Part shown: positions 1-64,000 of the stretch, piece by piece
Numbering within the stretch: position 1 is the stretch's first letter
Layout: every line of letters begins with the position of its first letter
DNA from: an uncultured Pseudomonadota bacterium
GTDB lineage: Bacteria > Myxococcota_A > UBA796 > GCA-2862545
NCBI GenBank assembly: GCA_913061235.1
Contig: CAJXTB010000005.1
Span: forward strand, 124,001-188,000
Reading direction: 5' to 3'
Length of the DNA stretch: 64,000 nt
Made by a program: the position numbers and the translations under genes
Notes under the pieces: generated by a model
Told to the model about the DNA's origin: nothing
The model's input: the letters and a program-made list of their open reading frames with translations, nothing else
Database searches by the model: none

Positions 1-342
1 GTGGACTACACTGCGGCAGACCTCGAAGACCCGATTGCCTCCATCGGCTACGGCGTGACCTACCTTGCGCGCCTCATGCAGCGCTTCGACAATGCCTACC
101 CGCTGGCCATCGCGAGCTACAACGGCGGACCTCACAATGTCTCCGCCTGGCTAAAGGGCACCAGTGCAGACATGCCCATGGACGCCTTCGTAGAGCACAT
201 CCCCTTCAAAGAGACACGCGGCTACGTCCAGTCCGTCTCCTCCCACTACGCCACCTACCTGAGTCTCTATGCACCTGAGGGAACCGAGCTTGCCATCCCG
301 CCACACCCCGGTGGAGACCACCCCGAGGTCGTCGATTTCTAG
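1..342 (+). CDS. Lytic transglycosylase, C-terminal fragment (gene begins before the window)
   Basis: The reading frame is already open at base 1 and ends at a TAG at 340-342, so only the last 113 or so residues are present. They match the end of a Slt70-type lysozyme-like domain: the ASYNGGPHNV motif, then VEHIPFKETRGYV, which in this family lies at the far side of the peptidoglycan-binding cleft. The enzyme would cleave the MurNAc-GlcNAc bond in the periplasm. The catalytic Glu lies upstream of the window and cannot be checked. A second Slt-type enzyme at 10256-12583 carries almost the same end motif (VERIPFKETREYV), so the two are paralogues. The 3' end may overlap the start of the cytochrome gene. 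Confidence 0.85.
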   Translation: MDYTAADLEDPIASIGYGVTYLARLMQRFDNAYPLAIASYNGGPHNVSAWLKGTSADMPMDAFVEHIPFKETRGYVQSVSSHYATYLSLYAPEGTELAIPPHPGGDHPEVVDF

Positions 343-1510
343 CTACTCTGCCCTGCTGCCCATCGCAGTACTCGGACTCGCCGTCCTTCTCGTTGTCCCA
401 GCGGAAGCCGGTCGCGGTCGTCGTGATCGGAACCCTGAACCCGAACCAGAGCCGGTCGTTGCGCCAGAGCCCGTGGTCATACCCACATTGGAACAGCTCT
501 TTCCACCTGTGCTGCCGCTCGACCCCGGGGGCGTTCCGGAAGGCATTGCCAACGGTACCTCTCAGGCCTGCGCTGCCTGCCACTACAGCGCAGCAGACCA
601 GTGGGCAGAGAGTGCCCACGCGGGACCACACACGGTCTTCTTCGACACCATCGATGACATGGGCATGCCAGCGTGTGGGTCGTGCCACCGTCCCATCTCA
701 CAGCAGTGGTCGGCCACTGTTCAGCACGTGCAACAAGACGCCTCACGACCCGTCCTGCGCGACAACGGCCTGCTAGACCTTACTCTGCAAGCCGAAGGGG
801 TCACCTGTGCGGCATGCCATGTTCGCGACGGCAGTGTCATCGCAGCAGCGCAGTCCGGAAATGCCCCCCACGCGGTCCTTGTCAGCCCAGAGCTGGGCAC
901 GTCAGGTGGGTGTGCAAGTTGCCATCAACTGACCCTTCCAGACGCCTTGGCTCCGCTGTACGACACCTACGGCGAATGGGAACGCTCGCCATGGGCAGAT
1001 GCCGGTATTGGCTGTGTGGATTGCCATGTCGCCAGCGCTGCTGATGGCGGGTTGAGCCACAGCATGCCTGCCCAAACGGGCAAGGGGTTGTCGCTGTCCG
1101 TTCAGACCGCCGCGCGGGAAATCGTTCGCGGCGGCGAGGCCATCAGCGTTGAGTTGATTCTTCAGAACGTAGGCGCAGGTCACGCGTTGCCGACAGGTAG
1201 TCCCTTCGTCAACTGGCAGCTTGTCACATGGCTTGAAGGTCCGCCGCGCGGCAATGCTTCAGAACCGTCGCGTGAATCCGAGATGACCATCATGCTCGCG
1301 CGCACACTGACCGACACCGCTCCCTTCGCTGTCCAAGACGACACCCGCCTTGCTCCCTTCGAGCAGCGCGAAATCACTTGGTCCGCGCAGCTCGACCTGG
1401 ACGCTGTTCAGGGTGATTGGAGTCTGGTCGTGGAGTTGTCCGAGAAGGTCGGTGATACTGCACGCACTCCAGCGCTTCGCAACTGGCGCTTCCCCATCGA
1501 CGTCCGCTGA
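269..1510 (+). CDS. Five-heme c-type cytochrome, secreted
   Basis: Five CXXCH heme-attachment motifs are visible: CAACH at 101, CGSCH at 136, CAACH at 180, CASCH at 215 and CVDCH at 249 (numbering from the ATG at 269). A hydrophobic stretch at residues 29-47 ending PAEAG looks like a signal peptide or anchor, followed by an Arg/Glu-Pro-rich linker, so the hemes would sit in the periplasm or at the surface. After the hemes comes a beta-type domain with NVGAGHALPTG, a motif common in cytochrome c554-like multiheme proteins, where its His can be a heme ligand. The start is uncertain: ATG 269 gives a long N-region and overlaps the previous gene by 74 bases; GTG 311 is equally possible. The electron donor and acceptor cannot be inferred. 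Confidence 0.85.
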   Translation: MHLREPSLPSRHTPVETTPRSSISSYSALLPIAVLGLAVLLVVPAEAGRGRRDRNPEPEPEPVVAPEPVVIPTLEQLFPPVLPLDPGGVPEGIANGTSQACAACHYSAADQWAESAHAGPHTVFFDTIDDMGMPACGSCHRPISQQWSATVQHVQQDASRPVLRDNGLLDLTLQAEGVTCAACHVRDGSVIAAAQSGNAPHAVLVSPELGTSGGCASCHQLTLPDALAPLYDTYGEWERSPWADAGIGCVDCHVASAADGGLSHSMPAQTGKGLSLSVQTAAREIVRGGEAISVELILQNVGAGHALPTGSPFVNWQLVTWLEGPPRGNASEPSRESEMTIMLARTLTDTAPFAVQDDTRLAPFEQREITWSAQLDLDAVQGDWSLVVELSEKVGDTARTPALRNWRFPIDVR

Positions 1511-1531
1511 CAAACAGCCCAAGAGGACCGC

Positions 1532-2728
1532 ATGCTCCGATTCCACGCCCGCACCGATGTGGGGCTCAAGCGAAAGCACAACGAAGACTCTCTACTGGCC
1601 AGCGAGGAGCACGGCGTCTTTGTCGTTGCCGACGGCGTCGGTGGACGACAAGCCGGTGAGCTCGCTAGCGCCATTACCGTCAACACATTTCAGTCGTACG
1701 CACCGAAGCTACGCGCCTCAGTGGAGACGTTTGCTGCGAATCCAAGCAAGACGACGCGAAACGCGGTTCTAAGTCTATTGGACGCCGTGTCCAACGCTGC
1801 CAGCAAGCGTGTGTACGAGGCAGCCGCCGCTACGGGTCGCCAGGGCATGACGACCACGCTGGTGGCGGGTGTCGTTGGTGGCGGAGGCGCATTCTTGGTT
1901 CATGTCGGCGATAGCCGCTGCTACTTGGTACGCAAAGGCGAGCTCCGACAGCTCACCGAGGACCACTCGATGGTCAATGAACTGATTCGTACCGGTTCGA
2001 TGACTCAGGAAGAAGCCGCCACAAGCCGCTATCGGAATGTCATCACCCGAGCGATTGGGCTGTACCCGACGGCCAAGACCGACACGCTCTTTGTTGAACT
2101 CCTGCCCCATGACCGCCTACTGCTGTGTTCAGACGGATTGACCGACATGGTCCGCCCGGAAGGCATCCTCGAGCGCATGGAAGAAACCGGCGTCAGCTCA
2201 GCGGTCGATCGGCTCATCCAAGCGGCCCTCGATGGCGGCGGGAAGGACAACGTGACAGTCATTGCCATTGAGCCGGAGGCGTCCCTTGAGCCCGATGCTG
2301 TTGCCGCTCGTGCAAGTGTCATGGAGACGCTGTTCCTGTTCGCAGACCTACCGTTCCACGCCCGCCTTCGTGTGGGTCGAATCGTTGGCGAACGGCATGT
2401 TGCAGCGGGTGATGTCATCGTCACTGCGGGTTCTGCAGGTGACGAGATGTATGTCGTGGTCCAGGGGGGCGTCTCCGTCCGATTGGACGGCACCGAGGTC
2501 GCTCGGTTGGGTGTAGGCGAACACTTCGGTGAGCTTGCCTTGGTCGACCAAGAACCACGCTCAGCAGACATTGTGGCTATTGGCCCCGGCTTCCTGCTGA
2601 CCATCGACCGTGCCGCATTCCGCGAGTTCTGTACCCAAGAGCCAACTCTGGGTAACCAGATGATGTGGAAGCTCGCACACACTCTCGGTCAGCGTCTACG
2701 TGGCGCCAATGCCCTCCTGAAGGGCTAG
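1532..2728 (+). CDS. PP2C-family Ser/Thr phosphatase fused to a cyclic-nucleotide-binding domain
   Basis: Residues 1-245 form a PPM/PP2C phosphatase of the PrpC/Stp type. The metal-binding motifs are present: KRKHNEDS near residue 11, VVADGVGG near 30, HVGDSR near 127, LCSDGLTDMV near 193 and GGKDNVTV near 238. Residues from about 265 to 385 form a cNMP-binding (CAP_ED) beta-roll with the phosphate-binding-cassette pattern FGELALVDQEPRSA, so a nucleotide or related ligand may control the phosphatase. No signal peptide or membrane segment is seen. The ATG at 1532 is preceded by AAGAGGA at a good distance. It follows the cytochrome gene by 21 bases but there is no obvious functional link. The expected substrates would be proteins phosphorylated by Ser/Thr kinases, none of which is in the window. 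Confidence 0.92.
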   Translation: MLRFHARTDVGLKRKHNEDSLLASEEHGVFVVADGVGGRQAGELASAITVNTFQSYAPKLRASVETFAANPSKTTRNAVLSLLDAVSNAASKRVYEAAAATGRQGMTTTLVAGVVGGGGAFLVHVGDSRCYLVRKGELRQLTEDHSMVNELIRTGSMTQEEAATSRYRNVITRAIGLYPTAKTDTLFVELLPHDRLLLCSDGLTDMVRPEGILERMEETGVSSAVDRLIQAALDGGGKDNVTVIAIEPEASLEPDAVAARASVMETLFLFADLPFHARLRVGRIVGERHVAAGDVIVTAGSAGDEMYVVVQGGVSVRLDGTEVARLGVGEHFGELALVDQEPRSADIVAIGPGFLLTIDRAAFREFCTQEPTLGNQMMWKLAHTLGQRLRGANALLKG

Positions 2729-2811
2729 CGCTCACACCGTTGGGCAGACCTAGAGGACGACCCTCGGCACGCAACACGTGTGTCGAGACAGAAGTCGTAC
2801 CCACAACGTAA

Positions 2812-2842
2812 GAAGCCCCCCTGAACCGAAGTTCAGAGGGAC
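2812..2842 (-). terminator. Rho-independent terminator behind tRNA-Pro
   Basis: On the minus strand a stem CTGAAC/GTTCAG with a TTCG tetraloop is extended by a C-run/G-run pairing with one bulge and is followed by CTTCTT. It lies just past the 3' end of tRNA-Pro, so it probably ends that transcript. Confidence 0.7.
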
Positions 2843-2850
2843 TTGCTTAG

Positions 2851-2927
2851 TGGTCGGGGCGACTGGATTCGAACCAGCGACCACCAGTCCCCCAGACTGG
2901 TGCGCTACCAGGCTGCGCTACGCCCCG
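2851..2927 (-). tRNA. tRNA-Pro (anticodon GGG)
   Basis: The reverse complement folds as a full cloverleaf of 77 nt. The acceptor pairs CGGGGCG with CGCCCCG, the discriminator is A and the 3' CCA is encoded (TGG at 2851-2853). The anticodon arm is CCAGT-CTGGGGG-ACTGG, giving anticodon GGG (Pro), and the T loop is GGTTCGAATCC. It lies downstream of the merR-like gene on the same strand. Confidence 0.95.
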
Positions 2928-2963
2928 ATTGTGGCGCGCAACTAACGCTACCTACAGGCAGCG

Positions 2964-3365
2964 TCAATCAGCATCGTCCTGGTTTGGCAACGGAAAAGGC
3001 AGAACCTTTTGGAATCGCGAGCGTGCCGCCCGAATTCGATGGGCCAACGCCTCGACTCGATGCGTCGCCGCGCGGATCTGGTTGGTATCACCATCAGAGA
3101 CAGTTCCCCCGCCAGCCAACGCCTTACGAGCTCCAGCTATCGTGAAGCCTTCTTCGTGCAGTAGACGTCGAATCTTCAGGAAACGCGCAATGTCCTTGCG
3201 CTGGTACATCCGCTGACCCGACTGGGAGCGACGAGGCCGCATACGGAACTCTGCTTCCCAGTACCGCAGGACGTGAGACTCAACGCCCACAAGCTCGCCC
3301 ACTTCGCCAATACGAAAGAACAGCTTACGCGGAATCTCAATGCCGAGGTCGTCGTCACTACTCAT
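2964..3365 (-). CDS. MerR-family transcriptional regulator
   Basis: A 133-residue protein with an N-terminal MerR-type winged helix at about residues 14-84: [19 protein letters not shown], then RYWEAEF, and [24 protein letters not shown], all typical of the family. The C-terminal part (85-133) is short and Arg-rich and has no Cys metal-binding loop, so no effector is suggested. This type of small MerR protein is commonly encoded beside the rpmI-rplT-pheST-ihfA block in delta-proteobacteria; here rplT and rpmI are upstream on the same strand and tRNA-Pro is downstream. The ATG at 3363-3365 follows GCAAGGAGTTCACCGC, a clear ribosome-binding site. Its targets are unknown. Confidence 0.88.
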
Positions 3366-3474
3366 GCGGTGAACTCCTTGCGCGGACCATACCGCGTTCG
3401 GCCTTGCCGCGTTTCGCTATCGGCCACGTCTTGAGGCCCAACAGGAGCGGGTCATGAAACCCAACATGGACCAC

Positions 3475-3945
3475 TCAGCTATCGCTGTCTGTGTCCACAT
3501 TGATGCCGTCGTCCACTTCGAACAACTCAACGGAAAACACGTCCGTGCGTGCCTCACCGTCTACACCTGAACTCTCAAGCTCCAGTCGCCAGAGGCCACT
3601 GTCTGCGGAGTCACGGGTAAGAATGAAGTCGTCAAGTCCGCGTACGCCAGCGTCAATAGACAGCGAAGCGCGGACGACAATCTCTTCATATTCGTCATCA
3701 ATATCAATGGTGACGACGTGGAGAGTTCCGACAGGGCCGGAACCTGGATCCACAGTCACTTCACCAACCACCACCGCACCAGTGGTGCTTAGGAGGTCGG
3801 CTGTGACAGGGTCCCCAACATCCGAAGATGTGGTGACCTCAACTCGAACTTCGTCACCCTCATTGTTGAAGCGGAGCAAGTCCACTCCATTCTCAGCGCA
3901 ATCAAACACGCCGAGCGACAATAGTGGGACGACGAATCGAATCAC
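3475..3945 (-). CDS. Small secreted acidic protein of unknown function, coupled to rplT
   Basis: A 156-residue protein that starts in an ATGA overlap with the rplT stop, so it is probably translated with L20. The N-terminus is hydrophobic (MIRFVVPLLSLGVFDC) and looks like a short signal peptide; Cys16 is not in a canonical lipobox because the preceding residues are V-F-D. The remainder is strongly acidic and beta-rich with a DTDSDS tail, as in exported Asp-rich proteins elsewhere in the window. I recognise no family. A secreted protein sitting in a ribosomal protein operon is unexpected. Confidence 0.7.
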   Translation of the reverse strand: MIRFVVPLLSLGVFDCAENGVDLLRFNNEGDEVRVEVTTSSDVGDPVTADLLSTTGAVVVGEVTVDPGSGPVGTLHVVTIDIDDEYEEIVVRASLSIDAGVRGLDDFILTRDSADSGLWRLELESSGVDGEARTDVFSVELFEVDDGINVDTDSDS

Positions 3946-4298
3946 GACTGGCGCGCTGCCTTGGCTTGCTCAACGAGCGAAGCGAAGGTTGCAGCATCAC
4001 GGACGGCGAGGTCAGCGAGCATCTTGCGGTTCAGCTCAATGTTGGCCAACTTGAGACCATGAATGAACGTGCTGTACTTCATGCCATTGAGGCGAGCAGC
4101 AGCGTTGATGCGCTGGTTCCAGAGACGACGGAAGTCGCGCTTACGCAGCTTACGGCCGATGTACTGGTTGCGCATTGCGCGCATGACATGCTCAATGGCC
4201 TGCCGGTGGTTGCTTCGTCCGAGGAAAAAGCCTTTTGCCCGGCGGAAGAGCTTCTTCTTGCCAGTCTTGCGGATCTGTGCGCGTTTCACACGTGCCAT
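3942..4298 (-). CDS. rplT: 50S ribosomal protein L20
   Basis: The 118 residues match L20 over the full length: MARVKRAQIRKTGKKK, then the basic helix with RRAKGFFLGRSN, YIGRKLRKRDFRRLW and INAAARLNGMKYSTFIHGL. L20 binds 23S rRNA early in large-subunit assembly and in many bacteria represses its own operon. The ATG is preceded by AAGGAGATCCCC, a strong ribosome-binding site. It lies 84 bases after rpmI. The usual partners infC upstream and pheST downstream are not here; instead a secreted protein overlaps its stop. Confidence 0.97.
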   Translation of the reverse strand: MARVKRAQIRKTGKKKLFRRAKGFFLGRSNHRQAIEHVMRAMRNQYIGRKLRKRDFRRLWNQRINAAARLNGMKYSTFIHGLKLANIELNRKMLADLAVRDAATFASLVEQAKAARQS

Positions 4299-4382
4299 GG
4301 GGATCTCCTTAAAGGATACCGGGTCCCGACCTTTTCAGGTGGTAGCGGTGGAGTGATGACGCCGAAGCGTCGGAAATTGGGT

Positions 4383-4580
4383 CTAGCCGTACGGAAGTAG
4401 CTTGCGAATGTGCTTTGCGTCACATTCCTTCATGATGCCGGTCTTCATGAGCTTCTTCTTGGTCGTCTTCTTCTGGTGTTCCAGACAATGACGTAGGAAG
4501 GCGTGCTTGAACTTGACTTTACCGGTTCCGGTAAAGCTGAAGCGCTTGGCTGCGCCACGGTGTGACTTCATCTTGGGCAT
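4383..4580 (-). CDS. rpmI: 50S ribosomal protein L35
   Basis: The 65-residue product starting MPKMKSHRGAAKRF and containing KFKHAFLRHCLEHQKK and KHIRKLLPYG is L35. I chose the ATG at 4580 because the family always begins MPKMK and because GGAG lies 7-10 bases upstream; the longer open frame up to 4664 has no similarity to L35. The gene starts about 90 bases past the terminator of tRNA-Val, so it has its own promoter. infC, usually directly upstream, is absent from this position. Confidence 0.96.
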   Translation of the reverse strand: MPKMKSHRGAAKRFSFTGTGKVKFKHAFLRHCLEHQKKTTKKKLMKTGIMKECDAKHIRKLLPYG

Positions 4581-4671
4581 CTTGGTCTCCAAATGAGGGT
4601 CGGCCCTTATGAAAGGGTCGAAGCCGGGCGGCCATAACGAGGCGCTCGCACTTGGGCTAGCCAAGCAACCC

Positions 4672-4714
4672 GAAAAGAAAGAAGGCGGGCAAGCCGTGAA
4701 GCTTACCCGCCTTC
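4672..4714 (-). terminator. Rho-independent terminator behind tRNA-Val
   Basis: On the minus strand a 14-bp stem (GAAGGCGGGTAAGC with GCTTGCCCGCCTTC, one wobble pair, 6-nt loop) is followed by TTTCTTTTC. It lies immediately after tRNA-Val and separates it from the rpmI-rplT operon. Confidence 0.9.
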
Positions 4715-4718
4715 AAGA

Positions 4719-4793
4719 TGGTAGGAGTGCGCGGATTTGAACCGCGGACCCTCGCCGTGTCAGGGCGATGCTCTCCCACTGAGCTACACTCCT
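4719..4793 (-). tRNA. tRNA-Val (anticodon GAC)
   Basis: The reverse complement folds as a 75-nt cloverleaf with acceptor AGGAGTG/CACTCCT, discriminator A and encoded CCA (TGG at 4719-4721). The anticodon arm TCGCC-CTGACAC-GGCGA gives anticodon GAC (Val). The T arm is CGCGG-TTCAAAT-CCGCG. Confidence 0.95.
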
Positions 4794-4833
4794 TCGTGCG
4801 ACACTGTCGCAACGCCGGCCTCTTAGCACGGCG

Positions 4834-5481
4834 TTAGCGACTGTCAACGTTAGCCAACCGAATCGCTGAAAGAACGTGCTGGCCTACGTCGTAGGCAACG
4901 CAGGACACATCGGTTGAACGTCCGGTTTCTCGAAATACGGAAGTTGTCCGGGCGCCGGAGATTCCGCACGGCACGAAGCCTTCGAACGCGGTCAGGTCCG
5001 GATGCACGTTCAACGCGAAGCCGTGAAGGGTCACGCCTCGGCTCACATGAAGACCAATCGCGGCAATCTTGCGGTCTTCGACCCACACGCCGTGAAGACC
5101 ATCTCGACGCGAAGCGACAATGGCTTGGGTGGCAAGCCAGTCAATGAGCCCCTGCTCCACTGCATACACGAACCGACGTGTTCCAATGCCTCGACGACCA
5201 ATGTCCAGCAGCGTGTACCCAACAAGCTGCCCTGGCCCATGCCACGTCGCCAGGCCCCCTCGCTCTGTGACAACCAAGTCCGCACCACGGGAACGAAGCC
5301 ACTGTGGACTGGGAACGTCAGACACCCTCCGACGGCCCAGGGTTACCACTTCAGGGTGGGTCAACAGCCAGAACGCCTCCGAACCGCCAGCGACAATGCG
5401 CGCGCGACGTACTCGCTGTTCCTGAAGCGAGCGCCGGTAGTCTACGCAACCGCGCCAAGCAGGCGTCGGCAGCGGGCTCAT
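4834..5481 (-). CDS. lipB: Octanoyl-[acyl-carrier-protein] transferase (lipoate biosynthesis)
   Basis: A 215-residue LipB. It transfers octanoate from ACP to the lipoyl domains of 2-oxoacid dehydrogenases and the glycine cleavage H protein in the cytoplasm. The family signature RGGLATWHGPGQLVGY is at 74-89, followed by GVWVEDRKIAAIGLHV with the catalytic Lys138, and FVPCGISG with the catalytic Cys172. The start lies in an overlap with the stop of the preceding gene at 5478-5481, the last link of the dnaE transcript. LipA is not in the window; a 2-oxoacid dehydrogenase E1 gene begins at 63396. All key residues are present. Confidence 0.95.
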   Translation of the reverse strand: MSPLPTPAWRGCVDYRRSLQEQRVRRARIVAGGSEAFWLLTHPEVVTLGRRRVSDVPSPQWLRSRGADLVVTERGGLATWHGPGQLVGYTLLDIGRRGIGTRRFVYAVEQGLIDWLATQAIVASRRDGLHGVWVEDRKIAAIGLHVSRGVTLHGFALNVHPDLTAFEGFVPCGISGARTTSVFRETGRSTDVSCVAYDVGQHVLSAIRLANVDSR

Positions 5482-6230
5482 GGCCCTACAATGATAGCAA
5501 TCGCCCCACTGCGCAGGATGTCCGAGCCCTCCAAGGCGGTACGAAACCGAACGGCATCCATATACTCAAGCACCAATGTGCCGTCGCCGCTCTCCTCGGC
5601 TCGTACGATGAGCGGATCCTGTCCCACACGAACAATGGCGGGATGAGCCGGGTCTGACAGCCAAAACACAGGTGCGGTGCTCACGGCCACGTCGTGCCAC
5701 AGGCCGCCGTCCCACAACACGCGCTCGTTTGGCGCCAGGATCACTGGAGCCCATACGGGAGCGGCTCCAATGCCCCGCGCGTCAATGACCACGCCGGTGA
5801 GTTCAGGCTCTCGGACGACTTGTGGCCGGGTATGCTGGACGTGCTCATTGTACGGCTTGAGCACATCGAGTAGGTCGAGCTCCGCAATCACCTCAATGCG
5901 CCCAGACGCATAGTAGTGAGTTGCCCCAACGGCCCAGCGGGCGGACCGACTCTCCACTCGTTCCGACAGTGCGGGGTCACGCAACAGCTCGTTGACGTCG
6001 AGTTCGCTAGCCACACGGACACCTGCGACAGCACTCTGTACCTGGTCACCGAGGCCATTTCGCGCAGAAGCTTCTACGACTTTCCGAGTGGCTCCCACTC
6101 CCCGTCCCTGGGCCGAATTGGACACCTCTAGGGTCAAGGTGGTCCAGTTGACGACGGCGCCACCACCGATGTCTTCGCGGAAGTCTTCCGGGTCTTGGGC
6201 CAACGCCAATGCGAGCCAAATCACGATCAT
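5478..6230 (-). CDS. Secreted LPP20-like protein of unknown function
   Basis: A 250-residue protein with a very short signal peptide (MIVIWLALALAQ) and an ATGA overlap with the dnaE stop. After it comes a mixed alpha/beta region (NWTTLTLEVSN, then a helix with ARNGLGDQVQSAVAGVRV) that resembles LPP20/FlgP-type periplasmic domains, and a beta-rich half with TGVVIDARGIGA, a phrase also seen in flagellum-associated or secreted proteins of that type. There is no Cys for a lipid anchor. Family assignment is tentative. The gene lies between dnaE and lipB, which says little about its role. Confidence 0.7.
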   Translation of the reverse strand: MIVIWLALALAQDPEDFREDIGGGAVVNWTTLTLEVSNSAQGRGVGATRKVVEASARNGLGDQVQSAVAGVRVASELDVNELLRDPALSERVESRSARWAVGATHYYASGRIEVIAELDLLDVLKPYNEHVQHTRPQVVREPELTGVVIDARGIGAAPVWAPVILAPNERVLWDGGLWHDVAVSTAPVFWLSDPAHPAIVRVGQDPLIVRAEESGDGTLVLEYMDAVRFRTALEGSDILRSGAIAIIVGP

Positions 6231-9200
6231 GACAGCGTCACCACACGTCGCCCATACAATCCCTCTGCGCCCTCTTCTAGCCCAAGTCCTGGCTCAACGC
6301 GGTGATTCGGAAGCTCAAGGTCTGCCACCCACTCCGGCCCAGTGATGCTCAGACGCGTCTCGCACTCCCCAGACTGTTCGGTGAGCAGCGCATTGAGGGC
6401 ATCAAGCGCGCCGCGTTTCGTCAGCTCTTCCAAGGTCAGCTCAATGATCACGCGCTTGGTCGCTCGAGAGCGAACATCCACAAGCCGCTGCGCCGACTCT
6501 GCGCGAATCTTGACCTCGCCATCTCGCCACTGAGCTCGACCGGTCACCACAACCGCTTCGCCGCTCTGAATCGCCTTTGCCGAGCTTGTCCAGGCATCCG
6601 CAAAGAACACCGCTTCGACAGCACCATCTACGTCTGTGAGCTGCACGAAGGCCATCTTGTCACCGCGACGTGTTCGCACCACACGAGTGTCGCCCGGTAG
6701 ACCGACGACACGCAGCTCAGCACGGTCTTCAAGGTCTCCCAGCCGGGCGATTGGGTGTGTGCCGTACCGTTCAACGTCCGTCCGGTATGACTCCATGGGG
6801 TGACCGCTCTGGTACATCCCCAAGACGTCTCGCTCGAAGCCGAGTCGCTTAGAGAGTGGCCACTCCGGATGCTCGTGGAAGTGGTGTTGCGGCGTGGCTT
6901 GTGCCGCTGGCATCATAGAGAACAGTGACGCCTGGCCCGCCTCTGCGTCGGCCTGAATGCGCTGGCCCGCTGAGATAGCGTCTGGCAGCCCCTCGAACAG
7001 GGTGCGACGCGTCATTCCGGTCCAGTCGAGCGCACCCGCCTTGATCAAGTTCTCTACAACGCGCTTGTTGACGCGCTTGTAGTCCAGCGTGCGGAAAAAG
7101 TGGAAGGCGTCGTCCCATGCCCCACCTTGCGCAGCACGGGTCTCTAGCAGGTTGTCGACAGCCCCCGAGCCAACATTCTTGACGGCTGCCAGCCCAAAGC
7201 GAATCGAGTCCTCGTTGTCCACGCGGTCGGCGGGTGCAGGAACATCGAACCGCTTTTCGCTGTTGTTGACGCACACGGGGTCAATGCGGATTCCGGCGGC
7301 CTTGCAGTCGTCGATGTACATCAAGACTTTTTCGGTATTGCCTGCTTCAATCGTCATCAGCGCGGCCATGTACTCGGGCCGGTAGTGCGCCTTCAGCCAA
7401 GCGGTCTGGTAGCTGATGTAGCCGTAGGCGGCCGAGTGCGACTTGTTGAATCCGTAGGCGGCAAACTGGGCCAACAAGTCGAAGATCTCGCCAGCACGCT
7501 CCTCGTCAATGTCGTTGGCGATGGAGCCTTCAAGGAAGCGGACGCGCTGCTTCTCCATCTCGGAAGCCTTCTTCTTGCCCATGGCCCGGCGCAAGAGGTC
7601 GGCTTCCCCCAAGCTGTACCCAGCCATGACCTGGGCGACCTGCATGACCTGCTCTTGGTAGACAATCGTGCCGTAGGTCGGCTTGAGGATTGGAATGAGG
7701 ATGTCTAGCGGATACTCAATCTTGTCCGCATCATGCTTTCGCAGCACGAAGTCATCGGTCATGCCGCTCTTGAGTGGACCTGGCCGATACAGGGCTACCA
7801 ACGCGACCATGTCGTCGATGTTGGACGGACGCAACCGCGCCAGCAACTCCCGCATGCCGCTCGACTCAAGCTGGAAAATGCCGAGTGCATCTCCAATCTC
7901 GAGCAACTTGTAGGTCGCCTCGTCATCTACTGGAATGGCGGACATGTCGATGTCGATGCCGTAGTTGCGCTTGATGTTGACCACGGCATCGCGAATCTGG
8001 TCGAGGGTCTTCAAACCGAGAAAGTCGAACTTGATGAGCCCGATGCTCTCCGCAGACTTCATGTCGTACTGGACGACTGGACCACCACCGGGTTCATCCC
8101 GGTACAACGGTGCGTATTCGACGAGAGGTCGGTCGCCGATGACCACACCTGCCGCGTGAACACCCGTCTGACGTACTGCCCCTTCGACCGCCAGTGCCGT
8201 GTCGATGACCCGCCGCACCTTGGGGTCCATCTCGCGCATGGTCCGCAGCTGCTCGACCTCGTCCAGCGCTTCTTGTAGCGAGATGCCCAATGTGTCGGGA
8301 ATCAGCTTGCTGATGCGGTCGGCGTCTCCGTAGAACAACGCCATGGAGCGAGCAATGTCGCGAATGGCAGCTTTGGCTTTCAAGCGTCCATACGTGATGA
8401 TCTGACTCACCAGCGGCGAGCCGTATTTCTGACGAACGTGCTCAATCACCTCTTCGCGGCGGTCCTGACAGAAGTCGACGTCAATGTCCGGCATGGACAC
8501 ACGCTCGGGGTTCAAGAACCGCTCGAACAGCAAAGTAAACTTGATGGGGTCGATATCGGTGATGCGCTGGGCCCAACAGACCAACGAACCGGCAGCGGAA
8601 CCACGCCCAGGTCCGACCGGGATGTTGTTGTCCTTAGACCAGTTGATGAACTCAGCCACAATCAACAAATACGCTGGAAAACCCATGCCTTTGATGATGC
8701 CCAGCTCGACATTCAATCGGTCCCAGTACGACTCATGGAGTGCGGGGTCAATGCGCTCCAAGCGTAGATGAAGCCCCTTGCCAGAGTACCAATCGAAGTA
8801 CCCATCCAGGTTGCCAGCGCCTTCGGGACGTTCGGGAATTGCCTCTTCCGGGGCGGGCAGTCCGTAGTCAATGGGTGGCGGGTAGGCGCGGTAGAAGTAG
8901 GCCCAGTTCGCGTCCGTATCCGGCTGTGGCTGTGCCTTTCCGTCTACCGGTGGAACGTAGTCAGGAGGTGTCGCGGCAGGCAGGTGGTACGTACCGAAGT
9001 CAAAGTGAAAATCACAGCGCTCGGCCAGCTCCACTGTTCGGTCAATGGCAGCAGCATCGTCTGGGAAGAGGGCCCGCATCTCCTCTTCCGTCTTCACATA
9101 CGCCTGGTCCGTCATGGACATCACACGAGACACATCATCCACCGACTGGCCGGTGCTGATCGCGTTGAGGACCTCGTGAATAGGCGCGTCTTCAGCGTTC

Positions 9201-9826
9201 AGGTAGTGCGTGCCGTTGGTGACGACGGTGGCCAAGCCAAGCTCTGCCGCAATGGCCCTAGCGGCTTGATTGGCCGCATCCTCACCTTCTAGACCCCGGT
9301 CAACCAACTCCAAGAACAGCCGCTCGGGCCCAACGGCTGCTGACAGTGCAGCGACCGTCTCGGTTGCTTCTGCGAGGCCGTGTCGAGGAAGCTCACGCCC
9401 GATCGGGCCGCGTCGGCCGCCGGTCAGCACAAGCAACCCTTCGCGATGCGCTGCAAGTCCAGCCAGATCCACGCGCGGCTTGTAGGCATTGCCGTCGAAA
9501 ATGGCTTTGGTCACAAGCGCGCAGATGTTCTCGTAGCCAGTCTGGTTTTCTACCAGGACCACAATCTTGTAGCCGCCCTCGGAACGGTCGCCGTCAATGT
9601 GGTCGGTACCCTCCGGCTGCACATCGAGTTCGGCACCGATGATGGCGCGAATCCCCGCTGACTTACAGGCTTTATAGAAAGCGACTGCACCAAACAAGTT
9701 GCTGCTATCGGTCAACGCGCAGGCAGGTTGTCCGAGCCCTGCCACATAGGCAGCCAAGGCCTCAGGAGACGCCGTGCCATCCAAGATGGAGAACTGACTG
9801 TGGTTGTGCAGGTGGACGAAGGCCAT
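6227..9826 (-). CDS. dnaE: DNA polymerase III alpha subunit
   Basis: A 1199-residue DnaE-type replicative polymerase. The N-terminal PHP domain begins FVHLHNHSQFSILDG. The polymerase palm has GPGRGSAAGSL near 405 and the catalytic triad motif PDIDVDF near 446-452. Further on are YQEQVMQ and FNKSHSAAYG motifs, the tandem helix-hairpin-helix region and a C-terminal OB fold. Around residues 285-345 there is a Pro-rich insertion (YPPPIDYG and PERPEG) not usual for E. coli DnaE. The gene starts 55 bases after the globin gene and overlaps the following gene by ATGA. It lacks the exonuclease domain of PolC, so proofreading must come from a separate DnaQ not seen here. Confidence 0.97.
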   Translation of the reverse strand: MAFVHLHNHSQFSILDGTASPEALAAYVAGLGQPACALTDSSNLFGAVAFYKACKSAGIRAIIGAELDVQPEGTDHIDGDRSEGGYKIVVLVENQTGYENICALVTKAIFDGNAYKPRVDLAGLAAHREGLLVLTGGRRGPIGRELPRHGLAEATETVAALSAAVGPERLFLELVDRGLEGEDAANQAARAIAAELGLATVVTNGTHYLNAEDAPIHEVLNAISTGQSVDDVSRVMSMTDQAYVKTEEEMRALFPDDAAAIDRTVELAERCDFHFDFGTYHLPAATPPDYVPPVDGKAQPQPDTDANWAYFYRAYPPPIDYGLPAPEEAIPERPEGAGNLDGYFDWYSGKGLHLRLERIDPALHESYWDRLNVELGIIKGMGFPAYLLIVAEFINWSKDNNIPVGPGRGSAAGSLVCWAQRITDIDPIKFTLLFERFLNPERVSMPDIDVDFCQDRREEVIEHVRQKYGSPLVSQIITYGRLKAKAAIRDIARSMALFYGDADRISKLIPDTLGISLQEALDEVEQLRTMREMDPKVRRVIDTALAVEGAVRQTGVHAAGVVIGDRPLVEYAPLYRDEPGGGPVVQYDMKSAESIGLIKFDFLGLKTLDQIRDAVVNIKRNYGIDIDMSAIPVDDEATYKLLEIGDALGIFQLESSGMRELLARLRPSNIDDMVALVALYRPGPLKSGMTDDFVLRKHDADKIEYPLDILIPILKPTYGTIVYQEQVMQVAQVMAGYSLGEADLLRRAMGKKKASEMEKQRVRFLEGSIANDIDEERAGEIFDLLAQFAAYGFNKSHSAAYGYISYQTAWLKAHYRPEYMAALMTIEAGNTEKVLMYIDDCKAAGIRIDPVCVNNSEKRFDVPAPADRVDNEDSIRFGLAAVKNVGSGAVDNLLETRAAQGGAWDDAFHFFRTLDYKRVNKRVVENLIKAGALDWTGMTRRTLFEGLPDAISAGQRIQADAEAGQASLFSMMPAAQATPQHHFHEHPEWPLSKRLGFERDVLGMYQSGHPMESYRTDVERYGTHPIARLGDLEDRAELRVVGLPGDTRVVRTRRGDKMAFVQLTDVDGAVEAVFFADAWTSSAKAIQSGEAVVVTGRAQWRDGEVKIRAESAQRLVDVRSRATKRVIIELTLEELTKRGALDALNALLTEQSGECETRLSITGPEWVADLELPNHRVEPGLGLEEGAEGLYGRRVVTLS

Positions 9827-9881
9827 GGGCCCGCCCTAACTCATACGACCGACAGATTTTGGTCGATGCTCGACCTCAACC

Positions 9882-10259
9882 TCATGACCCTGGCGCTACG
9901 CAGTCCACGTCATTTGTGACGGCTGCGCGAAACCGCTCTTGATGCGCAACCCACAGCTCAACAACGTCTTCTGCTAGGCCTTGCTCGACGAGGACGTGCC
10001 GAAGAATCGCTTGGCGACGGCGATAGTGCCCTTGGTTGATGCGCTTGGGACGATGAGCCGCACCTAGAGGACGTCCGGTGTACGGAATATCGTCTCCCAA
10101 CATGCGCAGGGCCATTTCAGTCTCATGTCGGACGATGCGGTCGCGGTCCGAGCCAGAGAACAAAAAACCAATCACAAAGTCACTCACGCAGCGGTCAATG
10201 AACGCTTGCACAACGCCTTCAACAGCATCGCGCCCACCCAGTTCCTCTACACGGCTCAT
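9882..10259 (-). CDS. Truncated haemoglobin-like globin
   Basis: A 125-residue protein of the bacterial truncated-globin superfamily. The pattern YTGRPLGAAHRPKRINQGHY (residues 60-79) matches the E-F region of these globins, with His69 the likely proximal heme ligand, and it is followed by a helix RRRQAILRHVL. It probably binds heme and a gaseous ligand (oxygen, NO) in the cytoplasm; the exact role is not visible. It starts in an ATGA overlap with the Slt transglycosylase and precedes dnaE by 55 bases. The N-terminal helix is short, as usual for the group. Confidence 0.8.
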   Translation of the reverse strand: MSRVEELGGRDAVEGVVQAFIDRCVSDFVIGFLFSGSDRDRIVRHETEMALRMLGDDIPYTGRPLGAAHRPKRINQGHYRRRQAILRHVLVEQGLAEDVVELWVAHQERFRAAVTNDVDCVAPGS

Positions 10260-12583
10260 CGGGGCATCACTTGATGATTGTACTCTGACAGGTCTGGGAA
10301 GGCCGGATTGCCGGTATCAAACTGGTAATTGTACACTTGCCAGGTACCCATGACCCGCTTGACGTACTCACGAGTCTCCTTGAATGGAATCCGCTCGACG
10401 TACTCATCTGTAGGGATGTTCCCCCACTCTCCCTTCCACTGACGTGCGCGCCCGCCGCCAGCGTTGTAGCCGACACACTGCAGGTATGGGCTGCCGTCGA
10501 GCTGGTCGTACAAGGCATCGTAGTAGCGAGACCCAATGCGCAGGTTGGTCGCCGGGTCGTTGAGCTGCTCCATAGTCACTGTCGTTCCAAGCCATCCAGC
10601 GACTTCTCGTGCAGTGGCCGGCATGAGCTGCGACAACCCACGAGCACCCGCATGCGAGCGAATACGACGGTTGAAGTTTGACTCTTCGCGAACGATTCCG
10701 TGGAACAAGCGTGCGGGGTAGCCGTCGCCGTCTGCTGCGGTCTGAACTTCTGCCCAATAGCGGTCCGGGTAGCCCACCCGAATGACCTCGGGGGCGTCCG
10801 ATGCCAAGGTGTCCGCCGGGTGTGAGCGGAACCACTTGCGCATCTCGTCGTGCGCCATGAGCCAGTCACCTGTTGCAATACGAAGCTCGGTCAGCCATGC
10901 CCGTTCGTCGGGCTCCAGCCCCTCTACAGTGATGTTTCCCCAATCCGCCCTGGCTTCGTTGATCAATCCAACACGCGCGAGGGCAACGCCGGCAATGAGG
11001 TGCGGATCCTCCGCCAACTCCCGGCGAACAGTCCATGGCTGGGTCAGGTCGGGTTCGGCAAAGTCGGCAGGTCTCGTTGCGAGGCGTGCGGCTTGTTCCG
11101 GGGCCAGCTCAACGAGACGCGCGTAGGCTTGAATGGCGTAGAAATTGCGCGGCAGTTCTTCGCACAGCTGTACCCATTCGGCGACGGCTTGAGCAAGAAT
11201 CATCGGGTCATCAACGGCAATATTGGGATGTTCGACGTCTGGGTAGATCAGCCAGCGTGCATGCCAGTAGCGCCCTGCAGCGACCTGAACGGCTGAGCCC
11301 GACAACGGCAGAGCCCCCAGAACACGAGCGACGTCGCGCGCTTGTTCGGGCTGTCCAGCCAAGTAGTAGCTAAAGGCCACGCGGAAGCTTGCTTCTGGAA
11401 CGGTGTCGCCTTCTGGGAATGCATCCAATCCGCGAAGCCAGGTCTCCCGCGCTTGGTCGAGCTGCCCCGCTTCCTGGAGCGCAATTCCAGCGTGAAGCAG
11501 ACCATCATCTGCAAGAGTGCTCTCGGTGTAGCGCTCAGCGAGTCGTAGGAAGGTTGTCGCAGACGACGAGTATTGGCGCTTGCGGAACTGCGCTGTTCCC
11601 TTCAAGTACAGAATTTTCGCCCCATACTCATAGCCCTCGTCTACACAGTTGTCTCCGTGGTCCGCGAACGTAGCGATGCTGTTGGTCAGCTCGTTCTGAC
11701 GGTACTGTGACCGCCCCTGAACGTAGATAAACCGGCAGGCGTCAAACCCGTTTCCTGTGACCGCCGACACCTTGGTTGCCGTCAACGCTTCGGCCCCAGC
11801 AAAGTCACTGCGCCACATCAACGACTCGGCACGGGCGCCGACCTCTTGCCAGGTGGCGGCGTACTCACTGCCACTGAACTCGCGCAGCATGCCGGCGGAG
11901 TCCGACGTTGCTTTGCTCGCTGGGTATTGAGACCACAAACGGCGCAAGTGCGGATAGCCAGCGGGATTGCCTGTACCCGCACGACGCGCGAGTGCGAACA
12001 ACGCTTCCGGGTTTCCGAGGGCAGGGTCAGGCCGTTCTACCAGCGTCTCGTACAGTGCGTAGGCCTCAGCCGTCCGGCCGAGCTGACGCAGTAGCTCGGC
12101 GCGGACAACCGCCGCGCGACCGTACCGGGGTGATGCTGCGTCCACCCCCTCCACTTCGGCAAGCGCTTCGATGGGGCGCTCGTCCGCGCGCAAAATCTCC
12201 GCGGAGATCAAGGCGACATCGTCGTGCGGAAGACCATCAATACCTTGAATGAACCGGAGCAGTGGCACCGCTTCGCGTGCACGGTCGTCTCGAACCAACG
12301 CCCATGCTGTCACAAAGGCCCAGTTCCCCTTCTGTTCGCCAACCAATGCCTCAACATCCATCGCCAACAACGCATCCGCAGCGTCGTCCCAGTCACCTGC
12401 ACGCAGGTCTAAGAGCACCGGTGCTGTCAGCGGAACGGCAAGAGTACGTAGCGGCATGTCAATGCGAACTTGGTCTGTGACGGGGTTCGTCGGTGACACG
12501 CGCGGCTGAATGGTCGGGGGCTCGGCATGCGAGATTTCGCAGGCGGTGAACAGAAGAAGAGCGAGCGAAGTGACCAAGCGCAT
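10256..12583 (-). CDS. Soluble/lipoprotein lytic murein transglycosylase with TPR superhelix
   Basis: I place the start at 12583, where MRLVTSLALLLFTAC gives a lipoprotein-like signal with Cys15; the open frame continues upstream without sensible sequence. The 775-residue product has a long helical TPR-like region and then a Slt catalytic domain: REESNFNRRIRSHAGARGL with catalytic Glu634, QLMPATAREV, then GYNAGGGRARQW and VERIPFKETREYV. It should act in the periplasm, cutting glycan strands with formation of 1,6-anhydro ends, like Slt70. It overlaps the globin gene by ATGA. A paralogue's 3' end lies at the left edge of the window. Confidence 0.92.
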   Translation of the reverse strand: MRLVTSLALLLFTACEISHAEPPTIQPRVSPTNPVTDQVRIDMPLRTLAVPLTAPVLLDLRAGDWDDAADALLAMDVEALVGEQKGNWAFVTAWALVRDDRAREAVPLLRFIQGIDGLPHDDVALISAEILRADERPIEALAEVEGVDAASPRYGRAAVVRAELLRQLGRTAEAYALYETLVERPDPALGNPEALFALARRAGTGNPAGYPHLRRLWSQYPASKATSDSAGMLREFSGSEYAATWQEVGARAESLMWRSDFAGAEALTATKVSAVTGNGFDACRFIYVQGRSQYRQNELTNSIATFADHGDNCVDEGYEYGAKILYLKGTAQFRKRQYSSSATTFLRLAERYTESTLADDGLLHAGIALQEAGQLDQARETWLRGLDAFPEGDTVPEASFRVAFSYYLAGQPEQARDVARVLGALPLSGSAVQVAAGRYWHARWLIYPDVEHPNIAVDDPMILAQAVAEWVQLCEELPRNFYAIQAYARLVELAPEQAARLATRPADFAEPDLTQPWTVRRELAEDPHLIAGVALARVGLINEARADWGNITVEGLEPDERAWLTELRIATGDWLMAHDEMRKWFRSHPADTLASDAPEVIRVGYPDRYWAEVQTAADGDGYPARLFHGIVREESNFNRRIRSHAGARGLSQLMPATAREVAGWLGTTVTMEQLNDPATNLRIGSRYYDALYDQLDGSPYLQCVGYNAGGGRARQWKGEWGNIPTDEYVERIPFKETREYVKRVMGTWQVYNYQFDTGNPAFPDLSEYNHQVMPR

Positions 12584-12704
12584 GTGGTGTCCGTGAAACA
12601 AGCGATGAGGCGGTAGCGTACCTGCGAGTGAGGTACGGGGGGGGGCAGCTACCGTAACACCGCCAACCCGCACCACTGAACATCCATCCCTAGAGAGTCT
12701 GCTT

Positions 12705-13370
12705 GTGACGAAGTCCCGCACGAAAACCGCCACCTGGGTGGGAATCGTTCTGTCAGGCATCCTGGCACTTTGGTTCTGGAACAGCCCAGTTCTATGGCCG
12801 GTCAAGGTCTTGGTGGTGCTGTTCCACGAGCTCGGGCATGCCATCGCGACTTGGCTTACCGGCGGCACCGTCGTCGAAATCGGTCTGTCCCCTCAAGTGG
12901 GCGGACACGCCTTGTCGAGTGGCGGCAATCGTTTTGTCATCTTGAACGCTGGATACCTCGGCTCGCTTCTCTGGGGGGTCACGCTTCTGGGCGTTGCCCG
13001 ACGCAAAGCCACCTCCCGATACGCCCTCGGGCTTCTGGGACTCGTCGTCTTTTTGGTCGCCGCTTGGTACGTACGCCCCTTCGCCAGCTTCGGCTTCCCG
13101 TTCGGCCTCATCATGGGTGTGGTGTTGATGTTGGGGGGCCGCTTGCTTCCCGTCGCCGCAGCACAAGTTGTTCTGCGTGCGCTGGGCGTCTTCAGCATCT
13201 TGTATGCACTGTTCGACGTCCGCGATGACGTCTTCTACGCCGGTTCTGACGTGGTCAGCGACGCCACCATGCTCGCAGCAGCCACCGGAATTCCGTCGGT
13301 TGTCTGGGGCGTTGTCTGGCTTGTTGCGGGCGTTGCCGTGCTGTGGTTCACCCGCAAGTGGGTGACCTAG
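12705..13370 (+). CDS. M50B-type membrane metalloprotease-like protein
   Basis: A 221-residue multi-spanning protein with the zinc motif HELGH at residues 41-45 inside the second hydrophobic segment (VLVVLFHELGHAIATWLTGG), as in the M50B group of site-2-protease-like proteins. Five to six further membrane segments follow. The second zinc-ligand Asp is not obvious, although DVRDD lies in the C-terminal half, so proteolysis is likely but unproven. The start is GTG at 12705. The 3' end overlaps the 3' end of the DUF4340 gene on the opposite strand through a shared CTAG. The substrate is unknown. Confidence 0.8.
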   Translation: MTKSRTKTATWVGIVLSGILALWFWNSPVLWPVKVLVVLFHELGHAIATWLTGGTVVEIGLSPQVGGHALSSGGNRFVILNAGYLGSLLWGVTLLGVARRKATSRYALGLLGLVVFLVAAWYVRPFASFGFPFGLIMGVVLMLGGRLLPVAAAQVVLRALGVFSILYALFDVRDDVFYAGSDVVSDATMLAAATGIPSVVWGVVWLVAGVAVLWFTRKWVT

Positions 13371-14593
13371 AGCGTACCAGCAGCGAAAGGCTGGAGTCCC
13401 TCGACTCGGAAAGGAACGCCGCCGCCGGCATCTCTCGCGATGACGTAGGTGCCTTCATCCTGGAACAGCACGACTTCAGTGTGCCGCCCGGAGTCTCGAA
13501 CCACTGTGACCCGAGCGCGTTCATCACCGGGTGTGGGGACCGTAGCGCGTAGGTACGTAATGTTGGCGGCTTGCAGCGCCGCCACAATGCTCTGTGCGTC
13601 TTCGGCGCCAGCCCACCCGTCCTCCCTACGTGTCAGCACCGTCTCAACGCCATCGCGAGCGATTGTGATGCGGTCATCTACATTGGGGTCCAAGCGGAAC
13701 GGACTGCGTTGGACCACATCCAGTGGGCCTTGACCGAGGAACTGCAGGGCATCCGGATCCGCGTAGCCAGCCAAGCCGTCATCGCGCCGGATGTACACAC
13801 CCATGGGGCCTTGTTCGCCAACAGCGAAGCCCATTTCGTCGGCCACAGTCGCCACAGTCACGCGAAAGGCCGCGTCTGCAATGCCGTCAGGGGCGGTATC
13901 TGGGGAAAAGGACAAGAACCGAGTGCCGCGGACGGTGAAGATTAGGTCTTCCGCCCGCAAGATATTCGCCCGACCAAACCCGTTCACGTACCAATCGGTC
14001 CCGCTTCCCGTGACTTCGAGCACGCCATTTGCGCTCTCGACCGTGACTCGCCGCACTGCAGCCTCGTCGAAGGTCAAGATGCGACGCTCCCGCAGCATGG
14101 CGGCCTGGGTCTCAATGACGTCAGCCAAGCTGTACGGCACAAGCACCACCTCACCGCTCTCTAGGCGTGCGTAGGTCCCGCTGCCCGTGGGTGACTCGGA
14201 CCCGACATCAAGCTGCGACACCGAGCCATTGGACTGGGTGACCCGCAAGGTGGCTTGCGGGGGGGCCAGGCCGAACTGGGACGCATCTGCATCTGGCAAG
14301 GGGCGCGCGCCGCGTATGCGAGTGAGATTGACGACAATGAACTCGACCTCAGCGGCATCCGCTGGGCTCACCACTGGCTCTTCGAGGCGCCACTGGTCAC
14401 CATCCCGAGCCAAGACAAGGGTCTCGTCGCCTCGAGACAGCTCGATTCCGGTGACATCGTCGGTCTCTAGGGTCCACACAATGGTGTCACCGCCATTGAC
14501 CCGAGGGTCTGGCGGTTCCCACAACCACAGCGCGGCAGCAACCACTAAGACGGCCATCACCAGTACGAATACGACGCGGGACTGACGCTCCAC
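13367..14593 (-). CDS. DUF4340 protein, membrane anchored
   Basis: A 408-residue protein with one N-terminal membrane segment (residues 7-25) and a long beta-rich periplasmic region resembling repeated DUF4340 units: WRLEEPV..ADAAEV, LTRIRGARP and a later similar block. In other bacteria DUF4340 proteins are often encoded with Gld-type ABC transporters; no such transporter is here. The start is a GTG placed 2 bases after the grpE stop, so the two are cotranscribed. The molecular function is not known. Confidence 0.82.
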   Translation of the reverse strand: MERQSRVVFVLVMAVLVVAAALWLWEPPDPRVNGGDTIVWTLETDDVTGIELSRGDETLVLARDGDQWRLEEPVVSPADAAEVEFIVVNLTRIRGARPLPDADASQFGLAPPQATLRVTQSNGSVSQLDVGSESPTGSGTYARLESGEVVLVPYSLADVIETQAAMLRERRILTFDEAAVRRVTVESANGVLEVTGSGTDWYVNGFGRANILRAEDLIFTVRGTRFLSFSPDTAPDGIADAAFRVTVATVADEMGFAVGEQGPMGVYIRRDDGLAGYADPDALQFLGQGPLDVVQRSPFRLDPNVDDRITIARDGVETVLTRREDGWAGAEDAQSIVAALQAANITYLRATVPTPGDERARVTVVRDSGRHTEVVLFQDEGTYVIARDAGGGVPFRVEGLQPFAAGTL

Positions 14594-14595
14594 GA

Positions 14596-15279
14596 CTACG
14601 CGTCAACCTCTTCATCTGACGCGTCATCACCATCGACCGGCTCGTCTTCGTCAAACTCGGCGTCGATGACTTCAGCTTCTGGCTGTGGCTTGGGAACTTC
14701 TTGCACTTCGTGCTTGCCGACGATGACCTGAGCCGGCTGCAGAATGTTGTCTCCCAACACGTAGCCAGTGGTCTGCACCATCAAGATCATGCCGTCCATC
14801 GACCGGTCGGTGACCGGGGTCATGGCCAGGGCTTCGTGACGACGGGGGTCGAACCGCTCGCCAACTTTGCCCGTCTGGCGCAGGCCAACGCGAGTCATGC
14901 CGTCATCAAACTGAGTGACAACGAGCTTGAGCCCACCGAGCAGGGTCTCGACAGAGTCTCCAGGATTGTCCAACGAACGACGCAGGTTCTCGACCGGCTC
15001 TAGGAGTGTTCGAACGAGGTCAGCGGTGCGCTTGACGGACTTCCGATCAGCCTGCCCTTCAGCGCGCTTCTTGAACGACTGCATTTCGTCTTGCAGCTCG
15101 GTGTAAGCCTTCGAGACGGACCTCAAGCGCGCCTGTGTGGACTTCAACTCTGCTTGTGCTGTCTCCAACGGGTCAGGTTCAGTGACGAGCTCAATAACGA
15201 CCGGTTCGTCTTCCAGTTCCACCTCTTCTGGGGTGGACTCTACGGCATCTGTGCCTTCGACTTCGGGTTCGTGGACCAT
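14596..15279 (-). CDS. grpE: GrpE nucleotide exchange factor
   Basis: A 227-residue GrpE. An acidic N-terminal tail (about 1-35) leads into a long coiled coil (TQARLRSVSKAYTELQDEMQSFKKRAE), then the four-helix region with LLEPVENLRRSLD and the C-terminal beta domain with RFDPRRHEALAMTP and GYVLGDNILQPAQVIVG, both classic GrpE phrases. It exchanges ADP for ATP on DnaK. The C-terminal 40 residues are an extra acidic tail. The ATG follows GGAGG at good spacing. dnaK and dnaJ are not in the window. Confidence 0.95.
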   Translation of the reverse strand: MVHEPEVEGTDAVESTPEEVELEDEPVVIELVTEPDPLETAQAELKSTQARLRSVSKAYTELQDEMQSFKKRAEGQADRKSVKRTADLVRTLLEPVENLRRSLDNPGDSVETLLGGLKLVVTQFDDGMTRVGLRQTGKVGERFDPRRHEALAMTPVTDRSMDGMILMVQTTGYVLGDNILQPAQVIVGKHEVQEVPKPQPEAEVIDAEFDEDEPVDGDDASDEEVDA

Positions 15280-15352
15280 TGCATTGCCTCCGGGGCGCGC
15301 GAGGTAATCGCATCACCCCCACGCGCAAGGGGCGTGTTGCAACGTACGGAAC

Positions 15353-16714
15353 TCAGTCGGCGCGATTGTTGATTTGCAGGCCGACCTTATGGATACGGCG
15401 TAGTCCCATGGCCAAGTCTTCTGGTCCGCTTCGCTCGGTCAATATGACGAGCTGCCGGCGAAAGATCCAGGCACCAAAACTCGACATGGCAATCCCCATA
15501 AACACGGGAACCAGGCCCATGGGTCCGCCGAACAGCGTCGCGAACAATCCAAGCAACAGGCTCATGTGCGCGCCGAAGCGCATCACCCGCCGCCACCACA
15601 TCCACTGTGCCATACGGTCCAGCGACAGCTCTGCGCTCTGCTCACGCGTACGCGGGGGACGTGCGCCAATGACGACAGCGGCCTCTCGGTGCTGACGGGC
15701 AAACAAGAGCGACGCCACCAGTTGCGCGCGAGCTGCCGCAAAATCAGGGCACAACTCAACCGCTCGGCGAGCATCGTCCAGCGCTTCTGCGGAGCGACCT
15801 TGAGCGGCTCGAGCCGCCGATAGGTAGTGATGGAGCAACCCTTGGTCCGGGAAGTACCGAGAACCGATCAGCGCAAAGTCTTCCGCTTCGTGCTCCGCAT
15901 CCAGCGCCAAGCACAGCACAGCACCCGCCAGGTAGGCGCGCTGGTGGTACGGCTGTTCGGTCACCAGATCTCGGCAACGTTCCACCGCTTCCATCTGGTC
16001 GCCGGTGCGAAGAATCTCGACCACCTCATCCCACGGTGTTGGCGGTGCGACGTCTGGTGCAATGACCGGCTCTCCTCGAACCGCTTCCAGTGCGTCAAAC
16101 TCGCCCGCCCGTGCGGTCAAGATCATCCCGCAGTCTGCGGTGTGATGGAAAGCGACCAGGCGCTCAACGTCGACTTCAGGGTCGTTCACCCGCTCGAGCA
16201 TCTTGAGGGTCTCAAAGAACTGCTCACGCAAGGGCTCTGCAGACGCGCCATGCAAATGGAAGAAGTACAAGAGCATCCCAGGACCGTTTGCGCCAACGCG
16301 GACGAACCAGGTGCTCCGTGGACCATCTTCACCGTCTACGGCCACCACATGAACGTCTGGGCGCCCCTGGCACTGCAGAACGCGACACAAGAATGCTGCG
16401 ACCTCGCCGGCGAAGTTTCCAAGTACATGCTCGCCACCCAATTCTTGGTCAGAGCTGCCCCAGCCAAACCGGTGGAAAAAGGACGCACGCAGCTGTTCGA
16501 TACGGCTGCGGCAGTGGTGCATCTCGGCACCGACCAAATCGGTGTCCCGGTAGCGGATGGCCGCGAAGGTCACGCGGCGCTGGTACAGCCGAATGCTGTC
16601 CTCGAAGGAATAGCGACGCACCACTCCGTCCCGCCCGACGATTTCGACGGGGAAATCTACAACCTCGGAATAGTCTTTCCGAGAATAGCGCTGGAGCTTC
16701 CAGTTCTTGTCCAC
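15353..16714 (-). CDS. TPR-containing membrane protein of unknown function
   Basis: I prefer GTG 16714 (VDKNWK) because AAGGCGAGG lies just upstream; a TTG at 16735 is the other option. The 453-residue product has an unrecognised N-terminal domain (about 1-220), several TPR-like helical hairpins (VERCRDLVTEQPYHQRAYL, EALDDARRAVELCPDFAAA) and two hydrophobic segments near the C-terminus (HMSLLLGLFATLFGG and LVPVFMGIAMSSFGAW) followed by a short basic tail. The gene is divergent from the ECF sigma gene with only about 70 bases between them. No family is recognised beyond the TPR. Confidence 0.75.
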   Translation of the reverse strand: MDKNWKLQRYSRKDYSEVVDFPVEIVGRDGVVRRYSFEDSIRLYQRRVTFAAIRYRDTDLVGAEMHHCRSRIEQLRASFFHRFGWGSSDQELGGEHVLGNFAGEVAAFLCRVLQCQGRPDVHVVAVDGEDGPRSTWFVRVGANGPGMLLYFFHLHGASAEPLREQFFETLKMLERVNDPEVDVERLVAFHHTADCGMILTARAGEFDALEAVRGEPVIAPDVAPPTPWDEVVEILRTGDQMEAVERCRDLVTEQPYHQRAYLAGAVLCLALDAEHEAEDFALIGSRYFPDQGLLHHYLSAARAAQGRSAEALDDARRAVELCPDFAAARAQLVASLLFARQHREAAVVIGARPPRTREQSAELSLDRMAQWMWWRRVMRFGAHMSLLLGLFATLFGGPMGLVPVFMGIAMSSFGAWIFRRQLVILTERSGPEDLAMGLRRIHKVGLQINNRAD

Positions 16715-16741
16715 CAGGCCTCGCCTTCCCAACAAACCTTA

Positions 16742-16765
16742 GCACCGGTTTCGACATTTCGGTGC
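16742..16765. promoter_or_regulatory. Inverted repeat between divergent genes (possible operator)
   Basis: GCACCG and CGGTGC are separated by 12 bases in the short region between the TPR membrane protein and the ECF sigma gene. The position fits an operator or autoregulatory element, but the arms are only 6 bp and could be chance. Confidence 0.3.
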
Positions 16766-16781
16766 AATAGCCATCGGTCCG

Positions 16782-17387
16782 GTGCGTACATTCATGTACA
16801 CACCCACAACGGAGGAACCCCTGCTGGCACTTCGCCTACATGACGGACAGGACACTCAACCCCAACAGATCATCGCAGCACGCGGCGGAGATCAGCTTGC
16901 GCAGGAGTGGATTGCCAAGCGCTGGATGGGCCCTGTCTACCGGTTCAACTGGCGTATGCTTCGCAATGAGCAAGACGCACACGATGCTGCGCAGGACACT
17001 CTAGTGAAAGTCCTCCGCAAGCTCCATCTGTTTGAGGATGGGCGCAACTTCGGAACTTGGGTGATGGGCATCGCCCGAAACACGTGTATTGATCTGTATC
17101 GGAAGCGTCGGCGCCTCGCGTGGGAAGAGCCCGGAGACGTTGTGGACCTTGCTCCGTCTCCGCTACAGGAAGCATCGAGAGCGCAGCGAGCCGTGCTTCT
17201 GCAGCAAGCACTCGACAAACTCCCGCCGATGTACCGAGAAATTCTGGTGCTCTACCACTTTGAGCATCTCAAGTACGTCGAGATTGCCGAGGTCTTGGAT
17301 GTGCCGCTCGGCACTGTGATGAACCGAATCTTCCGCGCACGTCGCAAGCTGCGCGATGCGTACGACACCGTCGGAGGGGAAGCATGA
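16782..17387 (+). CDS. ECF-type RNA polymerase sigma factor
   Basis: A 201-residue two-domain sigma factor. Region 2 spans about 40-105 (MLRNEQDAHDAAQDTLVKVL, GTWVMGIARNTCIDLYRKRRR) and region 4 about 135-190 (LPPMYREILVLYHFEHLKY, then AEVLDVPLGTVMNRIFRARRKLR). The start is GTG 16782 or ATG 16794; neither has a strong ribosome-binding site. The stop overlaps the next start by ATGA, and the next gene encodes a zinc-finger anti-sigma factor, so the two form a regulatory pair. The third gene, a bactofilin-like membrane protein, is probably part of the same response. Confidence 0.94.
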   Translation: MRTFMYTPTTEEPLLALRLHDGQDTQPQQIIAARGGDQLAQEWIAKRWMGPVYRFNWRMLRNEQDAHDAAQDTLVKVLRKLHLFEDGRNFGTWVMGIARNTCIDLYRKRRRLAWEEPGDVVDLAPSPLQEASRAQRAVLLQQALDKLPPMYREILVLYHFEHLKYVEIAEVLDVPLGTVMNRIFRARRKLRDAYDTVGGEA

Positions 17388-17857
17388 GCGAACACGTCGA
17401 CCCTGATGTTCTACAGCAGTTCGTCCAGGGTGCACTGGCTGAGGACGACTGCGTCGAAGTCGCACTGCACTTGGACGCCTGTCACCACTGCCTGGCACAC
17501 GCGGACCGGATGGACCCGTTCGCAGACGCGTTCCGGGCCATGCCTGAGCCGCGAATTCCTGATGGACTCGCCCAAGCGGCCGTGATGCAAGCACGCCAAG
17601 CGGCCCCCATTGCACGGTCAGACGTGTTTGTGGGTGTAGGCCTTCTGGTCGCTGCGGCCGTGTTGCTCGTTGTTGCCGGGGACCCCCTTCCTGTTGGCGT
17701 CAACCTCGGTGTACTGACGAAAGCCGCCTGGGTGGGTGGAGGACACGTTTTGGGTAGCACACTCGTCCTCGGTGGCGGAATGCTCGCGTCTACAGCATTG
17801 GCCTGCGGACTCGCGGCGTTTGCGGTTCGATTCAGCCGCTCCGGACAGCTAGCATGA
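17384..17857 (+). CDS. Zinc-finger (ZAS-like) membrane anti-sigma factor
   Basis: A 157-residue protein with the anti-sigma zinc motif H-x3-C-x2-C (HLDACHHC: His29, Cys33, Cys36) and two membrane segments (about 83-101 and 125-150). Family knowledge: ZAS domains hold ECF sigma factors inactive and release them upon a signal at the membrane. It is coupled by ATGA overlaps to the sigma gene in front and to the membrane protein behind. No periplasmic sensory domain is present, as the loop between the two segments is only about 25 residues. Confidence 0.85.
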   Translation: MSEHVDPDVLQQFVQGALAEDDCVEVALHLDACHHCLAHADRMDPFADAFRAMPEPRIPDGLAQAAVMQARQAAPIARSDVFVGVGLLVAAAVLLVVAGDPLPVGVNLGVLTKAAWVGGGHVLGSTLVLGGGMLASTALACGLAAFAVRFSRSGQLA

Positions 17858-18816
17858 GCGCCGTAGCGTTATTGCTCACGGTAGCGCTCGCCGCTGACCC
17901 GCAGGTTGAGCCCACCTCTTCGGAGGCGCCTGTCACGCAGACCTCCGGTCATACAGATGTCGAGGTGATGGCTCAAGCGGATGTCGTCGCACTCATTCGC
18001 TCCCTTCGCGAGGAAGTTCGCGCGCAAGGCTCAGAGATTCAAGCGCTACGTGAAGCCAAGCCAAACATGGTCGACACCGGGACCCCTGCAAGCGGTGGTC
18101 CCTTGGTGATTGCCGTGGGTCAGAAGGCGGATTCGGCAGTCGGTATTGGTCAGGACGTTCACATTCGTGGCCATGTACTTGGCGATGTGACCGCAATTGG
18201 CGCGAACGTACGCATCTTCTCTACCGGCAGCGTAGACGGAGACGCAACCGCAGTGGGTGGTGTGGTTCGTGTAGACGACGGCGGTGACGTCCATGGCAAC
18301 CGGGTCATGTTGGCCCGAGACGACCTCACGACCGGTCTTCGCGACTCGTCCTGGGCTGGAATCTGGGCGTCGCTAATTCACCGACTGGTGCTATTTCTGT
18401 CCTTCGCTGGTGCGGGAATCTTGGTAGTGGCCCTGTTCCCCGACCGCGTTGCGCGGGTTGCTAAGCAGCTGACCGAACGTCCAGTCGGCTCGCTCGCGAG
18501 TGGAACGATTGGTGCCGGAGTGTTGCTACTAGGGTCCCTACTCTTCGCAATCACGGTGATTGGACTGCCCGTCAGCGTTGTCCTGATGGGCTTGTTCGGA
18601 CTGGCCTGGCTGCTAGGCTTCGTGGGCTTGTGCCAAGCCGTTGGCGACCGTCTTCCTATGGAGTCCAAAGTACACGGTCGTTGGCTCGCTTTCGTAGGCG
18701 GCAGCACCCTCGTGGCCTTCCTCGGCAGCTTGCCTGTGCTCGGCATCCTCGTAGTCGGCGCAACCAGCGCCCTAGGCATGGGTGCGGCATTCAGCACGCG
18801 TTTCGGAACTCGCTAG
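17854..18816 (+). CDS. Membrane protein with bactofilin-like polymer domain, in ECF operon
   Basis: A 320-residue protein. Residues 1-14 are a signal peptide, about 40-70 a coiled coil (VVALIRSLREEVRAQGSEIQ), and about 85-155 a right-handed beta-helix of the bactofilin/polymer-forming type with short repeats such as IRGHVLGDVTAIG and VDGDATAVGGVVR. After that come four hydrophobic segments (from 180) with LVVALFPDRVARVAKQL and ITVIGLPVSVVLMGL, a combination seen in multi-spanning polymer-forming proteins. The start overlaps the anti-sigma stop by ATGA. It is a plausible target or signal source of the sigma/anti-sigma pair. The role in envelope stress is inferred. Confidence 0.8.
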   Translation: MSAVALLLTVALAADPQVEPTSSEAPVTQTSGHTDVEVMAQADVVALIRSLREEVRAQGSEIQALREAKPNMVDTGTPASGGPLVIAVGQKADSAVGIGQDVHIRGHVLGDVTAIGANVRIFSTGSVDGDATAVGGVVRVDDGGDVHGNRVMLARDDLTTGLRDSSWAGIWASLIHRLVLFLSFAGAGILVVALFPDRVARVAKQLTERPVGSLASGTIGAGVLLLGSLLFAITVIGLPVSVVLMGLFGLAWLLGFVGLCQAVGDRLPMESKVHGRWLAFVGGSTLVAFLGSLPVLGILVVGATSALGMGAAFSTRFGTR

Positions 18817-18889
18817 CCCTCTCACACGCGCAAGCCTGACTTCCCAGACAACCGGCCCACTAAAGGGGCGGTGGAGACGGCGTCGACGG

Positions 18890-18929
18890 CAAAGAAAACG
18901 GCCCCCACGCACTCCGGTGCGTGGGGGCC
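18890..18929 (-). terminator. Strong terminator of the giant TPR gene
   Basis: A perfect 13-bp stem GGCCCCCACGCAC/GTGCGTGGGGGCC with a 4-base loop at 18900-18929; on the minus strand it is followed by GTTTTCTTT. It lies between two converging genes and may stop transcription from both, but the T-run favours the minus strand. Confidence 0.9.
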
Positions 18930-18965
18930 GCAGCAACGCAGCAATGGGCGTTAGTTCGACCGTCT

Positions 18966-21900
18966 CTAAGTGACGGGCAGACGGCGCCGGATAGCAAGGC
19001 TCATAGCGTCCAGATCATCGAGTGGTGCCTCTCCGAGAGCATCTGCAATGGAGTTGTCTGCAGCAATAGCGGCCTCAAGCGACTGGGTCGCGGCGTCGGT
19101 GTTGTCCTTACGAGCCTGAACGTAGGCGACGACCGCGTGCAGGTCGGCCTGCAGGGCCATGTCAATGCCCTCAACGTGAAGAGCGCGAGTCGCCACTGAG
19201 ACGGCGTCATCGGAACGGTCGAGCCGGGTCAGGATCTCCGCCAAGCGGACCAACGCTACGGTCTGGCTAGGCTCCACCTCGAGACAGCGCTCATAGTGTT
19301 CAGCCGCCTTGTCGAGACGTTCCTTGCGTTCGTCGAGCACACGGCCTTTGCGCAGGTAGGCCAAGATGACACCATCCCGGTTGCTCGCATTGTGAATGAC
19401 GGCGTTGTACGACTTCCAGCAGTTGTCGAACTCACCTTGCTCTTCGTAGATCAATGCCATGCCCAACAATGCCGGAGCATGGTTGGGGTCCAGCTCCAAC
19501 GCCTTTCCGAAGCGCTTCGCAGCGCGTTCATCGTCCTTCTTGGCGTGGTCGACGAGACCGAGTTCGACGTACATGGCGGCCATGCCGGGCTTGTCACCAA
19601 CACTACGGGCGAGCTGAAGGATTCGCCGATAGGCATCCGATGCACGGTCATAGTCACCGGAAGAACGGTAAAGCGGTGCGACTTGCTCAAGGGATGGCAA
19701 ATGGGTGCCATCGAGCTGTAGACCCTGTTCAAACGCCGCCACGGCCTCAACGGTGCTCCCGGATTGAACCAGCGACACACCGTATCGGTAGTACAACAGA
19801 GACGCCTCAAGGCGGTCATCGAAGTCGTCTAGGTCACGGTCCCCAATGAGGTCATCACCGAGACGGGTGAACAGTTCAGCTGCGGTGGTGAAGTCCTTGT
19901 CGGCAAATGCACGGTCTGCACGATACTTGAGGGCAGCCGCATTGGCGGGCTCAAGCTCTAGAAGCTGCACGTACAGCGCGTCCGCTGCTTCCGGATTCGC
20001 TTGCTTGCGAAGCGCAACCTCCGCAGCCTTGGCAAGAGCCTGTGGGGCTTCGTCTCCGGCAGCGACACGTAAGGCCAAGACCGATTGCAGACCGTCCCAG
20101 TTGTTGGACGCCTCGTACAGCGGCTCGAGCTCTCGCGCTGCGAGGGCATCTGGTGGCTCTGTATTCACGGCTTGTTCAAACCAACTGACGGCAGCGTCAC
20201 GACTGCCCCCCTGTAGAGCGGTCTGCCCAAGCTTGCGAAGCAGGTCCGTTCGAGCGTCGCCGGAGAGATGATTAACCAGCAATGAGCCGGCAAAGTCGAA
20301 TGTCGCGCCATCGTCGAATGCGCCGGCAAGGTCGGTCAATTCCTGTGCTGCCCGCCGGTTATCGGGGGCCTGATCGACAACGGCACGCCAAGCATCCATC
20401 ACGATGGTCGGGTCGGCGTCTTCTTGGGTCGCGGTGACCTCGGCAATCTCCACGAGCTTGGCAACCCGGGCGTTGTCGTCCTGCGCTGCCCCAAGCTCGC
20501 GGTTGAGCACAGCAAGAAGCGCCCCAGAGTCGCCTGCGTCTTCGGCCAGTGCACGAAGTCCAGAGAGCGACTCGGAGTGTCCAGGCGCGTGGTCGAGGGC
20601 GTCTAGATACGACTGCCGTGCTCCGTCGGCGTCGCCGGTGTTGCGAAGCATGTCTCCGAGCAGTGCCTTGAATTCGGCGGACTCTTCGGGGGATTCGGCG
20701 GTCTCACCCAACCGAGTCAGCGCTTCCACGGCAGTAGCTGTCTCACCACGTACACCAGCCATGCGCGCATACTTGGCGGCAATCGACCGGTCTTGTGGGT
20801 TGGCTTCTGCCAGTCGACCGTACTCAACGTATGCTTCGTCGGAATCGGGAAGGTGCGTGCCCAACAACTCGACAATCGCTGCATCCACAGCACCTTGCGC
20901 TTGCGTGGTAGTGACAAGGGCGCGCTGTGCTTGCAGGGTCGCCAAGACCGCCGGCCAATCCTCGGCCGTGCGCTGCAATGCTTCTATGGCCACGAGCGCG
21001 AACAACGGGCGCTCCGACTTAGCAGCAAGGTCGGTCCATACGGACAGAGCTTCCGCCTTGTCTCCGATGGCTTCGAGGTCCTCGGCCAGCAACAAGCGGT
21101 CGCCGCTGTGGTCCGAGTACAGCGCATTGAGGCCAAAGCCATCTTGCGCGTGAATGGTGAGACGCCGTGCTCCGTGAAAGGCAGTCTGCGATGTGTCGCG
21201 CAGAGACAGAGCGCGGGCATGGTACTTGAGCGCCATTGCGCCATTGCCTAGCTCTTCATAGGCATCTGCAGCCCAACCGGCGTGAGCGGCGCGGAACGAC
21301 TCGAAATCGTCTCCGTCGGCCAATACTCCGTGGGCTGCGGCCATGGCATCGAGGTCATCGAGAACGCGCGACACATTGAGGGCGCGCACAGTCGCAGCTT
21401 CGCGTACGGCCTCCTCATCCAGAGCACGGAACAGACGCAGGCCGCTGGCTGGGTCGGCCAACGCTCCGCTCACCAGTCGCGCCCAATCTAGACGAGCCCG
21501 CTCACCACCTGCGTGTTCGAGCAGATCAACCGCTGACCGCCACTCTCCCAGAGACTCCGCAGACAGTGCAAGCGCACGCCACGGTGCCACGGCATCTTCA
21601 ATTGCGAGTAGCTCCGATACACGCTGTGAGAAGGCATCGCGGTTGCCCAGCGACGACAGCTCTTCGATCAGATGAACCAACAGGGGTCCGCGCTCGTCGT
21701 CGGAGGCAGAGCTCTCAAGCAGTTGAGACAGGCCATCGAGGCGAGCTGCGACGTCTGCGTTGGCCAGTGCTGCTTCCAGAGCGCTGGCGCGAGCGACAGC
21801 ACGCAGCTCTTCGTGTTCCGACAACGCCATCCACTCAAAGAACGCATCGGCGAACGCTGTTGGCATGGCAGCGTCTGCCGCAGCAACACCCCACCACATG

Positions 21901-24347
21901 CGCTCAGCATCTGTCCCAGCAGCGTCTCGTCGGGCGATAGCTTCCGTACGCAACAGGGTCGCTGGGTCTTCGTCTACCGTGGTGGCTTCGGCGAACACTG
22001 CTCGTGCCCCCAGGTGCTGAAGAGTCTCTACGGCTCCTGCATCTGTCCGGCCCAACGCGGCAAGCTCGGCAAGCCAGGCAATGTTCGCGGCGTCTTTATC
22101 GCTGGGGTCCGTGGCGCTAGTGGCAGCGGCGGCCAGAGCGCTCAACCGTTCGTCATCGTTGGCAATGCGTGACACCGCAACGCTGCGCAGGAACAGCAGA
22201 GCGACGTCTGCTGGACGGGCTTCCAAAGCGGCGTTCAATGCCACCAGAGCATCGTCCTCGAGATCTGGAGCGCCGACCGCTTGGAGCAGCAGCCACGACG
22301 CTTTGTCTGTGGCCCATGTGATGGTCTCCGCAATCAGCTTCTTCCGACCTTCTGAGTCCGCGAGACGGAACTTCGCAATGCCAGCGCCTGGAACGTCTGA
22401 TGCCTGTGCAAACGCAGCGATAGCACCGTCAGAATCTCCGGAGCGTTCGAGTGCCACGCCGAGAATGAAGGCTCGCACAGCCTTACTCTGTGGGTCTTGC
22501 TCCGACTCGAATGCGGCACGCGCAGCGTCGATTGGGTCGGTCTCGGTGAGAAACTCTGACCACCGGGCCTGGTTTGCTTGCGCGACAGGGTTGGACGGAT
22601 GCACAGCCAGTAGTGCGGTCACGCGTTCGAGTGCGGTCGCCGTATCTCCCGACCGTTCAGCGGACGCAGCCGCGCGCATGTGGCGAACCGCAGATGCAGC
22701 CGAGTCGTCGACAGCGGTGCCGGCGAGAGTGTCACCAATGAGTGCGGCGTGCTGACCGTCCCGTAATGCGGCCAACCAGCGTGGTTCGACCTGCGCCCAC
22801 CCATCAACGGCTGCTTCCGCAATGGTGCGTGCTCCGGAGAGATCTCCGGCAATGAGCGAGGCGGCAGCAGAACGAACTTGCCACCATGCCGCGTCTGCAC
22901 CCGTTGTGCGCTCGGCGCGCTGCGCCAGGAGCAAGGCATAGTTGGCATGGTCGGCATTCGCGATGAGCAAGTTGCGCAACCGAATGACAGCAGCTGTATG
23001 GTCAGGCTCGTGTTCTAGTACCTTTTCGAGTGCGCCACGGGCATCACCGTCCGATGAACGAGCCTCTTGAGCGGATTGCCACCACAACTCTGCAGCAGCA
23101 GCCCCAGGACACAACTCCACCAAAGACTCGGTGACCGTACGGCGCTCTTCGACTGCCGAATCGGGCAGCTGGTCGCGCAGCAGAGACAGCGCGATGACGT
23201 CTGTTGGGCAGGCTTGCACAGCGTACCGAAGGTATCGAACAACCGACTCGCCGTTATCAAGTTGTGCCGCAGCACCAGCCGCTTCCTGCCACGCCTCTGA
23301 TGACGGGACCGGGGTCTCCAGCTCACCAACGGCCGCGTAGGCCTTCTCCGCAACATCCCACTGACCCAGTTCGGTCGCGGCAGCAGCACGCTCACGGTGC
23401 AGCTGAACATCATTAAAACCAGCTTGGCGAGCACTCTCAAGCAACAGAAGTGCAGCTCCGGGAGCCCCTAGACGACGGAATGCAATGCGAGCCGCGTGAA
23501 ACAGGTCCTCGGCACTCCCGTCTATGTTGGACGCGGATTCCCACACCAACCGATTGCGAGACGCTTCCCAGCCAACCGTCGGTCCATCCGCCGTGTCGGG
23601 TCCGGTGTAGGCTTCAGCCTGAATGTCGACAGCAACAGTCTGTCGTGGCTCTGGCAGTTCGTGTGTTCGAACCATCGGAGCTGGGGTCTGTCCGCTCGCT
23701 TCGAGTTGGTCACCGGTGACGAGCGCTTCAGCATCCTCATCGTCGTCTTCAAACTCATCCTCGTCCACTTGAGGGACTGGAGGCATGTCTACGACGGCTT
23801 CTTCCTCTTCCTCGTAGATCTCCACGTCAACGGGAGTGGGCCTGTCTACCGATTGTGTGTCTTCGACCTCTACCTCAACGCTAACGACCTCTGGCATGTC
23901 GACGGTAGGTGGTGTGAGTGTCTCACCGTTCGCCAGTTCTTCGGCCGGCTGGTCCGCGGACGGGTCTTCCCAGGTGTTGACAGACGGCTCGGCGGGCTCG
24001 GAGGCCACGGCCACATCCATCTCTGGCAGCGGCTGGTCAACCATGGTCACGCGCTTAGGCGCACCCACGGGGGACAGCTTGACGGGCTCTGGCTGAGCGA
24101 TGGCCGACTCGGGCTTGAACGCAGGTGGAGGCGGTGGTGCGACCGGCAGCATCTCTGCTTGAGGCGCGGGTGGCTCCGGTGCGGGTGGCTCCGGTGCGGG
24201 TGACTCCGGTGCGGGTGACTCTACGACCACTGGCTCGGCAACAGGTATCTGCTCCGGCTTTTCCACTGCCTGCCCAGTCTTGGATTGGGTTGCCGCCTCG
24301 GCATCATCCAACCAATCTAGGTCATCTTCCCCAAAGAAATCCGCCAT
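18966..24347 (-). CDS. Giant TPR-repeat protein
   Basis: About 1793 residues. I start at ATG 24347 (MADFFGEDDLDWLDD); a GTG at 24380 and an ATG at 24440 are also open and none has a clear ribosome-binding site. Residues up to about 280 are disordered, acidic and Pro-rich, with repeated P-A-P-E-S/P units. From there to the end the protein is a nearly unbroken chain of Ala-rich TPR/helical hairpins, many in the TPR style (AEKAYAAVGELE, AALKYRADRAFAD, LDPNHAPALLGMA). No signal peptide, membrane segment or enzyme domain is visible, so it is probably a cytoplasmic scaffold. A hairpin terminator lies 37 bases past the stop. Specific function unknown. Confidence 0.88.
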   Translation of the reverse strand: MADFFGEDDLDWLDDAEAATQSKTGQAVEKPEQIPVAEPVVVESPAPESPAPEPPAPEPPAPQAEMLPVAPPPPPAFKPESAIAQPEPVKLSPVGAPKRVTMVDQPLPEMDVAVASEPAEPSVNTWEDPSADQPAEELANGETLTPPTVDMPEVVSVEVEVEDTQSVDRPTPVDVEIYEEEEEAVVDMPPVPQVDEDEFEDDDEDAEALVTGDQLEASGQTPAPMVRTHELPEPRQTVAVDIQAEAYTGPDTADGPTVGWEASRNRLVWESASNIDGSAEDLFHAARIAFRRLGAPGAALLLLESARQAGFNDVQLHRERAAAATELGQWDVAEKAYAAVGELETPVPSSEAWQEAAGAAAQLDNGESVVRYLRYAVQACPTDVIALSLLRDQLPDSAVEERRTVTESLVELCPGAAAAELWWQSAQEARSSDGDARGALEKVLEHEPDHTAAVIRLRNLLIANADHANYALLLAQRAERTTGADAAWWQVRSAAASLIAGDLSGARTIAEAAVDGWAQVEPRWLAALRDGQHAALIGDTLAGTAVDDSAASAVRHMRAAASAERSGDTATALERVTALLAVHPSNPVAQANQARWSEFLTETDPIDAARAAFESEQDPQSKAVRAFILGVALERSGDSDGAIAAFAQASDVPGAGIAKFRLADSEGRKKLIAETITWATDKASWLLLQAVGAPDLEDDALVALNAALEARPADVALLFLRSVAVSRIANDDERLSALAAAATSATDPSDKDAANIAWLAELAALGRTDAGAVETLQHLGARAVFAEATTVDEDPATLLRTEAIARRDAAGTDAERMWWGVAAADAAMPTAFADAFFEWMALSEHEELRAVARASALEAALANADVAARLDGLSQLLESSASDDERGPLLVHLIEELSSLGNRDAFSQRVSELLAIEDAVAPWRALALSAESLGEWRSAVDLLEHAGGERARLDWARLVSGALADPASGLRLFRALDEEAVREAATVRALNVSRVLDDLDAMAAAHGVLADGDDFESFRAAHAGWAADAYEELGNGAMALKYHARALSLRDTSQTAFHGARRLTIHAQDGFGLNALYSDHSGDRLLLAEDLEAIGDKAEALSVWTDLAAKSERPLFALVAIEALQRTAEDWPAVLATLQAQRALVTTTQAQGAVDAAIVELLGTHLPDSDEAYVEYGRLAEANPQDRSIAAKYARMAGVRGETATAVEALTRLGETAESPEESAEFKALLGDMLRNTGDADGARQSYLDALDHAPGHSESLSGLRALAEDAGDSGALLAVLNRELGAAQDDNARVAKLVEIAEVTATQEDADPTIVMDAWRAVVDQAPDNRRAAQELTDLAGAFDDGATFDFAGSLLVNHLSGDARTDLLRKLGQTALQGGSRDAAVSWFEQAVNTEPPDALAARELEPLYEASNNWDGLQSVLALRVAAGDEAPQALAKAAEVALRKQANPEAADALYVQLLELEPANAAALKYRADRAFADKDFTTAAELFTRLGDDLIGDRDLDDFDDRLEASLLYYRYGVSLVQSGSTVEAVAAFEQGLQLDGTHLPSLEQVAPLYRSSGDYDRASDAYRRILQLARSVGDKPGMAAMYVELGLVDHAKKDDERAAKRFGKALELDPNHAPALLGMALIYEEQGEFDNCWKSYNAVIHNASNRDGVILAYLRKGRVLDERKERLDKAAEHYERCLEVEPSQTVALVRLAEILTRLDRSDDAVSVATRALHVEGIDMALQADLHAVVAYVQARKDNTDAATQSLEAAIAADNSIADALGEAPLDDLDAMSLAIRRRLPVT
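24172..24226 (-). repeat. 15-bp tandem repeats encoding Pro-Glu-Ser-Pro-Ala units
   Basis: Within the giant TPR gene a 15-base unit (read on the plus strand as GGCTCCGGTGCGGGT, with GAC replacing GGC in later copies) is repeated about four times. It encodes the PAPES/PAPEP linker of the N-terminal disordered region. Such units expand and contract easily, so linker length may vary between strains. Confidence 0.8.
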
Positions 24348-24513
24348 AAGGTCAGATTCGTCGCCCTGCTTCTTTCCCACGATGCCCCCGGCCCAGTCGT
24401 CACTGGCCCTGATTTTTTCTGCGCATGCCCGCAATAACATAGATTGCGTCTGTTAAGTTTCGCGCTCGCTAAAGGTTCACATGCTCCGGCATTATTACGT
24501 TTCAACCAAAGCG

Positions 24514-25989
24514 CTAGAGCCCTAGTGGAAGTGTCGCCAAGAGCAACTTGATGTCGTTGTCGTTGAAATGAAATCCGACGCCGCCAAAAGCGGTGACGTA
24601 CCCATATTGGGCCTGAAGAAACACCTGTTCGGTGCCTACTTCCGCATAGAGCTTCGGAATCGGCTCCCAGCGGACCAGGAAGCGATTGTTCGGCGTTCCG
24701 CGTGCCGCAATCGCCGGAAATGCGCCAAGGTCGAAGTCAAACACATCCGCTTGAATCTGAACGCGGTCTTTGGCCAGGTACCAGGTCATGCCAACACCGC
24801 CGCCATCTTCCTTGATGCCGAGCCGGAAGGAGAAGTTCCCCCAACGCTTTTCGAGCTGGAACGTCAAGCGGAATGCGGGCTTACGCACCCACTCTGTATA
24901 GACCTCGCCAATCTCTGGGGCGTAGGTCTCGGTCCAGTCCACGGTGCCCTGCGGGTGGTCTACAATCTCAAACAGATACCAGAAGTCTTCCATCGAAGAC
25001 AGGCGCACACCAATGGTGTTCGCTCCGGCAGAACCAATGCCGCCGTTCATGTTCGGGGCGAGAGGATTGCCATAATAAAAGGCAGGGTCGTTCGGCTGTG
25101 TGCCGAAATAGTAGCGACCGGTGTAGGAGATTTCAGCCTGCAGCCCGCTGAACCCTTCGACCACTTCGTTGACGTTCTCCACCGTGTCATTGATGGCATC
25201 AATCGTTGCGCTGTCATTGATGAGAGCGCCGATTGTTCCCTGCCCGTCATCGATCTTACCGGTGATGGACTCAATGTCGGTCAGGGCGCCTTGCAGGGTC
25301 TCTGTCGCGTCTTGCAGCTGCGCCATTTCTTGGTCGACATCTGCAGAGACGTCTACGGCGAAGCCTTCCAAGGTGGCAGTCAAGCGGGCAACGGAGTCGA
25401 CGATAGCGTCAATGTCGCGACTGTTGCGGCTGACGAGGGACTCGACCTCTGCGGTCAGCCCCTCAACGTTCTGCAGAGTCGCCTCGATGGCGTCTGTGTT
25501 GTCGTTGTTCTCAATCATCTCGCGCAAGACCGTGGTGATGGCCTGGACGTCTTCGCTGATGTGCTGGACGTTGCGGGTGATTTGCTCGATATCTGCAGGT
25601 GGCTCTTTGAGCTGAATGACAGAGCCATCCTGCAAAAGCGGCTCTTCTTCACCTGGAATCACCGAGATGTAGCGGTCACCAAGCAGGCCGGAAGACCGGA
25701 GATCTGCGGTCGAATCGATGGGCAGCTCGTAGGCTTCTCGCACGAGCAGTGTCAGCCGGGCCTGCGCCCCTTGAACTTCTACATGCTCAATCGCGCCAAC
25801 ATCCACGCCGGCGAGCTTCACCGAGCTTCCCTTCCACAGACCATCGGCAGATGGAACGGTCAGGTACAGCGCGTAGGCACCCTCGTCTTTCCGCACGCCG
25901 TCAAAGGTCCACAACCATGCGAAAAAGCCGATGAGCACGGCGCCAATGACGAACAGGCCGACCTTGAACTCGTTGCTGATTTTGGGCAC
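24514..25989 (-). CDS. MlaD-like MCE protein with beta-rich C-terminal domain
   Basis: I start at GTG 25989 (VPKISNEFKVGLFV) because CGAGGTG lies 5 bases upstream. The 491-residue product has one membrane segment (about 8-28) and an MCE domain (about 35-120) with VPSADGLWKGSSVKLAGVDVG and LRSSGLLGDRYISV, typical of MlaD/PqiB lipid transport proteins. A long helical region (about 125-270, ITRNVQHISEDVQAIT) follows. The C-terminal 215 residues are beta-rich with alternating aromatic residues and Gly turns (ISYTGRYYFG, FRLTFQLEKRWGNFSFRLG), like an outer-membrane barrel, ending in a strand (LLLATLPLGL). The MlaE permease and MlaF ATPase genes are not adjacent. Confidence 0.88.
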   Translation of the reverse strand: MPKISNEFKVGLFVIGAVLIGFFAWLWTFDGVRKDEGAYALYLTVPSADGLWKGSSVKLAGVDVGAIEHVEVQGAQARLTLLVREAYELPIDSTADLRSSGLLGDRYISVIPGEEEPLLQDGSVIQLKEPPADIEQITRNVQHISEDVQAITTVLREMIENNDNTDAIEATLQNVEGLTAEVESLVSRNSRDIDAIVDSVARLTATLEGFAVDVSADVDQEMAQLQDATETLQGALTDIESITGKIDDGQGTIGALINDSATIDAINDTVENVNEVVEGFSGLQAEISYTGRYYFGTQPNDPAFYYGNPLAPNMNGGIGSAGANTIGVRLSSMEDFWYLFEIVDHPQGTVDWTETYAPEIGEVYTEWVRKPAFRLTFQLEKRWGNFSFRLGIKEDGGGVGMTWYLAKDRVQIQADVFDFDLGAFPAIAARGTPNNRFLVRWEPIPKLYAEVGTEQVFLQAQYGYVTAFGGVGFHFNDNDIKLLLATLPLGL

Positions 25990-26091
25990 CGGCACCTCGT
26001 ACAGTTCGCTAAGCGCCAACCCTATCGCATCTGACTCGAACAAGAGCGTGGGAATGCTCGCAGCCTCACGCCGCCAGCATCCCCACGTTGA

Positions 26092-28704
26092 CTACCGGCG
26101 GCGGACGGCGAAGACCACCAAGCCGAGAACCAGCCAAGAGGCGTTCCACGGAGACACCTGGCATCCACAGCGCGCGGTGGCATTGCTGTCGTCGGTATCT
26201 GGGTCTAGGTCTAGGTCCGTATCTGTATCCGGATCTGGGTCGGTATCTGTGTCCGGGTCTGGGTCGGTATCGGTGTCCGGGTCGGTGTCTGGATCGACGT
26301 CTTCACAGGCATCACCGATGTCGTTGTTGTCCGCGTCTTCCTGACCGGGGTTGGCGTCGTCGGGACAGTTGTCCTCGTCGTCGGCCACGCCATCTTCGTC
26401 GACGTCTGACAGGCAGAGGCTCGGCTCACCGTCGTCACAGACGAAGAAGTCTTCGACCAAGCAGCCATCATCGCAGCCGTCGTCCAGGTCGGTGTTCTCA
26501 TCGTCACACTCTTCTTCGCCAATCACGAAACCATCGCCACAGTCTTCGACACAGCCATCCGCTTCGTTGCAGTCCCAGCCTTCTTCGATGGCGCAGACGT
26601 CGGAACAGCCGTCGTCCAGAGCGGTATTGGCGTCGTCACATTCTTCCCCAGGCTCTAGCGCTGCATTGCCGCAGACCGCCGAACACCCCGTGACGGCGTC
26701 GAACTCGCACGTTGTGTCGTCGCAGGACAAGGCACCGGCAGTCGCGTACCCAAAGTCGATGCACGACTGACCGCCTAGTTCGGCTCCGTCGCACTGTTCC
26801 AAGCCGGTCACGAGGCCATCGCCACACGAATCGGGACAGTCGTCAGAGCAGCTTGCTGCGTCTTCGCCGGCCAACCCGTTGCACTCGGTGTCTCCACATT
26901 CGGGGATAGTGCACGCGGCGGTACAGTTCGCGGTGACTTCGCCGTCATCGCAGGCTTCCCCAGGCTCTGCCACACCGTTGCCACACTCGGCAACGCACGC
27001 GGCATCGTCGAACAAGCAGGAGTCTGAACAGCCGAGGGTACCACCAGCGGCGTAGCCAAGGTCGGTACAAGCCCCGTTGTTGAGGTCGTCACCGTCGCAC
27101 TCTTCGTCGCCAGACGCCAGTCCATCACCGCAGACATCTGCGCAGTCGTTGGGCGCAGTGAGTGGGGTCTCACCGGCTTCGGCGTTGCAGATGCCATCGT
27201 CCGGAGCAACATCGGTGCAGTCGGCGTCACACAGAGCGGTGTCTAGGCCGCCGTCGTCACAGTCTTCGCCGGGCTCCACGTTGCTGTCGCCACAGTCCGA
27301 TTCGCAAGTGTCGTAGACAATGGCGCCACAGACATCATCACAGGTCACGTCTCCGGCCCCGGTAAAGCCTTCATCCGTGCAGTCGGCCAACCCTACGGCG
27401 AGTCCGTCACACACTTCATCGTTGTTGATGGCGCTGTCGCCACACTCGGCGGCGAGCGGTGCAGTGGAGACGTTGTCGAGGTCGAGGGTGGCAGCAATTG
27501 CGGTGGCGCCTGATGTGCTGTCCGCGTGGACAATGCGCAGCTTGGAGACGTCTGTGAGGATGTCCTCGGCGGCGGTGTCGCCAAGGATAGTCAGGTCGGC
27601 GGCAGTGACGCTGAACTCGATGATGTGCCACTCGCCGTCCGCAAGAAGCTCCACTGAGTCGGTGGTGATGGCGTCTTGGGTCTGGCCGGGTCCGGTCTCA
27701 ACGATGAGCCGCAGCGTGAGGTCCTCTGAGGCACGGGCATGGAAGTACACAGAGGTACGGCCGTTGCTGGTCCAGTTCCCGAGCCACTGGTCGTCATTGA
27801 AGACGACGAGCTTGCTACCCGGGCCGCTGCCGCCTGTGGCGGTTGTAGAGAGGTAGCCGTCGCCGCCGAGGCCACCGAGTGGGTTGGTCAGGCCGGTGCC
27901 TGCTCCCCCATTGCCCACGGTCCAGCCGTTGAATGAGGAGGCGAAGGTGTCGAGGATGAAGCAGTCATCCGGACAGGCCTCGTCAGGGTCGCACACGTCA
28001 TCGCACTCAGACTCGATGACCCAGGTGCAGCCTGGAGGTCCCGCGGGGTCGAGCGCGCTGTTGTTGGTTTCGAACGCTCCAATGGTGTTGATGGATGCGA
28101 CCAGCTCTTCCACTGTTCCCGACGTTGTCTGGCTGCACTGGAACCGGACGTTGTCTCGTTCGGGTGAGTTGGTGCCCGTGAACGTTGGGTCTACGGCGAA
28201 GCCCGTGCCTTCCAAGATGCTTGGAATGGAGGAGGTGTTGGAGTTGAGCGTAGTCCCTGGAGAAACCCAACCTTCAATCGTGATGCCCGTGACAAACTCG
28301 GGAGTGTCATTGGAGCCCGTGTAGACAAGGATGGTGTCGCCCGAGCTGGACAGGTTCAGCGACCCGCCTTCTCCAACAATCGCCGTTGCGGAGACGACCC
28401 CGTCGACCGCCACGGTCGCAGCATCAAAGTTGACGTGGACTTCGGATGCAGCAGCAATCGGACCGTCGCTCGTCCAAGACTTGGAGCCCTCGTTGGGGCG
28501 GAACGATTCCACGCCGCTTCCGTCGAATTGCCAGCCATTGTCGGTGAAAAACAGCTGGGTGCCAGTTGGGATGTCGACAAGAGCCAGCAACGACACCGAC
28601 TCGTCGGCGTCTGTGTGCAGGCCGGTAGCAATCAGGTCCCCAGGAGCCAGCGCAAACGCGCTCGCCGAGACGGACAGCAAAAGGGAAGAAACGAGTAATC
28701 GCAT
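26092..28704 (-). CDS. Large Cys-rich surface protein with DUF4215-type repeats and MYXO-CTERM-like tail
   Basis: An 870-residue exported protein. A signal peptide (1-19, ending SASAFA) is followed by an N-terminal domain of the lamin-tail-like style (PGDLIATGLHTDADESVS, TGTQLFFTDNG), a central beta-sandwich-like part (about 250-410), then about seven Cys-rich repeats of the CGNG..EPGEECDDGN type (DUF4215). A thrombospondin type-3-like calcium motif (DVDEDGVADDEDNCPDD) and an Asp-Thr-Pro repeat linker come next. The end is ARCGCQ, a hydrophobic stretch and RRR, the layout of MYXO-CTERM sorting signals, which are processed and anchored at the cell surface. It is isolated from other surface genes by the MCE gene. 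The ligand is unknown. Confidence 0.85.
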   Translation of the reverse strand: MRLLVSSLLLSVSASAFALAPGDLIATGLHTDADESVSLLALVDIPTGTQLFFTDNGWQFDGSGVESFRPNEGSKSWTSDGPIAAASEVHVNFDAATVAVDGVVSATAIVGEGGSLNLSSSGDTILVYTGSNDTPEFVTGITIEGWVSPGTTLNSNTSSIPSILEGTGFAVDPTFTGTNSPERDNVRFQCSQTTSGTVEELVASINTIGAFETNNSALDPAGPPGCTWVIESECDDVCDPDEACPDDCFILDTFASSFNGWTVGNGGAGTGLTNPLGGLGGDGYLSTTATGGSGPGSKLVVFNDDQWLGNWTSNGRTSVYFHARASEDLTLRLIVETGPGQTQDAITTDSVELLADGEWHIIEFSVTAADLTILGDTAAEDILTDVSKLRIVHADSTSGATAIAATLDLDNVSTAPLAAECGDSAINNDEVCDGLAVGLADCTDEGFTGAGDVTCDDVCGAIVYDTCESDCGDSNVEPGEDCDDGGLDTALCDADCTDVAPDDGICNAEAGETPLTAPNDCADVCGDGLASGDEECDGDDLNNGACTDLGYAAGGTLGCSDSCLFDDAACVAECGNGVAEPGEACDDGEVTANCTAACTIPECGDTECNGLAGEDAASCSDDCPDSCGDGLVTGLEQCDGAELGGQSCIDFGYATAGALSCDDTTCEFDAVTGCSAVCGNAALEPGEECDDANTALDDGCSDVCAIEEGWDCNEADGCVEDCGDGFVIGEEECDDENTDLDDGCDDGCLVEDFFVCDDGEPSLCLSDVDEDGVADDEDNCPDDANPGQEDADNNDIGDACEDVDPDTDPDTDTDPDPDTDTDPDPDTDTDLDLDPDTDDSNATARCGCQVSPWNASWLVLGLVVFAVRRR

Positions 28705-28784
28705 GGAAACACTCCAAGTCAGGCATCCACACTACCCAACCCAGCCGGACGCTGCCCTGTCATTCACACAACGACACGGAGCCG

Positions 28785-29783
28785 TCACCGAGTGTGGAGC
28801 ACCACGACTTTGCCCTGCACCTTGCCCGACTCCACTCGGCGGTGTGCCTCTGCCACGTCGTCCATGGCGAACTCACTATCGATGACCGGAACAATCGCTC
28901 CCTCTTCGACCCATTGAGCAATCTTGGACAACGCAAGTCCATCGGGCTTCTTGACGACGTTGGCACCGCGGCGACCCGCTAGCCGTGCAGAGAGCCAGAA
29001 GCGCGCCATGTTCAAGCCAGCGGCAAGCGTTCCTACGTAGTGGCCGTACTTTTCAACGAAGAGCGGTAGATCACCCACAATATGTGCCAGGCGCGCTCCC
29101 TTTCGAGACGCGCGAATGGCTGTCTGGCCGCCATCTCCGCCGACCGCAATCAGCACAACGTCTTGGGGCTCAAGAACGTCTTGTGGCCGCTCTTTGGTGT
29201 AGTCGACGACATGGTCAGCCCCCAGCCGCAGGACCAGCTCACGATTGCGTGGGCTTGCGGTCACGGACACCTCGGCTCCAAGGGCCTTGGCCATCTGAAT
29301 AGCGACAGTCCCGACGCCACCGGCGCCTCCAAGAATCAGGACCTTGTCGCCGGGCTGAACATTGGCACTTCGCACAAGGCAGTCGTAGGCGGTGAGCGCC
29401 ACAAGTGGAAGGGATGCCGCTTGGGCGTCCGACAGGTTGTCTGGTGTCAGCGCGGTCTCGCTCGCTTTGAGAATCGCTTGTTCCGAACACACACCTTGAC
29501 CCGCCGGGTCGGGAGCGCAGAAGACGCGGTCACCGACCGAAAAGCCGCTGACGCCCTGCCCCACTTCAAGAACGGTTCCCGCACAGTCGAGGCCCGTTGT
29601 GTGCGGCAGTTTCCAGCGCATCACAACCTTCAGCGCGCCCTTGCGAAGCTTTGTATCCACTGGATTGACCGATGACGCTGCCACGTGAACGCGAAGCTCT
29701 CCGGGCCCCACGGTTGGCTCGGGGACCTCGTCAATCACCAACACATCAGCGGGTCCGTAAGCGTGTAGACGTGCGGCTTTCAT
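28785..29783 (-). CDS. Zinc-type alcohol dehydrogenase / quinone oxidoreductase family protein
   Basis: A 332-residue medium-chain dehydrogenase/reductase. The N-terminal GroES-like domain begins MKAARLHAYGPADVLVIDEVPEP and has the GLDCAGTVLEVG turn; the Rossmann domain has the NAD(P)-binding motif ILGGAGGVGTVAIQMA near 150-165. The Cys and His residues of zinc-dependent alcohol dehydrogenases are not evident, so it is more like NADPH:quinone reductases (QOR group). It lies 17 bases downstream of the desaturase gene on the same strand, possibly one transcript. The substrate cannot be predicted. Confidence 0.92.
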   Translation of the reverse strand: MKAARLHAYGPADVLVIDEVPEPTVGPGELRVHVAASSVNPVDTKLRKGALKVVMRWKLPHTTGLDCAGTVLEVGQGVSGFSVGDRVFCAPDPAGQGVCSEQAILKASETALTPDNLSDAQAASLPLVALTAYDCLVRSANVQPGDKVLILGGAGGVGTVAIQMAKALGAEVSVTASPRNRELVLRLGADHVVDYTKERPQDVLEPQDVVLIAVGGDGGQTAIRASRKGARLAHIVGDLPLFVEKYGHYVGTLAAGLNMARFWLSARLAGRRGANVVKKPDGLALSKIAQWVEEGAIVPVIDSEFAMDDVAEAHRRVESGKVQGKVVVLHTR

Positions 29784-29800
29784 GCGACCTCCGACGCGCC

Positions 29801-30784
29801 TTATGTCACGGTCCCGGGCGTTGCGTGCGGGGAAGGACAGTCTGGGACATTGGCAAAGGCGCCATCGCTCTCAGGACGTTCGTACAGGCGTGCCAAAACC
29901 CAGCGCTGAAAGCCCGAATAGGTGACGGTCTGTGGAGAACCTGCGCTCTTGACCAGCTCGGTGTGCAAGTCCGCGAGACGAAAGAACGGCACACTTGGGT
30001 AGGCATGATGCGCTGTGTGAAAGGTCATGTTCCACACAAGCCATCGCCAAGGAGCGGGTGCGGCGACAGTTCGCGTGCTCGCCCACAGGTCGTCGGTCAT
30101 GGCCATACCGGTGTGTTCAACCGTGTTCTGTACCTGATGGGTCCACTTCATGGTGAGCATGGGCCCGAGCCAGACCGCGAGCACTAGCCAAGACCCGGTG
30201 GCGACACTTACAACGGCGATAGTGCCGTAGATCGCCAGATGAATGCGAGCTTCCAGGGTGAGCTTTCGAGCAACAGCGGCCGGGCGTTCGTAGGCGTCAA
30301 AGGTCCCGCTGGCGCACGCCACAAGCGATGTCAGCCGGCCCCACCAATACGTCAGACCACTGACATAGAGCACATAGGAACGCAAGGTGTACGGCGTACG
30401 GAAGGCCAGCTCGGCGTCTTGGTTGGGGTCGCCAGTGTAGCGGTGGTGACGCAAGTGGTGGTGCCGGTCATAGTCGCGTGGGTAGAGCATCAACAGGCCG
30501 ATGACGCGCCCCCACAGGGCGTTTGCACGACGAGACGCAAACACCGTTCCGTGCGAGAGCTCATGCTGGGCGGCGTAGAGGTAGTTGACGACGATGCCCG
30601 TCATGCACCACAGGACGGGTGTCCACAGCGTGCCCCAGGTTCCCCATAGAAGGGCAGCGAAGACGCACACAAGGCCCAGGTGAGTGCCAAGATGAACCGT
30701 TCCTCTGAGCGACGACCGGGCCGACAGCTCCCGGGTTTGCCGTGCAGTCAATGGACCGGATGTTGGGGTGATGCGGACGCTCAT
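29801..30784 (-). CDS. Membrane fatty acid desaturase family protein
   Basis: I start at ATG 30784 (MSVRITPTSG); the frame upstream has no sensible sequence. The 327-residue protein has the three histidine clusters of membrane di-iron desaturases: HELSH (near 83), HHLRHH (near 115) and HTAHH (near 258), with hydrophobic pairs between them. It would introduce a double bond or hydroxyl into a lipid acyl chain or a similar lipid at the cytoplasmic membrane. The 3' neighbour is the oxidoreductase at 28785. The gene is divergent from the MqnD-like gene with about 85 bases between start codons. Confidence 0.9.
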   Translation of the reverse strand: MSVRITPTSGPLTARQTRELSARSSLRGTVHLGTHLGLVCVFAALLWGTWGTLWTPVLWCMTGIVVNYLYAAQHELSHGTVFASRRANALWGRVIGLLMLYPRDYDRHHHLRHHRYTGDPNQDAELAFRTPYTLRSYVLYVSGLTYWWGRLTSLVACASGTFDAYERPAAVARKLTLEARIHLAIYGTIAVVSVATGSWLVLAVWLGPMLTMKWTHQVQNTVEHTGMAMTDDLWASTRTVAAPAPWRWLVWNMTFHTAHHAYPSVPFFRLADLHTELVKSAGSPQTVTYSGFQRWVLARLYERPESDGAFANVPDCPSPHATPGTVT

Positions 30785-30869
30785 GACACAACGATACCGT
30801 GATGCACCGGTTGGTGGCGGGTCAATCACACTCACACGGACTACCACTCACGCCGAACCCGGAGACGCC

Positions 30870-31694
30870 ATGCCGACCTACACCGTTCAATGCAGCCCCG
30901 ACGCCGACGACCTGTTCATGATGCGCGCCCTCACCAACGGGGCCATCGATACAGGTGACCGTACCTACGTGGTGGACACGTCTCCCACCGATGAGCTGAA
31001 CACCCTCGCTAGCGGCGGCGGGCCGGACGTCTGTGCCATCAGCACCGCGCACTATCCACTTGTGGCGGACGTCTACCAGATGCTTCCGCACGGCGGCTCT
31101 ATGGGTGAAGGCTACGGGCCAGTCCTGGTCTCACCCACGCCCCGCACACTTGAGAGCTTTGAAGGCAAGAAGGTGGCCATCCCAGGCACCTCTACGAGTG
31201 CCTGGGCCACAATGAAGATGGTGGTGAACGTTGACCCTGTCGTCGTCCCCATTGCCCCGTACGAGCTCACCTTTGAGGTGCTGCGCTCCGGCAGTGTGGA
31301 AGCTGCACTGCTCATTCACGAAGGCCGACTCACCTACCCAGCAGAGGGCTTTCACAAGGTCATTGATCTGGGTGAATGGTGGGACGAGACCAGCGGAGGA
31401 CTACCCCTTCCTCTAGGCGGCAACACCATCAAGCGAAGCCTTGGAGACGACGTCATTGCCTTGGTCAGCGACGACCTGCGCCGGTCCATCCAGCACGCCA
31501 TCGACAACCGTGAGGACTCGATTCACTGGTTGTTGTCGCAGTCGTCGGCGCTGACGACCCGTGATGAAGTCAGCGAGTACCTGGACATGTACGCCAACGG
31601 TCGGACTCTGGACTACGGAGACGCCGGTCGCGCAGGCATCTCCCTGTTCCTGGAGCGTCTCGGCTTCACCGATGACATCGACTACGCGCCCTGA
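30870..31694 (+). CDS. MqnD-like periplasmic-binding-fold protein
   Basis: Start at ATG 30870, which has GGAG 5 bases upstream. The 274 residues (MPTYTVQCSPDADDLFMM at the start) show the MqnA/MqnD pattern: SPDADDLFMMRAL, then LNTLASGG and DVCAISTAHYP, GSMGEGYGPVLVSP, and KKVAIPGTSTSA. MqnD makes 1,4-dihydroxy-6-naphthoate in the futalosine route to menaquinone, but the same fold includes substrate-binding proteins, and no other mqn gene is in the window, so function is uncertain. No signal peptide is seen. The 3' end converges with the LysR gene at a distance of 5 bases. Confidence 0.75.
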   Translation: MPTYTVQCSPDADDLFMMRALTNGAIDTGDRTYVVDTSPTDELNTLASGGGPDVCAISTAHYPLVADVYQMLPHGGSMGEGYGPVLVSPTPRTLESFEGKKVAIPGTSTSAWATMKMVVNVDPVVVPIAPYELTFEVLRSGSVEAALLIHEGRLTYPAEGFHKVIDLGEWWDETSGGLPLPLGGNTIKRSLGDDVIALVSDDLRRSIQHAIDNREDSIHWLLSQSSALTTRDEVSEYLDMYANGRTLDYGDAGRAGISLFLERLGFTDDIDYAP

Positions 31695-31699
31695 TTCGC

Positions 31700-32578
31700 C
31701 TACGCGAGGGGGAGCTCACGAAGCTCGTTCGCCAGGGCCACCAAGCGCTCGGTGAGCGGATGGTCCTTGCGCCAGACCAAGCGGAAGACGTCATCTGCCA
31801 ACGGAAGTCCGGGCGCTAAGTCAATGAGCGCACCGGACGCGAGGTCGTCGTGTACGAAGTACTCCGGCAGCACCGCGACTCCGGCGCCAACCAAGATTCG
31901 CTGTCGGATAGCGCCGATACCGCCCAGGTATTGGTAGCGAGCGAAGGGCCACACAGCGGCTTTATCCGTGGCGTCCTGAAGGTAGCGAAACAGCGGTAGG
32001 TCCGCGGTGACGTCAAGCAGAGTGTGGCCTTGGGCGTCAGACGGGGCCTCGAACACGGCGACACCGGGAGCACCGACGAACACGTACTTTTCGGGGTGTA
32101 GAACCGCGTAGCGAACCCGTGGGCTGACCAGTCGGGCACTCAAGACCGCGGCATCCAGTTCACCCCGCTCCACTCGTCCAATCAGGTCGGGCGTGTCGCC
32201 CATATACAGGTGAAGCAAGCGCTCGGGTGCTGTCGCTTCGAGCGTGGAGAGTGCCGGAGTTAGCCAAGAAAGCCCGAGTTCAAAGCGCGTTCCTACGGTC
32301 AATGAGTACGGGGGCGTGCCAAGATCTCCGCGAGCGACTGCGGCAGACCTCTCCGCCTCAGCCACAACGATTGCCGCATGGGGTCGCAGACGCAGCGCAG
32401 CCTCGGTCATGGAGACCTGGCGAGTCGTGCGCTCGAACAAAGCGCATCCGATGTGCTCTTCGAGGCGTCGAATGCGGTCGGAGAACGCACCAGGAGATAA
32501 CGAAACGCGGCGGGACGCGGCACGAAACGTGTCGCAGTCGGTGGCAGCGAGAAAGCAGCGAAGGTCGTCGAGGTCCAT
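31700..32578 (-). CDS. LysR-family transcriptional regulator, divergent from the MNIO operon
   Basis: I start at ATG 32578 (MDLDDLRCFLAA), the usual LysR beginning; the open frame extends upstream without similarity. The 292-residue protein has an N-terminal winged helix-turn-helix (about 1-60, FRAASRRVSLSPGAFSDRIRRLEEHIG) and a C-terminal LysR-substrate domain (SLTVGTRFELGLSWL, LVGAGVAVLPEYFV). LysR regulators usually control a divergently transcribed operon; the next start codon is 105 bases away on the plus strand, the lipoprotein of the MNIO cluster. An inverted repeat lies between them. The co-inducer is unknown. Confidence 0.92.
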   Translation of the reverse strand: MDLDDLRCFLAATDCDTFRAASRRVSLSPGAFSDRIRRLEEHIGCALFERTTRQVSMTEAALRLRPHAAIVVAEAERSAAVARGDLGTPPYSLTVGTRFELGLSWLTPALSTLEATAPERLLHLYMGDTPDLIGRVERGELDAAVLSARLVSPRVRYAVLHPEKYVFVGAPGVAVFEAPSDAQGHTLLDVTADLPLFRYLQDATDKAAVWPFARYQYLGGIGAIRQRILVGAGVAVLPEYFVHDDLASGALIDLAPGLPLADDVFRLVWRKDHPLTERLVALANELRELPLA

Positions 32579-32586
32579 GTCCGCAC

Positions 32587-32613
32587 TATACGCTACAGCC
32601 GAACAATCGTATA
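32587..32613. promoter_or_regulatory. Inverted repeat TATACG/CGTATA in the LysR-MNIO intergenic region
   Basis: TATACG at 32587-32592 is mirrored by CGTATA at 32608-32613, 15 bases apart, within the 105 bases between the LysR and lipoprotein genes. It lies close to the LysR start. LysR sites have imperfect dyads of about this span, so it is a candidate operator, not a demonstrated one. A TAGTAT at 32652-32657 could be a -10 element for the plus strand. Confidence 0.4.
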
Positions 32614-32683
32614 CCGTAGATGCGGATGGCCCCAACGATACAGACGGCGCATAGTATTGTTGAGCCCAAACGGAGGATTACCC

Positions 32684-33241
32684 ATGCGTTCCATTATCGC
32701 CATTGCCGGACTAGCTGCCTGTGCCCACTCACCCGAGGCCACAGTGCCTGAAGCCACGTCCCCCGATGTTGAAGTCAACGAGACCGACAACAACGGCGAA
32801 GACGCGATGCAGCGCGCGGCAGCAATCGATGCGCAGGTGACCACTGACCTAGAGCGCTTGGACGGCCTTGAGGTCTTTGAGGTCGGCGAACTGGTTGGCG
32901 GAGACGCCTCACAGGCCTTCAACTGCTACGGCCCTTGTGAAGGTGCTGACGCGATTGTGGACGACTACGAACAGCGCGCACAGGCTCTACACGAGCTGAC
33001 CGAAGTCGCCATGGCCGAGACGGACGCAGCCACCTGCGACTTGGATCAAGTGGACACCCACCTGGACGCACTGCGCGCATTGCAGGTTGTGGACGTCGGC
33101 GAGTTTGTGAGCCAGCAGGCCGCACCATCGCCCTACTGCTACAACTTGCCGTGCCCGGCTGACGAGGCCGCGGCGCAGGAAGTGAACTGTGCGCGTGCGA
33201 ACACCTTGGCCGGTCTTGTTGAGCGCACTTCGGGCGAATGA
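32684..33241 (+). CDS. Predicted lipoprotein with two CY..PC cassettes; candidate MNIO substrate
   Basis: Start at ATG 32684, preceded by CGGAGGA 6 bases away. The 185 residues begin with a lipoprotein signal (MRSIIAIAGLAAC; Cys13), then an acidic, Pro/Thr-rich linker and two homologous units. Unit 1 (about 59-110) has VFEVGELV, then NCYGPC (Cys81, Cys85). Unit 2 (about 127-182) has VVDVGEFV, then YCYNLPC (Cys152, Cys157). Each cassette is followed by an acidic helical segment with an AD start. Other Cys are 118 and 169. The stop overlaps the MNIO start by ATGA. MNIO enzymes modify Cys or other residues of small substrates, often encoded just upstream, so this is the best substrate candidate. 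No homologue is known to me. Confidence 0.82.
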   Translation: MRSIIAIAGLAACAHSPEATVPEATSPDVEVNETDNNGEDAMQRAAAIDAQVTTDLERLDGLEVFEVGELVGGDASQAFNCYGPCEGADAIVDDYEQRAQALHELTEVAMAETDAATCDLDQVDTHLDALRALQVVDVGEFVSQQAAPSPYCYNLPCPADEAAAQEVNCARANTLAGLVERTSGE

Positions 33242-34185
33242 CAACTCGATTTCCGGAGCTCCACAGGCGTAGTCTTGGCATTGGCCTCGACCTTCCCTGG
33301 GGTGCGCCAACCGGTTGGGCTACGGACGCCTCGGGCCAAGACTCCCCGAGTCCAGCGCTCGCGACCTTCGCTGAGACTACGCTATCTAGGCAGTCTCATG
33401 CGTTTGTGTCGTGGCAGCCTCGCAGTCGTGGTGTGCTGAATCTGGCGGACTACACACCGGCATGGGACGCGCTGCTCGGCAGCCTTGCGCCCTCGGTCAC
33501 GCGAGCACTGCATCACACAGCCCTCAACCTGGCGCACTCCAAGCGCTACGACCGCAGCGCCCTGCTGGACTTCACCAATGCGCTCATAGAGCGCTACGGA
33601 TTTGCTTGGGTCAACGAAGACCTAGGCTTCTGGTCGCTGAACGGAAAGCCTCTTCCCTACCCGCTTCCCCCGCTTCTGACCGATGACGGCCTCTCTGTCG
33701 CGGTGGACAACATCTGTGAATGCCAAGAAGCGCTCGTTGTTCCGCTTCTCGTTGAGTTTCCCGGCTTTTCACGCGACTGGAGCTTGGTGATGGGCCCGTG
33801 GGACGCCTACGACTTCTTTCGCGAGGCCGTTGTGCGCAGCAACAGCCCCTGTACACTCGACACCGGGCACCTCCTGTCGTGGCGATGGGGCCAAGGACAT
33901 CGTGGCCAGGCACTCTTTGACGCTCTAGAACGCCTGCCTCTCGACCACTGCTTTGAGATTCACTTGTCCGGTGCGCAGACCGATGGTGAGCGATTCTTGG
34001 ATGCTCACCACGGGGCGTTGATGGACGAACAGTTCACATTGCTCGCGCACCTCTTGCGGCGATGTCCCAACGTTCGCGCAGTCACCTTTGAGGACCCAGT
34101 ATTGACCGCAGATGGCCAGATGAACACCGTCTCAGCCACTTCTTGGGCAGCGCTTCAGGAAGCCGTTGCGGAGTGGCTACCATGA
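33238..34185 (+). CDS. DUF692 / MNIO-family multinuclear iron oxidase
   Basis: A 315-residue TIM-barrel-type protein of the MNIO (DUF692; MbnB/TglH) family. Conserved blocks and likely iron ligands: ALHHTALNLAHS (His92/93), WVNEDLGFWS with PLPYPLPPL (Glu127, Asp128), LVEFPGFSRD (Glu173), LDTGHLLSW (Asp208, His211), EIHLSGA (His242), DAHHGAL (Asp255, His257/258) and VTFED (Glu285). Known members use two or three irons and oxygen to rework Cys, Asp or other residues of ribosomal peptides. The family's usual His in the third block is replaced by Asp (NEDL). The gene overlaps the lipoprotein gene and the following partner gene by ATGA. Substrate and product are inferred from position. Confidence 0.88.
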   Translation: MTTRFPELHRRSLGIGLDLPWGAPTGWATDASGQDSPSPALATFAETTLSRQSHAFVSWQPRSRGVLNLADYTPAWDALLGSLAPSVTRALHHTALNLAHSKRYDRSALLDFTNALIERYGFAWVNEDLGFWSLNGKPLPYPLPPLLTDDGLSVAVDNICECQEALVVPLLVEFPGFSRDWSLVMGPWDAYDFFREAVVRSNSPCTLDTGHLLSWRWGQGHRGQALFDALERLPLDHCFEIHLSGAQTDGERFLDAHHGALMDEQFTLLAHLLRRCPNVRAVTFEDPVLTADGQMNTVSATSWAALQEAVAEWLP

Positions 34186-34910
34186 GCGCACAGGACGCGG
34201 TCGCCGCCGTAGAAGACGCCCTTGTGGCTGTGCTGTTCAACGTAGACCAGCGTCAGAAGCTACACAACGGAGACGACCTCGGCCTGTCGTCACAGCTCGC
34301 TGCGGACCTGCGCACCCCGAGCCGCTGCGACGTCGACGCCCTTGCAGACGAGATCTGCACGCGACTGACCCAGCGAGCCAACCGAGGTGTAGGTCGCCTA
34401 CAAAACGCCTTTCCCAAGACCATTGCGGCATGCACACAAGCGAGTGGTGAGGCCCCACTGTTTGAAGCGTTCCTGGCTAGCCCGGAGTCCGCTCCCTGGA
34501 TGCCCGTTCCCTTCGCCGGGCTCGGCCCGTGTCTCGAACAGTGCTTCGCTGACTGGGCCACACAGCAGCCTTGGGCAGACGACGACGTTGTTCTGCACGA
34601 GCTGCTGACCGCCGTTTGCCGTGCCCTAGCGACTGACCCGACTCCCGCCTTCGTGCCCCCCACAGCCTTCCGAGGACAGCCAGGACACTGGGTTGCCGTC
34701 ACTATTGGCGCGTCCCCAACCGTGTTCGCCGCTGTACAAGGCAAAGTCGTGACCGGACCCATCACCCCGCTCATCGCGGGCTTGTTGCAAGGCCAATCGG
34801 ACGCGGACCTCGCTGTGGCCTTTGGTGTTCCCGAACCGCGCGTGGCGATGACCCGGCAAGCCGTGGTTCAAAAAGGCTTGCTCCAAAGTACAGAGCCCAC
34901 AGACCGCTAA
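34182..34910 (+). CDS. Partner protein of the MNIO, C-terminal winged-helix-like domain
   Basis: I start at ATG 34182 (MSAQDAVAAVED), which overlaps the MNIO stop by ATGA. The 242 residues show no catalytic motif. The N-terminal 150 are helical, with several Trp-containing segments (WATQQPWADDD) and scattered Cys. The C-terminal 70 residues (VTGPITPLIAGLLQGQ, SDADLAVAFG, QAVVQKGLL) look like a winged-helix or peptide-recognition element. MNIO enzymes are nearly always encoded with a second protein of about this size (MbnC, TglI, BufC) that presents the substrate; this gene occupies that place. The family assignment is by context, as I see no clear sequence match. Confidence 0.72.
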   Translation: MSAQDAVAAVEDALVAVLFNVDQRQKLHNGDDLGLSSQLAADLRTPSRCDVDALADEICTRLTQRANRGVGRLQNAFPKTIAACTQASGEAPLFEAFLASPESAPWMPVPFAGLGPCLEQCFADWATQQPWADDDVVLHELLTAVCRALATDPTPAFVPPTAFRGQPGHWVAVTIGASPTVFAAVQGKVVTGPITPLIAGLLQGQSDADLAVAFGVPEPRVAMTRQAVVQKGLLQSTEPTDR

Positions 34911-35083
34911 GGGGATGAGCCCGAGCGCCATCATGCGAGGCCGCAACACTCGGCACTCGCGCCGGTACAAGGGCATCGATCACTCCGACACCAGGCCCCT
35001 TCGATACTGCGTTCTGGATAGGATTCGTTCCGTCAGAGCGCTGGTCCGAGATAAACTCTCACCTCACGAACGGGGAGAGACAC

Positions 35084-36619
35084 ATGTGGTTGGGACTGAT
35101 TGGCGTTCTGTTGGCACCGATGGCACACGCTACGGACGGAGACGGTGATGGCTGCGTAGATGAGTTCGCAGGGAATGGCGCTTGTGTATCGGTCACGGCG
35201 ACCGTTGACCCTACCGCCACGGTTGGGGCATTGAGCCAAGTCCGCAGCGGGGCGAGCGTGGGGCCCGAGACGGCGATTGGAAGCGGCGTGACCATTGGCG
35301 AGCGGTCCACTCTTGCCGGGCGCGATGACCACCTGTCCAACCCCGTAAGTATCGGGAATGACGTAGTTATTGGGCGTACTGTGACCCTTGGGCCTGACCA
35401 CGTCCTGGGAGCCGGAACCATTCTCTCTCGGTCTGTGACCTCTGGGTCCGACCTGACCACGGGTACTGACGCCTTCGTTGGCTACGCCTCGCAGCTCGGG
35501 TCCAACGTGACCCTCGGCAACTCTGCGGTGGTGGGAAGCCTGGTCACAGTGGGCGACCATACCGGGATTGGCAACCTTGCGGTTGTCGGTCGGAATGTCA
35601 CGATATCGTCCGCCGCCATCCCTTCTCAAGGCAGTCAAATCAACGGTATTGTGGGCCCGGATGTCTCAGTTGGTGCAGATGTCGAGATTCAGAGCGGGGC
35701 TCGCATTCGCAAGCGCACCGCGATTCTGGACGGCGCTACGGTGGAGAGCACCGCACGTGTTGGGCGTGACGTCAGAATTGGTGCGGGTAGCACGGTGCGC
35801 GGAGCCGTTCGCGCAGAGGCCATCATTGGTGCCGGAGCAACCGTTGGCGACGGTGCACGCGTTGCGCGCGGTGCCGAGGTCTGCGATGGCGCCACTGTTC
35901 CTGACAGCGGTCTCGTAGTCGAGTTCTACCCGGTTGAAGGCTGCCTTCCAGAGGTGAGCTGCAAGGCCATTCTCGACGCTGGGCGAAGCGACGGCAGCGG
36001 TGTCTACGCCATTGACCCAGACGGAGCGGGCGGAAACGCCGAGTTTGACGTGTACTGCGAGATGGACTTCGACGGCGGTGGCTGGACGAATGTTGGCTAC
36101 AACGTCAACGTCAACCGCACCTACCTGACAGGAACCTGGAGCGCGACCAGCGTTGGCAACCCAGTAGAGCCCACTGACGGCCTACAGCGCGCCATCAACC
36201 CGGAAATGATGGGCATCGCGTACACACAGATGGCCTTCTACATTGATGACCCACAGTGGACAGACGCCAGCCGCAGCTACACCGGATGGTGGAAAGGTGC
36301 GCATCCTTCGAGTACCTACCAGATCACGTCCAATGCGTGTCAGCTACTCGAGCGAACCGACCCCGGTCAGTGGAACGGTCAGCTCGTGTACTTCGCCGGC
36401 GATGGCGCCAACGACAACGGCTGCTCCGGCGGCGGCTCGGTCCTCGGTGGGCACACCTGCGACGACGGCGGCGGCGGCGTGACGACCAACAACGCCTGGC
36501 CAACGAACGGCAGCGACGCACTGTGGGGCTACAACTGCATCAGCTCGTACTCGCCCACAGGTGCGTACAAGGGCTCACCCATTGGGAACTTGGGCGAGCA
36601 CTCATACTGGGTCCGGTAG
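35084..36619 (+). CDS. Secreted hexapeptide beta-helix protein with fibrinogen-like domain (1)
   Basis: A 511-residue exported protein with signal peptide (1-17, ending MAHA) and a good ribosome-binding site (GGGGAGAG). Residues about 36-290 are hexapeptide repeats of the [IV]G-x4 type (SIGNDVVIGRTVTLG, VSVGADVEIQSGA), predicted to form a left-handed beta helix, as in acyltransferases but here outside the cell. From about 308 the protein matches the start of fibrinogen-like domains: SCKAILDAGRSDGSGVY, then FDVYCEMDFDGGGWT, followed by a Trp/Gly/Cys-rich C-terminus ending in WVR. A paralogue is at 44559-46493. It may be an adhesin or a matrix protein; that is inferred. Confidence 0.82.
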   Translation: MWLGLIGVLLAPMAHATDGDGDGCVDEFAGNGACVSVTATVDPTATVGALSQVRSGASVGPETAIGSGVTIGERSTLAGRDDHLSNPVSIGNDVVIGRTVTLGPDHVLGAGTILSRSVTSGSDLTTGTDAFVGYASQLGSNVTLGNSAVVGSLVTVGDHTGIGNLAVVGRNVTISSAAIPSQGSQINGIVGPDVSVGADVEIQSGARIRKRTAILDGATVESTARVGRDVRIGAGSTVRGAVRAEAIIGAGATVGDGARVARGAEVCDGATVPDSGLVVEFYPVEGCLPEVSCKAILDAGRSDGSGVYAIDPDGAGGNAEFDVYCEMDFDGGGWTNVGYNVNVNRTYLTGTWSATSVGNPVEPTDGLQRAINPEMMGIAYTQMAFYIDDPQWTDASRSYTGWWKGAHPSSTYQITSNACQLLERTDPGQWNGQLVYFAGDGANDNGCSGGGSVLGGHTCDDGGGGVTTNNAWPTNGSDALWGYNCISSYSPTGAYKGSPIGNLGEHSYWVR

Positions 36620-36627
36620 AGGCTCGC

Positions 36628-36644
36628 TGAGCACCTCGTGCTCA
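36628..36644. terminator. Small hairpin behind the beta-helix gene
   Basis: TGAGCAC-CTC-GTGCTCA forms a 7-bp stem 8 bases after the stop, with no T-run, between converging genes. It could be a weak terminator or a chance palindrome. Confidence 0.3.
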
Positions 36645-36695
36645 AGGTCGCAACACCCTCCGCGCACTGCACGACAGAGTGTTGAACCCGACACC

Positions 36696-38624
36696 TTAGA
36701 AGCTTCGTCTGTGGGTGAAGGCAACATGCGTCCATCGTCCCGGACCGCTGCCGACCAGGGCGAAGCCAGAGATACCGAAGGAGTCGACATTCCCGGTCCA
36801 CTCCACGGTGCCGCTATCCACACCTTCAACGGTCGACTCAATGACGAACGTACCGCTCACCGCCGGGTCGTCACCGGGTGGGTTCATGGTCATGGAGACG
36901 ACGTTGAGAGAGGCGCCCGCTGGTGACAAGAAGACCGGGCTGTCCATGGTGACACTGCCATCAACGTTGATGTTGAGGTCCATCTCCACGTCGTCTTCCC
37001 AGCGCTGGAGCCCGTCGTCTGACAAGACGGAGAACAGCACGGGGTACGACTCACCGGCCCACGCCATGTGCGGGCAGACGTCGTCGACGGGCTGGTCTTC
37101 TTCGCCGTCGCAGTTGTCGTCGATGCCGTTGCACACTTCGTGTGCGTCACTGCGGCGAGTGGGGTCGTTGTCGTCGCAGTCAACGTCGGCGGGGGTGCCG
37201 TCAAAGTCGGCGTCGTTTTCGGTCGGAAGTGCGGCCGCCGATGCCGTCAACGCGACGTGGGTCCAGCGACGAAGCCGCCGATCATGTTGAACCGCGATTC
37301 CGGTGAATCCGTCGCTGTTGACGGTCCCCGTCCAGGCCATGGTTCCACTCGGGAACACGCTGTCTGACGCCACTGTGAGGGTGCCGCTGATCGAGCCGGA
37401 CTCCCCCGGCGGATTGACGGTGAACGCCGAGATGACGTTGATACTCGCGTCCGCCGCACCCACGAATGTGGGGTTGTCCGCCGTGGCGTTCATCTCTTCG
37501 TCCACCAAGATTGCAATGGCCGGGGGTTCCGGTGCTTGCTTGGTGTTGTTGAAGCCAGTGTGGTACTGCATTGAGAAGTTTACGCCGTACAGACCCGCGG
37601 GTGGCAGGTCCGCCGGGCAGGCGTTCTCGTCGATGTCATCGTTGCAGTTGTCGTCCACGCCGTTGCACGCTTCCGTTGCGCCGGGACGAACGTTCGGGTC
37701 GTTGTCGTTGCAGTCTTCTGCCGTTGGCGAGCCGTCAAAGTCGGCGTCGTCAACCAGGGCGTCGGTGGCCTCAGACGTCCGAGTGGTGCCCAGGGTGAAG
37801 CGGACCGTGACCGGACCCAGCGCTTCATCTTCGGTGTCGAAGGAGCCTTCGCCAGAGAGTCGGTCGGCACGGACAAAGCCGTTGAGCCGTGCCTCGTGCG
37901 TCACTGAGCCAATGTCGAGAACGAGTGTTCCTCGGGCCATTCCCCAGGGTGCGACCGATGCATCCGTGGTCTGTACCTGGACGGTCTGTCCACCAAAGGC
38001 GCTGGTCAATGTGCAGGTCTCGGTGCCATTGGTTGTGAGCATCATCTCGCTGGGTGTACGACCGTCTTCGATGGACGCGCTGAACGGTGCCGAACAGCTG
38101 TCTACGACCTCGCCTTCTTGGAGGACGTCTACCGTATAGACTCCGGTAAACGCATCGTCGTAGATGCCGCCATCTAGGCAGGAATCCAGTCCGTCTTCGC
38201 TGATGTTTGGCTGACCGTCGCAGTCGGTGTCCACGCCATCGCAGCGCTCCACAGCGCCGGGGAAGATGTCGTAGCAGCGGTCGTTGCAGTCCACCTCGTC
38301 TGACGCGCCGTCGCCGTCAACATCTGTGATGGAGACGTCGCCGTCGAAGCCGTCACAGTCGCTGTCGATGCCATCACCTGGTGCGTCGTCGGCCCCCGGG
38401 AAGACGTTCGGCAGGCGGTCGTTGCAGTCCGAGCCGCCAAAGTCGATGTTGATGAAGCCGTCTTGGTCGTCGTCTCCGTCTTCGTCAATCGCGCCGTCAC
38501 AGTCATTGTCCTTGCCGGCATCTGACACGCCGATGATGCCGTTGTCTACGCGGCCCGGACGCACGGAACGGTCGAAGTCGTCGCAGTCAAGGACCGAGCT
38601 GTAGCCGTCGCGGTCTTGGTCCAC
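36696..38624 (-). CDS. MopE-repeat protein, downstream part of an amber-interrupted gene
   Basis: As an independent gene it would begin at GTG 38624 and have 642 residues, but the frame is open to 38720 and continues the lipoprotein gene at 38721-39902 in the same frame, separated only by a TAG. It has six MopE-type metal-binding repeats (DCDD..PG..D.DCDG) in two groups, and three homologous beta-rich domains of about 100 residues between and after them, the last two clearly duplicated (FTVNPPGESG / MTMNPPGDDP and WTGTVNSDGFTG / WTGNVDSFGISG, each ending RWTHVA). These are secreted, Asp-rich surface proteins related by repeats to Methylococcus MopE. No signal peptide of its own, which supports it being the second half of one protein. 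Confidence 0.8.
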   Translation of the reverse strand: MDQDRDGYSSVLDCDDFDRSVRPGRVDNGIIGVSDAGKDNDCDGAIDEDGDDDQDGFINIDFGGSDCNDRLPNVFPGADDAPGDGIDSDCDGFDGDVSITDVDGDGASDEVDCNDRCYDIFPGAVERCDGVDTDCDGQPNISEDGLDSCLDGGIYDDAFTGVYTVDVLQEGEVVDSCSAPFSASIEDGRTPSEMMLTTNGTETCTLTSAFGGQTVQVQTTDASVAPWGMARGTLVLDIGSVTHEARLNGFVRADRLSGEGSFDTEDEALGPVTVRFTLGTTRTSEATDALVDDADFDGSPTAEDCNDNDPNVRPGATEACNGVDDNCNDDIDENACPADLPPAGLYGVNFSMQYHTGFNNTKQAPEPPAIAILVDEEMNATADNPTFVGAADASINVISAFTVNPPGESGSISGTLTVASDSVFPSGTMAWTGTVNSDGFTGIAVQHDRRLRRWTHVALTASAAALPTENDADFDGTPADVDCDDNDPTRRSDAHEVCNGIDDNCDGEEDQPVDDVCPHMAWAGESYPVLFSVLSDDGLQRWEDDVEMDLNINVDGSVTMDSPVFLSPAGASLNVVSMTMNPPGDDPAVSGTFVIESTVEGVDSGTVEWTGNVDSFGISGFALVGSGPGRWTHVAFTHRRSF

Positions 38625-38720
38625 GCCGTCTACGCCGTCGCAGTTGCTGTCGAGACCGGCGTCATCAATCGGGTCTTCTGCACCGGGAAAGACGTCGGCG
38701 TTCGAGTCGTCACAGTCGCC

Positions 38721-39902
38721 CTAGGCAACGGTGAATCCATCGCTATCTTGGCTTGCAACCGACACTGCGGCCGATGCCGTGAGAGCTCCGTCGATGTCTT
38801 CAGCCGGCGGAATGGTGACGCGCACAGTCGCGGAGGCCACTGCAGGAGCGTCACCGGTCGTGTCGAGGGTGTCTACGCGGATGTACTGGTCGCCAGTGCC
38901 ACAGTGCGGCAGACAGATTTGACCGTGTCCGACGCCTCTCTCACTGGTTGCTACGCCTTCACCACACTCGGAGACCGCGGACAGCCTCACAGGATGAGCG
39001 GGAATGTCGCCGTCCGAGGTCACGTCAACGTCTACGCAGACTTCGTCTCGGATGGGCAGCATCAGTGCCCACACGGTGAGGTGACAGACATGAACGGTCA
39101 GCGTGCCAGGGGTTCGGTCGTTGTTGTAGTCGTTGGCGCAGTCGTTCGTGCCGCTGCCGTTCGCCTTGTAGACACGCCCATCATCGTCGTCGTAGTAGAA
39201 CGCCTCGAGCTCCCGGTACCGTGAAGGATGCAGTCCGACGGGGGGTGGGAAGGTGATCTGGGCGTTGCCGATGAACTCTTGGATGTCGCCGTCGCGGCTA
39301 AACTCTAGGTCGGCTGCGGCGACGACGGTGTAGCCAGGTGGTGCCGGTGGCAGAGCGCGCAGGCGCTCGGGGGTGTCGAAGACGGAGATCTCGACATCCG
39401 TCAGAACCTCGGTTCCGCGCCGATCGCGCTCAAAACTGCCGTTGAGCCGGAAGACGAGGCCATCGTCTGCGGTGACCATGGTGTTGTTCGCCGCCGATGA
39501 GATGGTGACGATTTCCACAGGATTGAGCGTGGCGAGCACAGCCGCTTCGCCATCTGTCACTGCGGCGGTCTCGTAGTGCCGCGTGAAGCCGTCTACAGAG
39601 ACGACGACATTGACGGAGTCTCCCCCGACGGTGTCCACAACCGCAAAACCTGTGGCATCGGTGGTCGCGGAGTCGCCATTGTCCAGCGTCACCGTTGCAC
39701 CGGAGATGGGCTGATTAGCGGTGTCTGTGACGTAGACGGTTGCCGTGACTTCGGCGACCATAGTGTCTGGGTCGGTGTCAGTTCCGATGTCTGTGTCGGT
39801 ACCTACGTCAGTGTCCGGTCCGGTCCCAACGTCGGTGTCCGTGTCTGTCTTGTCCACGCAGGCAACGGCAAGCGCCATGAGTGGAAAGAGAAGTCGATTC
39901 AT
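38721..39902 (-). CDS. Lipoprotein with carboxypeptidase-regulatory-like domain, upstream part of an amber-interrupted gene
   Basis: 393 residues starting with a lipoprotein signal (MNRLLFPLMALAVAC, Cys15) and an Asp-Thr-Gly repeat linker (about 20-48). A beta-sandwich of the CarboxypepD_reg type (ISGATVTLDNGDSATTDATG) occupies about 55-130 and a further beta-rich region with paired Cys follows to the end. The ATG has GGAG 5 bases upstream. It ends ...DSDGFTVA then TAG, and the next codons read GDCDDSNADVFPG in the same frame, so the stop falls inside a MopE repeat. Full-length translation would give about 1068 residues. Alone, it is a plausible truncated lipoprotein. Confidence 0.82.
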   Translation of the reverse strand: MNRLLFPLMALAVACVDKTDTDTDVGTGPDTDVGTDTDIGTDTDPDTMVAEVTATVYVTDTANQPISGATVTLDNGDSATTDATGFAVVDTVGGDSVNVVVSVDGFTRHYETAAVTDGEAAVLATLNPVEIVTISSAANNTMVTADDGLVFRLNGSFERDRRGTEVLTDVEISVFDTPERLRALPPAPPGYTVVAAADLEFSRDGDIQEFIGNAQITFPPPVGLHPSRYRELEAFYYDDDDGRVYKANGSGTNDCANDYNNDRTPGTLTVHVCHLTVWALMLPIRDEVCVDVDVTSDGDIPAHPVRLSAVSECGEGVATSERGVGHGQICLPHCGTGDQYIRVDTLDTTGDAPAVASATVRVTIPPAEDIDGALTASAAVSVASQDSDGFTVA

Positions 39903-40106
39903 GCAGGCTCCAAGGGTTGTGCGTCATCTAAACGGCTGACCAGCGACTGCACACCCACACAGACCCTACGGTTTGGGACCATCACGTAGCGGTCAGCGCC
40001 GACCTTACAGCGGTGCCGGTCCAGGGTCGCGCCAACTTGTCGCACCCTGTCCAATCCCTATGCAAACCCCATGCACCATGGTTATGGAACCGCCGCGGAG
40101 GTCATC

Positions 40107-41759
40107 ATGGCAAAGAAGGCAGTCATCATTGGTGCGGGTATCGGCGGGCTATCGCTCGCAATGCGCCTGCAAGCTCGTGGCTTTGACACCACAGTCGTGG
40201 ACAAGTTGGACAAGCCCGGCGGTCGTGCCTACGTCCGCGAGCAGGACGGATTTACCTTCGACATGGGCCCAACGGTGCTGACCGTCCCCCACTTCATCGA
40301 AGAGCTGTTCGCCCTTGAGCGCGGCGATGACGGTCTGTCGGACAACGACTTTCCGCCGGAACTTCTAGGAGATGACGTCCGCATTCGCGAGGGCAACTCC
40401 GGTGGGCCCCGCACCAGCGAATACGTCAACATCCGCCCTATCCTTCCGTTCTACCGAATCTATTTCGATGACCAAACCTATTTCGACTACAACGGTGACC
40501 ACGAGAGCACCATTGAGCAGATTCACGCTATCGAGCCGCGCGATGTTGAGGGCTACCACAAGTTCCACGCCGCAGCGAGAGCTGTCTTTGAACGTGGCTT
40601 CTTAGAACTCGGCTACACCTACTTCGGCAGCGTCAGCAGCATGATCAGCGTGGTTCCGGACCTGTTCCGCTTGGATGCCGTTCGCAACCTCTTCCGCTTC
40701 ACCAGCAAGTACTTCATCAGCGACAAGCTCCGCCAAGTTTTCAGCTTCGAAACACTACTTGTTGGCGGAAACCCGCTGGCCGTTCCGGCCATCTACTCCA
40801 TGATTCACTTCGTAGAGAAGACCTGGGGCATTCACTACGCCATGGGCGGTACAGGCGCGCTCATCAAGGGCATGGTGAAGAAGTTCGAAGAGCTGGGCGG
40901 CACGCTCATCCTCAACGAAGAAGTCAGCAAGATTGAGACGGCGGACAAGCAAGGAAACCCGGCCAAGGGCTGGTTCACTACACGCTATGCAAAGGGTGTG
41001 ACGCTGGGGAGCGGCACCTTCTTGCCGGCAGATGTTGTGGCGAGCAACGCGGACTGGGCCCACACCTACATGGACTTGGTCGATAAGAAAGACCGCTTCT
41101 GGAACAACAAGCCGAGAGCCAAGCTGTCCAAGTACTCCATGAGCTTGGTCGTGATTTACTTTGGCTTCAAGAAGACCGATGTTCCGCTCGATCTGCAGCA
41201 TCACAACATCATTCTCGGCCCACGCTACGAAGCCTTGCTCAACGAAATCTTCGAGAAGAAGATTCTGTCCAAGGACTTCAGCCAGTACCTGCACATCCCT
41301 ACGCTCACCGACCCGCAGCTGGCCCCGGAAGGCTGCCACTCGGCGTACACGTTGATCCCGGTTCCGCACAACGGAAGCGGTCTGGACTGGTCAACGATTG
41401 GACCTGGCTTCGTAGACAAGATTCTGCAGTTCCTCGATGACCGCGGCTACATCCCCGGACTGATGGACCGCTTGGTGACCAAGAGCTTCATCACCCCCGA
41501 CTACTTCGAAGGCCGACTCAACAGCCTGTACGGAAACGCCTTCGGACTAGAGCCTGTGCTGCGTCAGTCCGCGTGGTTCCGTCCGCACAACCGCAGCGAA
41601 GACATTGCCAACCTGTACATGGTTGGGGCCAATGCGCAGCCAGGAGCCGGAACGCCGTCGGTGATGATGAGCGCCAAGATGACCGCGCGCTGTGTGGCCG
41701 AGGACCATCCAGACGTTCAGGTCAGTCTTGACGAGTCCACGGTCGCCGCCGCCAAGTAG
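40107..41759 (+). CDS. Phytoene desaturase/CrtI-type FAD oxidoreductase
   Basis: I start at ATG 40107, with GCGGAGG 5 bases upstream, giving 550 residues ([15 protein letters not shown]). The N-terminal Rossmann motif [17 protein letters not shown] is followed by [13 protein letters not shown]; the C-terminus has [23 protein letters not shown], both signatures of carotenoid desaturases and isomerases (CrtI/CrtN type). It would dehydrogenate a long-chain polyene or related lipid. crtB and other carotenoid genes are not in the window and the fatty acid desaturase is 10 kb away, so substrate is open. The 204 bases upstream, shared with the divergent lipoprotein gene, show no obvious operator. 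Confidence 0.9.
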
Positions 41760-41782
41760 CGGCGCCGCCAAGTAGCGGCGCC
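41748..41782. repeat. Perfect 16-bp tandem duplication at the crtI stop, forming a hairpin
   Basis: GCCGCCAAGTAGCGGC occurs twice without gap (41748-41763 and 41764-41779), duplicating the stop codon region of the CrtI-type gene. The duplication creates an 8-bp perfect stem GGCGCCGC/GCGGCGCC with a 6-base loop at 41761-41782, between two converging genes, which could act as a weak terminator; no T-run follows. Confidence 0.75.
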
Positions 41783-41786
41783 GGCC

Positions 41787-42542
41787 TTAGGGCAAGAAGC
41801 TCTGCCGAATGGCGACGTAGTCGTCCGTCCACTTCCCGTTCGAGTCGCGCACCGTCAGCGTGCGGTCCACCGTTCGTGGGAAGGGGCCGTCTTCGGAACG
41901 TGCGCACACAATCACCTTGATGAGCGGCGGGTCTCCTTCGCGAAACACGATCTCGGTGCGCTCAAGGATGACCAAGTCAGCGTCCTGTGCGCCCTGCTCG
42001 GTTCGTGGGTCCTTCGACAGCATGACGTAGGCGAATCGTCCGCCAGGAGCCATGTGTCGACGAGCCGCAGCACAGTAGTCAATGACGCTTCCGCGCAGCT
42101 CAACCCGACACGCCGCTCGTTGCGGATGTGGGCTGACCAGGCAGGTACCTAGCGGAGCGTACGGCGGGCTTCCTGTGACCAGGTCAAAGGTGGCCTCGCC
42201 GATAGCGCTGGCGGACTCTCGCAAGTCGCCCTCGTACACCGTGATTCGGTCTTGAAGGCCGTTGTAGGCAATCGACCGACGGAAGAGGTCGGCGCTAATG
42301 TCCTGCGCTTCCAATCCCACCAGGGGCGGCTCGCTCTCGAGCAGGTGGAGCGTCATGAGTCCAACACTGCCAATGCCACAGCCCAGGTCTAAGACCCGCT
42401 CTGCATTCGGAAGTGCGGCCGCAGCACGCCAGGCAACCACTTGGTCGTCCGTGCTGAAGCGGTGGCCCTTGCGCAGCTGGAACACCAGCCAGTCGCCAGC
42501 CACTTGGTCGAGGGATTCGTCATCGTTTGGTTCGAGTCGCAT
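41787..42542 (-). CDS. TrmN6-like SAM-dependent N6-methyltransferase
   Basis: I start at ATG 42542 (MRLEPNDDESLDQV), avoiding overlap with the divergent lipoprotein gene. The 251-residue protein is a class I methyltransferase: AERVLDLGCGIGSVGLM (SAM motif I), VGLEAQDISADL, and TGSPPYAP, a variant of the NPPY motif of N6-adenine methylases such as TrmN6 (YfiC), which methylates tRNA-Val at A37. It also has the early RKGHRFSTDDQVVAW, matching the QAKKGFRFSLDSLLLA type of pattern. The Asn of NPPY is Ser here. An rRNA or protein substrate is also possible. Confidence 0.82.
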   Translation of the reverse strand: MRLEPNDDESLDQVAGDWLVFQLRKGHRFSTDDQVVAWRAAAALPNAERVLDLGCGIGSVGLMTLHLLESEPPLVGLEAQDISADLFRRSIAYNGLQDRITVYEGDLRESASAIGEATFDLVTGSPPYAPLGTCLVSPHPQRAACRVELRGSVIDYCAAARRHMAPGGRFAYVMLSKDPRTEQGAQDADLVILERTEIVFREGDPPLIKVIVCARSEDGPFPRTVDRTLTVRDSNGKWTDDYVAIRQSFLP

Positions 42543-42593
42543 ACGGGCGCGTGTAACCGACGTAGTTATGAGGCCGCCCGAACTGGAGACACC

Positions 42594-42926
42594 ATGCGCA
42601 TCACACTCGTCGCTCTCGCTCTGCTCATGACGACAGGATGCATTGAAGGATTGACCCAAGTCGCAGGTACCGGCGCCATTTACACCACACGTTGTTCGTC
42701 GGTGATGGACGTTTCGGGAGATGTGTACACCGCCCAGTGCATCCCCGACCTGTGCATTCAGTCATTCGAGGAAGCCTCCCTCAATCACGTGGTCGTAGCG
42801 GTGGATCCGGGTCGGAAGATCGTGGGCTACGCCGAGCGGGTCTGCATTCAGGATCTTGCAGAAGCGACCGTTCTCTTTCAGCCAGGTGCCCAGGGTGAGC
42901 CGACAACACCTGCACCGAGCGAGTAG
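42594..42926 (+). CDS. Small Cys-containing lipoprotein of unknown function
   Basis: Start at ATG 42594 with TGGAG 5 bases upstream. The 110-residue product has a lipoprotein signal (MRITLVALALLMTTGC, Cys16) and five further Cys (TRCSS, AQCIPDLCIQS and RVCIQD), probably disulphide-bonded in the periplasm. The end is Pro/Thr-rich. It lies 39 bases before the S1-domain gene on the same strand and might be cotranscribed. I recognise no family. Confidence 0.7.
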   Translation: MRITLVALALLMTTGCIEGLTQVAGTGAIYTTRCSSVMDVSGDVYTAQCIPDLCIQSFEEASLNHVVVAVDPGRKIVGYAERVCIQDLAEATVLFQPGAQGEPTTPAPSE

Positions 42927-42965
42927 ACCGGATAGTCGCCCGGACTTCCTGCAAAGAGGCCCACA

Positions 42966-44465
42966 ATGTCCGGCAATAAGCGCACCGTCCGTCGTCTCCG
43001 CGAAGGCGAACTCCCCATCTCTGGTCCGATTGACGAGGACCTCTCGGTCGTCGCTGCCAAGGCCGAAGCTGCACACGCAGCCCCCGCCAAGAGTGCCCGT
43101 GAGCCCATCAATATGGACGCTCTAGAGCAGCTCGCCAACATGGACATGAGCGACCTCGCCGCCATCATGGACGGCACAATCGCCAACGCCGCCAAGGTCG
43201 GTGACCGCGTTCAGGGCATCGTCACTCGCCGCGGCAAAGAACGTTGCTTGGTGGATGTTGGCGCCAAGTCCGAAGCGGTGATCGAGACCCTACAGATTGG
43301 CGAAGCCCAAGTCGGCGACACCATTGATGCCTACGTCATCAGCAACCATGACGGCGAGCTGCTGTTGTCCACGGCTGCAAGCGGCGAAGCTGCCGACCGA
43401 ATCCTGGCAGACGCCATGGAGAACGGCACGCCCATGGAAGGCACCGTCACCGGGCGCAACCCCGGTGGATTCGACGTCCGCGTTGGCGACATGCGCGCAT
43501 TCTGTCCGGTCAGCCAGATCGACCGAACTGCCGCCGCCGACCTCGATACCTACGTTGGCCAGACCCTGAGCTTCCTGATCATGGAATCGAAGGGCAAGGA
43601 CGTCGTGGTCAGCCGTCGCAAGCTTCTCGACAAGCTGCGCTCCGAAGGATTCGATGCATTCTGGGCCAGCGTAAACGTGGGAGACAGCTTCGAAGGCACC
43701 GTCACCAACATCCAGGCCTTTGGCGTGTTTGTCGACATTGGTGGAGCCGAAGGCATGGTTCACCGCAGCGAGCTTGGGTACGGCAACTCGGACCCCTCAT
43801 CGCTCAAGCGCGGAGACAAGCTCACCGTTCGCATCCTTGAGCTGCGCGAAGAGACCGGCAAGATCTCGCTGTCCGCCAAGGACCCCGCCAACTCCCCTTG
43901 GAAGCAAGCGGTCGGCTCTACGTTCAAGGAAGGCGGCACCTACACAGGCGTCGTCCAGGGCGTTGAAGCCTACGGCGCCTTTGTCGAGCTCTCCCCAGGT
44001 CTGCAAGGCCTGCTGCACAGCTCACGTATGGGCGGTTCCACCCCAAAGAAGGGTGACAACATCGACGTCCGCTTGGACCGTATCGACCACGAGCGCCAGC
44101 GCCTTGAGCTGTCGAACCCCAACCACACTGGGGCCATCGTGTCCTCAGAAGGTCAGGAAGTCGAAGGCATCGTGGATGACGTGCTGAAGAACGGCGTCAC
44201 CGTCAAGTTGGCGGACGGTCGCACCGGTTGGTTGCCCGAGCGCAATGCAGAGCTTCCCGCAGGTACCGTGATGGCCCAGCGCTTCCGCCGCGGTCGCGAA
44301 GTCAAGGCCACGATTCTTGAGGAACAACCTGATGGTCGTCGCGTCGTTCTGACTCAGAAGACCGAAGCCGGCAACAGCAACTGGCGCAGCCAGAAGATGT
44401 CGAGCGCAGGTGGCGGCTTCGGTACTCTGGGCGACATGCTCGGAAACTGGAACAAGGGCAAGTAG
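42966..44465 (+). CDS. S1-domain RNA-binding protein, rpsA-like
   Basis: A 499-residue protein with five S1/OB RNA-binding repeats: GDRVQGIVTRRGKE (near 77), GTPMEGTVTGRNPGGFDV (near 156), GDSFEGTVTNIQAFGVFVD (near 238), GTYTGVVQGVEAYGAFVEL (near 322) and GQEVEGIVDDVLKNGVTV (near 396). Domain 3 and 4 are closest to the RNA-binding repeats of ribosomal protein S1. The N-terminal 70 residues are a charged extension. Ordinary S1 of this lineage has six domains, so this may be a second S1-like protein acting in translation or mRNA handling; whether it is the only S1 cannot be decided from the window. Confidence 0.88.
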   Translation: MSGNKRTVRRLREGELPISGPIDEDLSVVAAKAEAAHAAPAKSAREPINMDALEQLANMDMSDLAAIMDGTIANAAKVGDRVQGIVTRRGKERCLVDVGAKSEAVIETLQIGEAQVGDTIDAYVISNHDGELLLSTAASGEAADRILADAMENGTPMEGTVTGRNPGGFDVRVGDMRAFCPVSQIDRTAAADLDTYVGQTLSFLIMESKGKDVVVSRRKLLDKLRSEGFDAFWASVNVGDSFEGTVTNIQAFGVFVDIGGAEGMVHRSELGYGNSDPSSLKRGDKLTVRILELREETGKISLSAKDPANSPWKQAVGSTFKEGGTYTGVVQGVEAYGAFVELSPGLQGLLHSSRMGGSTPKKGDNIDVRLDRIDHERQRLELSNPNHTGAIVSSEGQEVEGIVDDVLKNGVTVKLADGRTGWLPERNAELPAGTVMAQRFRRGREVKATILEEQPDGRRVVLTQKTEAGNSNWRSQKMSSAGGGFGTLGDMLGNWNKGK

Positions 44466-44473
44466 GCCCGACT

Positions 44474-44496
44474 CGCTGCCGCTGTATGCGGCAGCG
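44474..44496 (+). terminator. Hairpin behind the S1-domain gene
   Basis: A 9-bp stem CGCTGCCGC/GCGGCAGCG with loop TGTAT lies 9 bases after the stop. There is no T-run, so termination is likely but may be weak. Confidence 0.55.
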
Positions 44497-44541
44497 TCCC
44501 AGGTCTAGTGGACCGGAACAGCCAAACACGGCTATAGGGCT

Positions 44542-44553
44542 CCTCAATTGAGG
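44542..44553. promoter_or_regulatory. 12-bp palindrome overlapping the ribosome-binding site of the second beta-helix gene
   Basis: CCTCAATTGAGG is a perfect palindrome that ends in the GAGG of the ribosome-binding site, 5 bases before ATG 44559. It could be an operator for a dimeric regulator or a small hairpin masking the ribosome-binding site. Confidence 0.4.
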
Positions 44554-44558
44554 GTTCT

Positions 44559-46493
44559 ATGCCGCGTCTACTGCTAATCTTGTCCGCTCTGGCTCCCTGC
44601 TCAGCTCTCGCTCAGGACGCCTGCACCGAGGCCTCCTGCGTGCACCCGACCGCTGATGTGTCGGACTCTGCAGTGATCGGGCACCGCGTGACGGTCGATG
44701 CTGGAGCGTCCGTTGGCGACGGTACCGTGTTGGCCCGACGCAGCGTCATTGGAGCCGGTACAGCGGTTGGACAGGATGTTGGCGTGGCCCCCTTGGCAGC
44801 GATCAGCACCGACACCACTGTGGGTGACCGCGTCCTCATTGGCCTCGAAACCGTCATTGGGCAGGATGTAGCGGTTGGTGACGACGCAGTCATAGGACCC
44901 TTCGTGTCCGTCGGTGACCGAACCATCGTAGAGCCAGCTGCCGTCGTCGCCCGAGGCGTGTCTGTCGGTGACGACGCCAGCATTGGACAGTCCGCGCTCA
45001 TTGGTCCGTCCGTAGACATTGGTGACAGAGCGACCATCGGACCTCGGGCGCGCATTCGCAAGGGCGTCACCGTAGGTGTCGACGCCCAGATCTCAGCGGG
45101 TGCACGTGTGGGCCGGGACGTCCAGATTGGTCGGGGTGTTCAGATCGACCCAGACACCATTCTGCGCGGCGATGTGATTGTGGGTGACTGGGCAACGGTC
45201 ACGGCCGATCAATACTACCCCCGCGGAAGCGTCATCCCAGGCGTCAACGCTCCGCCGACTATCGACAGCATCACCGTGCCAACCACGCTCGATCTTCTGT
45301 CTACGGCTGTTCTTGATGTTGTGGTCAGTGACGCGCAGGTCGGCCAACCCCTGACCGTCTCATGGACGCTCGCCGGAACCTCCGGTGGCTGGACATTGGA
45401 CCAGCCAACGTCGACCACGCCAAGTCTGTCCGTCGCAGACGGCGACAGCACCCCAACGGTCACAGTGCGCGTTGCGGTCTCAGACGGCACCTTCGAGACC
45501 GTAGCCGAGCGGACCGTCGCACACCGAAACGACCCACCCGTCATCGGAGACCTCGTCGTCCCCGAGACTCTGAACATGAATGCCTCTGTCCAGCTCTTGG
45601 CGGACGCCTCCGACCCACAAGGACAAGACGTCGCACTCAGCTGGACGCTCGCGAGCCCAGCAACGGGATGGGCCGTCACGCCAAGTGGCGAGCTCAGTGT
45701 CGGTGGTTTCGGCAGTGCCGCGACCGCTACGGTGCGGCTCACCGCGAGCGACGGATTCGCCTCAGCCTCCACCCAGCGAAGTGTCACCCTGGTCTCGGAC
45801 ACCCCCGGTACCTGTGCTGACCTGCAAGGAACGAGCGCACCGTCTGGCGTGTACACGATTTCACCGCCAGGCGTCGCTCCCTTCGAGGTCTACTGCGACC
45901 TGGACACGGCTGGAGGCGGATGGACCCTCATCTCCAACCGTCGGGCCAACCCCGCCAACCGCGAGTCTTGTGGCGGACGGCTCATGGACTTCTTCACGTC
46001 AGGCTGTGGCTCTCCCAGCGCGATTGCGGCATCCCAGAGCTTCGCCCTAGACCGGACGCATCGAACCAGCTTGCCGCGAACCGAGATGCTGGTCATTCAG
46101 TACCTCAACGGCGTTCCAGACAACGACGATGCCTACATTGTCCATCTAGGAAGTCAGTCCGCAGACCTGTTCCCTGCGGCCACCTCGGTACAACACATTC
46201 CGGTTGAGTCCGTCTGTACGCTCGGCGGGTCGTGTGACTCGTCCAACGTCATCTGGAAGTACATCGGAGACTATTGGTTCCACAGTGGTTCCTGCTCGTC
46301 CAGCTCATCCGGAAACAGTACCTACCGGGGTAACTACGGAATCTGTCACAACGGCGCGTCCAACAATGGAACCGCGGAGGGCAACTGGGCGAGCGCCTTT
46401 GCCGGCAACCGCAGCACCTATGATGAGACCAAGCTGTGGGGCTACCCGCGGTTTACAGGCGTGGGCTACCAAGAGCGCATCTTCTTCCGCTAG
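44559..46493 (+). CDS. Secreted hexapeptide beta-helix protein with Ig-like repeats and fibrinogen-like domain (2)
   Basis: A 644-residue paralogue of the 35084-36619 protein. Signal peptide 1-19 (ending SALAQ). Residues about 28-225 are hexapeptide repeats (VIGHRVTVDAGASVGDG, AVGDDAVIGPFVSVGD), a left-handed beta helix. Two homologous Ig/cadherin-like beta domains follow (about 230-325 and 326-410, with PLTVSWTLAGTSGGW and DVALSWTLASPATGW). The C-terminus from about 417 is fibrinogen-like: TCADLQGTSAPSGVYTI, FEVYCDLDTAGGGWTLISN, and later Cys/Trp/Gly-rich blocks with SWASAF and LWGYPRF. The Ig-like pair is what distinguishes it from the first paralogue. It is followed 99 bases later by an FG-GAP lipoprotein. 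Confidence 0.83.
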   Translation: MPRLLLILSALAPCSALAQDACTEASCVHPTADVSDSAVIGHRVTVDAGASVGDGTVLARRSVIGAGTAVGQDVGVAPLAAISTDTTVGDRVLIGLETVIGQDVAVGDDAVIGPFVSVGDRTIVEPAAVVARGVSVGDDASIGQSALIGPSVDIGDRATIGPRARIRKGVTVGVDAQISAGARVGRDVQIGRGVQIDPDTILRGDVIVGDWATVTADQYYPRGSVIPGVNAPPTIDSITVPTTLDLLSTAVLDVVVSDAQVGQPLTVSWTLAGTSGGWTLDQPTSTTPSLSVADGDSTPTVTVRVAVSDGTFETVAERTVAHRNDPPVIGDLVVPETLNMNASVQLLADASDPQGQDVALSWTLASPATGWAVTPSGELSVGGFGSAATATVRLTASDGFASASTQRSVTLVSDTPGTCADLQGTSAPSGVYTISPPGVAPFEVYCDLDTAGGGWTLISNRRANPANRESCGGRLMDFFTSGCGSPSAIAASQSFALDRTHRTSLPRTEMLVIQYLNGVPDNDDAYIVHLGSQSADLFPAATSVQHIPVESVCTLGGSCDSSNVIWKYIGDYWFHSGSCSSSSSGNSTYRGNYGICHNGASNNGTAEGNWASAFAGNRSTYDETKLWGYPRFTGVGYQERIFFR

Positions 46494-46592
46494 ACGTGCC
46501 GAAACGCGCAAGAAGCAACAGTTTCCGCACAACTCTGCGGGTGCCGACGTGGTTGGATACCGTTCCTCGCTGAACGACGCCCCGGAGCCCCA

Positions 46593-48452
46593 GTGTCACG
46601 TCTGCCCCTCCTCTGCTTTCTCGCCCTCTCCTGCTCGGAGTTCAACCTTGGTGTGACCACGAGCGACCTCGGCTTGCCGCTCGCGTGCGACCTGGATGAA
46701 ATCTTCCCCGAAGAGAACGTCCCCGTCGACTCGTGTGCAGAAGTGCCCGGTGGCTTTGTTCCAGTGGTTGAGTGGGGCGCTGGCGACGGCATGAGCAGTC
46801 GGGCGGTCCCTGCCGTCGCAGACCTAGACGGAGACGGCATTCCCGAGGTAATCGCCAACTTCACACCGGGGTTCTTGCCCGGGACTACGACCGGCAACTT
46901 GGTCATCCTCAACGGTGACGGCAGCGTTCGTTCGTCCACCCCCCAGGGGCTCGCCTTCGCCAGCGGCCTGTCCATCGGTGACGTAGACGCAGACGGTCGT
47001 CCGGACATCTTCGGCGTCGTCGCCCTTGGAGCCCAGTTCCCGACGGAGAACTCGCCGTACGCCGTTGCCCGCTTTGACAACACCGGCGTCAAGGTGTGGG
47101 AGTCCCAGCCCTACACACGTGACGACTTCGACTACGCCACCGGCATCTCCCTGTCCGACATGGACCACGATGGTCGCGTAGAGATTGTCGCCGGTCGCGT
47201 CATCCTCAACGATGACGGGACCGAGCGCGGACGCGGGACGTTGGGCCGCGGCTCCTACGGCGCGCTGCCGAACATCTTTGACGCCTCCATGCCGTACTCC
47301 GAGTCCACCCTGTCCGCCGTTGCAGACATCGACCTAGACGGCATTGAAGAGGTCATCACCGGAAACGCCATCTACTCCCCAGACGGTGACGTTCTGTGGT
47401 CTGACCCGTCGCAAGCAGACGGCAGCGTAGCCATTGCCAACATTGACGCAGACCCCGAAGCCGAGCGCATTGTCTGCTCCTTCGGCGGAGTGCGTGCGGT
47501 CGACACAGACGGCACAATCCTGTGGGGCCCGATTGTCCCCGAGAACTCCAACATCATCTCCACGCCTGCCATCGCAGACGTCAACGGTGACAATCTGCCC
47601 GAGATCTTCGTGGCGGGCGGCAACCAGCTCCTCGCCCTACGCTCAGACGGCGTTGTGCTGTGGAGCAACACGGTCATTGACGAGAGCGGAGCCAGCGGTC
47701 CAGCGGTCTTCGACTTCGAAGGCGACGGCCTGATGGACGTTGTGTACATTGATGAGCAGAACATGAGCGTGTTCGAGGGCCGCACCGGAGAGCTGAAGTT
47801 CTTCAGCGACGAACACAACTCCGACACCATGATGGACTACCCGGTCATTGCAGATGTCGACGCGGACGGGCAGGCTGAGATTGTGGTTGCCCACGCCAAC
47901 TACAGCCGCGCCTTGTCCGTCTACGGCGACGAGAGCGAGAGCTGGGGCCCGGCACGCCGCCTGTGGAACCAGCACGCCTACCGCATTGACAACATTGCCG
48001 ACGACACCACCATTCCGATGGAACCCGAGCAGAGCTTCCAGACCCACAACACCTGGCACTCAGCGACCGACACCCGCTACCTGTCTGACTCGCTCAAGGA
48101 GCTGTCGGCCGAGATTGTGGACACCTGCGACGTAGACTGTGCACGTGGCGACTACTACGTAGTTGGGCGCATCATCAACCGGTCAGCCGTTCCGGTCACC
48201 GAACCCATTCCGGTGGCACTGTACGCGGTCACCGCAGGCGTTGCGCGGTTGGTTCACACCGAACAGGTCGAGGGGCCCTTCCCCGGTGGTGTCACCGGCA
48301 CTCCCTTCGCCATGAGCGTGGCAACAGACGACTTGGCTGGGGCCAATGACCTGCGCTTTGTTGTGGACGACGACGGCAGCGGCCTTGGCGTTCACTTCGA
48401 GTGCGACGAGAGCGACAATGCTGCCGAGATTCGCGCCCCGTTCTGCCCGTAA
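46593..48452 (+). CDS. FG-GAP/VCBS beta-propeller lipoprotein
   Basis: A 619-residue exported protein. The GTG start has GGAG 5 bases upstream and the N-terminus is a lipoprotein signal (MSRLPLLCFLALSC, Cys14). Residues about 60-450 hold repeated FG-GAP-like calcium motifs: VADLDGDGIPEVIANF, GDVDADGRPDIFGVV, SDMDHDGRVEIVAG, ADIDLDGIEEVITGN, ADVNGDNLPEIFVAGG, ADVDADGQAEIVVAH, a beta propeller as in integrin heads. A beta-sandwich (about 490-600, with CDVDCARGDYYVVGRIINRS) ends the protein, with DESDN near the C-terminus. The ligand is unknown. It may form one surface unit with the fibrinogen-like protein upstream. Confidence 0.87.
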   Translation: MSRLPLLCFLALSCSEFNLGVTTSDLGLPLACDLDEIFPEENVPVDSCAEVPGGFVPVVEWGAGDGMSSRAVPAVADLDGDGIPEVIANFTPGFLPGTTTGNLVILNGDGSVRSSTPQGLAFASGLSIGDVDADGRPDIFGVVALGAQFPTENSPYAVARFDNTGVKVWESQPYTRDDFDYATGISLSDMDHDGRVEIVAGRVILNDDGTERGRGTLGRGSYGALPNIFDASMPYSESTLSAVADIDLDGIEEVITGNAIYSPDGDVLWSDPSQADGSVAIANIDADPEAERIVCSFGGVRAVDTDGTILWGPIVPENSNIISTPAIADVNGDNLPEIFVAGGNQLLALRSDGVVLWSNTVIDESGASGPAVFDFEGDGLMDVVYIDEQNMSVFEGRTGELKFFSDEHNSDTMMDYPVIADVDADGQAEIVVAHANYSRALSVYGDESESWGPARRLWNQHAYRIDNIADDTTIPMEPEQSFQTHNTWHSATDTRYLSDSLKELSAEIVDTCDVDCARGDYYVVGRIINRSAVPVTEPIPVALYAVTAGVARLVHTEQVEGPFPGGVTGTPFAMSVATDDLAGANDLRFVVDDDGSGLGVHFECDESDNAAEIRAPFCP

Positions 48453-48454
48453 GG

Positions 48455-48470
48455 CCCGCTGATTAGCGGG
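48455..48470. terminator. Short hairpin behind the FG-GAP gene
   Basis: CCCGCT-GATT-AGCGGG forms a 6-bp stem 3 bases after the stop codon, followed by TCATCTTCC. A weak bidirectional terminator is possible. Confidence 0.4.
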
Positions 48471-48573
48471 TCATCTTCCGGCGACGACGACGTGTTGCCA
48501 CCATCAAGGCAACTGCTAACGGCGACACCCTGATCGGAGCTGGAACGGTCTGGCAGCGGTCACCACCGACACC
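48463..48573 (-). pseudogene. Orphan Cys-hydrophobic-Arg tail in frame behind the receiver gene
   Basis: Directly after the TAG of the receiver gene (48574-48576) the same frame continues for 36 codons to a TAA. It reads GVGGDRCQTVPAPIRV, a short hydrophobic stretch PLAVALMVAT, then five Arg and a Lys. This is the layout of a MYXO-CTERM-like surface-sorting tail, as in the 26092 gene. It has no start or body of its own, so it looks like the remnant of a surface protein gene truncated by deletion, though with so short a piece chance is possible. Confidence 0.35.
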
Positions 48574-49020
48574 CTAGGCCGTCATCTCGCCCAGTCGCTT
48601 CGCTACATCCATCGGGCTCGCAGAGTCCGGCACGTAGTCCACTTGACCATTCGCAGCCTGGACCCTGGCCCAGCGCCTAGGCTCTTCGTCGAAGTTGTAC
48701 GAGAACAACACCGGAAGTGCGTACCCGGCGGCCCGAATCGCCGAGAGCACCAGCGTTCCTTGGTTCTCTTGCAGAAACCGAATCGCTTTAGACCGGTCAC
48801 CCGCGAAGCGTGCGGTCAGCGCGACAACATCGCCAAGTAGAGCGTCATCGGCCACACGGTCGAAGCGCATGTCGAGAAATACGGCATCCCAGCCGCCTTG
48901 TCCTAGATGAGCCAGGGCATCCGCCGCATCTCCAGCACGGGTCCACTCTGCTGAGTCCGCGGCAAACCGCGTCAGGGTGTCGGTGTACTCATGCCCATCT
49001 TCGACAATAAGGATTCGCAT
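48574..49020 (-). CDS. Stand-alone response-regulator receiver domain
   Basis: I start at ATG 49020 (MRILIVEDGHEYTDT), 18 bases after the sensor kinase stop, with GGAG 9 bases upstream. The 148 residues form a CheY-like receiver: acidic pair in IVEDG, phospho-acceptor Asp50 in AVFLDMRFD, and a lysine-poor end. Between beta 3 and helix 3 there is an unusual insertion of about 25 residues, shared in position with the sigma54 regulator of the same operon (LDIHFD). The conserved Lys of receivers is not evident. It is the last gene of the four-gene operon. Confidence 0.85.
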   Translation of the reverse strand: MRILIVEDGHEYTDTLTRFAADSAEWTRAGDAADALAHLGQGGWDAVFLDMRFDRVADDALLGDVVALTARFAGDRSKAIRFLQENQGTLVLSAIRAAGYALPVLFSYNFDEEPRRWARVQAANGQVDYVPDSASPMDVAKRLGEMTA

Positions 49021-49038
49021 GGCAGACAGCTCCAAGAC

Positions 49039-51711
49039 TTAGGTTGGCACCACTTCAACGGCAGGTAAGTGAACCTCAACGGCCTTGAGCCAGCCGCTCT
49101 GCGACCCCACGGCAATCGTGCCGTCGTTCTTCACAACGAGCTCGCGAGCAATGCCGAGACCGCGCTCCATGGGACGCTCGTGTATGTCCGCGGTGGTCAA
49201 GGGTGCCGCCACATTGTCGCAGACCGCAATGCGGACCTGTTCGCGGTACGTCAGGTCGTCCACGTCTAGGGTGACGCGAACAGCGACGTCTCCCGACTGG
49301 GTGTCGCGGCTCACACCCAGTGCGTTTCGAACCAGGTTGGCGACGAGGTCTTCAAGCTCGCCGCGGAACATGCGCACCCACATGGGGTCGGCACTGACGT
49401 CCAGGTCGACGCCCGGAGCCCCCGCTAACGCCGGCTCCCGACGCACACGCTCGATGACGTCTTCCATCAAGGACGCATCCACTCGGACCAAGGACAGAGA
49501 GTGCACCAGGGTGCCCAGCTCAGCGAAGCCAACTTCATTGAGGGCGAAGGCGACCCGGCGCAGCTCTGGAACCGCACGAGAACGGCCCTTCAGCAAGTCT
49601 GACTTCAAGCCCGCCAGACGGTCGACTGCGCCGATCAGGGGTGAGAACACCGGGTCTCGCCTACGCAAGTCCAACCGAACCCCCTGTCCTCGCGCCGCAT
49701 CGTCCAAAGCATCAATGTGCTCACGGAACCGGGCCACGGTCCCGCGCGGTGCGAACAGCCGCTCAGCCGCCCATCGAGCGGTGTCGACGTCTCCCTGCTC
49801 GAGCGCGTCGGCCACTTGGAACAGCACCGTCGTGTCGTGCTTGAGCACCTCATGACGGATGGCCGCAGCGCTGTGAACGACTTCACGGGCCACGCTCGGC
49901 CGCTGCTGCACGAACGCCTCCAGCGACACCCCTGGCCCTCGGAACCAGCGGTACAGTGGCCATGCCAGCAGCAGTCCGAGCAGTGATGCGACGAGGCCCA
50001 TGACGCCGGTCCGAATGCGTCGTGAGCGGTCGTCCATCTGTTGGCGCAGCTCGCGAGCCGGCCCCTCAAAGCGCGACGTGTGCGCGGTGGCGAAGAAGGT
50101 ATCGAGCTGACCACTCGCGTCACTCGGCTGGCCGGCATCCCATGCGGCGCGAGCCAGGAGGTAGTGAACGTCTCCAATGCCGTGACTCTCCGCCGCCCGA
50201 ATGACGGCATCAGCCTCCACATCGCGTCCTTCGCGCTTCAACAAGTCCCACAGCGTCAGAACAACACCGGGCTGAGCGGGGTCGAGAACAAGGCTCTGTT
50301 GGTAGGCCCCAATGGCGTGCTCTCTGTCGCCAACATCTAGGAAGAGCGAGGCTTCAAGGTTCACAGCATCGGCAAAGTCGGGCGCTAAGGCGCGAACGCG
50401 GCGCACTTCGTCTCGTGCGGCGTCGTTGTCGCCACGAGCGCGCAGCACACCGACTCGGTGGTACGCCAGTAGCGCTTCATACGAGACCCCATCTGGAAGG
50501 TCGAGCTGTTCGGGAAGCGGGGGTGCCTCTGGGCGTTCACGACGGAGGTCCTGCACCATGCGCTCGGCATCTACCGCGTGCTCTCCGTTGGGCTCCAGCG
50601 CGAGGTACCGCTCAAGGGCCGAGTACCCGCGGTCCGCGAGGCCAGACCGTTGCTCAACGCGCGCACGTCGCCACCACACCTCAGCCCACAGCGGGTCGCG
50701 GCGAAGCGCACGCCGGTAGGCCTCAACAGCCGCAGCGTCCTCTCTCCCGGCGTAGGAGGTCGCCAGCAGATCACCGAGTGCAGCCGCATAGTTCGGGTCG
50801 GTAGGCGCTAGGAACTCGGCGCGCTGAAGGGCTGCATCTGCACTGGAGATATCCCCAGTGGCGAGTGCAATGCGTGCACGGGTGGCCCAGGCATCGGGGG
50901 CGCGGGGTGCATCCGCCAACAAGCTATCCACCAGCACCAGAGCCGTGTCCGCAGCACCACTTCGCAGTGCCTCTTCACACTCACGCAGTCGGCGCGCCTG
51001 CTCCATGTCCAAGTCCGTCGCACCCGAACGCATCCACCGCCGAGCTTCCGCGTCGAGCAGCATGCTGTCTAGGCGTACGGACATCTCGTCAATCGCCAAT
51101 AGTGCAGGGCGTGCGTCCACAACGTCCGCGAGTAACGACGTTGCATCTTCGTTCATCTCGGCTGCCACCAAGGCATCCACAACCAACAGAACACCGTCCG
51201 CTTGTTCCTGAAGTTCGGCATTCGGAAGCGCGCTACCCCCGGTGGTCTGCTCCAACCAAACGAGCCACTCGCGCACGCGGTCCGCGGCAGCAGCAGGGTC
51301 CACGGACACTAGGGCGAGCGACTGAAGACGTACGACCTCGGCACTCGGCGCAGACCTCCGAAGACGCTCGTACGTCGCCAGCGCGGCTTCCGGCTTGCCC
51401 AAGGACATCTGTAGTCGCGCACGCTCGACCAACACCTCAGGAACACTGCTGCGGCCATAGATCGACAGTGCATCTTCTGCGCGCCCGGCCGCCTCCGTAG
51501 CACGTCCCAACGCAAGAATACCCGTTGCCCACCCTGGGTTTTCGCGCACCACAATGGAGTACGCAATCACCGCGGACTGCGGGTCACCCAGGCGCTCAGA
51601 GCGCTGCCCGCGCTGCCAGATGTCCGCAATCGCGGGCTCCATTGGCAACGGCAGTGCATCCGGGGGGTTGTCCGCCCAGACCAACGCTACCCACAGCAGC
51701 CACACACTCAC
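49039..51711 (-). CDS. Membrane sensor histidine kinase with large TPR sensor domain
   Basis: An 890-residue protein. A short signal/anchor (1-14) is followed by about 550 residues of TPR hairpins, probably periplasmic, then one membrane segment (near 570-590, VMGLVASLLGLLLAWPLY). The cytoplasmic part has an H-box-like helix (AIRHEVLKHDTTVLF) and a divergent HATPase domain: ELEDLVANLVRNALGV (N box), IAVCDNVA and ERGLGIARELVVKNDG (G box). It should phosphorylate the adjacent regulators. The start is GTG in a 4-base overlap with the sigma54 regulator. The H-box and second Asp box differ from the canonical pattern, so activity is likely but unproven. Confidence 0.82.
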   Translation of the reverse strand: MSVWLLWVALVWADNPPDALPLPMEPAIADIWQRGQRSERLGDPQSAVIAYSIVVRENPGWATGILALGRATEAAGRAEDALSIYGRSSVPEVLVERARLQMSLGKPEAALATYERLRRSAPSAEVVRLQSLALVSVDPAAAADRVREWLVWLEQTTGGSALPNAELQEQADGVLLVVDALVAAEMNEDATSLLADVVDARPALLAIDEMSVRLDSMLLDAEARRWMRSGATDLDMEQARRLRECEEALRSGAADTALVLVDSLLADAPRAPDAWATRARIALATGDISSADAALQRAEFLAPTDPNYAAALGDLLATSYAGREDAAAVEAYRRALRRDPLWAEVWWRRARVEQRSGLADRGYSALERYLALEPNGEHAVDAERMVQDLRRERPEAPPLPEQLDLPDGVSYEALLAYHRVGVLRARGDNDAARDEVRRVRALAPDFADAVNLEASLFLDVGDREHAIGAYQQSLVLDPAQPGVVLTLWDLLKREGRDVEADAVIRAAESHGIGDVHYLLARAAWDAGQPSDASGQLDTFFATAHTSRFEGPARELRQQMDDRSRRIRTGVMGLVASLLGLLLAWPLYRWFRGPGVSLEAFVQQRPSVAREVVHSAAAIRHEVLKHDTTVLFQVADALEQGDVDTARWAAERLFAPRGTVARFREHIDALDDAARGQGVRLDLRRRDPVFSPLIGAVDRLAGLKSDLLKGRSRAVPELRRVAFALNEVGFAELGTLVHSLSLVRVDASLMEDVIERVRREPALAGAPGVDLDVSADPMWVRMFRGELEDLVANLVRNALGVSRDTQSGDVAVRVTLDVDDLTYREQVRIAVCDNVAAPLTTADIHERPMERGLGIARELVVKNDGTIAVGSQSGWLKAVEVHLPAVEVVPT

Positions 51712-53321
51712 CCGAGCTGTGCCTTCAGCTCGCGTACCTTGAGCCCCAACTGATTGAACCGCAGCTGTACCTTTCGGCCCGCTTCAGCGTCGTCCAACAG
51801 CACCGCCGCCATGCGGGAGAAGTCACCGCTGTGCGCCATGTACATAGACGAGTACAGCTGGCGCTCAATGTCTTGGCTGACCTTGTTCAGTGTGTCCTGT
51901 GCGCGAACGAGCACCGTCTCCCGCCAGCCATCTGCGGTCATGCCCGTCTCAGGCGCCCGCTCCGCAATGTGCAGGATGAGCTCCTTGACCCATCGCGGCC
52001 GAACCTGGACCACGTCGCCACGGTCGCTCGCGGGTAGCTCCAGAAGCTCGGCCAAGGCAAAGAGCACCGTATTTTCAACGGTCATGGCGAACTCTCGCAA
52101 GTTGCCAGGCCAGGAATGACCACGCAAGTGACGCAGTGCTCGGTCGGGGAACAGCAGGTACAACACCCCTTCCTGAGCCGCTGGCACCCCGGCCCCCGCG
52201 TGAACGACAACATGGCCAACCGGCAGGCCATTCTTCTCGCGGTAGGCCTCCAGCATCTCCCTCAATACAGGCTGCCGAACAGCTCGCTTGAGGACGAAGG
52301 CCAGAAGGTCCGCCATGTCCAGCCCGCGTTCGTCAAGGGACGGCAGAACGATGGCCGCTGCCGGATTTAGCCGCATGTATAGGTCGGCGCGGAAGGTGCC
52401 TTGGCGCACCCGGTCCGCGAGGTCCTCGTTGGTCGCAACCACGAGCTTGACGTCCACCGTTCGCTCGCGAAGGTCACCCAGTCGCGTCAGCGTGCCGTCT
52501 TGTAGAACCGACAGCAGCATCTTCTGGGCTTCGATCGACAGGTTGCCAACTTCATCCAGGAACAACGTGCCGCCGTCGGCCTCTTCAAAGGCACCCGTGC
52601 GGTCGGTGACGCTTCCGGTGTAGGCCCCACGAACGCTGCCAAACAGGTGTGCAGCCATCAACTCGTGCGGCAATGTGGACAGGTCCACCGCGACAAAGCG
52701 CCCTCGCCTACGCGACCGTTCATGGACAAAATGGCGAGCGATGAGGCTCTTGCCAGTCCCTGTTGGACCGAGCAAGACCACGGGCAATCGGCCCCTCGAT
52801 AGGACACCGAGTCGCTGACGAATGCGAAGCATGCCGCTACCCGGTCCCCAGTAGATCGGGCCGTCGCTCGGGCCTGCGGCACGCGCCGCAACAATGCCTT
52901 CAATCTGCGCTTGGAGCGCTCGCGCGTCGACAAAGTCGTCGTCCAAGAACGCGGTGTACTCCTCCGCAGCGTAGCGCTCAGCCCCTTCTTCGAGGGTCAG
53001 CTCTTCTTGGGACGTCATCAAGATGACGGGTAGCTCCGGGTGTTCGCGGCGTAGCGCACCCAAAATCTCCACGCCTTGCCGCCGCTTGAGTCGGTCGATG
53101 TCTGTGGCGCTCATGTCCGAGCGAAAGCCGAGCAGGTCAATCGAGTCAATGTCGAAGTGGATGTCGAGCAACACCAGATCAATGGGTCTACGCGAGCTGT
53201 TTAGACGCGCTTGTGCAGCCGCCCAGGTACGCATGGGACCATGAAAGCGGTGCCCCTTGATGGTCCGCTCACACAGCTGCATGGTGCGGTCTTGGTCGTC
53301 GATGACAAGGATGTCAGCCAT
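51708..53321 (-). CDS. Sigma54-type response regulator (NtrC-like) with insertion in the receiver
   Basis: A 537-residue regulator. The receiver domain (about 1-150) has VIDDQ and phospho-acceptor Asp53 in LLDIHFD, then an insertion of about 20 residues (DLLGFRSDMSATDIDRL) before the rest of the fold. The AAA+ domain has Walker A GPTGTGKS (185-192), GAYTGS (232-237) in place of GAFTGA, and GGTLFLDEVGNLS (Walker B). The end (GDFSRMAAVLLDD, LRFNQLGLKV) resembles a Fis-type helix-turn-helix. GAYTGS departs from the sigma54-contact motif at its last residue. It overlaps the sensor kinase gene and, by 8 bases, the preceding small gene. Confidence 0.88.
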   Translation of the reverse strand: MADILVIDDQDRTMQLCERTIKGHRFHGPMRTWAAAQARLNSSRRPIDLVLLDIHFDIDSIDLLGFRSDMSATDIDRLKRRQGVEILGALRREHPELPVILMTSQEELTLEEGAERYAAEEYTAFLDDDFVDARALQAQIEGIVAARAAGPSDGPIYWGPGSGMLRIRQRLGVLSRGRLPVVLLGPTGTGKSLIARHFVHERSRRRGRFVAVDLSTLPHELMAAHLFGSVRGAYTGSVTDRTGAFEEADGGTLFLDEVGNLSIEAQKMLLSVLQDGTLTRLGDLRERTVDVKLVVATNEDLADRVRQGTFRADLYMRLNPAAAIVLPSLDERGLDMADLLAFVLKRAVRQPVLREMLEAYREKNGLPVGHVVVHAGAGVPAAQEGVLYLLFPDRALRHLRGHSWPGNLREFAMTVENTVLFALAELLELPASDRGDVVQVRPRWVKELILHIAERAPETGMTADGWRETVLVRAQDTLNKVSQDIERQLYSSMYMAHSGDFSRMAAVLLDDAEAGRKVQLRFNQLGLKVRELKAQLG

Positions 53322-53685
53322 GAGTGCTCTCTGCGTTGGCCCGGCGGTACCAGGTTCGAGTCAAATCGGCGAAGGCGATGGCCGCATCTCGCGTGACGCG
53401 GGCGCTGTCGAGTGTGGCAGTGTCCAACGAGAACGCTGCTAGTATCTTCATCAGCGCGGACAGTTCAGCGAATTCAGATGCAGCACCATCAACGGCCTGA
53501 AGGTCTGGAAGTAGTCGTTCCCACAGAACGGTGGCTGACGTTGTGACGTCTGCGCTCCGATGGGTGTGCAGCACATCGGCTGTCACTGACTCGATCAAGT
53601 CGTCGTCATCTGCCCATCGGCACTGCATGGCCACGTACTTGCCAAGGTCATGACGGAGGGACTTGAGGACGTCAGAGCGATTCAT
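53314..53685 (-). CDS. Small helical protein, possible phosphotransfer partner
   Basis: A 123-residue all-helical protein, first gene of the signalling operon. The only striking motif is LRHDLGKYVAMQCRW (near 10-24), where a His in an HD pair precedes a helix, similar in feel to the AIRHEVLKHD of the kinase in the same operon, so it could be a histidine phosphotransfer-like protein or a stand-alone dimerisation helix. I recognise no family and the role is inferred from position. Its stop overlaps the regulator start by 8 bases. It is separated from the divergent HAD gene by about 70 bases. Confidence 0.7.
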   Translation of the reverse strand: MNRSDVLKSLRHDLGKYVAMQCRWADDDDLIESVTADVLHTHRSADVTTSATVLWERLLPDLQAVDGAASEFAELSALMKILAAFSLDTATLDSARVTRDAAIAFADLTRTWYRRANAESTHG

Positions 53686-53756
53686 ACAGGGGCCTTAATG
53701 GGTTGACCCCATCATTGACCCGCCCGCGTTCGACCACAGCGGAATAGGCGACACCT

Positions 53757-54695
53757 ATGCACGTGTACCGCTGGGACCTCGACAAGACGTATCTGGACAC
53801 CGACATTCACTCGGTGCGGTCCATGATTCGCGCTGCGTTTGAATCGGCCTCGGAAAAGCGGAACATTCCGGGGGCAAGTGCGCTTCTCCGCGGACTCATG
53901 CGAACAGATCCCGACTGTCGGGTGAGCATCGTCTCAGGGTCCCCCACCCAGCTTCGAACTGTGCTCGAAGAGAAGCTCGCCTTGGATGGCATCCGCTTTG
54001 ACTCGCTCATCCTCAAAGACCACATCTCCAACCTCAAGCGCGGTCGACTGCGCGCTGTGTACGGACAGCTCGGCTACAAGCTTCCGGCCCTACTGGACCA
54101 ACGAAAGGGTCTTGGTTCAACGGTCCGTGAGACCTGTTTTGGCGACGATACCGAGGTCGATGCCGTCATCTATGCGCTGTACGGCGAGGTCGTCTCTGGC
54201 CGCGTGAACGAGTCAACCATGGCTCGCATCATGACCGCTGGCGGCGCCTACCCAGACGCAATTGATCTCGCGAAGTCCGCATTGCGACGCCTCGGCACTG
54301 CCGACATTGTGGACGACATCTTCATCCACATCGACCGTGGCATTCCCATTCGCCAGTTTCAGCTTCTGGGCCCACGGGTCATCCCTGTGTTCTCCTGGTT
54401 CCAAGCGGCACTGGTCCTTCACGCACGCGGACGTCTCGACATTGAAGCGATTGTCGAGGTCGTCTCCCGCACCGCACCGGACACCCCCGACCGTTCGGCC
54501 TCCTGGGTGCAAGACATCGTCAGGCGGGGCCTACTTGAGCGAGACCAAGTCATGGCCATGCTCGGCTCTCACAGCGCTCTGGAGCCCTTGGTAGCGCCGA
54601 GTACACGGGCTCTCGACCGGCTGCGCGGCGTCGTCACAGAGCGCACGCCTCGCAAACCAGACTTCTTGGGGTTCCTCACAGCACTTCGTCACTAG
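53757..54695 (+). CDS. HAD-superfamily phosphatase-like protein
   Basis: A 312-residue protein with the HAD motifs in order: WDLDKTYLDTD (Asp7 nucleophile, Asp9, Thr11), SIVSGSP (motif II Ser, near 58-64), LKDHISNLKRGR (motif III Lys) and CFGDDTEVDAV (motif IV acidic pair). The pattern resembles App1/DUF2183-type phosphatases, which act on phospholipids, but similarity is limited to the core. The C-terminal 150 residues are helical with no motif. There is no signal peptide, so it acts in the cytoplasm. The 3' end overlaps the AI-2E permease gene by 20 bases on the opposite strand. Confidence 0.8.
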   Translation: MHVYRWDLDKTYLDTDIHSVRSMIRAAFESASEKRNIPGASALLRGLMRTDPDCRVSIVSGSPTQLRTVLEEKLALDGIRFDSLILKDHISNLKRGRLRAVYGQLGYKLPALLDQRKGLGSTVRETCFGDDTEVDAVIYALYGEVVSGRVNESTMARIMTAGGAYPDAIDLAKSALRRLGTADIVDDIFIHIDRGIPIRQFQLLGPRVIPVFSWFQAALVLHARGRLDIEAIVEVVSRTAPDTPDRSASWVQDIVRRGLLERDQVMAMLGSHSALEPLVAPSTRALDRLRGVVTERTPRKPDFLGFLTALRH

Positions 54696-55926
54696 ACGCG
54701 GTTTCGGGAGCTGGCAAGCCAGGGTGCGGCAGATCAGAGGGTCTTCCAGGGGCCGCCGGCTTCAAGAACGGCAGCCAGCGCAAGATCCACTTTGGAAGCA
54801 TGGGTTCGTCTGTGCCTCCCGTCTCAATGCCAAGGTACTCATCCATGTAGATGGTGTAGGCGGCGAGGAAGAACGCCACGGTGAGCGGCCCCACAAGGAA
54901 TCCGACCGGGCCAAACCACGCCAATCCGCCGAACACAGCCAAGAAGATGAGCAGCGGATGGATTCGGGTGCTGCCGCGCATCACCAGCGGCTTGACCACG
55001 TTGTCCACGCTGCCAGTGAACACCAAGCTGTAGATGGCCAGGAACAACGCCCATCCCCACCCTTGGGTAAAGCCCACCACGACCGCACACGGAATCCAGA
55101 TAATGCCGGTTCCAGCCAGCGGAATGAAGCTGCACACTCCTGCCAGCACACCCAAAAAGACCGCGCTGCGCAAGCCGCAGATATGAAAGGCTACCCCCGA
55201 GACGACGCCTTGGATAATGGCCGTGATGAGCGTAGCGAGCACCATATTGTTCGCAAGCTCTTGGAATACAGCGAACAGCTTTCGCTCGTACCGGTCTTCC
55301 ATGGGGGACAAGTGCATGAGCGCCGTCAACAGCCGCGGACCTTCCATATACAGGGTGCCGAGGGCAAACACGAAGATGACGAAGTCCAGACCGAACCCGA
55401 ACACGCCCTCAAGCATGGCAGGAAGTGCCCCCCCCACGCTCTTTAGAGTGCCTAGAGCAGACGACCGCAGCCACTCCGCCATAGCGGGGGCCACCGACCC
55501 TTCCGGCGGCAAGATGCCCTCTGGAAGCCACGTCTCAATCCACGCGCGTGCCGCCAAGACCTGTGGAGGCGAGCGCTGACTCAGATCATCGGCAATCGCA
55601 TCGAACTGGCCACCTGCGAAGAAGGCATTGGCCTCGCTCGTCACCTTGATGGCTTCGGTAACGAACAACCAGCCCACTGTAGCGAGAGGCCCCAAGACCA
55701 CGAAGAACAATGAGATGACCGTCAACAGGGCTGCGAGTGTGCGGCGCTGTCCAAGCTTCGACTCAAACCATGTGAACATTGGCCAAGAGACTACCGCGAC
55801 CACTGCCGAGAACAGCAACGCCCACAAGTAGGGCCAAAACAGTGCCGCGACGGCCACGATAGTGACCACAAAGAATGCGAAGAACCATCGATCTTTGGTC
55901 TTTTGGTCCCAGTAGTTCTCGTTCAA
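54676..55926 (-). CDS. AI-2E/PerM family membrane transporter
   Basis: A 416-residue protein with about eight membrane segments. The C-terminal half has the family block VDNVVKPLVMRGSTRIHPLL, then LAVFGGLAWFGPVGFLVGPL, which is diagnostic of the UPF0118 (AI-2E exporter, PerM) family. Members export small molecules or ions; the substrate here is unknown. The start overlaps the plsX stop by ATGA, so the two are cotranslated. A cytoplasmic Pro-rich tail of about 40 residues is at the C-terminus. Confidence 0.9.
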   Translation of the reverse strand: MNENYWDQKTKDRWFFAFFVVTIVAVAALFWPYLWALLFSAVVAVVSWPMFTWFESKLGQRRTLAALLTVISLFFVVLGPLATVGWLFVTEAIKVTSEANAFFAGGQFDAIADDLSQRSPPQVLAARAWIETWLPEGILPPEGSVAPAMAEWLRSSALGTLKSVGGALPAMLEGVFGFGLDFVIFVFALGTLYMEGPRLLTALMHLSPMEDRYERKLFAVFQELANNMVLATLITAIIQGVVSGVAFHICGLRSAVFLGVLAGVCSFIPLAGTGIIWIPCAVVVGFTQGWGWALFLAIYSLVFTGSVDNVVKPLVMRGSTRIHPLLIFLAVFGGLAWFGPVGFLVGPLTVAFFLAAYTIYMDEYLGIETGGTDEPMLPKWILRWLPFLKPAAPGRPSDLPHPGLPAPETASSDEVL

Positions 55927-56954
55927 CGAACTCCCTCTCCAGCGCTGGCTACCCCGTCGCGAATGCGGCCGACAAGGTCCCCACGGGACGCCTTCGCCGC
56001 CACCTTAATCGCGTTGCGAATCGCCCGCGCCTCCGACCGGCCGTGCGCCTTAATGACGACTGAATCAAGCCCAAGCAACGGCGCCCCTCCGTAGCTCTTC
56101 CAGTCGGTCATCCGCTGTAGGTGCTTGATGCCGCCGCCCAGCATCGACAAGCCCAGACGCCACTGAAGACGACGACTGGACGCCTCTTTGGCAAGCCCCG
56201 TCACCACTTCGCTGACTCCTTCGAGCATCTTGAGCACCACGTTGCCTAAGAAGCCGTCGCACAACACAACATCGACGGTCCCCTTCGGAATGTCGAGGCC
56301 CTCGATGTTCCCGGCGAAGTTCAACGACGTCTCCAGCAAGCGCCTATGTGCCTCAACAATGGCTGGAGTCCCCTTCATGGCCTCGGTTCCATTGGACAAC
56401 AGCGCCACTCGAGGATTGTCAATCTCGCTGATGAGGCTGCTGTACGCCGCGCCCATGTACGCGAAGGTCACGAGATCACCAGCGGTTGCGCCCATACCGG
56501 CGCCGACGTCCAGCATCATGGCGAACGGGTCACGACGCGGCCCACGACGTTTTGCTGTTGGGTAGACGGATGCCAACGCAGCGCGACGCACTCCTGGCAG
56601 TCGCTCAAACGTCTGTGCTGCCGCCAAAATCGCAGCACCCGTGTTTCCGCTGGTCACCAGCGCGTCCGCGTCACCCGACCGGACCAGCCGCGCCGCCGTC
56701 AACAACGAGCAATTGGGCTGGCCTGCCAGGGCCACTGCGGGCTTTTCTTCCATGGTGATAAACCCGTCCGCACCGACCAACTCGATCCGTGTGGGGTCGT
56801 AGCGAACACCGTCCAGCGCCTCGCTCATGGACTTTACGTCACCCACCAACATCACGCGAATGTCCACCTCTTCCAGAGACAGCCTCGCAGCTCCGCCAAC
56901 CGTGGCCTCTACTCCTTTGTCCCCACCCATGGCATCCAGCGCGATTCGAATCAT
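55923..56954 (-). CDS. plsX: Phosphate acyltransferase (phospholipid synthesis)
   Basis: A 343-residue PlsX, which makes acyl-phosphate from acyl-ACP for PlsY at the start of phospholipid synthesis. The N-terminus [21 protein letters not shown] is the family signature, with [11 protein letters not shown] and [19 protein letters not shown] further on. fabH, which often follows plsX, is not here; instead an AI-2E-family permease overlaps the stop by ATGA. Confidence 0.96.
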
Positions 56955-57040
56955 CGGTCACCTCGGGGGGCATGCTACACGGCTCCGGGCTGGTCGGTGG
57001 CCATTGGTCCCGATACGCCCGCCAGCCACAGGGAGACAGC

Positions 57041-57661
57041 ATGGCTAAGCCCGTGTCCGACAACATCACTTGGCACGATGGCCACGTGACCGCCGAGCAA
57101 CGCCAAGCCATTCTCGGTCAACGAGGAGCCGTTCTTTGGTTCACCGGACTGAGTGGCTCGGGCAAGTCCACGGTTGCCAGGCGCGTCGAGCAGCTGCTGC
57201 TACTAGCGGGCAACCAGACCTATGTGCTGGACGGCGACAACTTGCGCATGGGCCTCAACCAAGACCTCGGCTTCTCAGCAGACGACCGAACCGAGAACAT
57301 CCGACGCGTCGGGTGCGTAGCCCAGTTGTTCGCAGACGCCGGCGTTGTGTGCTTGAGTGCCTTCATCTCCCCGTACCGAGCGGACCGCCAAGCGGCTCGC
57401 GAGCGTGTACCACAGGGGCAGTTCCTCGAAGTGTTCATCGACACTCCGCTCGAAGTGTGCGAGGCGCGGGACCCAAAGGGCTTGTACAAGAAGGCACGTG
57501 CGGGTGAAATCCCAACGTTTACCGGCATTTCTGCACCCTATGAATCACCTGAAAGCCCCGAAATTCATGTGAAAACCGCAGACCGTTCCGTCGAAAGCTG
57601 CGCCCAAGAAGTCGTCGACTACCTTGAATCCCACGGGTTTTTGAGCGGGACCTCCCCCTGA
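57041..57661 (+). CDS. cysC: Adenylyl-sulfate (APS) kinase
   Basis: I start at ATG 57041 because GGGAG lies 5 bases upstream; the longer frame overlaps plsX on the other strand. The 206-residue APS kinase makes PAPS from APS and ATP. P-loop GLSGSGKST at 36-44, [13 protein letters not shown], the phosphoserine-type motif [11 protein letters not shown], and [21 protein letters not shown], all as in CysC. No sulfurylase or PAPS-reductase gene is in the window, so PAPS may serve sulfation. Confidence 0.95.
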
Positions 57662-57730
57662 GCATGCCCTAGTCTCCCGCGTGTCTTCTGCGGCCGCGAT
57701 ACGCTCTGCCCCCTTTCAATCAGGACTCGC

Positions 57731-58453
57731 GTGCAACTCTCGGACCGCACCCTTGTGCTCTTCGCGGTGTTCGCGGCCATGTTGGCCGCCACAGCACTGT
57801 GGTTGGAGTTTCGTCCCCGCACCACCGTTGCGGAGACCAACGGAGGCCCACCTCCGGCACCACTTATTCCAGTGGTGACTCGGTCTGGTGGACGCGATGT
57901 CGGGACGGCCGGCCCTCTCCGTGTCGGGATTCGACGAGGACGGGTCGATGCTGCCACCCTCGACTGCGACGGTCTGTTTCGCGCGCAGCGCCCAACATCG
58001 AGCGGACGAGTTGTCTTTCCGACCATTCCCCTTGGCCAATGCCACATCACGCTCGTAGGCTCCGACATTCCTTACGAACCAGTCTTCCCTGGCGACCGCC
58101 TCTCCTGCTGGATCGACGACCACACAACACTCTGCAGCGGCGGGATGGCTGCGAGCTACGCCGCTCGGGTGTCCGTCGCAGGCGACTCACCGGGCACAGT
58201 GTCGGTTGACGGCGTAGATCTCGGCGCTCTGCCGGTGCAAAACGCGCCAGTGCGGGTCGGGAAACGACTAGTCGTTGTGACCTTCGACGAAGGCGCGACT
58301 GCAGTGTGGACCCTGACCGTGGCACCAGACGAAGAAATCGCCATGCACTTCCCATCCGAACCTGCTGGCATGAGTGGCGCAGCTTCGGGATTGCGCGGCA
58401 CACCGAGCATGGTCGGCGCCACGGATGATCCGACGGCAGGCAGCACACCGTAG
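57731..58453 (+). CDS. Membrane-anchored protein of unknown function
   Basis: A 240-residue protein with a GTG start, one N-terminal membrane segment (about 8-25) and a periplasmic beta-rich region. A block near 142-165 (VAGDSPGTVSVDGVDLGALP) resembles a PEGA-type beta domain. Four Cys could form disulphides. The C-terminus is Gly/Ser/Pro-rich. No family is recognised with confidence. It lies between cysC and the S-adenosylhomocysteinase homologue on one strand. Confidence 0.65.
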   Translation: MQLSDRTLVLFAVFAAMLAATALWLEFRPRTTVAETNGGPPPAPLIPVVTRSGGRDVGTAGPLRVGIRRGRVDAATLDCDGLFRAQRPTSSGRVVFPTIPLGQCHITLVGSDIPYEPVFPGDRLSCWIDDHTTLCSGGMAASYAARVSVAGDSPGTVSVDGVDLGALPVQNAPVRVGKRLVVVTFDEGATAVWTLTVAPDEEIAMHFPSEPAGMSGAASGLRGTPSMVGATDDPTAGSTP

Positions 58454-58484
58454 AGCGGTTAACCTCGCCCAAACTGGAGGACGC

Positions 58485-59636
58485 ATGGCCCACGACGACG
58501 ACCGCGCCTTTGCGGCAGAGAGTCAGATCGGACGAATCAACACCTTCTTCCCAATCTTGCCTCGACTAGGCAACCGTTGGGCGGCGTCGCGACCGTGGGA
58601 GGGGTTGACCATCGGCGTCAACATGCACCTCACCACACTCACGGCTGCCTTGCTGCGCGAGCTCTCCCTCGGTGGCGGGACCTTTGTGGTCAGCTCGTGC
58701 AATCCCGCAACGACAGACAAGGGCACCGTTGAGTTGCTGCGCAACTTGGGCATGGATGTCTACACGGGTGGAGACGGACAAGACCGTCACCAACAGGTCC
58801 TCGGTCACAAGCCGGATCTTCTCGTTGACGTTGGCTTCGAGCTCATCGGAGCTGCACTGGCGAACCCTGACGGAATCCGTGGCGCTATCGAAGTCACCCG
58901 CAGCGGCATCACCAAGCTGCGTGCCGCGTCCGACATTCCGTTTCCGGTCATCAACATCAACGATGGCCGTCTAAAGGACGCGATTGAAAACCGCCATGGT
59001 GTGGGTGAGGCCATTTGGTCTGCCGTTGGTCGCTTGACCGGCATGCACCTCGCTGGCCGCCGCTGTGTGGTGGTTGGCTACGGCCCTGTTGGTAAGGGGC
59101 TCGCTGCATACGGACGCAGCGCCGGAATGGCAGTGGACGTCGTCGAAACCGACCCAATTCGCAGGCTCTTCGCACACTACGATGGCTACCCGACGCCCCC
59201 ACTCGCCCGCGCACTCAACACCGCCGGAATCGTCGTCACAGCAACCGGCAGGTCTGGAAGCATCACCGTAGATGAGCTGAAGAATGCTCGTGACGGTGTA
59301 GTCCTGCTCAATGCCGGTCACGGTGGTGACGAGATCGACATCTCGGCAATCGCCCGCATCGCGGACCGAGTCGACAACATTGCTGAGCAAGTGGTGCGCT
59401 ACCGCATTGATGGCGGCCCACGCGTCACGGTGTTGGCGGACGGCCACCCGCTGAACATTGTCCTGAACAACGGCTCACCAGAGCCTGTGCTTCTGCACTT
59501 CGCCGTGTTGGGTCTGAGCCTAGAGCAGCTCGCCACACTCAAGCTCGGTTCAGGAGAGGTTGCGCTGCCAGAAGGATTGGAGGCCGACGCGGCACTGCTC
59601 GCTCTGGAGTGCCTGCTGCCTGAAGGGTCTCTCTAG
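58485..59636 (+). CDS. Divergent S-adenosylhomocysteinase homologue
   Basis: I start at ATG 58485, which has CTGGAGG 4 bases upstream. The 383 residues are shorter than normal AhcY (about 430). Conserved: MHLTTLTAALLREL with His48, SSCNPATTDKG, Glu136, ININDGRLK with Lys164, the NAD motif VVVGYGPVGKGLAAYG, and LNAGHGGDEID. Changed relative to known SAH hydrolases: the Asp after the Lys is Glu168 and the Cys of the NxYGC block is Val173 (NRHGVGEA). It may hydrolyse SAH less efficiently, or act on another substrate, or be a binding protein. The next gene overlaps its stop (TAGTG). Confidence 0.85.
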   Translation: MAHDDDRAFAAESQIGRINTFFPILPRLGNRWAASRPWEGLTIGVNMHLTTLTAALLRELSLGGGTFVVSSCNPATTDKGTVELLRNLGMDVYTGGDGQDRHQQVLGHKPDLLVDVGFELIGAALANPDGIRGAIEVTRSGITKLRAASDIPFPVININDGRLKDAIENRHGVGEAIWSAVGRLTGMHLAGRRCVVVGYGPVGKGLAAYGRSAGMAVDVVETDPIRRLFAHYDGYPTPPLARALNTAGIVVTATGRSGSITVDELKNARDGVVLLNAGHGGDEIDISAIARIADRVDNIAEQVVRYRIDGGPRVTVLADGHPLNIVLNNGSPEPVLLHFAVLGLSLEQLATLKLGSGEVALPEGLEADAALLALECLLPEGSL

Positions 59637-60337
59637 TGCCACCCGAAGGCCCGGTCCCCAGGGCACTCGCTGCGCTCGGGAGCGGCCAGCCGCAGGTCGC
59701 TGTTGATCTTCTGGCTCCCATTATGGAAGCGCCCGAGCTCAATGAGCCCAACATGATCGACGTGCGCGCAAGGCTGTGCAGCCTATACGCACAAGCTCTG
59801 CTGCAAGCCGGCGACGCCAAGCAAGCATCCTTGTGGGTCCGCAAGGCGCTGCGGGCCGCCAGCACCATGAAAGACGAGGATGGCCTCAAGGAAGTGCGTG
59901 CGCTGCAGGGTCAGATTGTAGGCGCTCTCGCAGACGCCGAAGCTGCACGACGAAGGGCAGTCGAACGTAAGCACATTGCCGAGACGTCACTTGAAGACCT
60001 CTTGGCCACTGCCACATCTCCCGAAGAACGTGCGTCGATACTGGCGAAGAAGGCAAGCTCCCTCGCCGGCACCGGTGCCCAGGCGCACGCCGCCGATCTG
60101 TACGACCAGTCTATGAAGATCGCGGACCAGCACAGCATCTTGCGTGAACAGGTCTTTGCGCGCCTCGGAATGGCCGCTGTCCACCCAGATGCAGCGGTGT
60201 GGGTGCAGCAGGCGCAACAGCTCGCTGAAGCCGCGAGCGAATACACGCTGTTGAGCACGATTGCCCGGGAAGCGGACCGACTGGGCGTGTCGCTACCTGC
60301 CATTGATGGCCCGTCCGGCCTTCAGGAGCTTGAATGA
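59636..60337 (+). CDS. Helical TPR-like protein of unknown function
   Basis: A 233-residue, almost wholly helical protein whose GTG start overlaps the previous stop (TAGTG) and whose stop overlaps the Ppx gene (ATGA), so all three are co-translated. Alanine-rich hairpins such as LCSLYAQALLQAGDAKQASLW and ILAKKASSLAGTG are TPR-like. No membrane segment or enzyme motif. Its tight coupling with the neighbouring enzymes suggests a small scaffold or accessory factor, but this is inference. Confidence 0.7.
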   Translation: MPPEGPVPRALAALGSGQPQVAVDLLAPIMEAPELNEPNMIDVRARLCSLYAQALLQAGDAKQASLWVRKALRAASTMKDEDGLKEVRALQGQIVGALADAEAARRRAVERKHIAETSLEDLLATATSPEERASILAKKASSLAGTGAQAHAADLYDQSMKIADQHSILREQVFARLGMAAVHPDAAVWVQQAQQLAEAASEYTLLSTIAREADRLGVSLPAIDGPSGLQELE

Positions 60338-61932
60338 GAATCGCCGCAATCGACATTGGCACCAACTCTATCCATTTGATGGTGGCCGATGTCGACGCGA
60401 GTGGCACGGTCGATGTGGTTCATACAAGCCGGGACCAGACCGAACTAGGTACCGGCGGTCTCGACCGTGAGACCCTGGCACCAGATGCCTTCGAGCGCGG
60501 CGTCAGCGTACTCATGACGTTCCGAGAAGCCTGCGACTCCTTCAACGTCGAGCACATTGCCTGCACAGCGACCTCGGCAGTTCGAGAAGCGAAGAACGGC
60601 AAAGAGTTCTGTGACGCCGTCAAGGTACGCACTGGAATCCACGTTCGGGTCATCGCCGGCGTGGAGGAAGCGCGCCTGATTTGGTTGGGCGTTCGCCGCG
60701 ACCTCGATTTTTCCCGCGGCCGCGTGCTCATCTTTGATGTCGGCGGTGGCTCCACCGAGTTTATCCTGTGCGATGCCGAGAATATCCTCGCCAGCCGGAG
60801 CCTACGCCTCGGCCACATTCGCTTAGCGGAGGGGTGCCATCACAGTGACCCCATGACGGAGGCCGAGCAGACCAAGATGCGCAAGGTGATCCGCAAGCGC
60901 ATGAAGTCTCTGACGCGCCAGGTAGCCCCCGACGACTTGGGAACGATTGTGGGTACCAGCGGAACCGTTCGCGCGCTCGCCCGAATGCAGGCGATGGCGA
61001 GCGGTGACGACTACCCCGAACATCAACACGGCATGATTCTGACACGCGACGGAGTGGACCAACTCGTCTCGACCCTGAGCGCTGCCACCGCAGACGAGCG
61101 TAGCGTTCTTCCAGGAATGGATGCTCGCCGTGTTCGTACCCTTCCGTCCGGTGCCGTTCTCGTCCAAGAGGTTCTGTCTGCGTTCGACAAGCCACAGCTC
61201 GTGACTTCAAACCGTTCACTGCGCAACGGGCTCATCGTTGACTGGATTGTGAAGAACAAGCCTGAGCTCACCCTTTCCCGACAGCTTGCTGACCCTCGAA
61301 GCCGCTCCGTACGGGCCATGATGGAGCGGTATGGTGCCGACCCGGACCACGCAGACGCCGTCGCCCATACAGCACAAGCGTTGTTCGACGCCACCGGCCC
61401 CGTGCACCACCTGCGCATTGACGACCGCAGACTCTTGACGTTCGCCGCCCATCTTCACGATGTTGGACATCACATCGACGGTCGCAGGCACGACAGGCAT
61501 GGCGCTTACCTGATTCGTCACACCCATATGCCGGGATTTACCGCGCCAGAAGTCGCCGTCTTGGAGCAGGTGGTCCGGTACCACAACAGTAAGAGCCCGC
61601 AGAAACACCACGGGCCTTTCGTCGCCTTGAGCAAGGCAGACCGCAAGCGTGTCCGAATACTCTCAAGCCTTCTCGCCCTGGCAGATGCTTTCGACCGTGG
61701 GCATCACCAAAATCTCAGCCATGTGGACGTGCAGCTGGCCAAACGCAAGCTGACGATTCATGCGACAACACAGCAATCACCGGACCTCGAACGGTGGGCA
61801 ACGCACCGTCGCAAACGGCGGGTTGAGAACGCTCTGGACATCGAAGTGGACATCGTCTTCTCTGGCCCGCACGGCGCCGCCGTCGCAGAGCGCTCCGAAG
61901 AAGACGAGACGGTTCACGTACAAAAGCCCTAA
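60334..61932 (+). CDS. Ppx/GppA-type phosphatase with C-terminal HD domain
   Basis: A 532-residue protein. The Ppx/GppA ASKHA fold is clear: MRIAAIDIGTNSIHLMV at the start, ATSAVREAKNG, LIFDVGGGSTEFIL and GTSGTVRALARM. A C-terminal HD-type domain follows from about 325 (HADAVAHTAQALFD, FAAHLHDVGHHIDGRRH, HSKSPQKHHG-like region), as in E. coli Ppx/GppA and related phosphohydrolases. It should degrade polyphosphate or pppGpp in the cytoplasm; which one cannot be told. The start overlaps the preceding helical protein by ATGA. Confidence 0.92.
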   Translation: MRIAAIDIGTNSIHLMVADVDASGTVDVVHTSRDQTELGTGGLDRETLAPDAFERGVSVLMTFREACDSFNVEHIACTATSAVREAKNGKEFCDAVKVRTGIHVRVIAGVEEARLIWLGVRRDLDFSRGRVLIFDVGGGSTEFILCDAENILASRSLRLGHIRLAEGCHHSDPMTEAEQTKMRKVIRKRMKSLTRQVAPDDLGTIVGTSGTVRALARMQAMASGDDYPEHQHGMILTRDGVDQLVSTLSAATADERSVLPGMDARRVRTLPSGAVLVQEVLSAFDKPQLVTSNRSLRNGLIVDWIVKNKPELTLSRQLADPRSRSVRAMMERYGADPDHADAVAHTAQALFDATGPVHHLRIDDRRLLTFAAHLHDVGHHIDGRRHDRHGAYLIRHTHMPGFTAPEVAVLEQVVRYHNSKSPQKHHGPFVALSKADRKRVRILSSLLALADAFDRGHHQNLSHVDVQLAKRKLTIHATTQQSPDLERWATHRRKRRVENALDIEVDIVFSGPHGAAVAERSEEDETVHVQKP

Positions 61933-62015
61933 ACCCTACTTTCTGGCGACTGAAACACCAGTGCTAGGGCGGTCTCGCAGAACATGAAGTAGACTGTCGC
62001 AACTGAGCGGAATGT

Positions 62016-63371
62016 ATGGACTTTTTCGAAACCACAGATGATGTCGATCAGCAGCTGCTGGACGTTCGCCGGCAGCTAGACCTGCTACACGGGGACGTTC
62101 CGCGGGGTGTGTCGCTGAGTCGGCTGAAGACCCAATCGCCGTTCCACCCGATTCTCATATTGCGGTTGTTGTTTGCCGCGGCGGCAGCCCTCTGCCTAGT
62201 GGCGGCATTCGCCGCTTTAATCGTTCCTTATCTGAGCTTTCTTGACACCGGAATTGCGGAGACCGTACGGCGTGTTGAGATGGCTATGGGCGGCACACCG
62301 CTTCCCGTCGCGCTCGCCGGTGGTGGGGGGTTGCTGTTGATTGCGTGGTTCGCTGTTGATCAATCGGCTGTTGCCATTGGTCGCGGAAGCACGTTCACCA
62401 ACGCTGAAGCACGTGAAAACGACCGACTCAACTCGGAAGTTTCACGCCTCACCCGCCAAAGAGACTTGGTGAAGCGCGCCCACAGCACCCCAATGGCAGC
62501 AGTGGCTCGGTATGAAGTTCCCGACCGGGAGCCAGCGAGCCAGATCCCGTCGCTGTACGAACGACCCAAGCCCGCGCCGAGCTACCTGTCGCCGCCATCC
62601 ATGCCGCCCCAGGTCGCACCGCCGACCCAGCGCGCTGGCACTCCGCTCCCGGCTGCTCGCAGTGGACACGACGGCTACGCGAGATTTCGGACCCCGGCGA
62701 CCAATGGACGAGAAGTCGTCCCAATCGCGAAGCCCACCTTCATCTCTCTACAGCCACAAGACAGGCGGCGGGACGAGGAACCGGGCATTGAAACCCCGAC
62801 CGACCAGTACGCTTCTGCAAGCTACTCATCCCCGCCTGACGACCATCAGTACGTGGTTGACGAAACAGAGGATGGACTGACAGCCTCTACCCACCGCGCA
62901 GACATCGCGTACGTTGTGGACAGCCACTCGGAGCAAGGGACCTTCAATCGCCGCGTATCGAGTGACATCCCTGCCCTCGCCCGGGTGAGTGAAGAGTGGC
63001 TCTCCGATGCCATCCGAAAAGCCAGCTACCTTGCCGGGTCCTTCCCCATCCAAGCGCGGCTCGAGTTCAGCCAAGACCAGCACGTCCCGTTCACTCTCGT
63101 TCTGGAACGTGCGACACCCGCCATGGCTGTTCGAGCCATGATGGCATTCGTCGAGTTCTTGTCGACCATTTCCTTGCCGCGTAAGGCGCGCATCGATCTC
63201 ATCAGCGTTGCTCACCTCGACCGAACGTTCCATCGCAATGTGCGCTCAGCCTGCATTCCGTATTTTCCAGGCGCTGTGACCATTGCGAATGAGCCGGGTC
63301 GCATCGAGTTGACCTTCGGCAATCCCGACCCCCGTTGGGACCGCTACCCCGTCCTCCCCGTCAGCCAATAG
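62016..63371 (+). CDS. Two-pass membrane protein with disordered linker and unknown C-terminal domain
   Basis: A 451-residue protein. Two membrane segments (about 47-73 and 94-113) flank a periplasmic or cytoplasmic loop; a coiled coil (about 125-150) and a Pro/Ser/Arg-rich disordered part (about 160-300) follow, then a folded domain (about 310-440, IQARLEFSQDQHVPFTLVLE, FLSTISLPRKARIDLIS). No family recognised. The ATG at 62016 has GAGCGG 5 bases upstream. It is followed 24 bases later by the E1 alpha gene. Confidence 0.72.
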   Translation: MDFFETTDDVDQQLLDVRRQLDLLHGDVPRGVSLSRLKTQSPFHPILILRLLFAAAAALCLVAAFAALIVPYLSFLDTGIAETVRRVEMAMGGTPLPVALAGGGGLLLIAWFAVDQSAVAIGRGSTFTNAEARENDRLNSEVSRLTRQRDLVKRAHSTPMAAVARYEVPDREPASQIPSLYERPKPAPSYLSPPSMPPQVAPPTQRAGTPLPAARSGHDGYARFRTPATNGREVVPIAKPTFISLQPQDRRRDEEPGIETPTDQYASASYSSPPDDHQYVVDETEDGLTASTHRADIAYVVDSHSEQGTFNRRVSSDIPALARVSEEWLSDAIRKASYLAGSFPIQARLEFSQDQHVPFTLVLERATPAMAVRAMMAFVEFLSTISLPRKARIDLISVAHLDRTFHRNVRSACIPYFPGAVTIANEPGRIELTFGNPDPRWDRYPVLPVSQ

Positions 63372-63395
63372 TTCCCACCCCAGGTGGAGGCCACC

Positions 63396-64000
63396 ATGGC
63401 CGTGTCACGCGTCGCCATTGTCGACGCCAACTTCACCGCGCGCGTCCAAGCGATGCGCGCTACCCCTCCATTCGGCAACCTCGCCGCTCCCATCCGTCCA
63501 GGCTCTGCCCTGACAGCGCGCATGGCGGTTGCCCTCTTTGAAGCTCAGATTGAGTCGCGAATGTGCGACATCTGGTCACGTGCCCTCAAAGCGGACGGTC
63601 AGAGCTTCTACACCATCGGTGGCTCTGGCCATGAGGGCAATGCGGCCATCGGTGCGGTGCTGAAGAGCGATGACTGGGCGTTCTTGCACTACCGAAGCGG
63701 CGCCTTGTTCTGCGCAAGAGCCAAGTTAGCGGCGGGTCCAGAGGGCCCACTCGACGTCTTGTTGGGATGCGTTGCCAGCAGTGATGAGCCCATTGCAGGA
63801 GGCCGCCACAAGGTCTTCGGGTCCGTCCCGCTCAACATCCCTCCACAGACCTCCACCATCGCCTCACAGCTCCCCAAGGCTGTTGGGTTTGCTGTGGCCA
63901 ACGACCGAAAGGCACGAATCGAAGGAAAGCGCGCCAGCGGTATCGCGGTGTGCACCTTTGGAGACGCCTCAGCGAACCACTCTACGGCCACAGGTGCGGT
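63396..64000 (+). CDS. Thiamine-diphosphate-dependent 2-oxoacid dehydrogenase E1 alpha, N-terminal part
   Basis: The frame opens at ATG 63396, with AGGTGGAGG upstream, and runs off the right edge after about 201 residues. The sequence matches E1 alpha subunits: SFYTIGGSGHEGNAAIGAVL, the RSGALFCARAKL loop, GGRHKVFGS, LNIPPQTSTIASQLPKAVG and the ThDP-binding FGDASANHST near the end. The enzyme decarboxylates a 2-oxoacid (pyruvate or branched-chain), passing the acyl group to lipoyl-E2. The lipoylation factor lipB is elsewhere in the window. E1 beta and E2 are beyond the edge. Confidence 0.9.
   Translation, partial: MAVSRVAIVDANFTARVQAMRATPPFGNLAAPIRPGSALTARMAVALFEAQIESRMCDIWSRALKADGQSFYTIGGSGHEGNAAIGAVLKSDDWAFLHYRSGALFCARAKLAAGPEGPLDVLLGCVASSDEPIAGGRHKVFGSVPLNIPPQTSTIASQLPKAVGFAVANDRKARIEGKRASGIAVCTFGDASANHSTATGA

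Follow-up and report, generated by a model that had tools for sequence, protein, structure and literature searches.

The window, by which we mean the whole stretch of 64,000 nucleotides analysed here, carries a compact operon encoding, in this order, a lipoprotein, an MNIO (DUF692) iron enzyme and a third protein that is its putative partner, together with a LysR-type regulator gene (Table 1). The original prediction, made from the letters of this DNA, described a lipoprotein with paired cysteine cassettes at the head of a three-gene, ATGA-joined operon divergent from a LysR gene. This arrangement is confirmed: both the lipoprotein/MNIO and the MNIO/third-gene junctions are 4-nt ATGA overlaps, the LysR gene lies on the minus strand, and the first reading frame specifies the lipobox L-A-A-C13 and the cassettes C81-Y-G-P-C85 and C152-Y-N-L-P-C157. 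A GGAGG Shine-Dalgarno motif stands immediately 5′ of the lipoprotein ATG. Between the LysR and lipoprotein genes, AACAATCGTAT and ATAGTATTGTT form the arms of an imperfect inverted repeat (window 32602-32661) that is, judging by its sequence, a possible operator; a sigma-70 promoter scan of the same intergenic region returned no sigma-70-like match.

Table 1. Features of the lipoprotein-MNIO-partner locus (window coordinates)
Feature	Position	Strand	Basis or description
LysR-type regulator gene	31700..32578	-	PF03466 85.6 bits, PF00126 65.1 bits
Intergenic region with imperfect inverted repeat (32602-32612 / 32651-32661)	32579..32683		weak basis
Lipoprotein gene, putative modified substrate, 185 aa	32684..33241	+	signal peptide, disordered linker, two alpha-beta-(CY loop)-alpha repeats
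Lipobox Cys13, expected lipidation site	32720..32722	+	alignment, invariant in 12/12 lipoproteins
Cassette 1, CYGPC, residues 81-85, repeat 1	32924..32938	+	alignment
Cassette 2, CYNLPC, residues 152-157, repeat 2	33137..33154	+	alignment
MNIO (DUF692) iron enzyme gene, 315 aa	33238..34185	+	PF05114; invariant ligands; PbsC-like spacing
Partner gene, type-2 (TglI-like), 242 aa	34182..34910	+	AlphaFold2 model and Foldseek; no DUF2063
RRE-like winged-helix domain of partner, residues 164-230	34671..34871	+	four strands then three helices in model

A LysR orthologue adjoins the module in two other genomes, G012 (58% identity, divergent) and G274 (48%, downstream), and was not found near the remaining module loci. 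Because it recurs only beside these two, we regard the regulator as an optional part of the module. Inspection of the flanks by ORF showed no further recurring neighbor. Within the window, a PF02621 (VitK2_biosynth) protein is encoded at 30768-31694, its 3′ end a few bases from that of the LysR gene, and the reading frame at 35084-36619 combines a signal-peptide-like start with a long hexapeptide-repeat (left-handed beta-helix) stretch and a weak fibrinogen-C-like domain.

The lipoprotein is a duplicated protein, its two halves being homologous (hhalign probability 98.4%, E 5e-15, 36% identity) and each containing one cassette. Among the 12 lipoproteins aligned, Cys13, Cys152, Tyr153 and Arg171 are invariant, 11 fit a [LVI][ASTVI][GAS]C lipobox as judged by eye, and 11 keep the second Cys of cassette 2. 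Spacing of the CY loops differs among orthologues, with cassette 1 mostly CxxxC (CAYNQPC in G274) and cassette 2 CxxxxC in most members and CxxxC in two Polyangium. The cassettes are imperfectly kept, which is a point against reading the operon as a modification module: G018 has no Cys left in cassette 1, where the Tyr is retained, and lacks the second Cys of cassette 2, and in G019 cassette 1 is absent. Across the cassettes, the conservation of Tyr equals or exceeds that of Cys. The lipoprotein evolves faster than the enzyme, orthologues being 18-36% identical to the window lipoprotein as against 46-54% for the MNIO, and its dN/dS is below 1 in every pair (0.12-0.78), indicating purifying selection that is weaker than on the MNIO. 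Conservation, dN/dS and co-occurrence together rule out chance ORFs or a pseudo-operon, and the gene arrangement is not due to chance because it recurs in genomes of five families. The predicted structure is confident from residue 40 on (pLDDT 79-97 in 10-residue blocks), each half folding as helix-strand-CY loop-helix; the alignments behind the structure models held 11-12 sequences. The lipoprotein gave no Pfam match and no meaningful NCBIfam match, its predicted fold resembles no PDB chain (best E 2.9, probability 0.03), and a sequence search of PDB chains found no credible solved relative of either the lipoprotein or the partner.

The second gene product scores 57.4 bits against PF05114 (cut-off 25), and the fused homologue of G012 scores 41.0. 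Its assignment as a DUF692/MNIO protein in the original prediction therefore stands, but the accompanying statement that it has most of the iron-ligand blocks was too cautious: all nine positions (H92, D128, E173, D208, H211, H242, D255, H257 and E285) are filled, and they are invariant in the 12 orthologues. The best NCBIfam models are ApyH (55.4 bits, cut-off 400) and BufB (51.8 bits, cut-off 310), and because these best scores are far under the cut-offs the enzyme falls in no named NCBIfam subfamily. Membership of the bufferin, ApyH, HvfB and ChrH groups was rejected since scores lie far under the curated cut-offs, and all 12 orthologues are far under that of BufB.

The predicted ligands of PbsC, a Phe-ring hydroxylase, are H97, D133, E178, D213, H216, H247, D260, H262 and E290 (PMC12257519), the same kinds as in the window MNIO at a constant offset of five residues at all nine positions. 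VcMbnB has His91 at the second and Asn168 at the fifth ligand position (PMC8888699), which are Asp and His in the window MNIO, and HvfB has Asn175 (PMC13419390). The active site is of PbsC type and not of MbnB/HvfB type, which weakens any transfer from methanobactin or bufferin chemistry. Alignment of 28 other myxobacterial MNIOs revealed two classes, D/H, which includes the window clade, and H/N. In a midpoint-rooted tree with some long branches, the 12 orthologues form one clade (support 100/100) joined to the D/H class (98/92). In MbnB the substrate Cys is bound by a ferric iron with two His ligands (PMC13419390); with one His ligand lost in the window enzyme, Cys chemistry should not be assumed. 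A relation between Asp128/His211 and a non-Cys target would be a correlation resting on one characterized D/H enzyme, PbsC. A search of 237 genomes of the phylum for ApyH equivalogs, for active-site comparison, found none and its control also gave no match, while the PflD and nitrilobacillin literature held no ligand lists bearing on this correlation.

The AlphaFold2 model of the third protein, built with 12 homologues (pLDDT 86.9), has a helical N-terminal part and a C-terminal domain predicted to consist of four strands and three helices, as in RiPP recognition elements (RRE). Among 350,542 PDB chains searched with Foldseek, the best two matches are both TglI of TglHI (8hi7_A, probability 0.99, and 8hci_A, 0.96); MbnC (7dz9_C) ranks tenth, and 3dee is absent from the best 50 matches listed. 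The likeness to TglI is a moderate one (E 0.04, probability 0.99, TM 0.51, 13% identity). The partner matches no Pfam family, and DUF2063 is absent in all 12 members; as a control, the partner encoded in a different MNIO cluster of the window genome passes DUF2063 with 29.8 bits (cut-off 27.2). Type-2 partners (PME-type 2) are those without a DUF2063 signature that have a DUF2063/RRE-like fold related to 3dee or TglI (8hi7), and we place this protein among them in the scheme of PMC12452194 because it lacks a DUF2063 match and has a TglI-like fold. In the same survey, DUF2063 (type-1) partners accompany precursors that have a signal peptide, and type-2 partners those that have none (PMC12452194). 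The present partner is an exception to this rule, being type-2 beside a precursor that bears a signal peptide. In G019 (C242:2422-2919), one in-frame TGA in the partner gene deletes the RRE-like domain, through either decay or an assembly error.

In separate profile searches of 379 Myxococcota genomes (E up to 1e-40 for the MNIO and up to 1e-3 for the lipoprotein and partner), the three proteins match an identical set of 11 genomes from five families and nine genera. The MNIO threshold is not arbitrary, because with the window MNIO as single query in related genomes the weakest orthologue has E 1.5e-77 and the next MNIO 2.6e-18. The module is present in three genomes of the same family (G018, G012 and G019), in the Polyangium records 6x1, P. 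fumosum and 15x6, and also in G340, G150 and G167, the recurring order being lipoprotein-MNIO-partner with 4-nt overlaps or short gaps. The MNIO and partner are fused into one ORF in G012, G274 and G313. The lipoprotein lies directly 5′ of 11 of the 12 intact MNIO orthologues. The exception is G313, where the fused enzyme on contig C41 is preceded by a 45-aa remnant consisting of the signal peptide and C-terminal helix (L054:4891-5028), and where a full lipoprotein (L061:4177-4758) lies on contig C414 ahead of a fragment similar to the start of an MNIO; apparently there are two operon copies, of which one has kept the precursor and the other has kept the enzyme. In G369 (L056), a Polyangium of the same genus as G340 and G371, the precursor is truncated and fragments of the MNIO and partner remain. 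Since pieces of all three genes are left, the genes decayed jointly.

The earlier proposal that the MNIO and partner are dedicated to the lipoprotein is upheld by the shared set of genomes, the fusions, the joint decay and the TglI-like partner fold. Nor do homologues of the MNIO stand always beside unrelated genes, as all 12 intact ones are in genomes that bear the lipoprotein. No such lipoprotein was seen upstream of 19 other D/H-type MNIOs in related genomes. The module is patchy across the five families, its genes having probably been moved or lost together, and the co-occurrence can in part be explained by adjacency or co-transfer, the linkage being broken in G313 only. Beyond Myxococcota, the analysis covered one exact-peptide scan of species genomes, which found Polyangium only, and a plasmid search that returned only distant MNIOs (<32% identity, none covering 80%).

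It is useful to compare the module with MNIO systems already described. A lipid-anchored substrate, which the original prediction had presented as unlike the short peptides of methanobactin and thiaglutamate clusters, is not in itself new: both lipidation and MNIO modification have been demonstrated for DybA and NedA (PMC12636315), and among Buf2 bufferins about 16% are predicted to be lipoproteins (PMC12452194). The DAG-RiPPs (DybA, NedA; PMC12636315) likewise have a substrate with a lipoprotein signal peptide and an adjacent MNIO gene, NedABC also employs a partner protein, and the invariant Cys13 provides the SPII lipobox by which DAG-RiPP precursors are recognized. The present precursor differs in being a folded two-repeat domain of 185 aa, compared with the 50-160 aa mined in that work (PMC12636315); the window MNIO matches the ChrH and HvfB models weakly and its partner has no DUF2063 signature. 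Bufferins and oxazolins (BufABC, HvfABC) share the order precursor-MNIO-partner and an exported, Cys-containing precursor, whereas here the ligands are D/H and not H/N, the partner is type-2, no DoxX gene was recognized and the MNIO is far below the BufB cut-off. No EGKCG and no Buf1 (DUF2282) or Buf2 sequence was seen in the lipoprotein, as far as the Pfam and NCBIfam models cover them. Precursors of the CxxxxC family, which is probably the 'cluster X' of PMC12636315, have a signal peptide and a CxxxxC-type motif, and some are lipoproteins (PMC12452194). That family, which we compared by description only, is described as accompanied by DUF2063 partners, DoxX and, in many cases, Lactamase_B_2 (PMC12452194), whereas here the spacing is CxxxC/CxxxxC, a Tyr is invariant and the partner has no DUF2063.

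The biphenomycin-like PbsC-PbsD and the aminopyruvatide ApyH-ApyI pairs are closest in enzyme and partner, with the nine predicted ligands of PbsC at identical spacing, ApyH as the best NCBIfam match and a type-2, RRE-containing partner in both. Their precursors, in contrast, are reported without a Sec signal peptide and with B12-radical SAM, arginase and P450 tailoring enzymes; none of these enzymes was seen in the three-gene module, and FHAFRF, the PbsC precursor motif, is absent from the lipoproteins aligned. The ApyHI pair showed activity in Burkholderia and none in E. coli (PMC10635010). The partner model resembles TglI best and MbnC at a lower rank, although with its low identity to TglI the sequence by itself yields no credible PDB relative.

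We think it very likely that these genes form a minimal module of RiPP type that matures an exported lipoprotein. The RRE-like domain of the partner would bind the precursor in the cytoplasm and present it to the MNIO, which, with its multi-iron site and O2, would oxidize CY...PC loop residues within the two-repeat domain. Sec export and lipidation of Cys13 would follow, keeping the modified protein in the cell envelope, and the LysR regulator may control the operon in some hosts. Partner capture before export, MNIO oxidation, and then export and lipidation would be the most likely order by analogy with DybA and NedA (PMC12636315). A point against this reading is that the predicted substrate domain is confidently folded, unlike the flexible peptides in most MNIO cores studied.

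The nature of the product is less certain. One candidate is a lipid-anchored copper chelator like a bufferin or captophorin, in which conversion of the cassette Cys to thiooxazoles or oxazolone-thioamides would provide copper-binding groups at the membrane. This is a credible reading to which we give somewhat less than an even chance: Cys is the target of most known MNIOs, bufferins and oxazolins are exported products that include lipoproteins (PMC12452194, PMC12636315), the paired Cys cassettes are kept in most members, and BufB is among the best NCBIfam matches. However, the bit scores of all 12 MNIOs are far below the BufB cut-off, Asp and His replace His91 and Asn168 of VcMbnB (PMC8888699), no DoxX or copper gene was recognized nearby when the flanks were inspected by ORF, and the partner lacks the DUF2063 found in the partner of a Buf2-like lipoprotein cluster in the same genome. 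That Tyr is as conserved as Cys, or more so, also counts against it. In another reading the Tyr of the CY loops would be hydroxylated to DOPA, for example, or crosslinked as in a Cys-Tyr link, which would leave a catechol or redox center anchored in the envelope, with Cys as recognition or disulfide residues. Such a modification, to which we give a similar or slightly lower chance, agrees with the PbsC-type ligand set and spacing (PMC12257519), with the grouping of the clade among D/H-type MNIOs apart from the H/N type, with the Tyr that survives Cys loss in G018 cassette 1, with the unmodified state of the essential Cys of ApyA (PMC10635010) and with the type-2 class of the partner, which Pbs and Apy share (PMC12452194). 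Ligand type is nevertheless only thinly linked to target, one characterized D/H-type enzyme having been compared, and the MNIO literature searched reports no Tyr hydroxylation. Because of the PbsC-type site with Asp128/His211 and the Tyr conservation, we give Tyr hydroxylation or Cys/Tyr-centered oxidation comparable weight, about as likely as a bufferin-type conversion of Cys to thiooxazole.

It is also conceivable that the lipoprotein is a separate envelope protein travelling with the MNIO, the true substrate lying elsewhere or the MNIO being no RiPP enzyme, since adjacency alone does not prove substrate identity and the cassettes erode in two genomes. We consider this improbable: in 379 genomes the lipoprotein never occurs without the enzyme and partner, nor the reverse, G313 keeps it in trans, no such gene stands upstream at 19 other D/H-type MNIO loci of related genomes, and the partner has a predicted RRE-like domain.

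What appears new is thus the combination of a folded two-repeat lipoprotein, an MNIO clade with PbsC-type ligands and a type-2 partner that accompanies an exported precursor. The literature searched held no description of the lipoprotein precursor family. At 185 aa it is outside the 50-160 aa range of PMC12636315 and inside the 200-aa limit of PMC12452194, and may be unlabelled among the minor precursors of the latter. A folded, lipid-anchored envelope protein carrying DOPA or a Cys-Tyr cofactor in two CY loops, made with a type-2 partner acting on a folded substrate with a signal peptide, would be a new class of MNIO product, an outcome that we regard as doubtful at present. The maturation module adds a compact, testable lipoprotein-plus-MNIO system outside the named subfamilies. 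As an exception to the signal peptide/type-1 rule (PMC12452194) it can be used to probe what the partner recognizes, and its pairing of a PbsC-type site with a CY-cassette protein tests whether ligand type predicts Cys or non-Cys chemistry. The natural MNIO-partner fusions are ready-made single-chain enzymes, akin to the artificial HvfBC fusion, which is active (PMC13419390).

The window genome encodes two further MNIOs, both of the H/N class. One (G000:C3, L002:1372-2211; PF05114 111 bits, H/N type with SEH) has no obvious precursor upstream and sits on a long branch in the tree. The other belongs to a second cluster (G000:C19, L001:926-3043), where the precursor is also a lipoprotein (MMAC lipobox) with Buf2-like C-terminal ECRG/CSGQGGC repeats, and the genes after it encode an H/N-type MNIO and a DUF2063 partner; from its sequence this cluster looks like a lipid-anchored bufferin.
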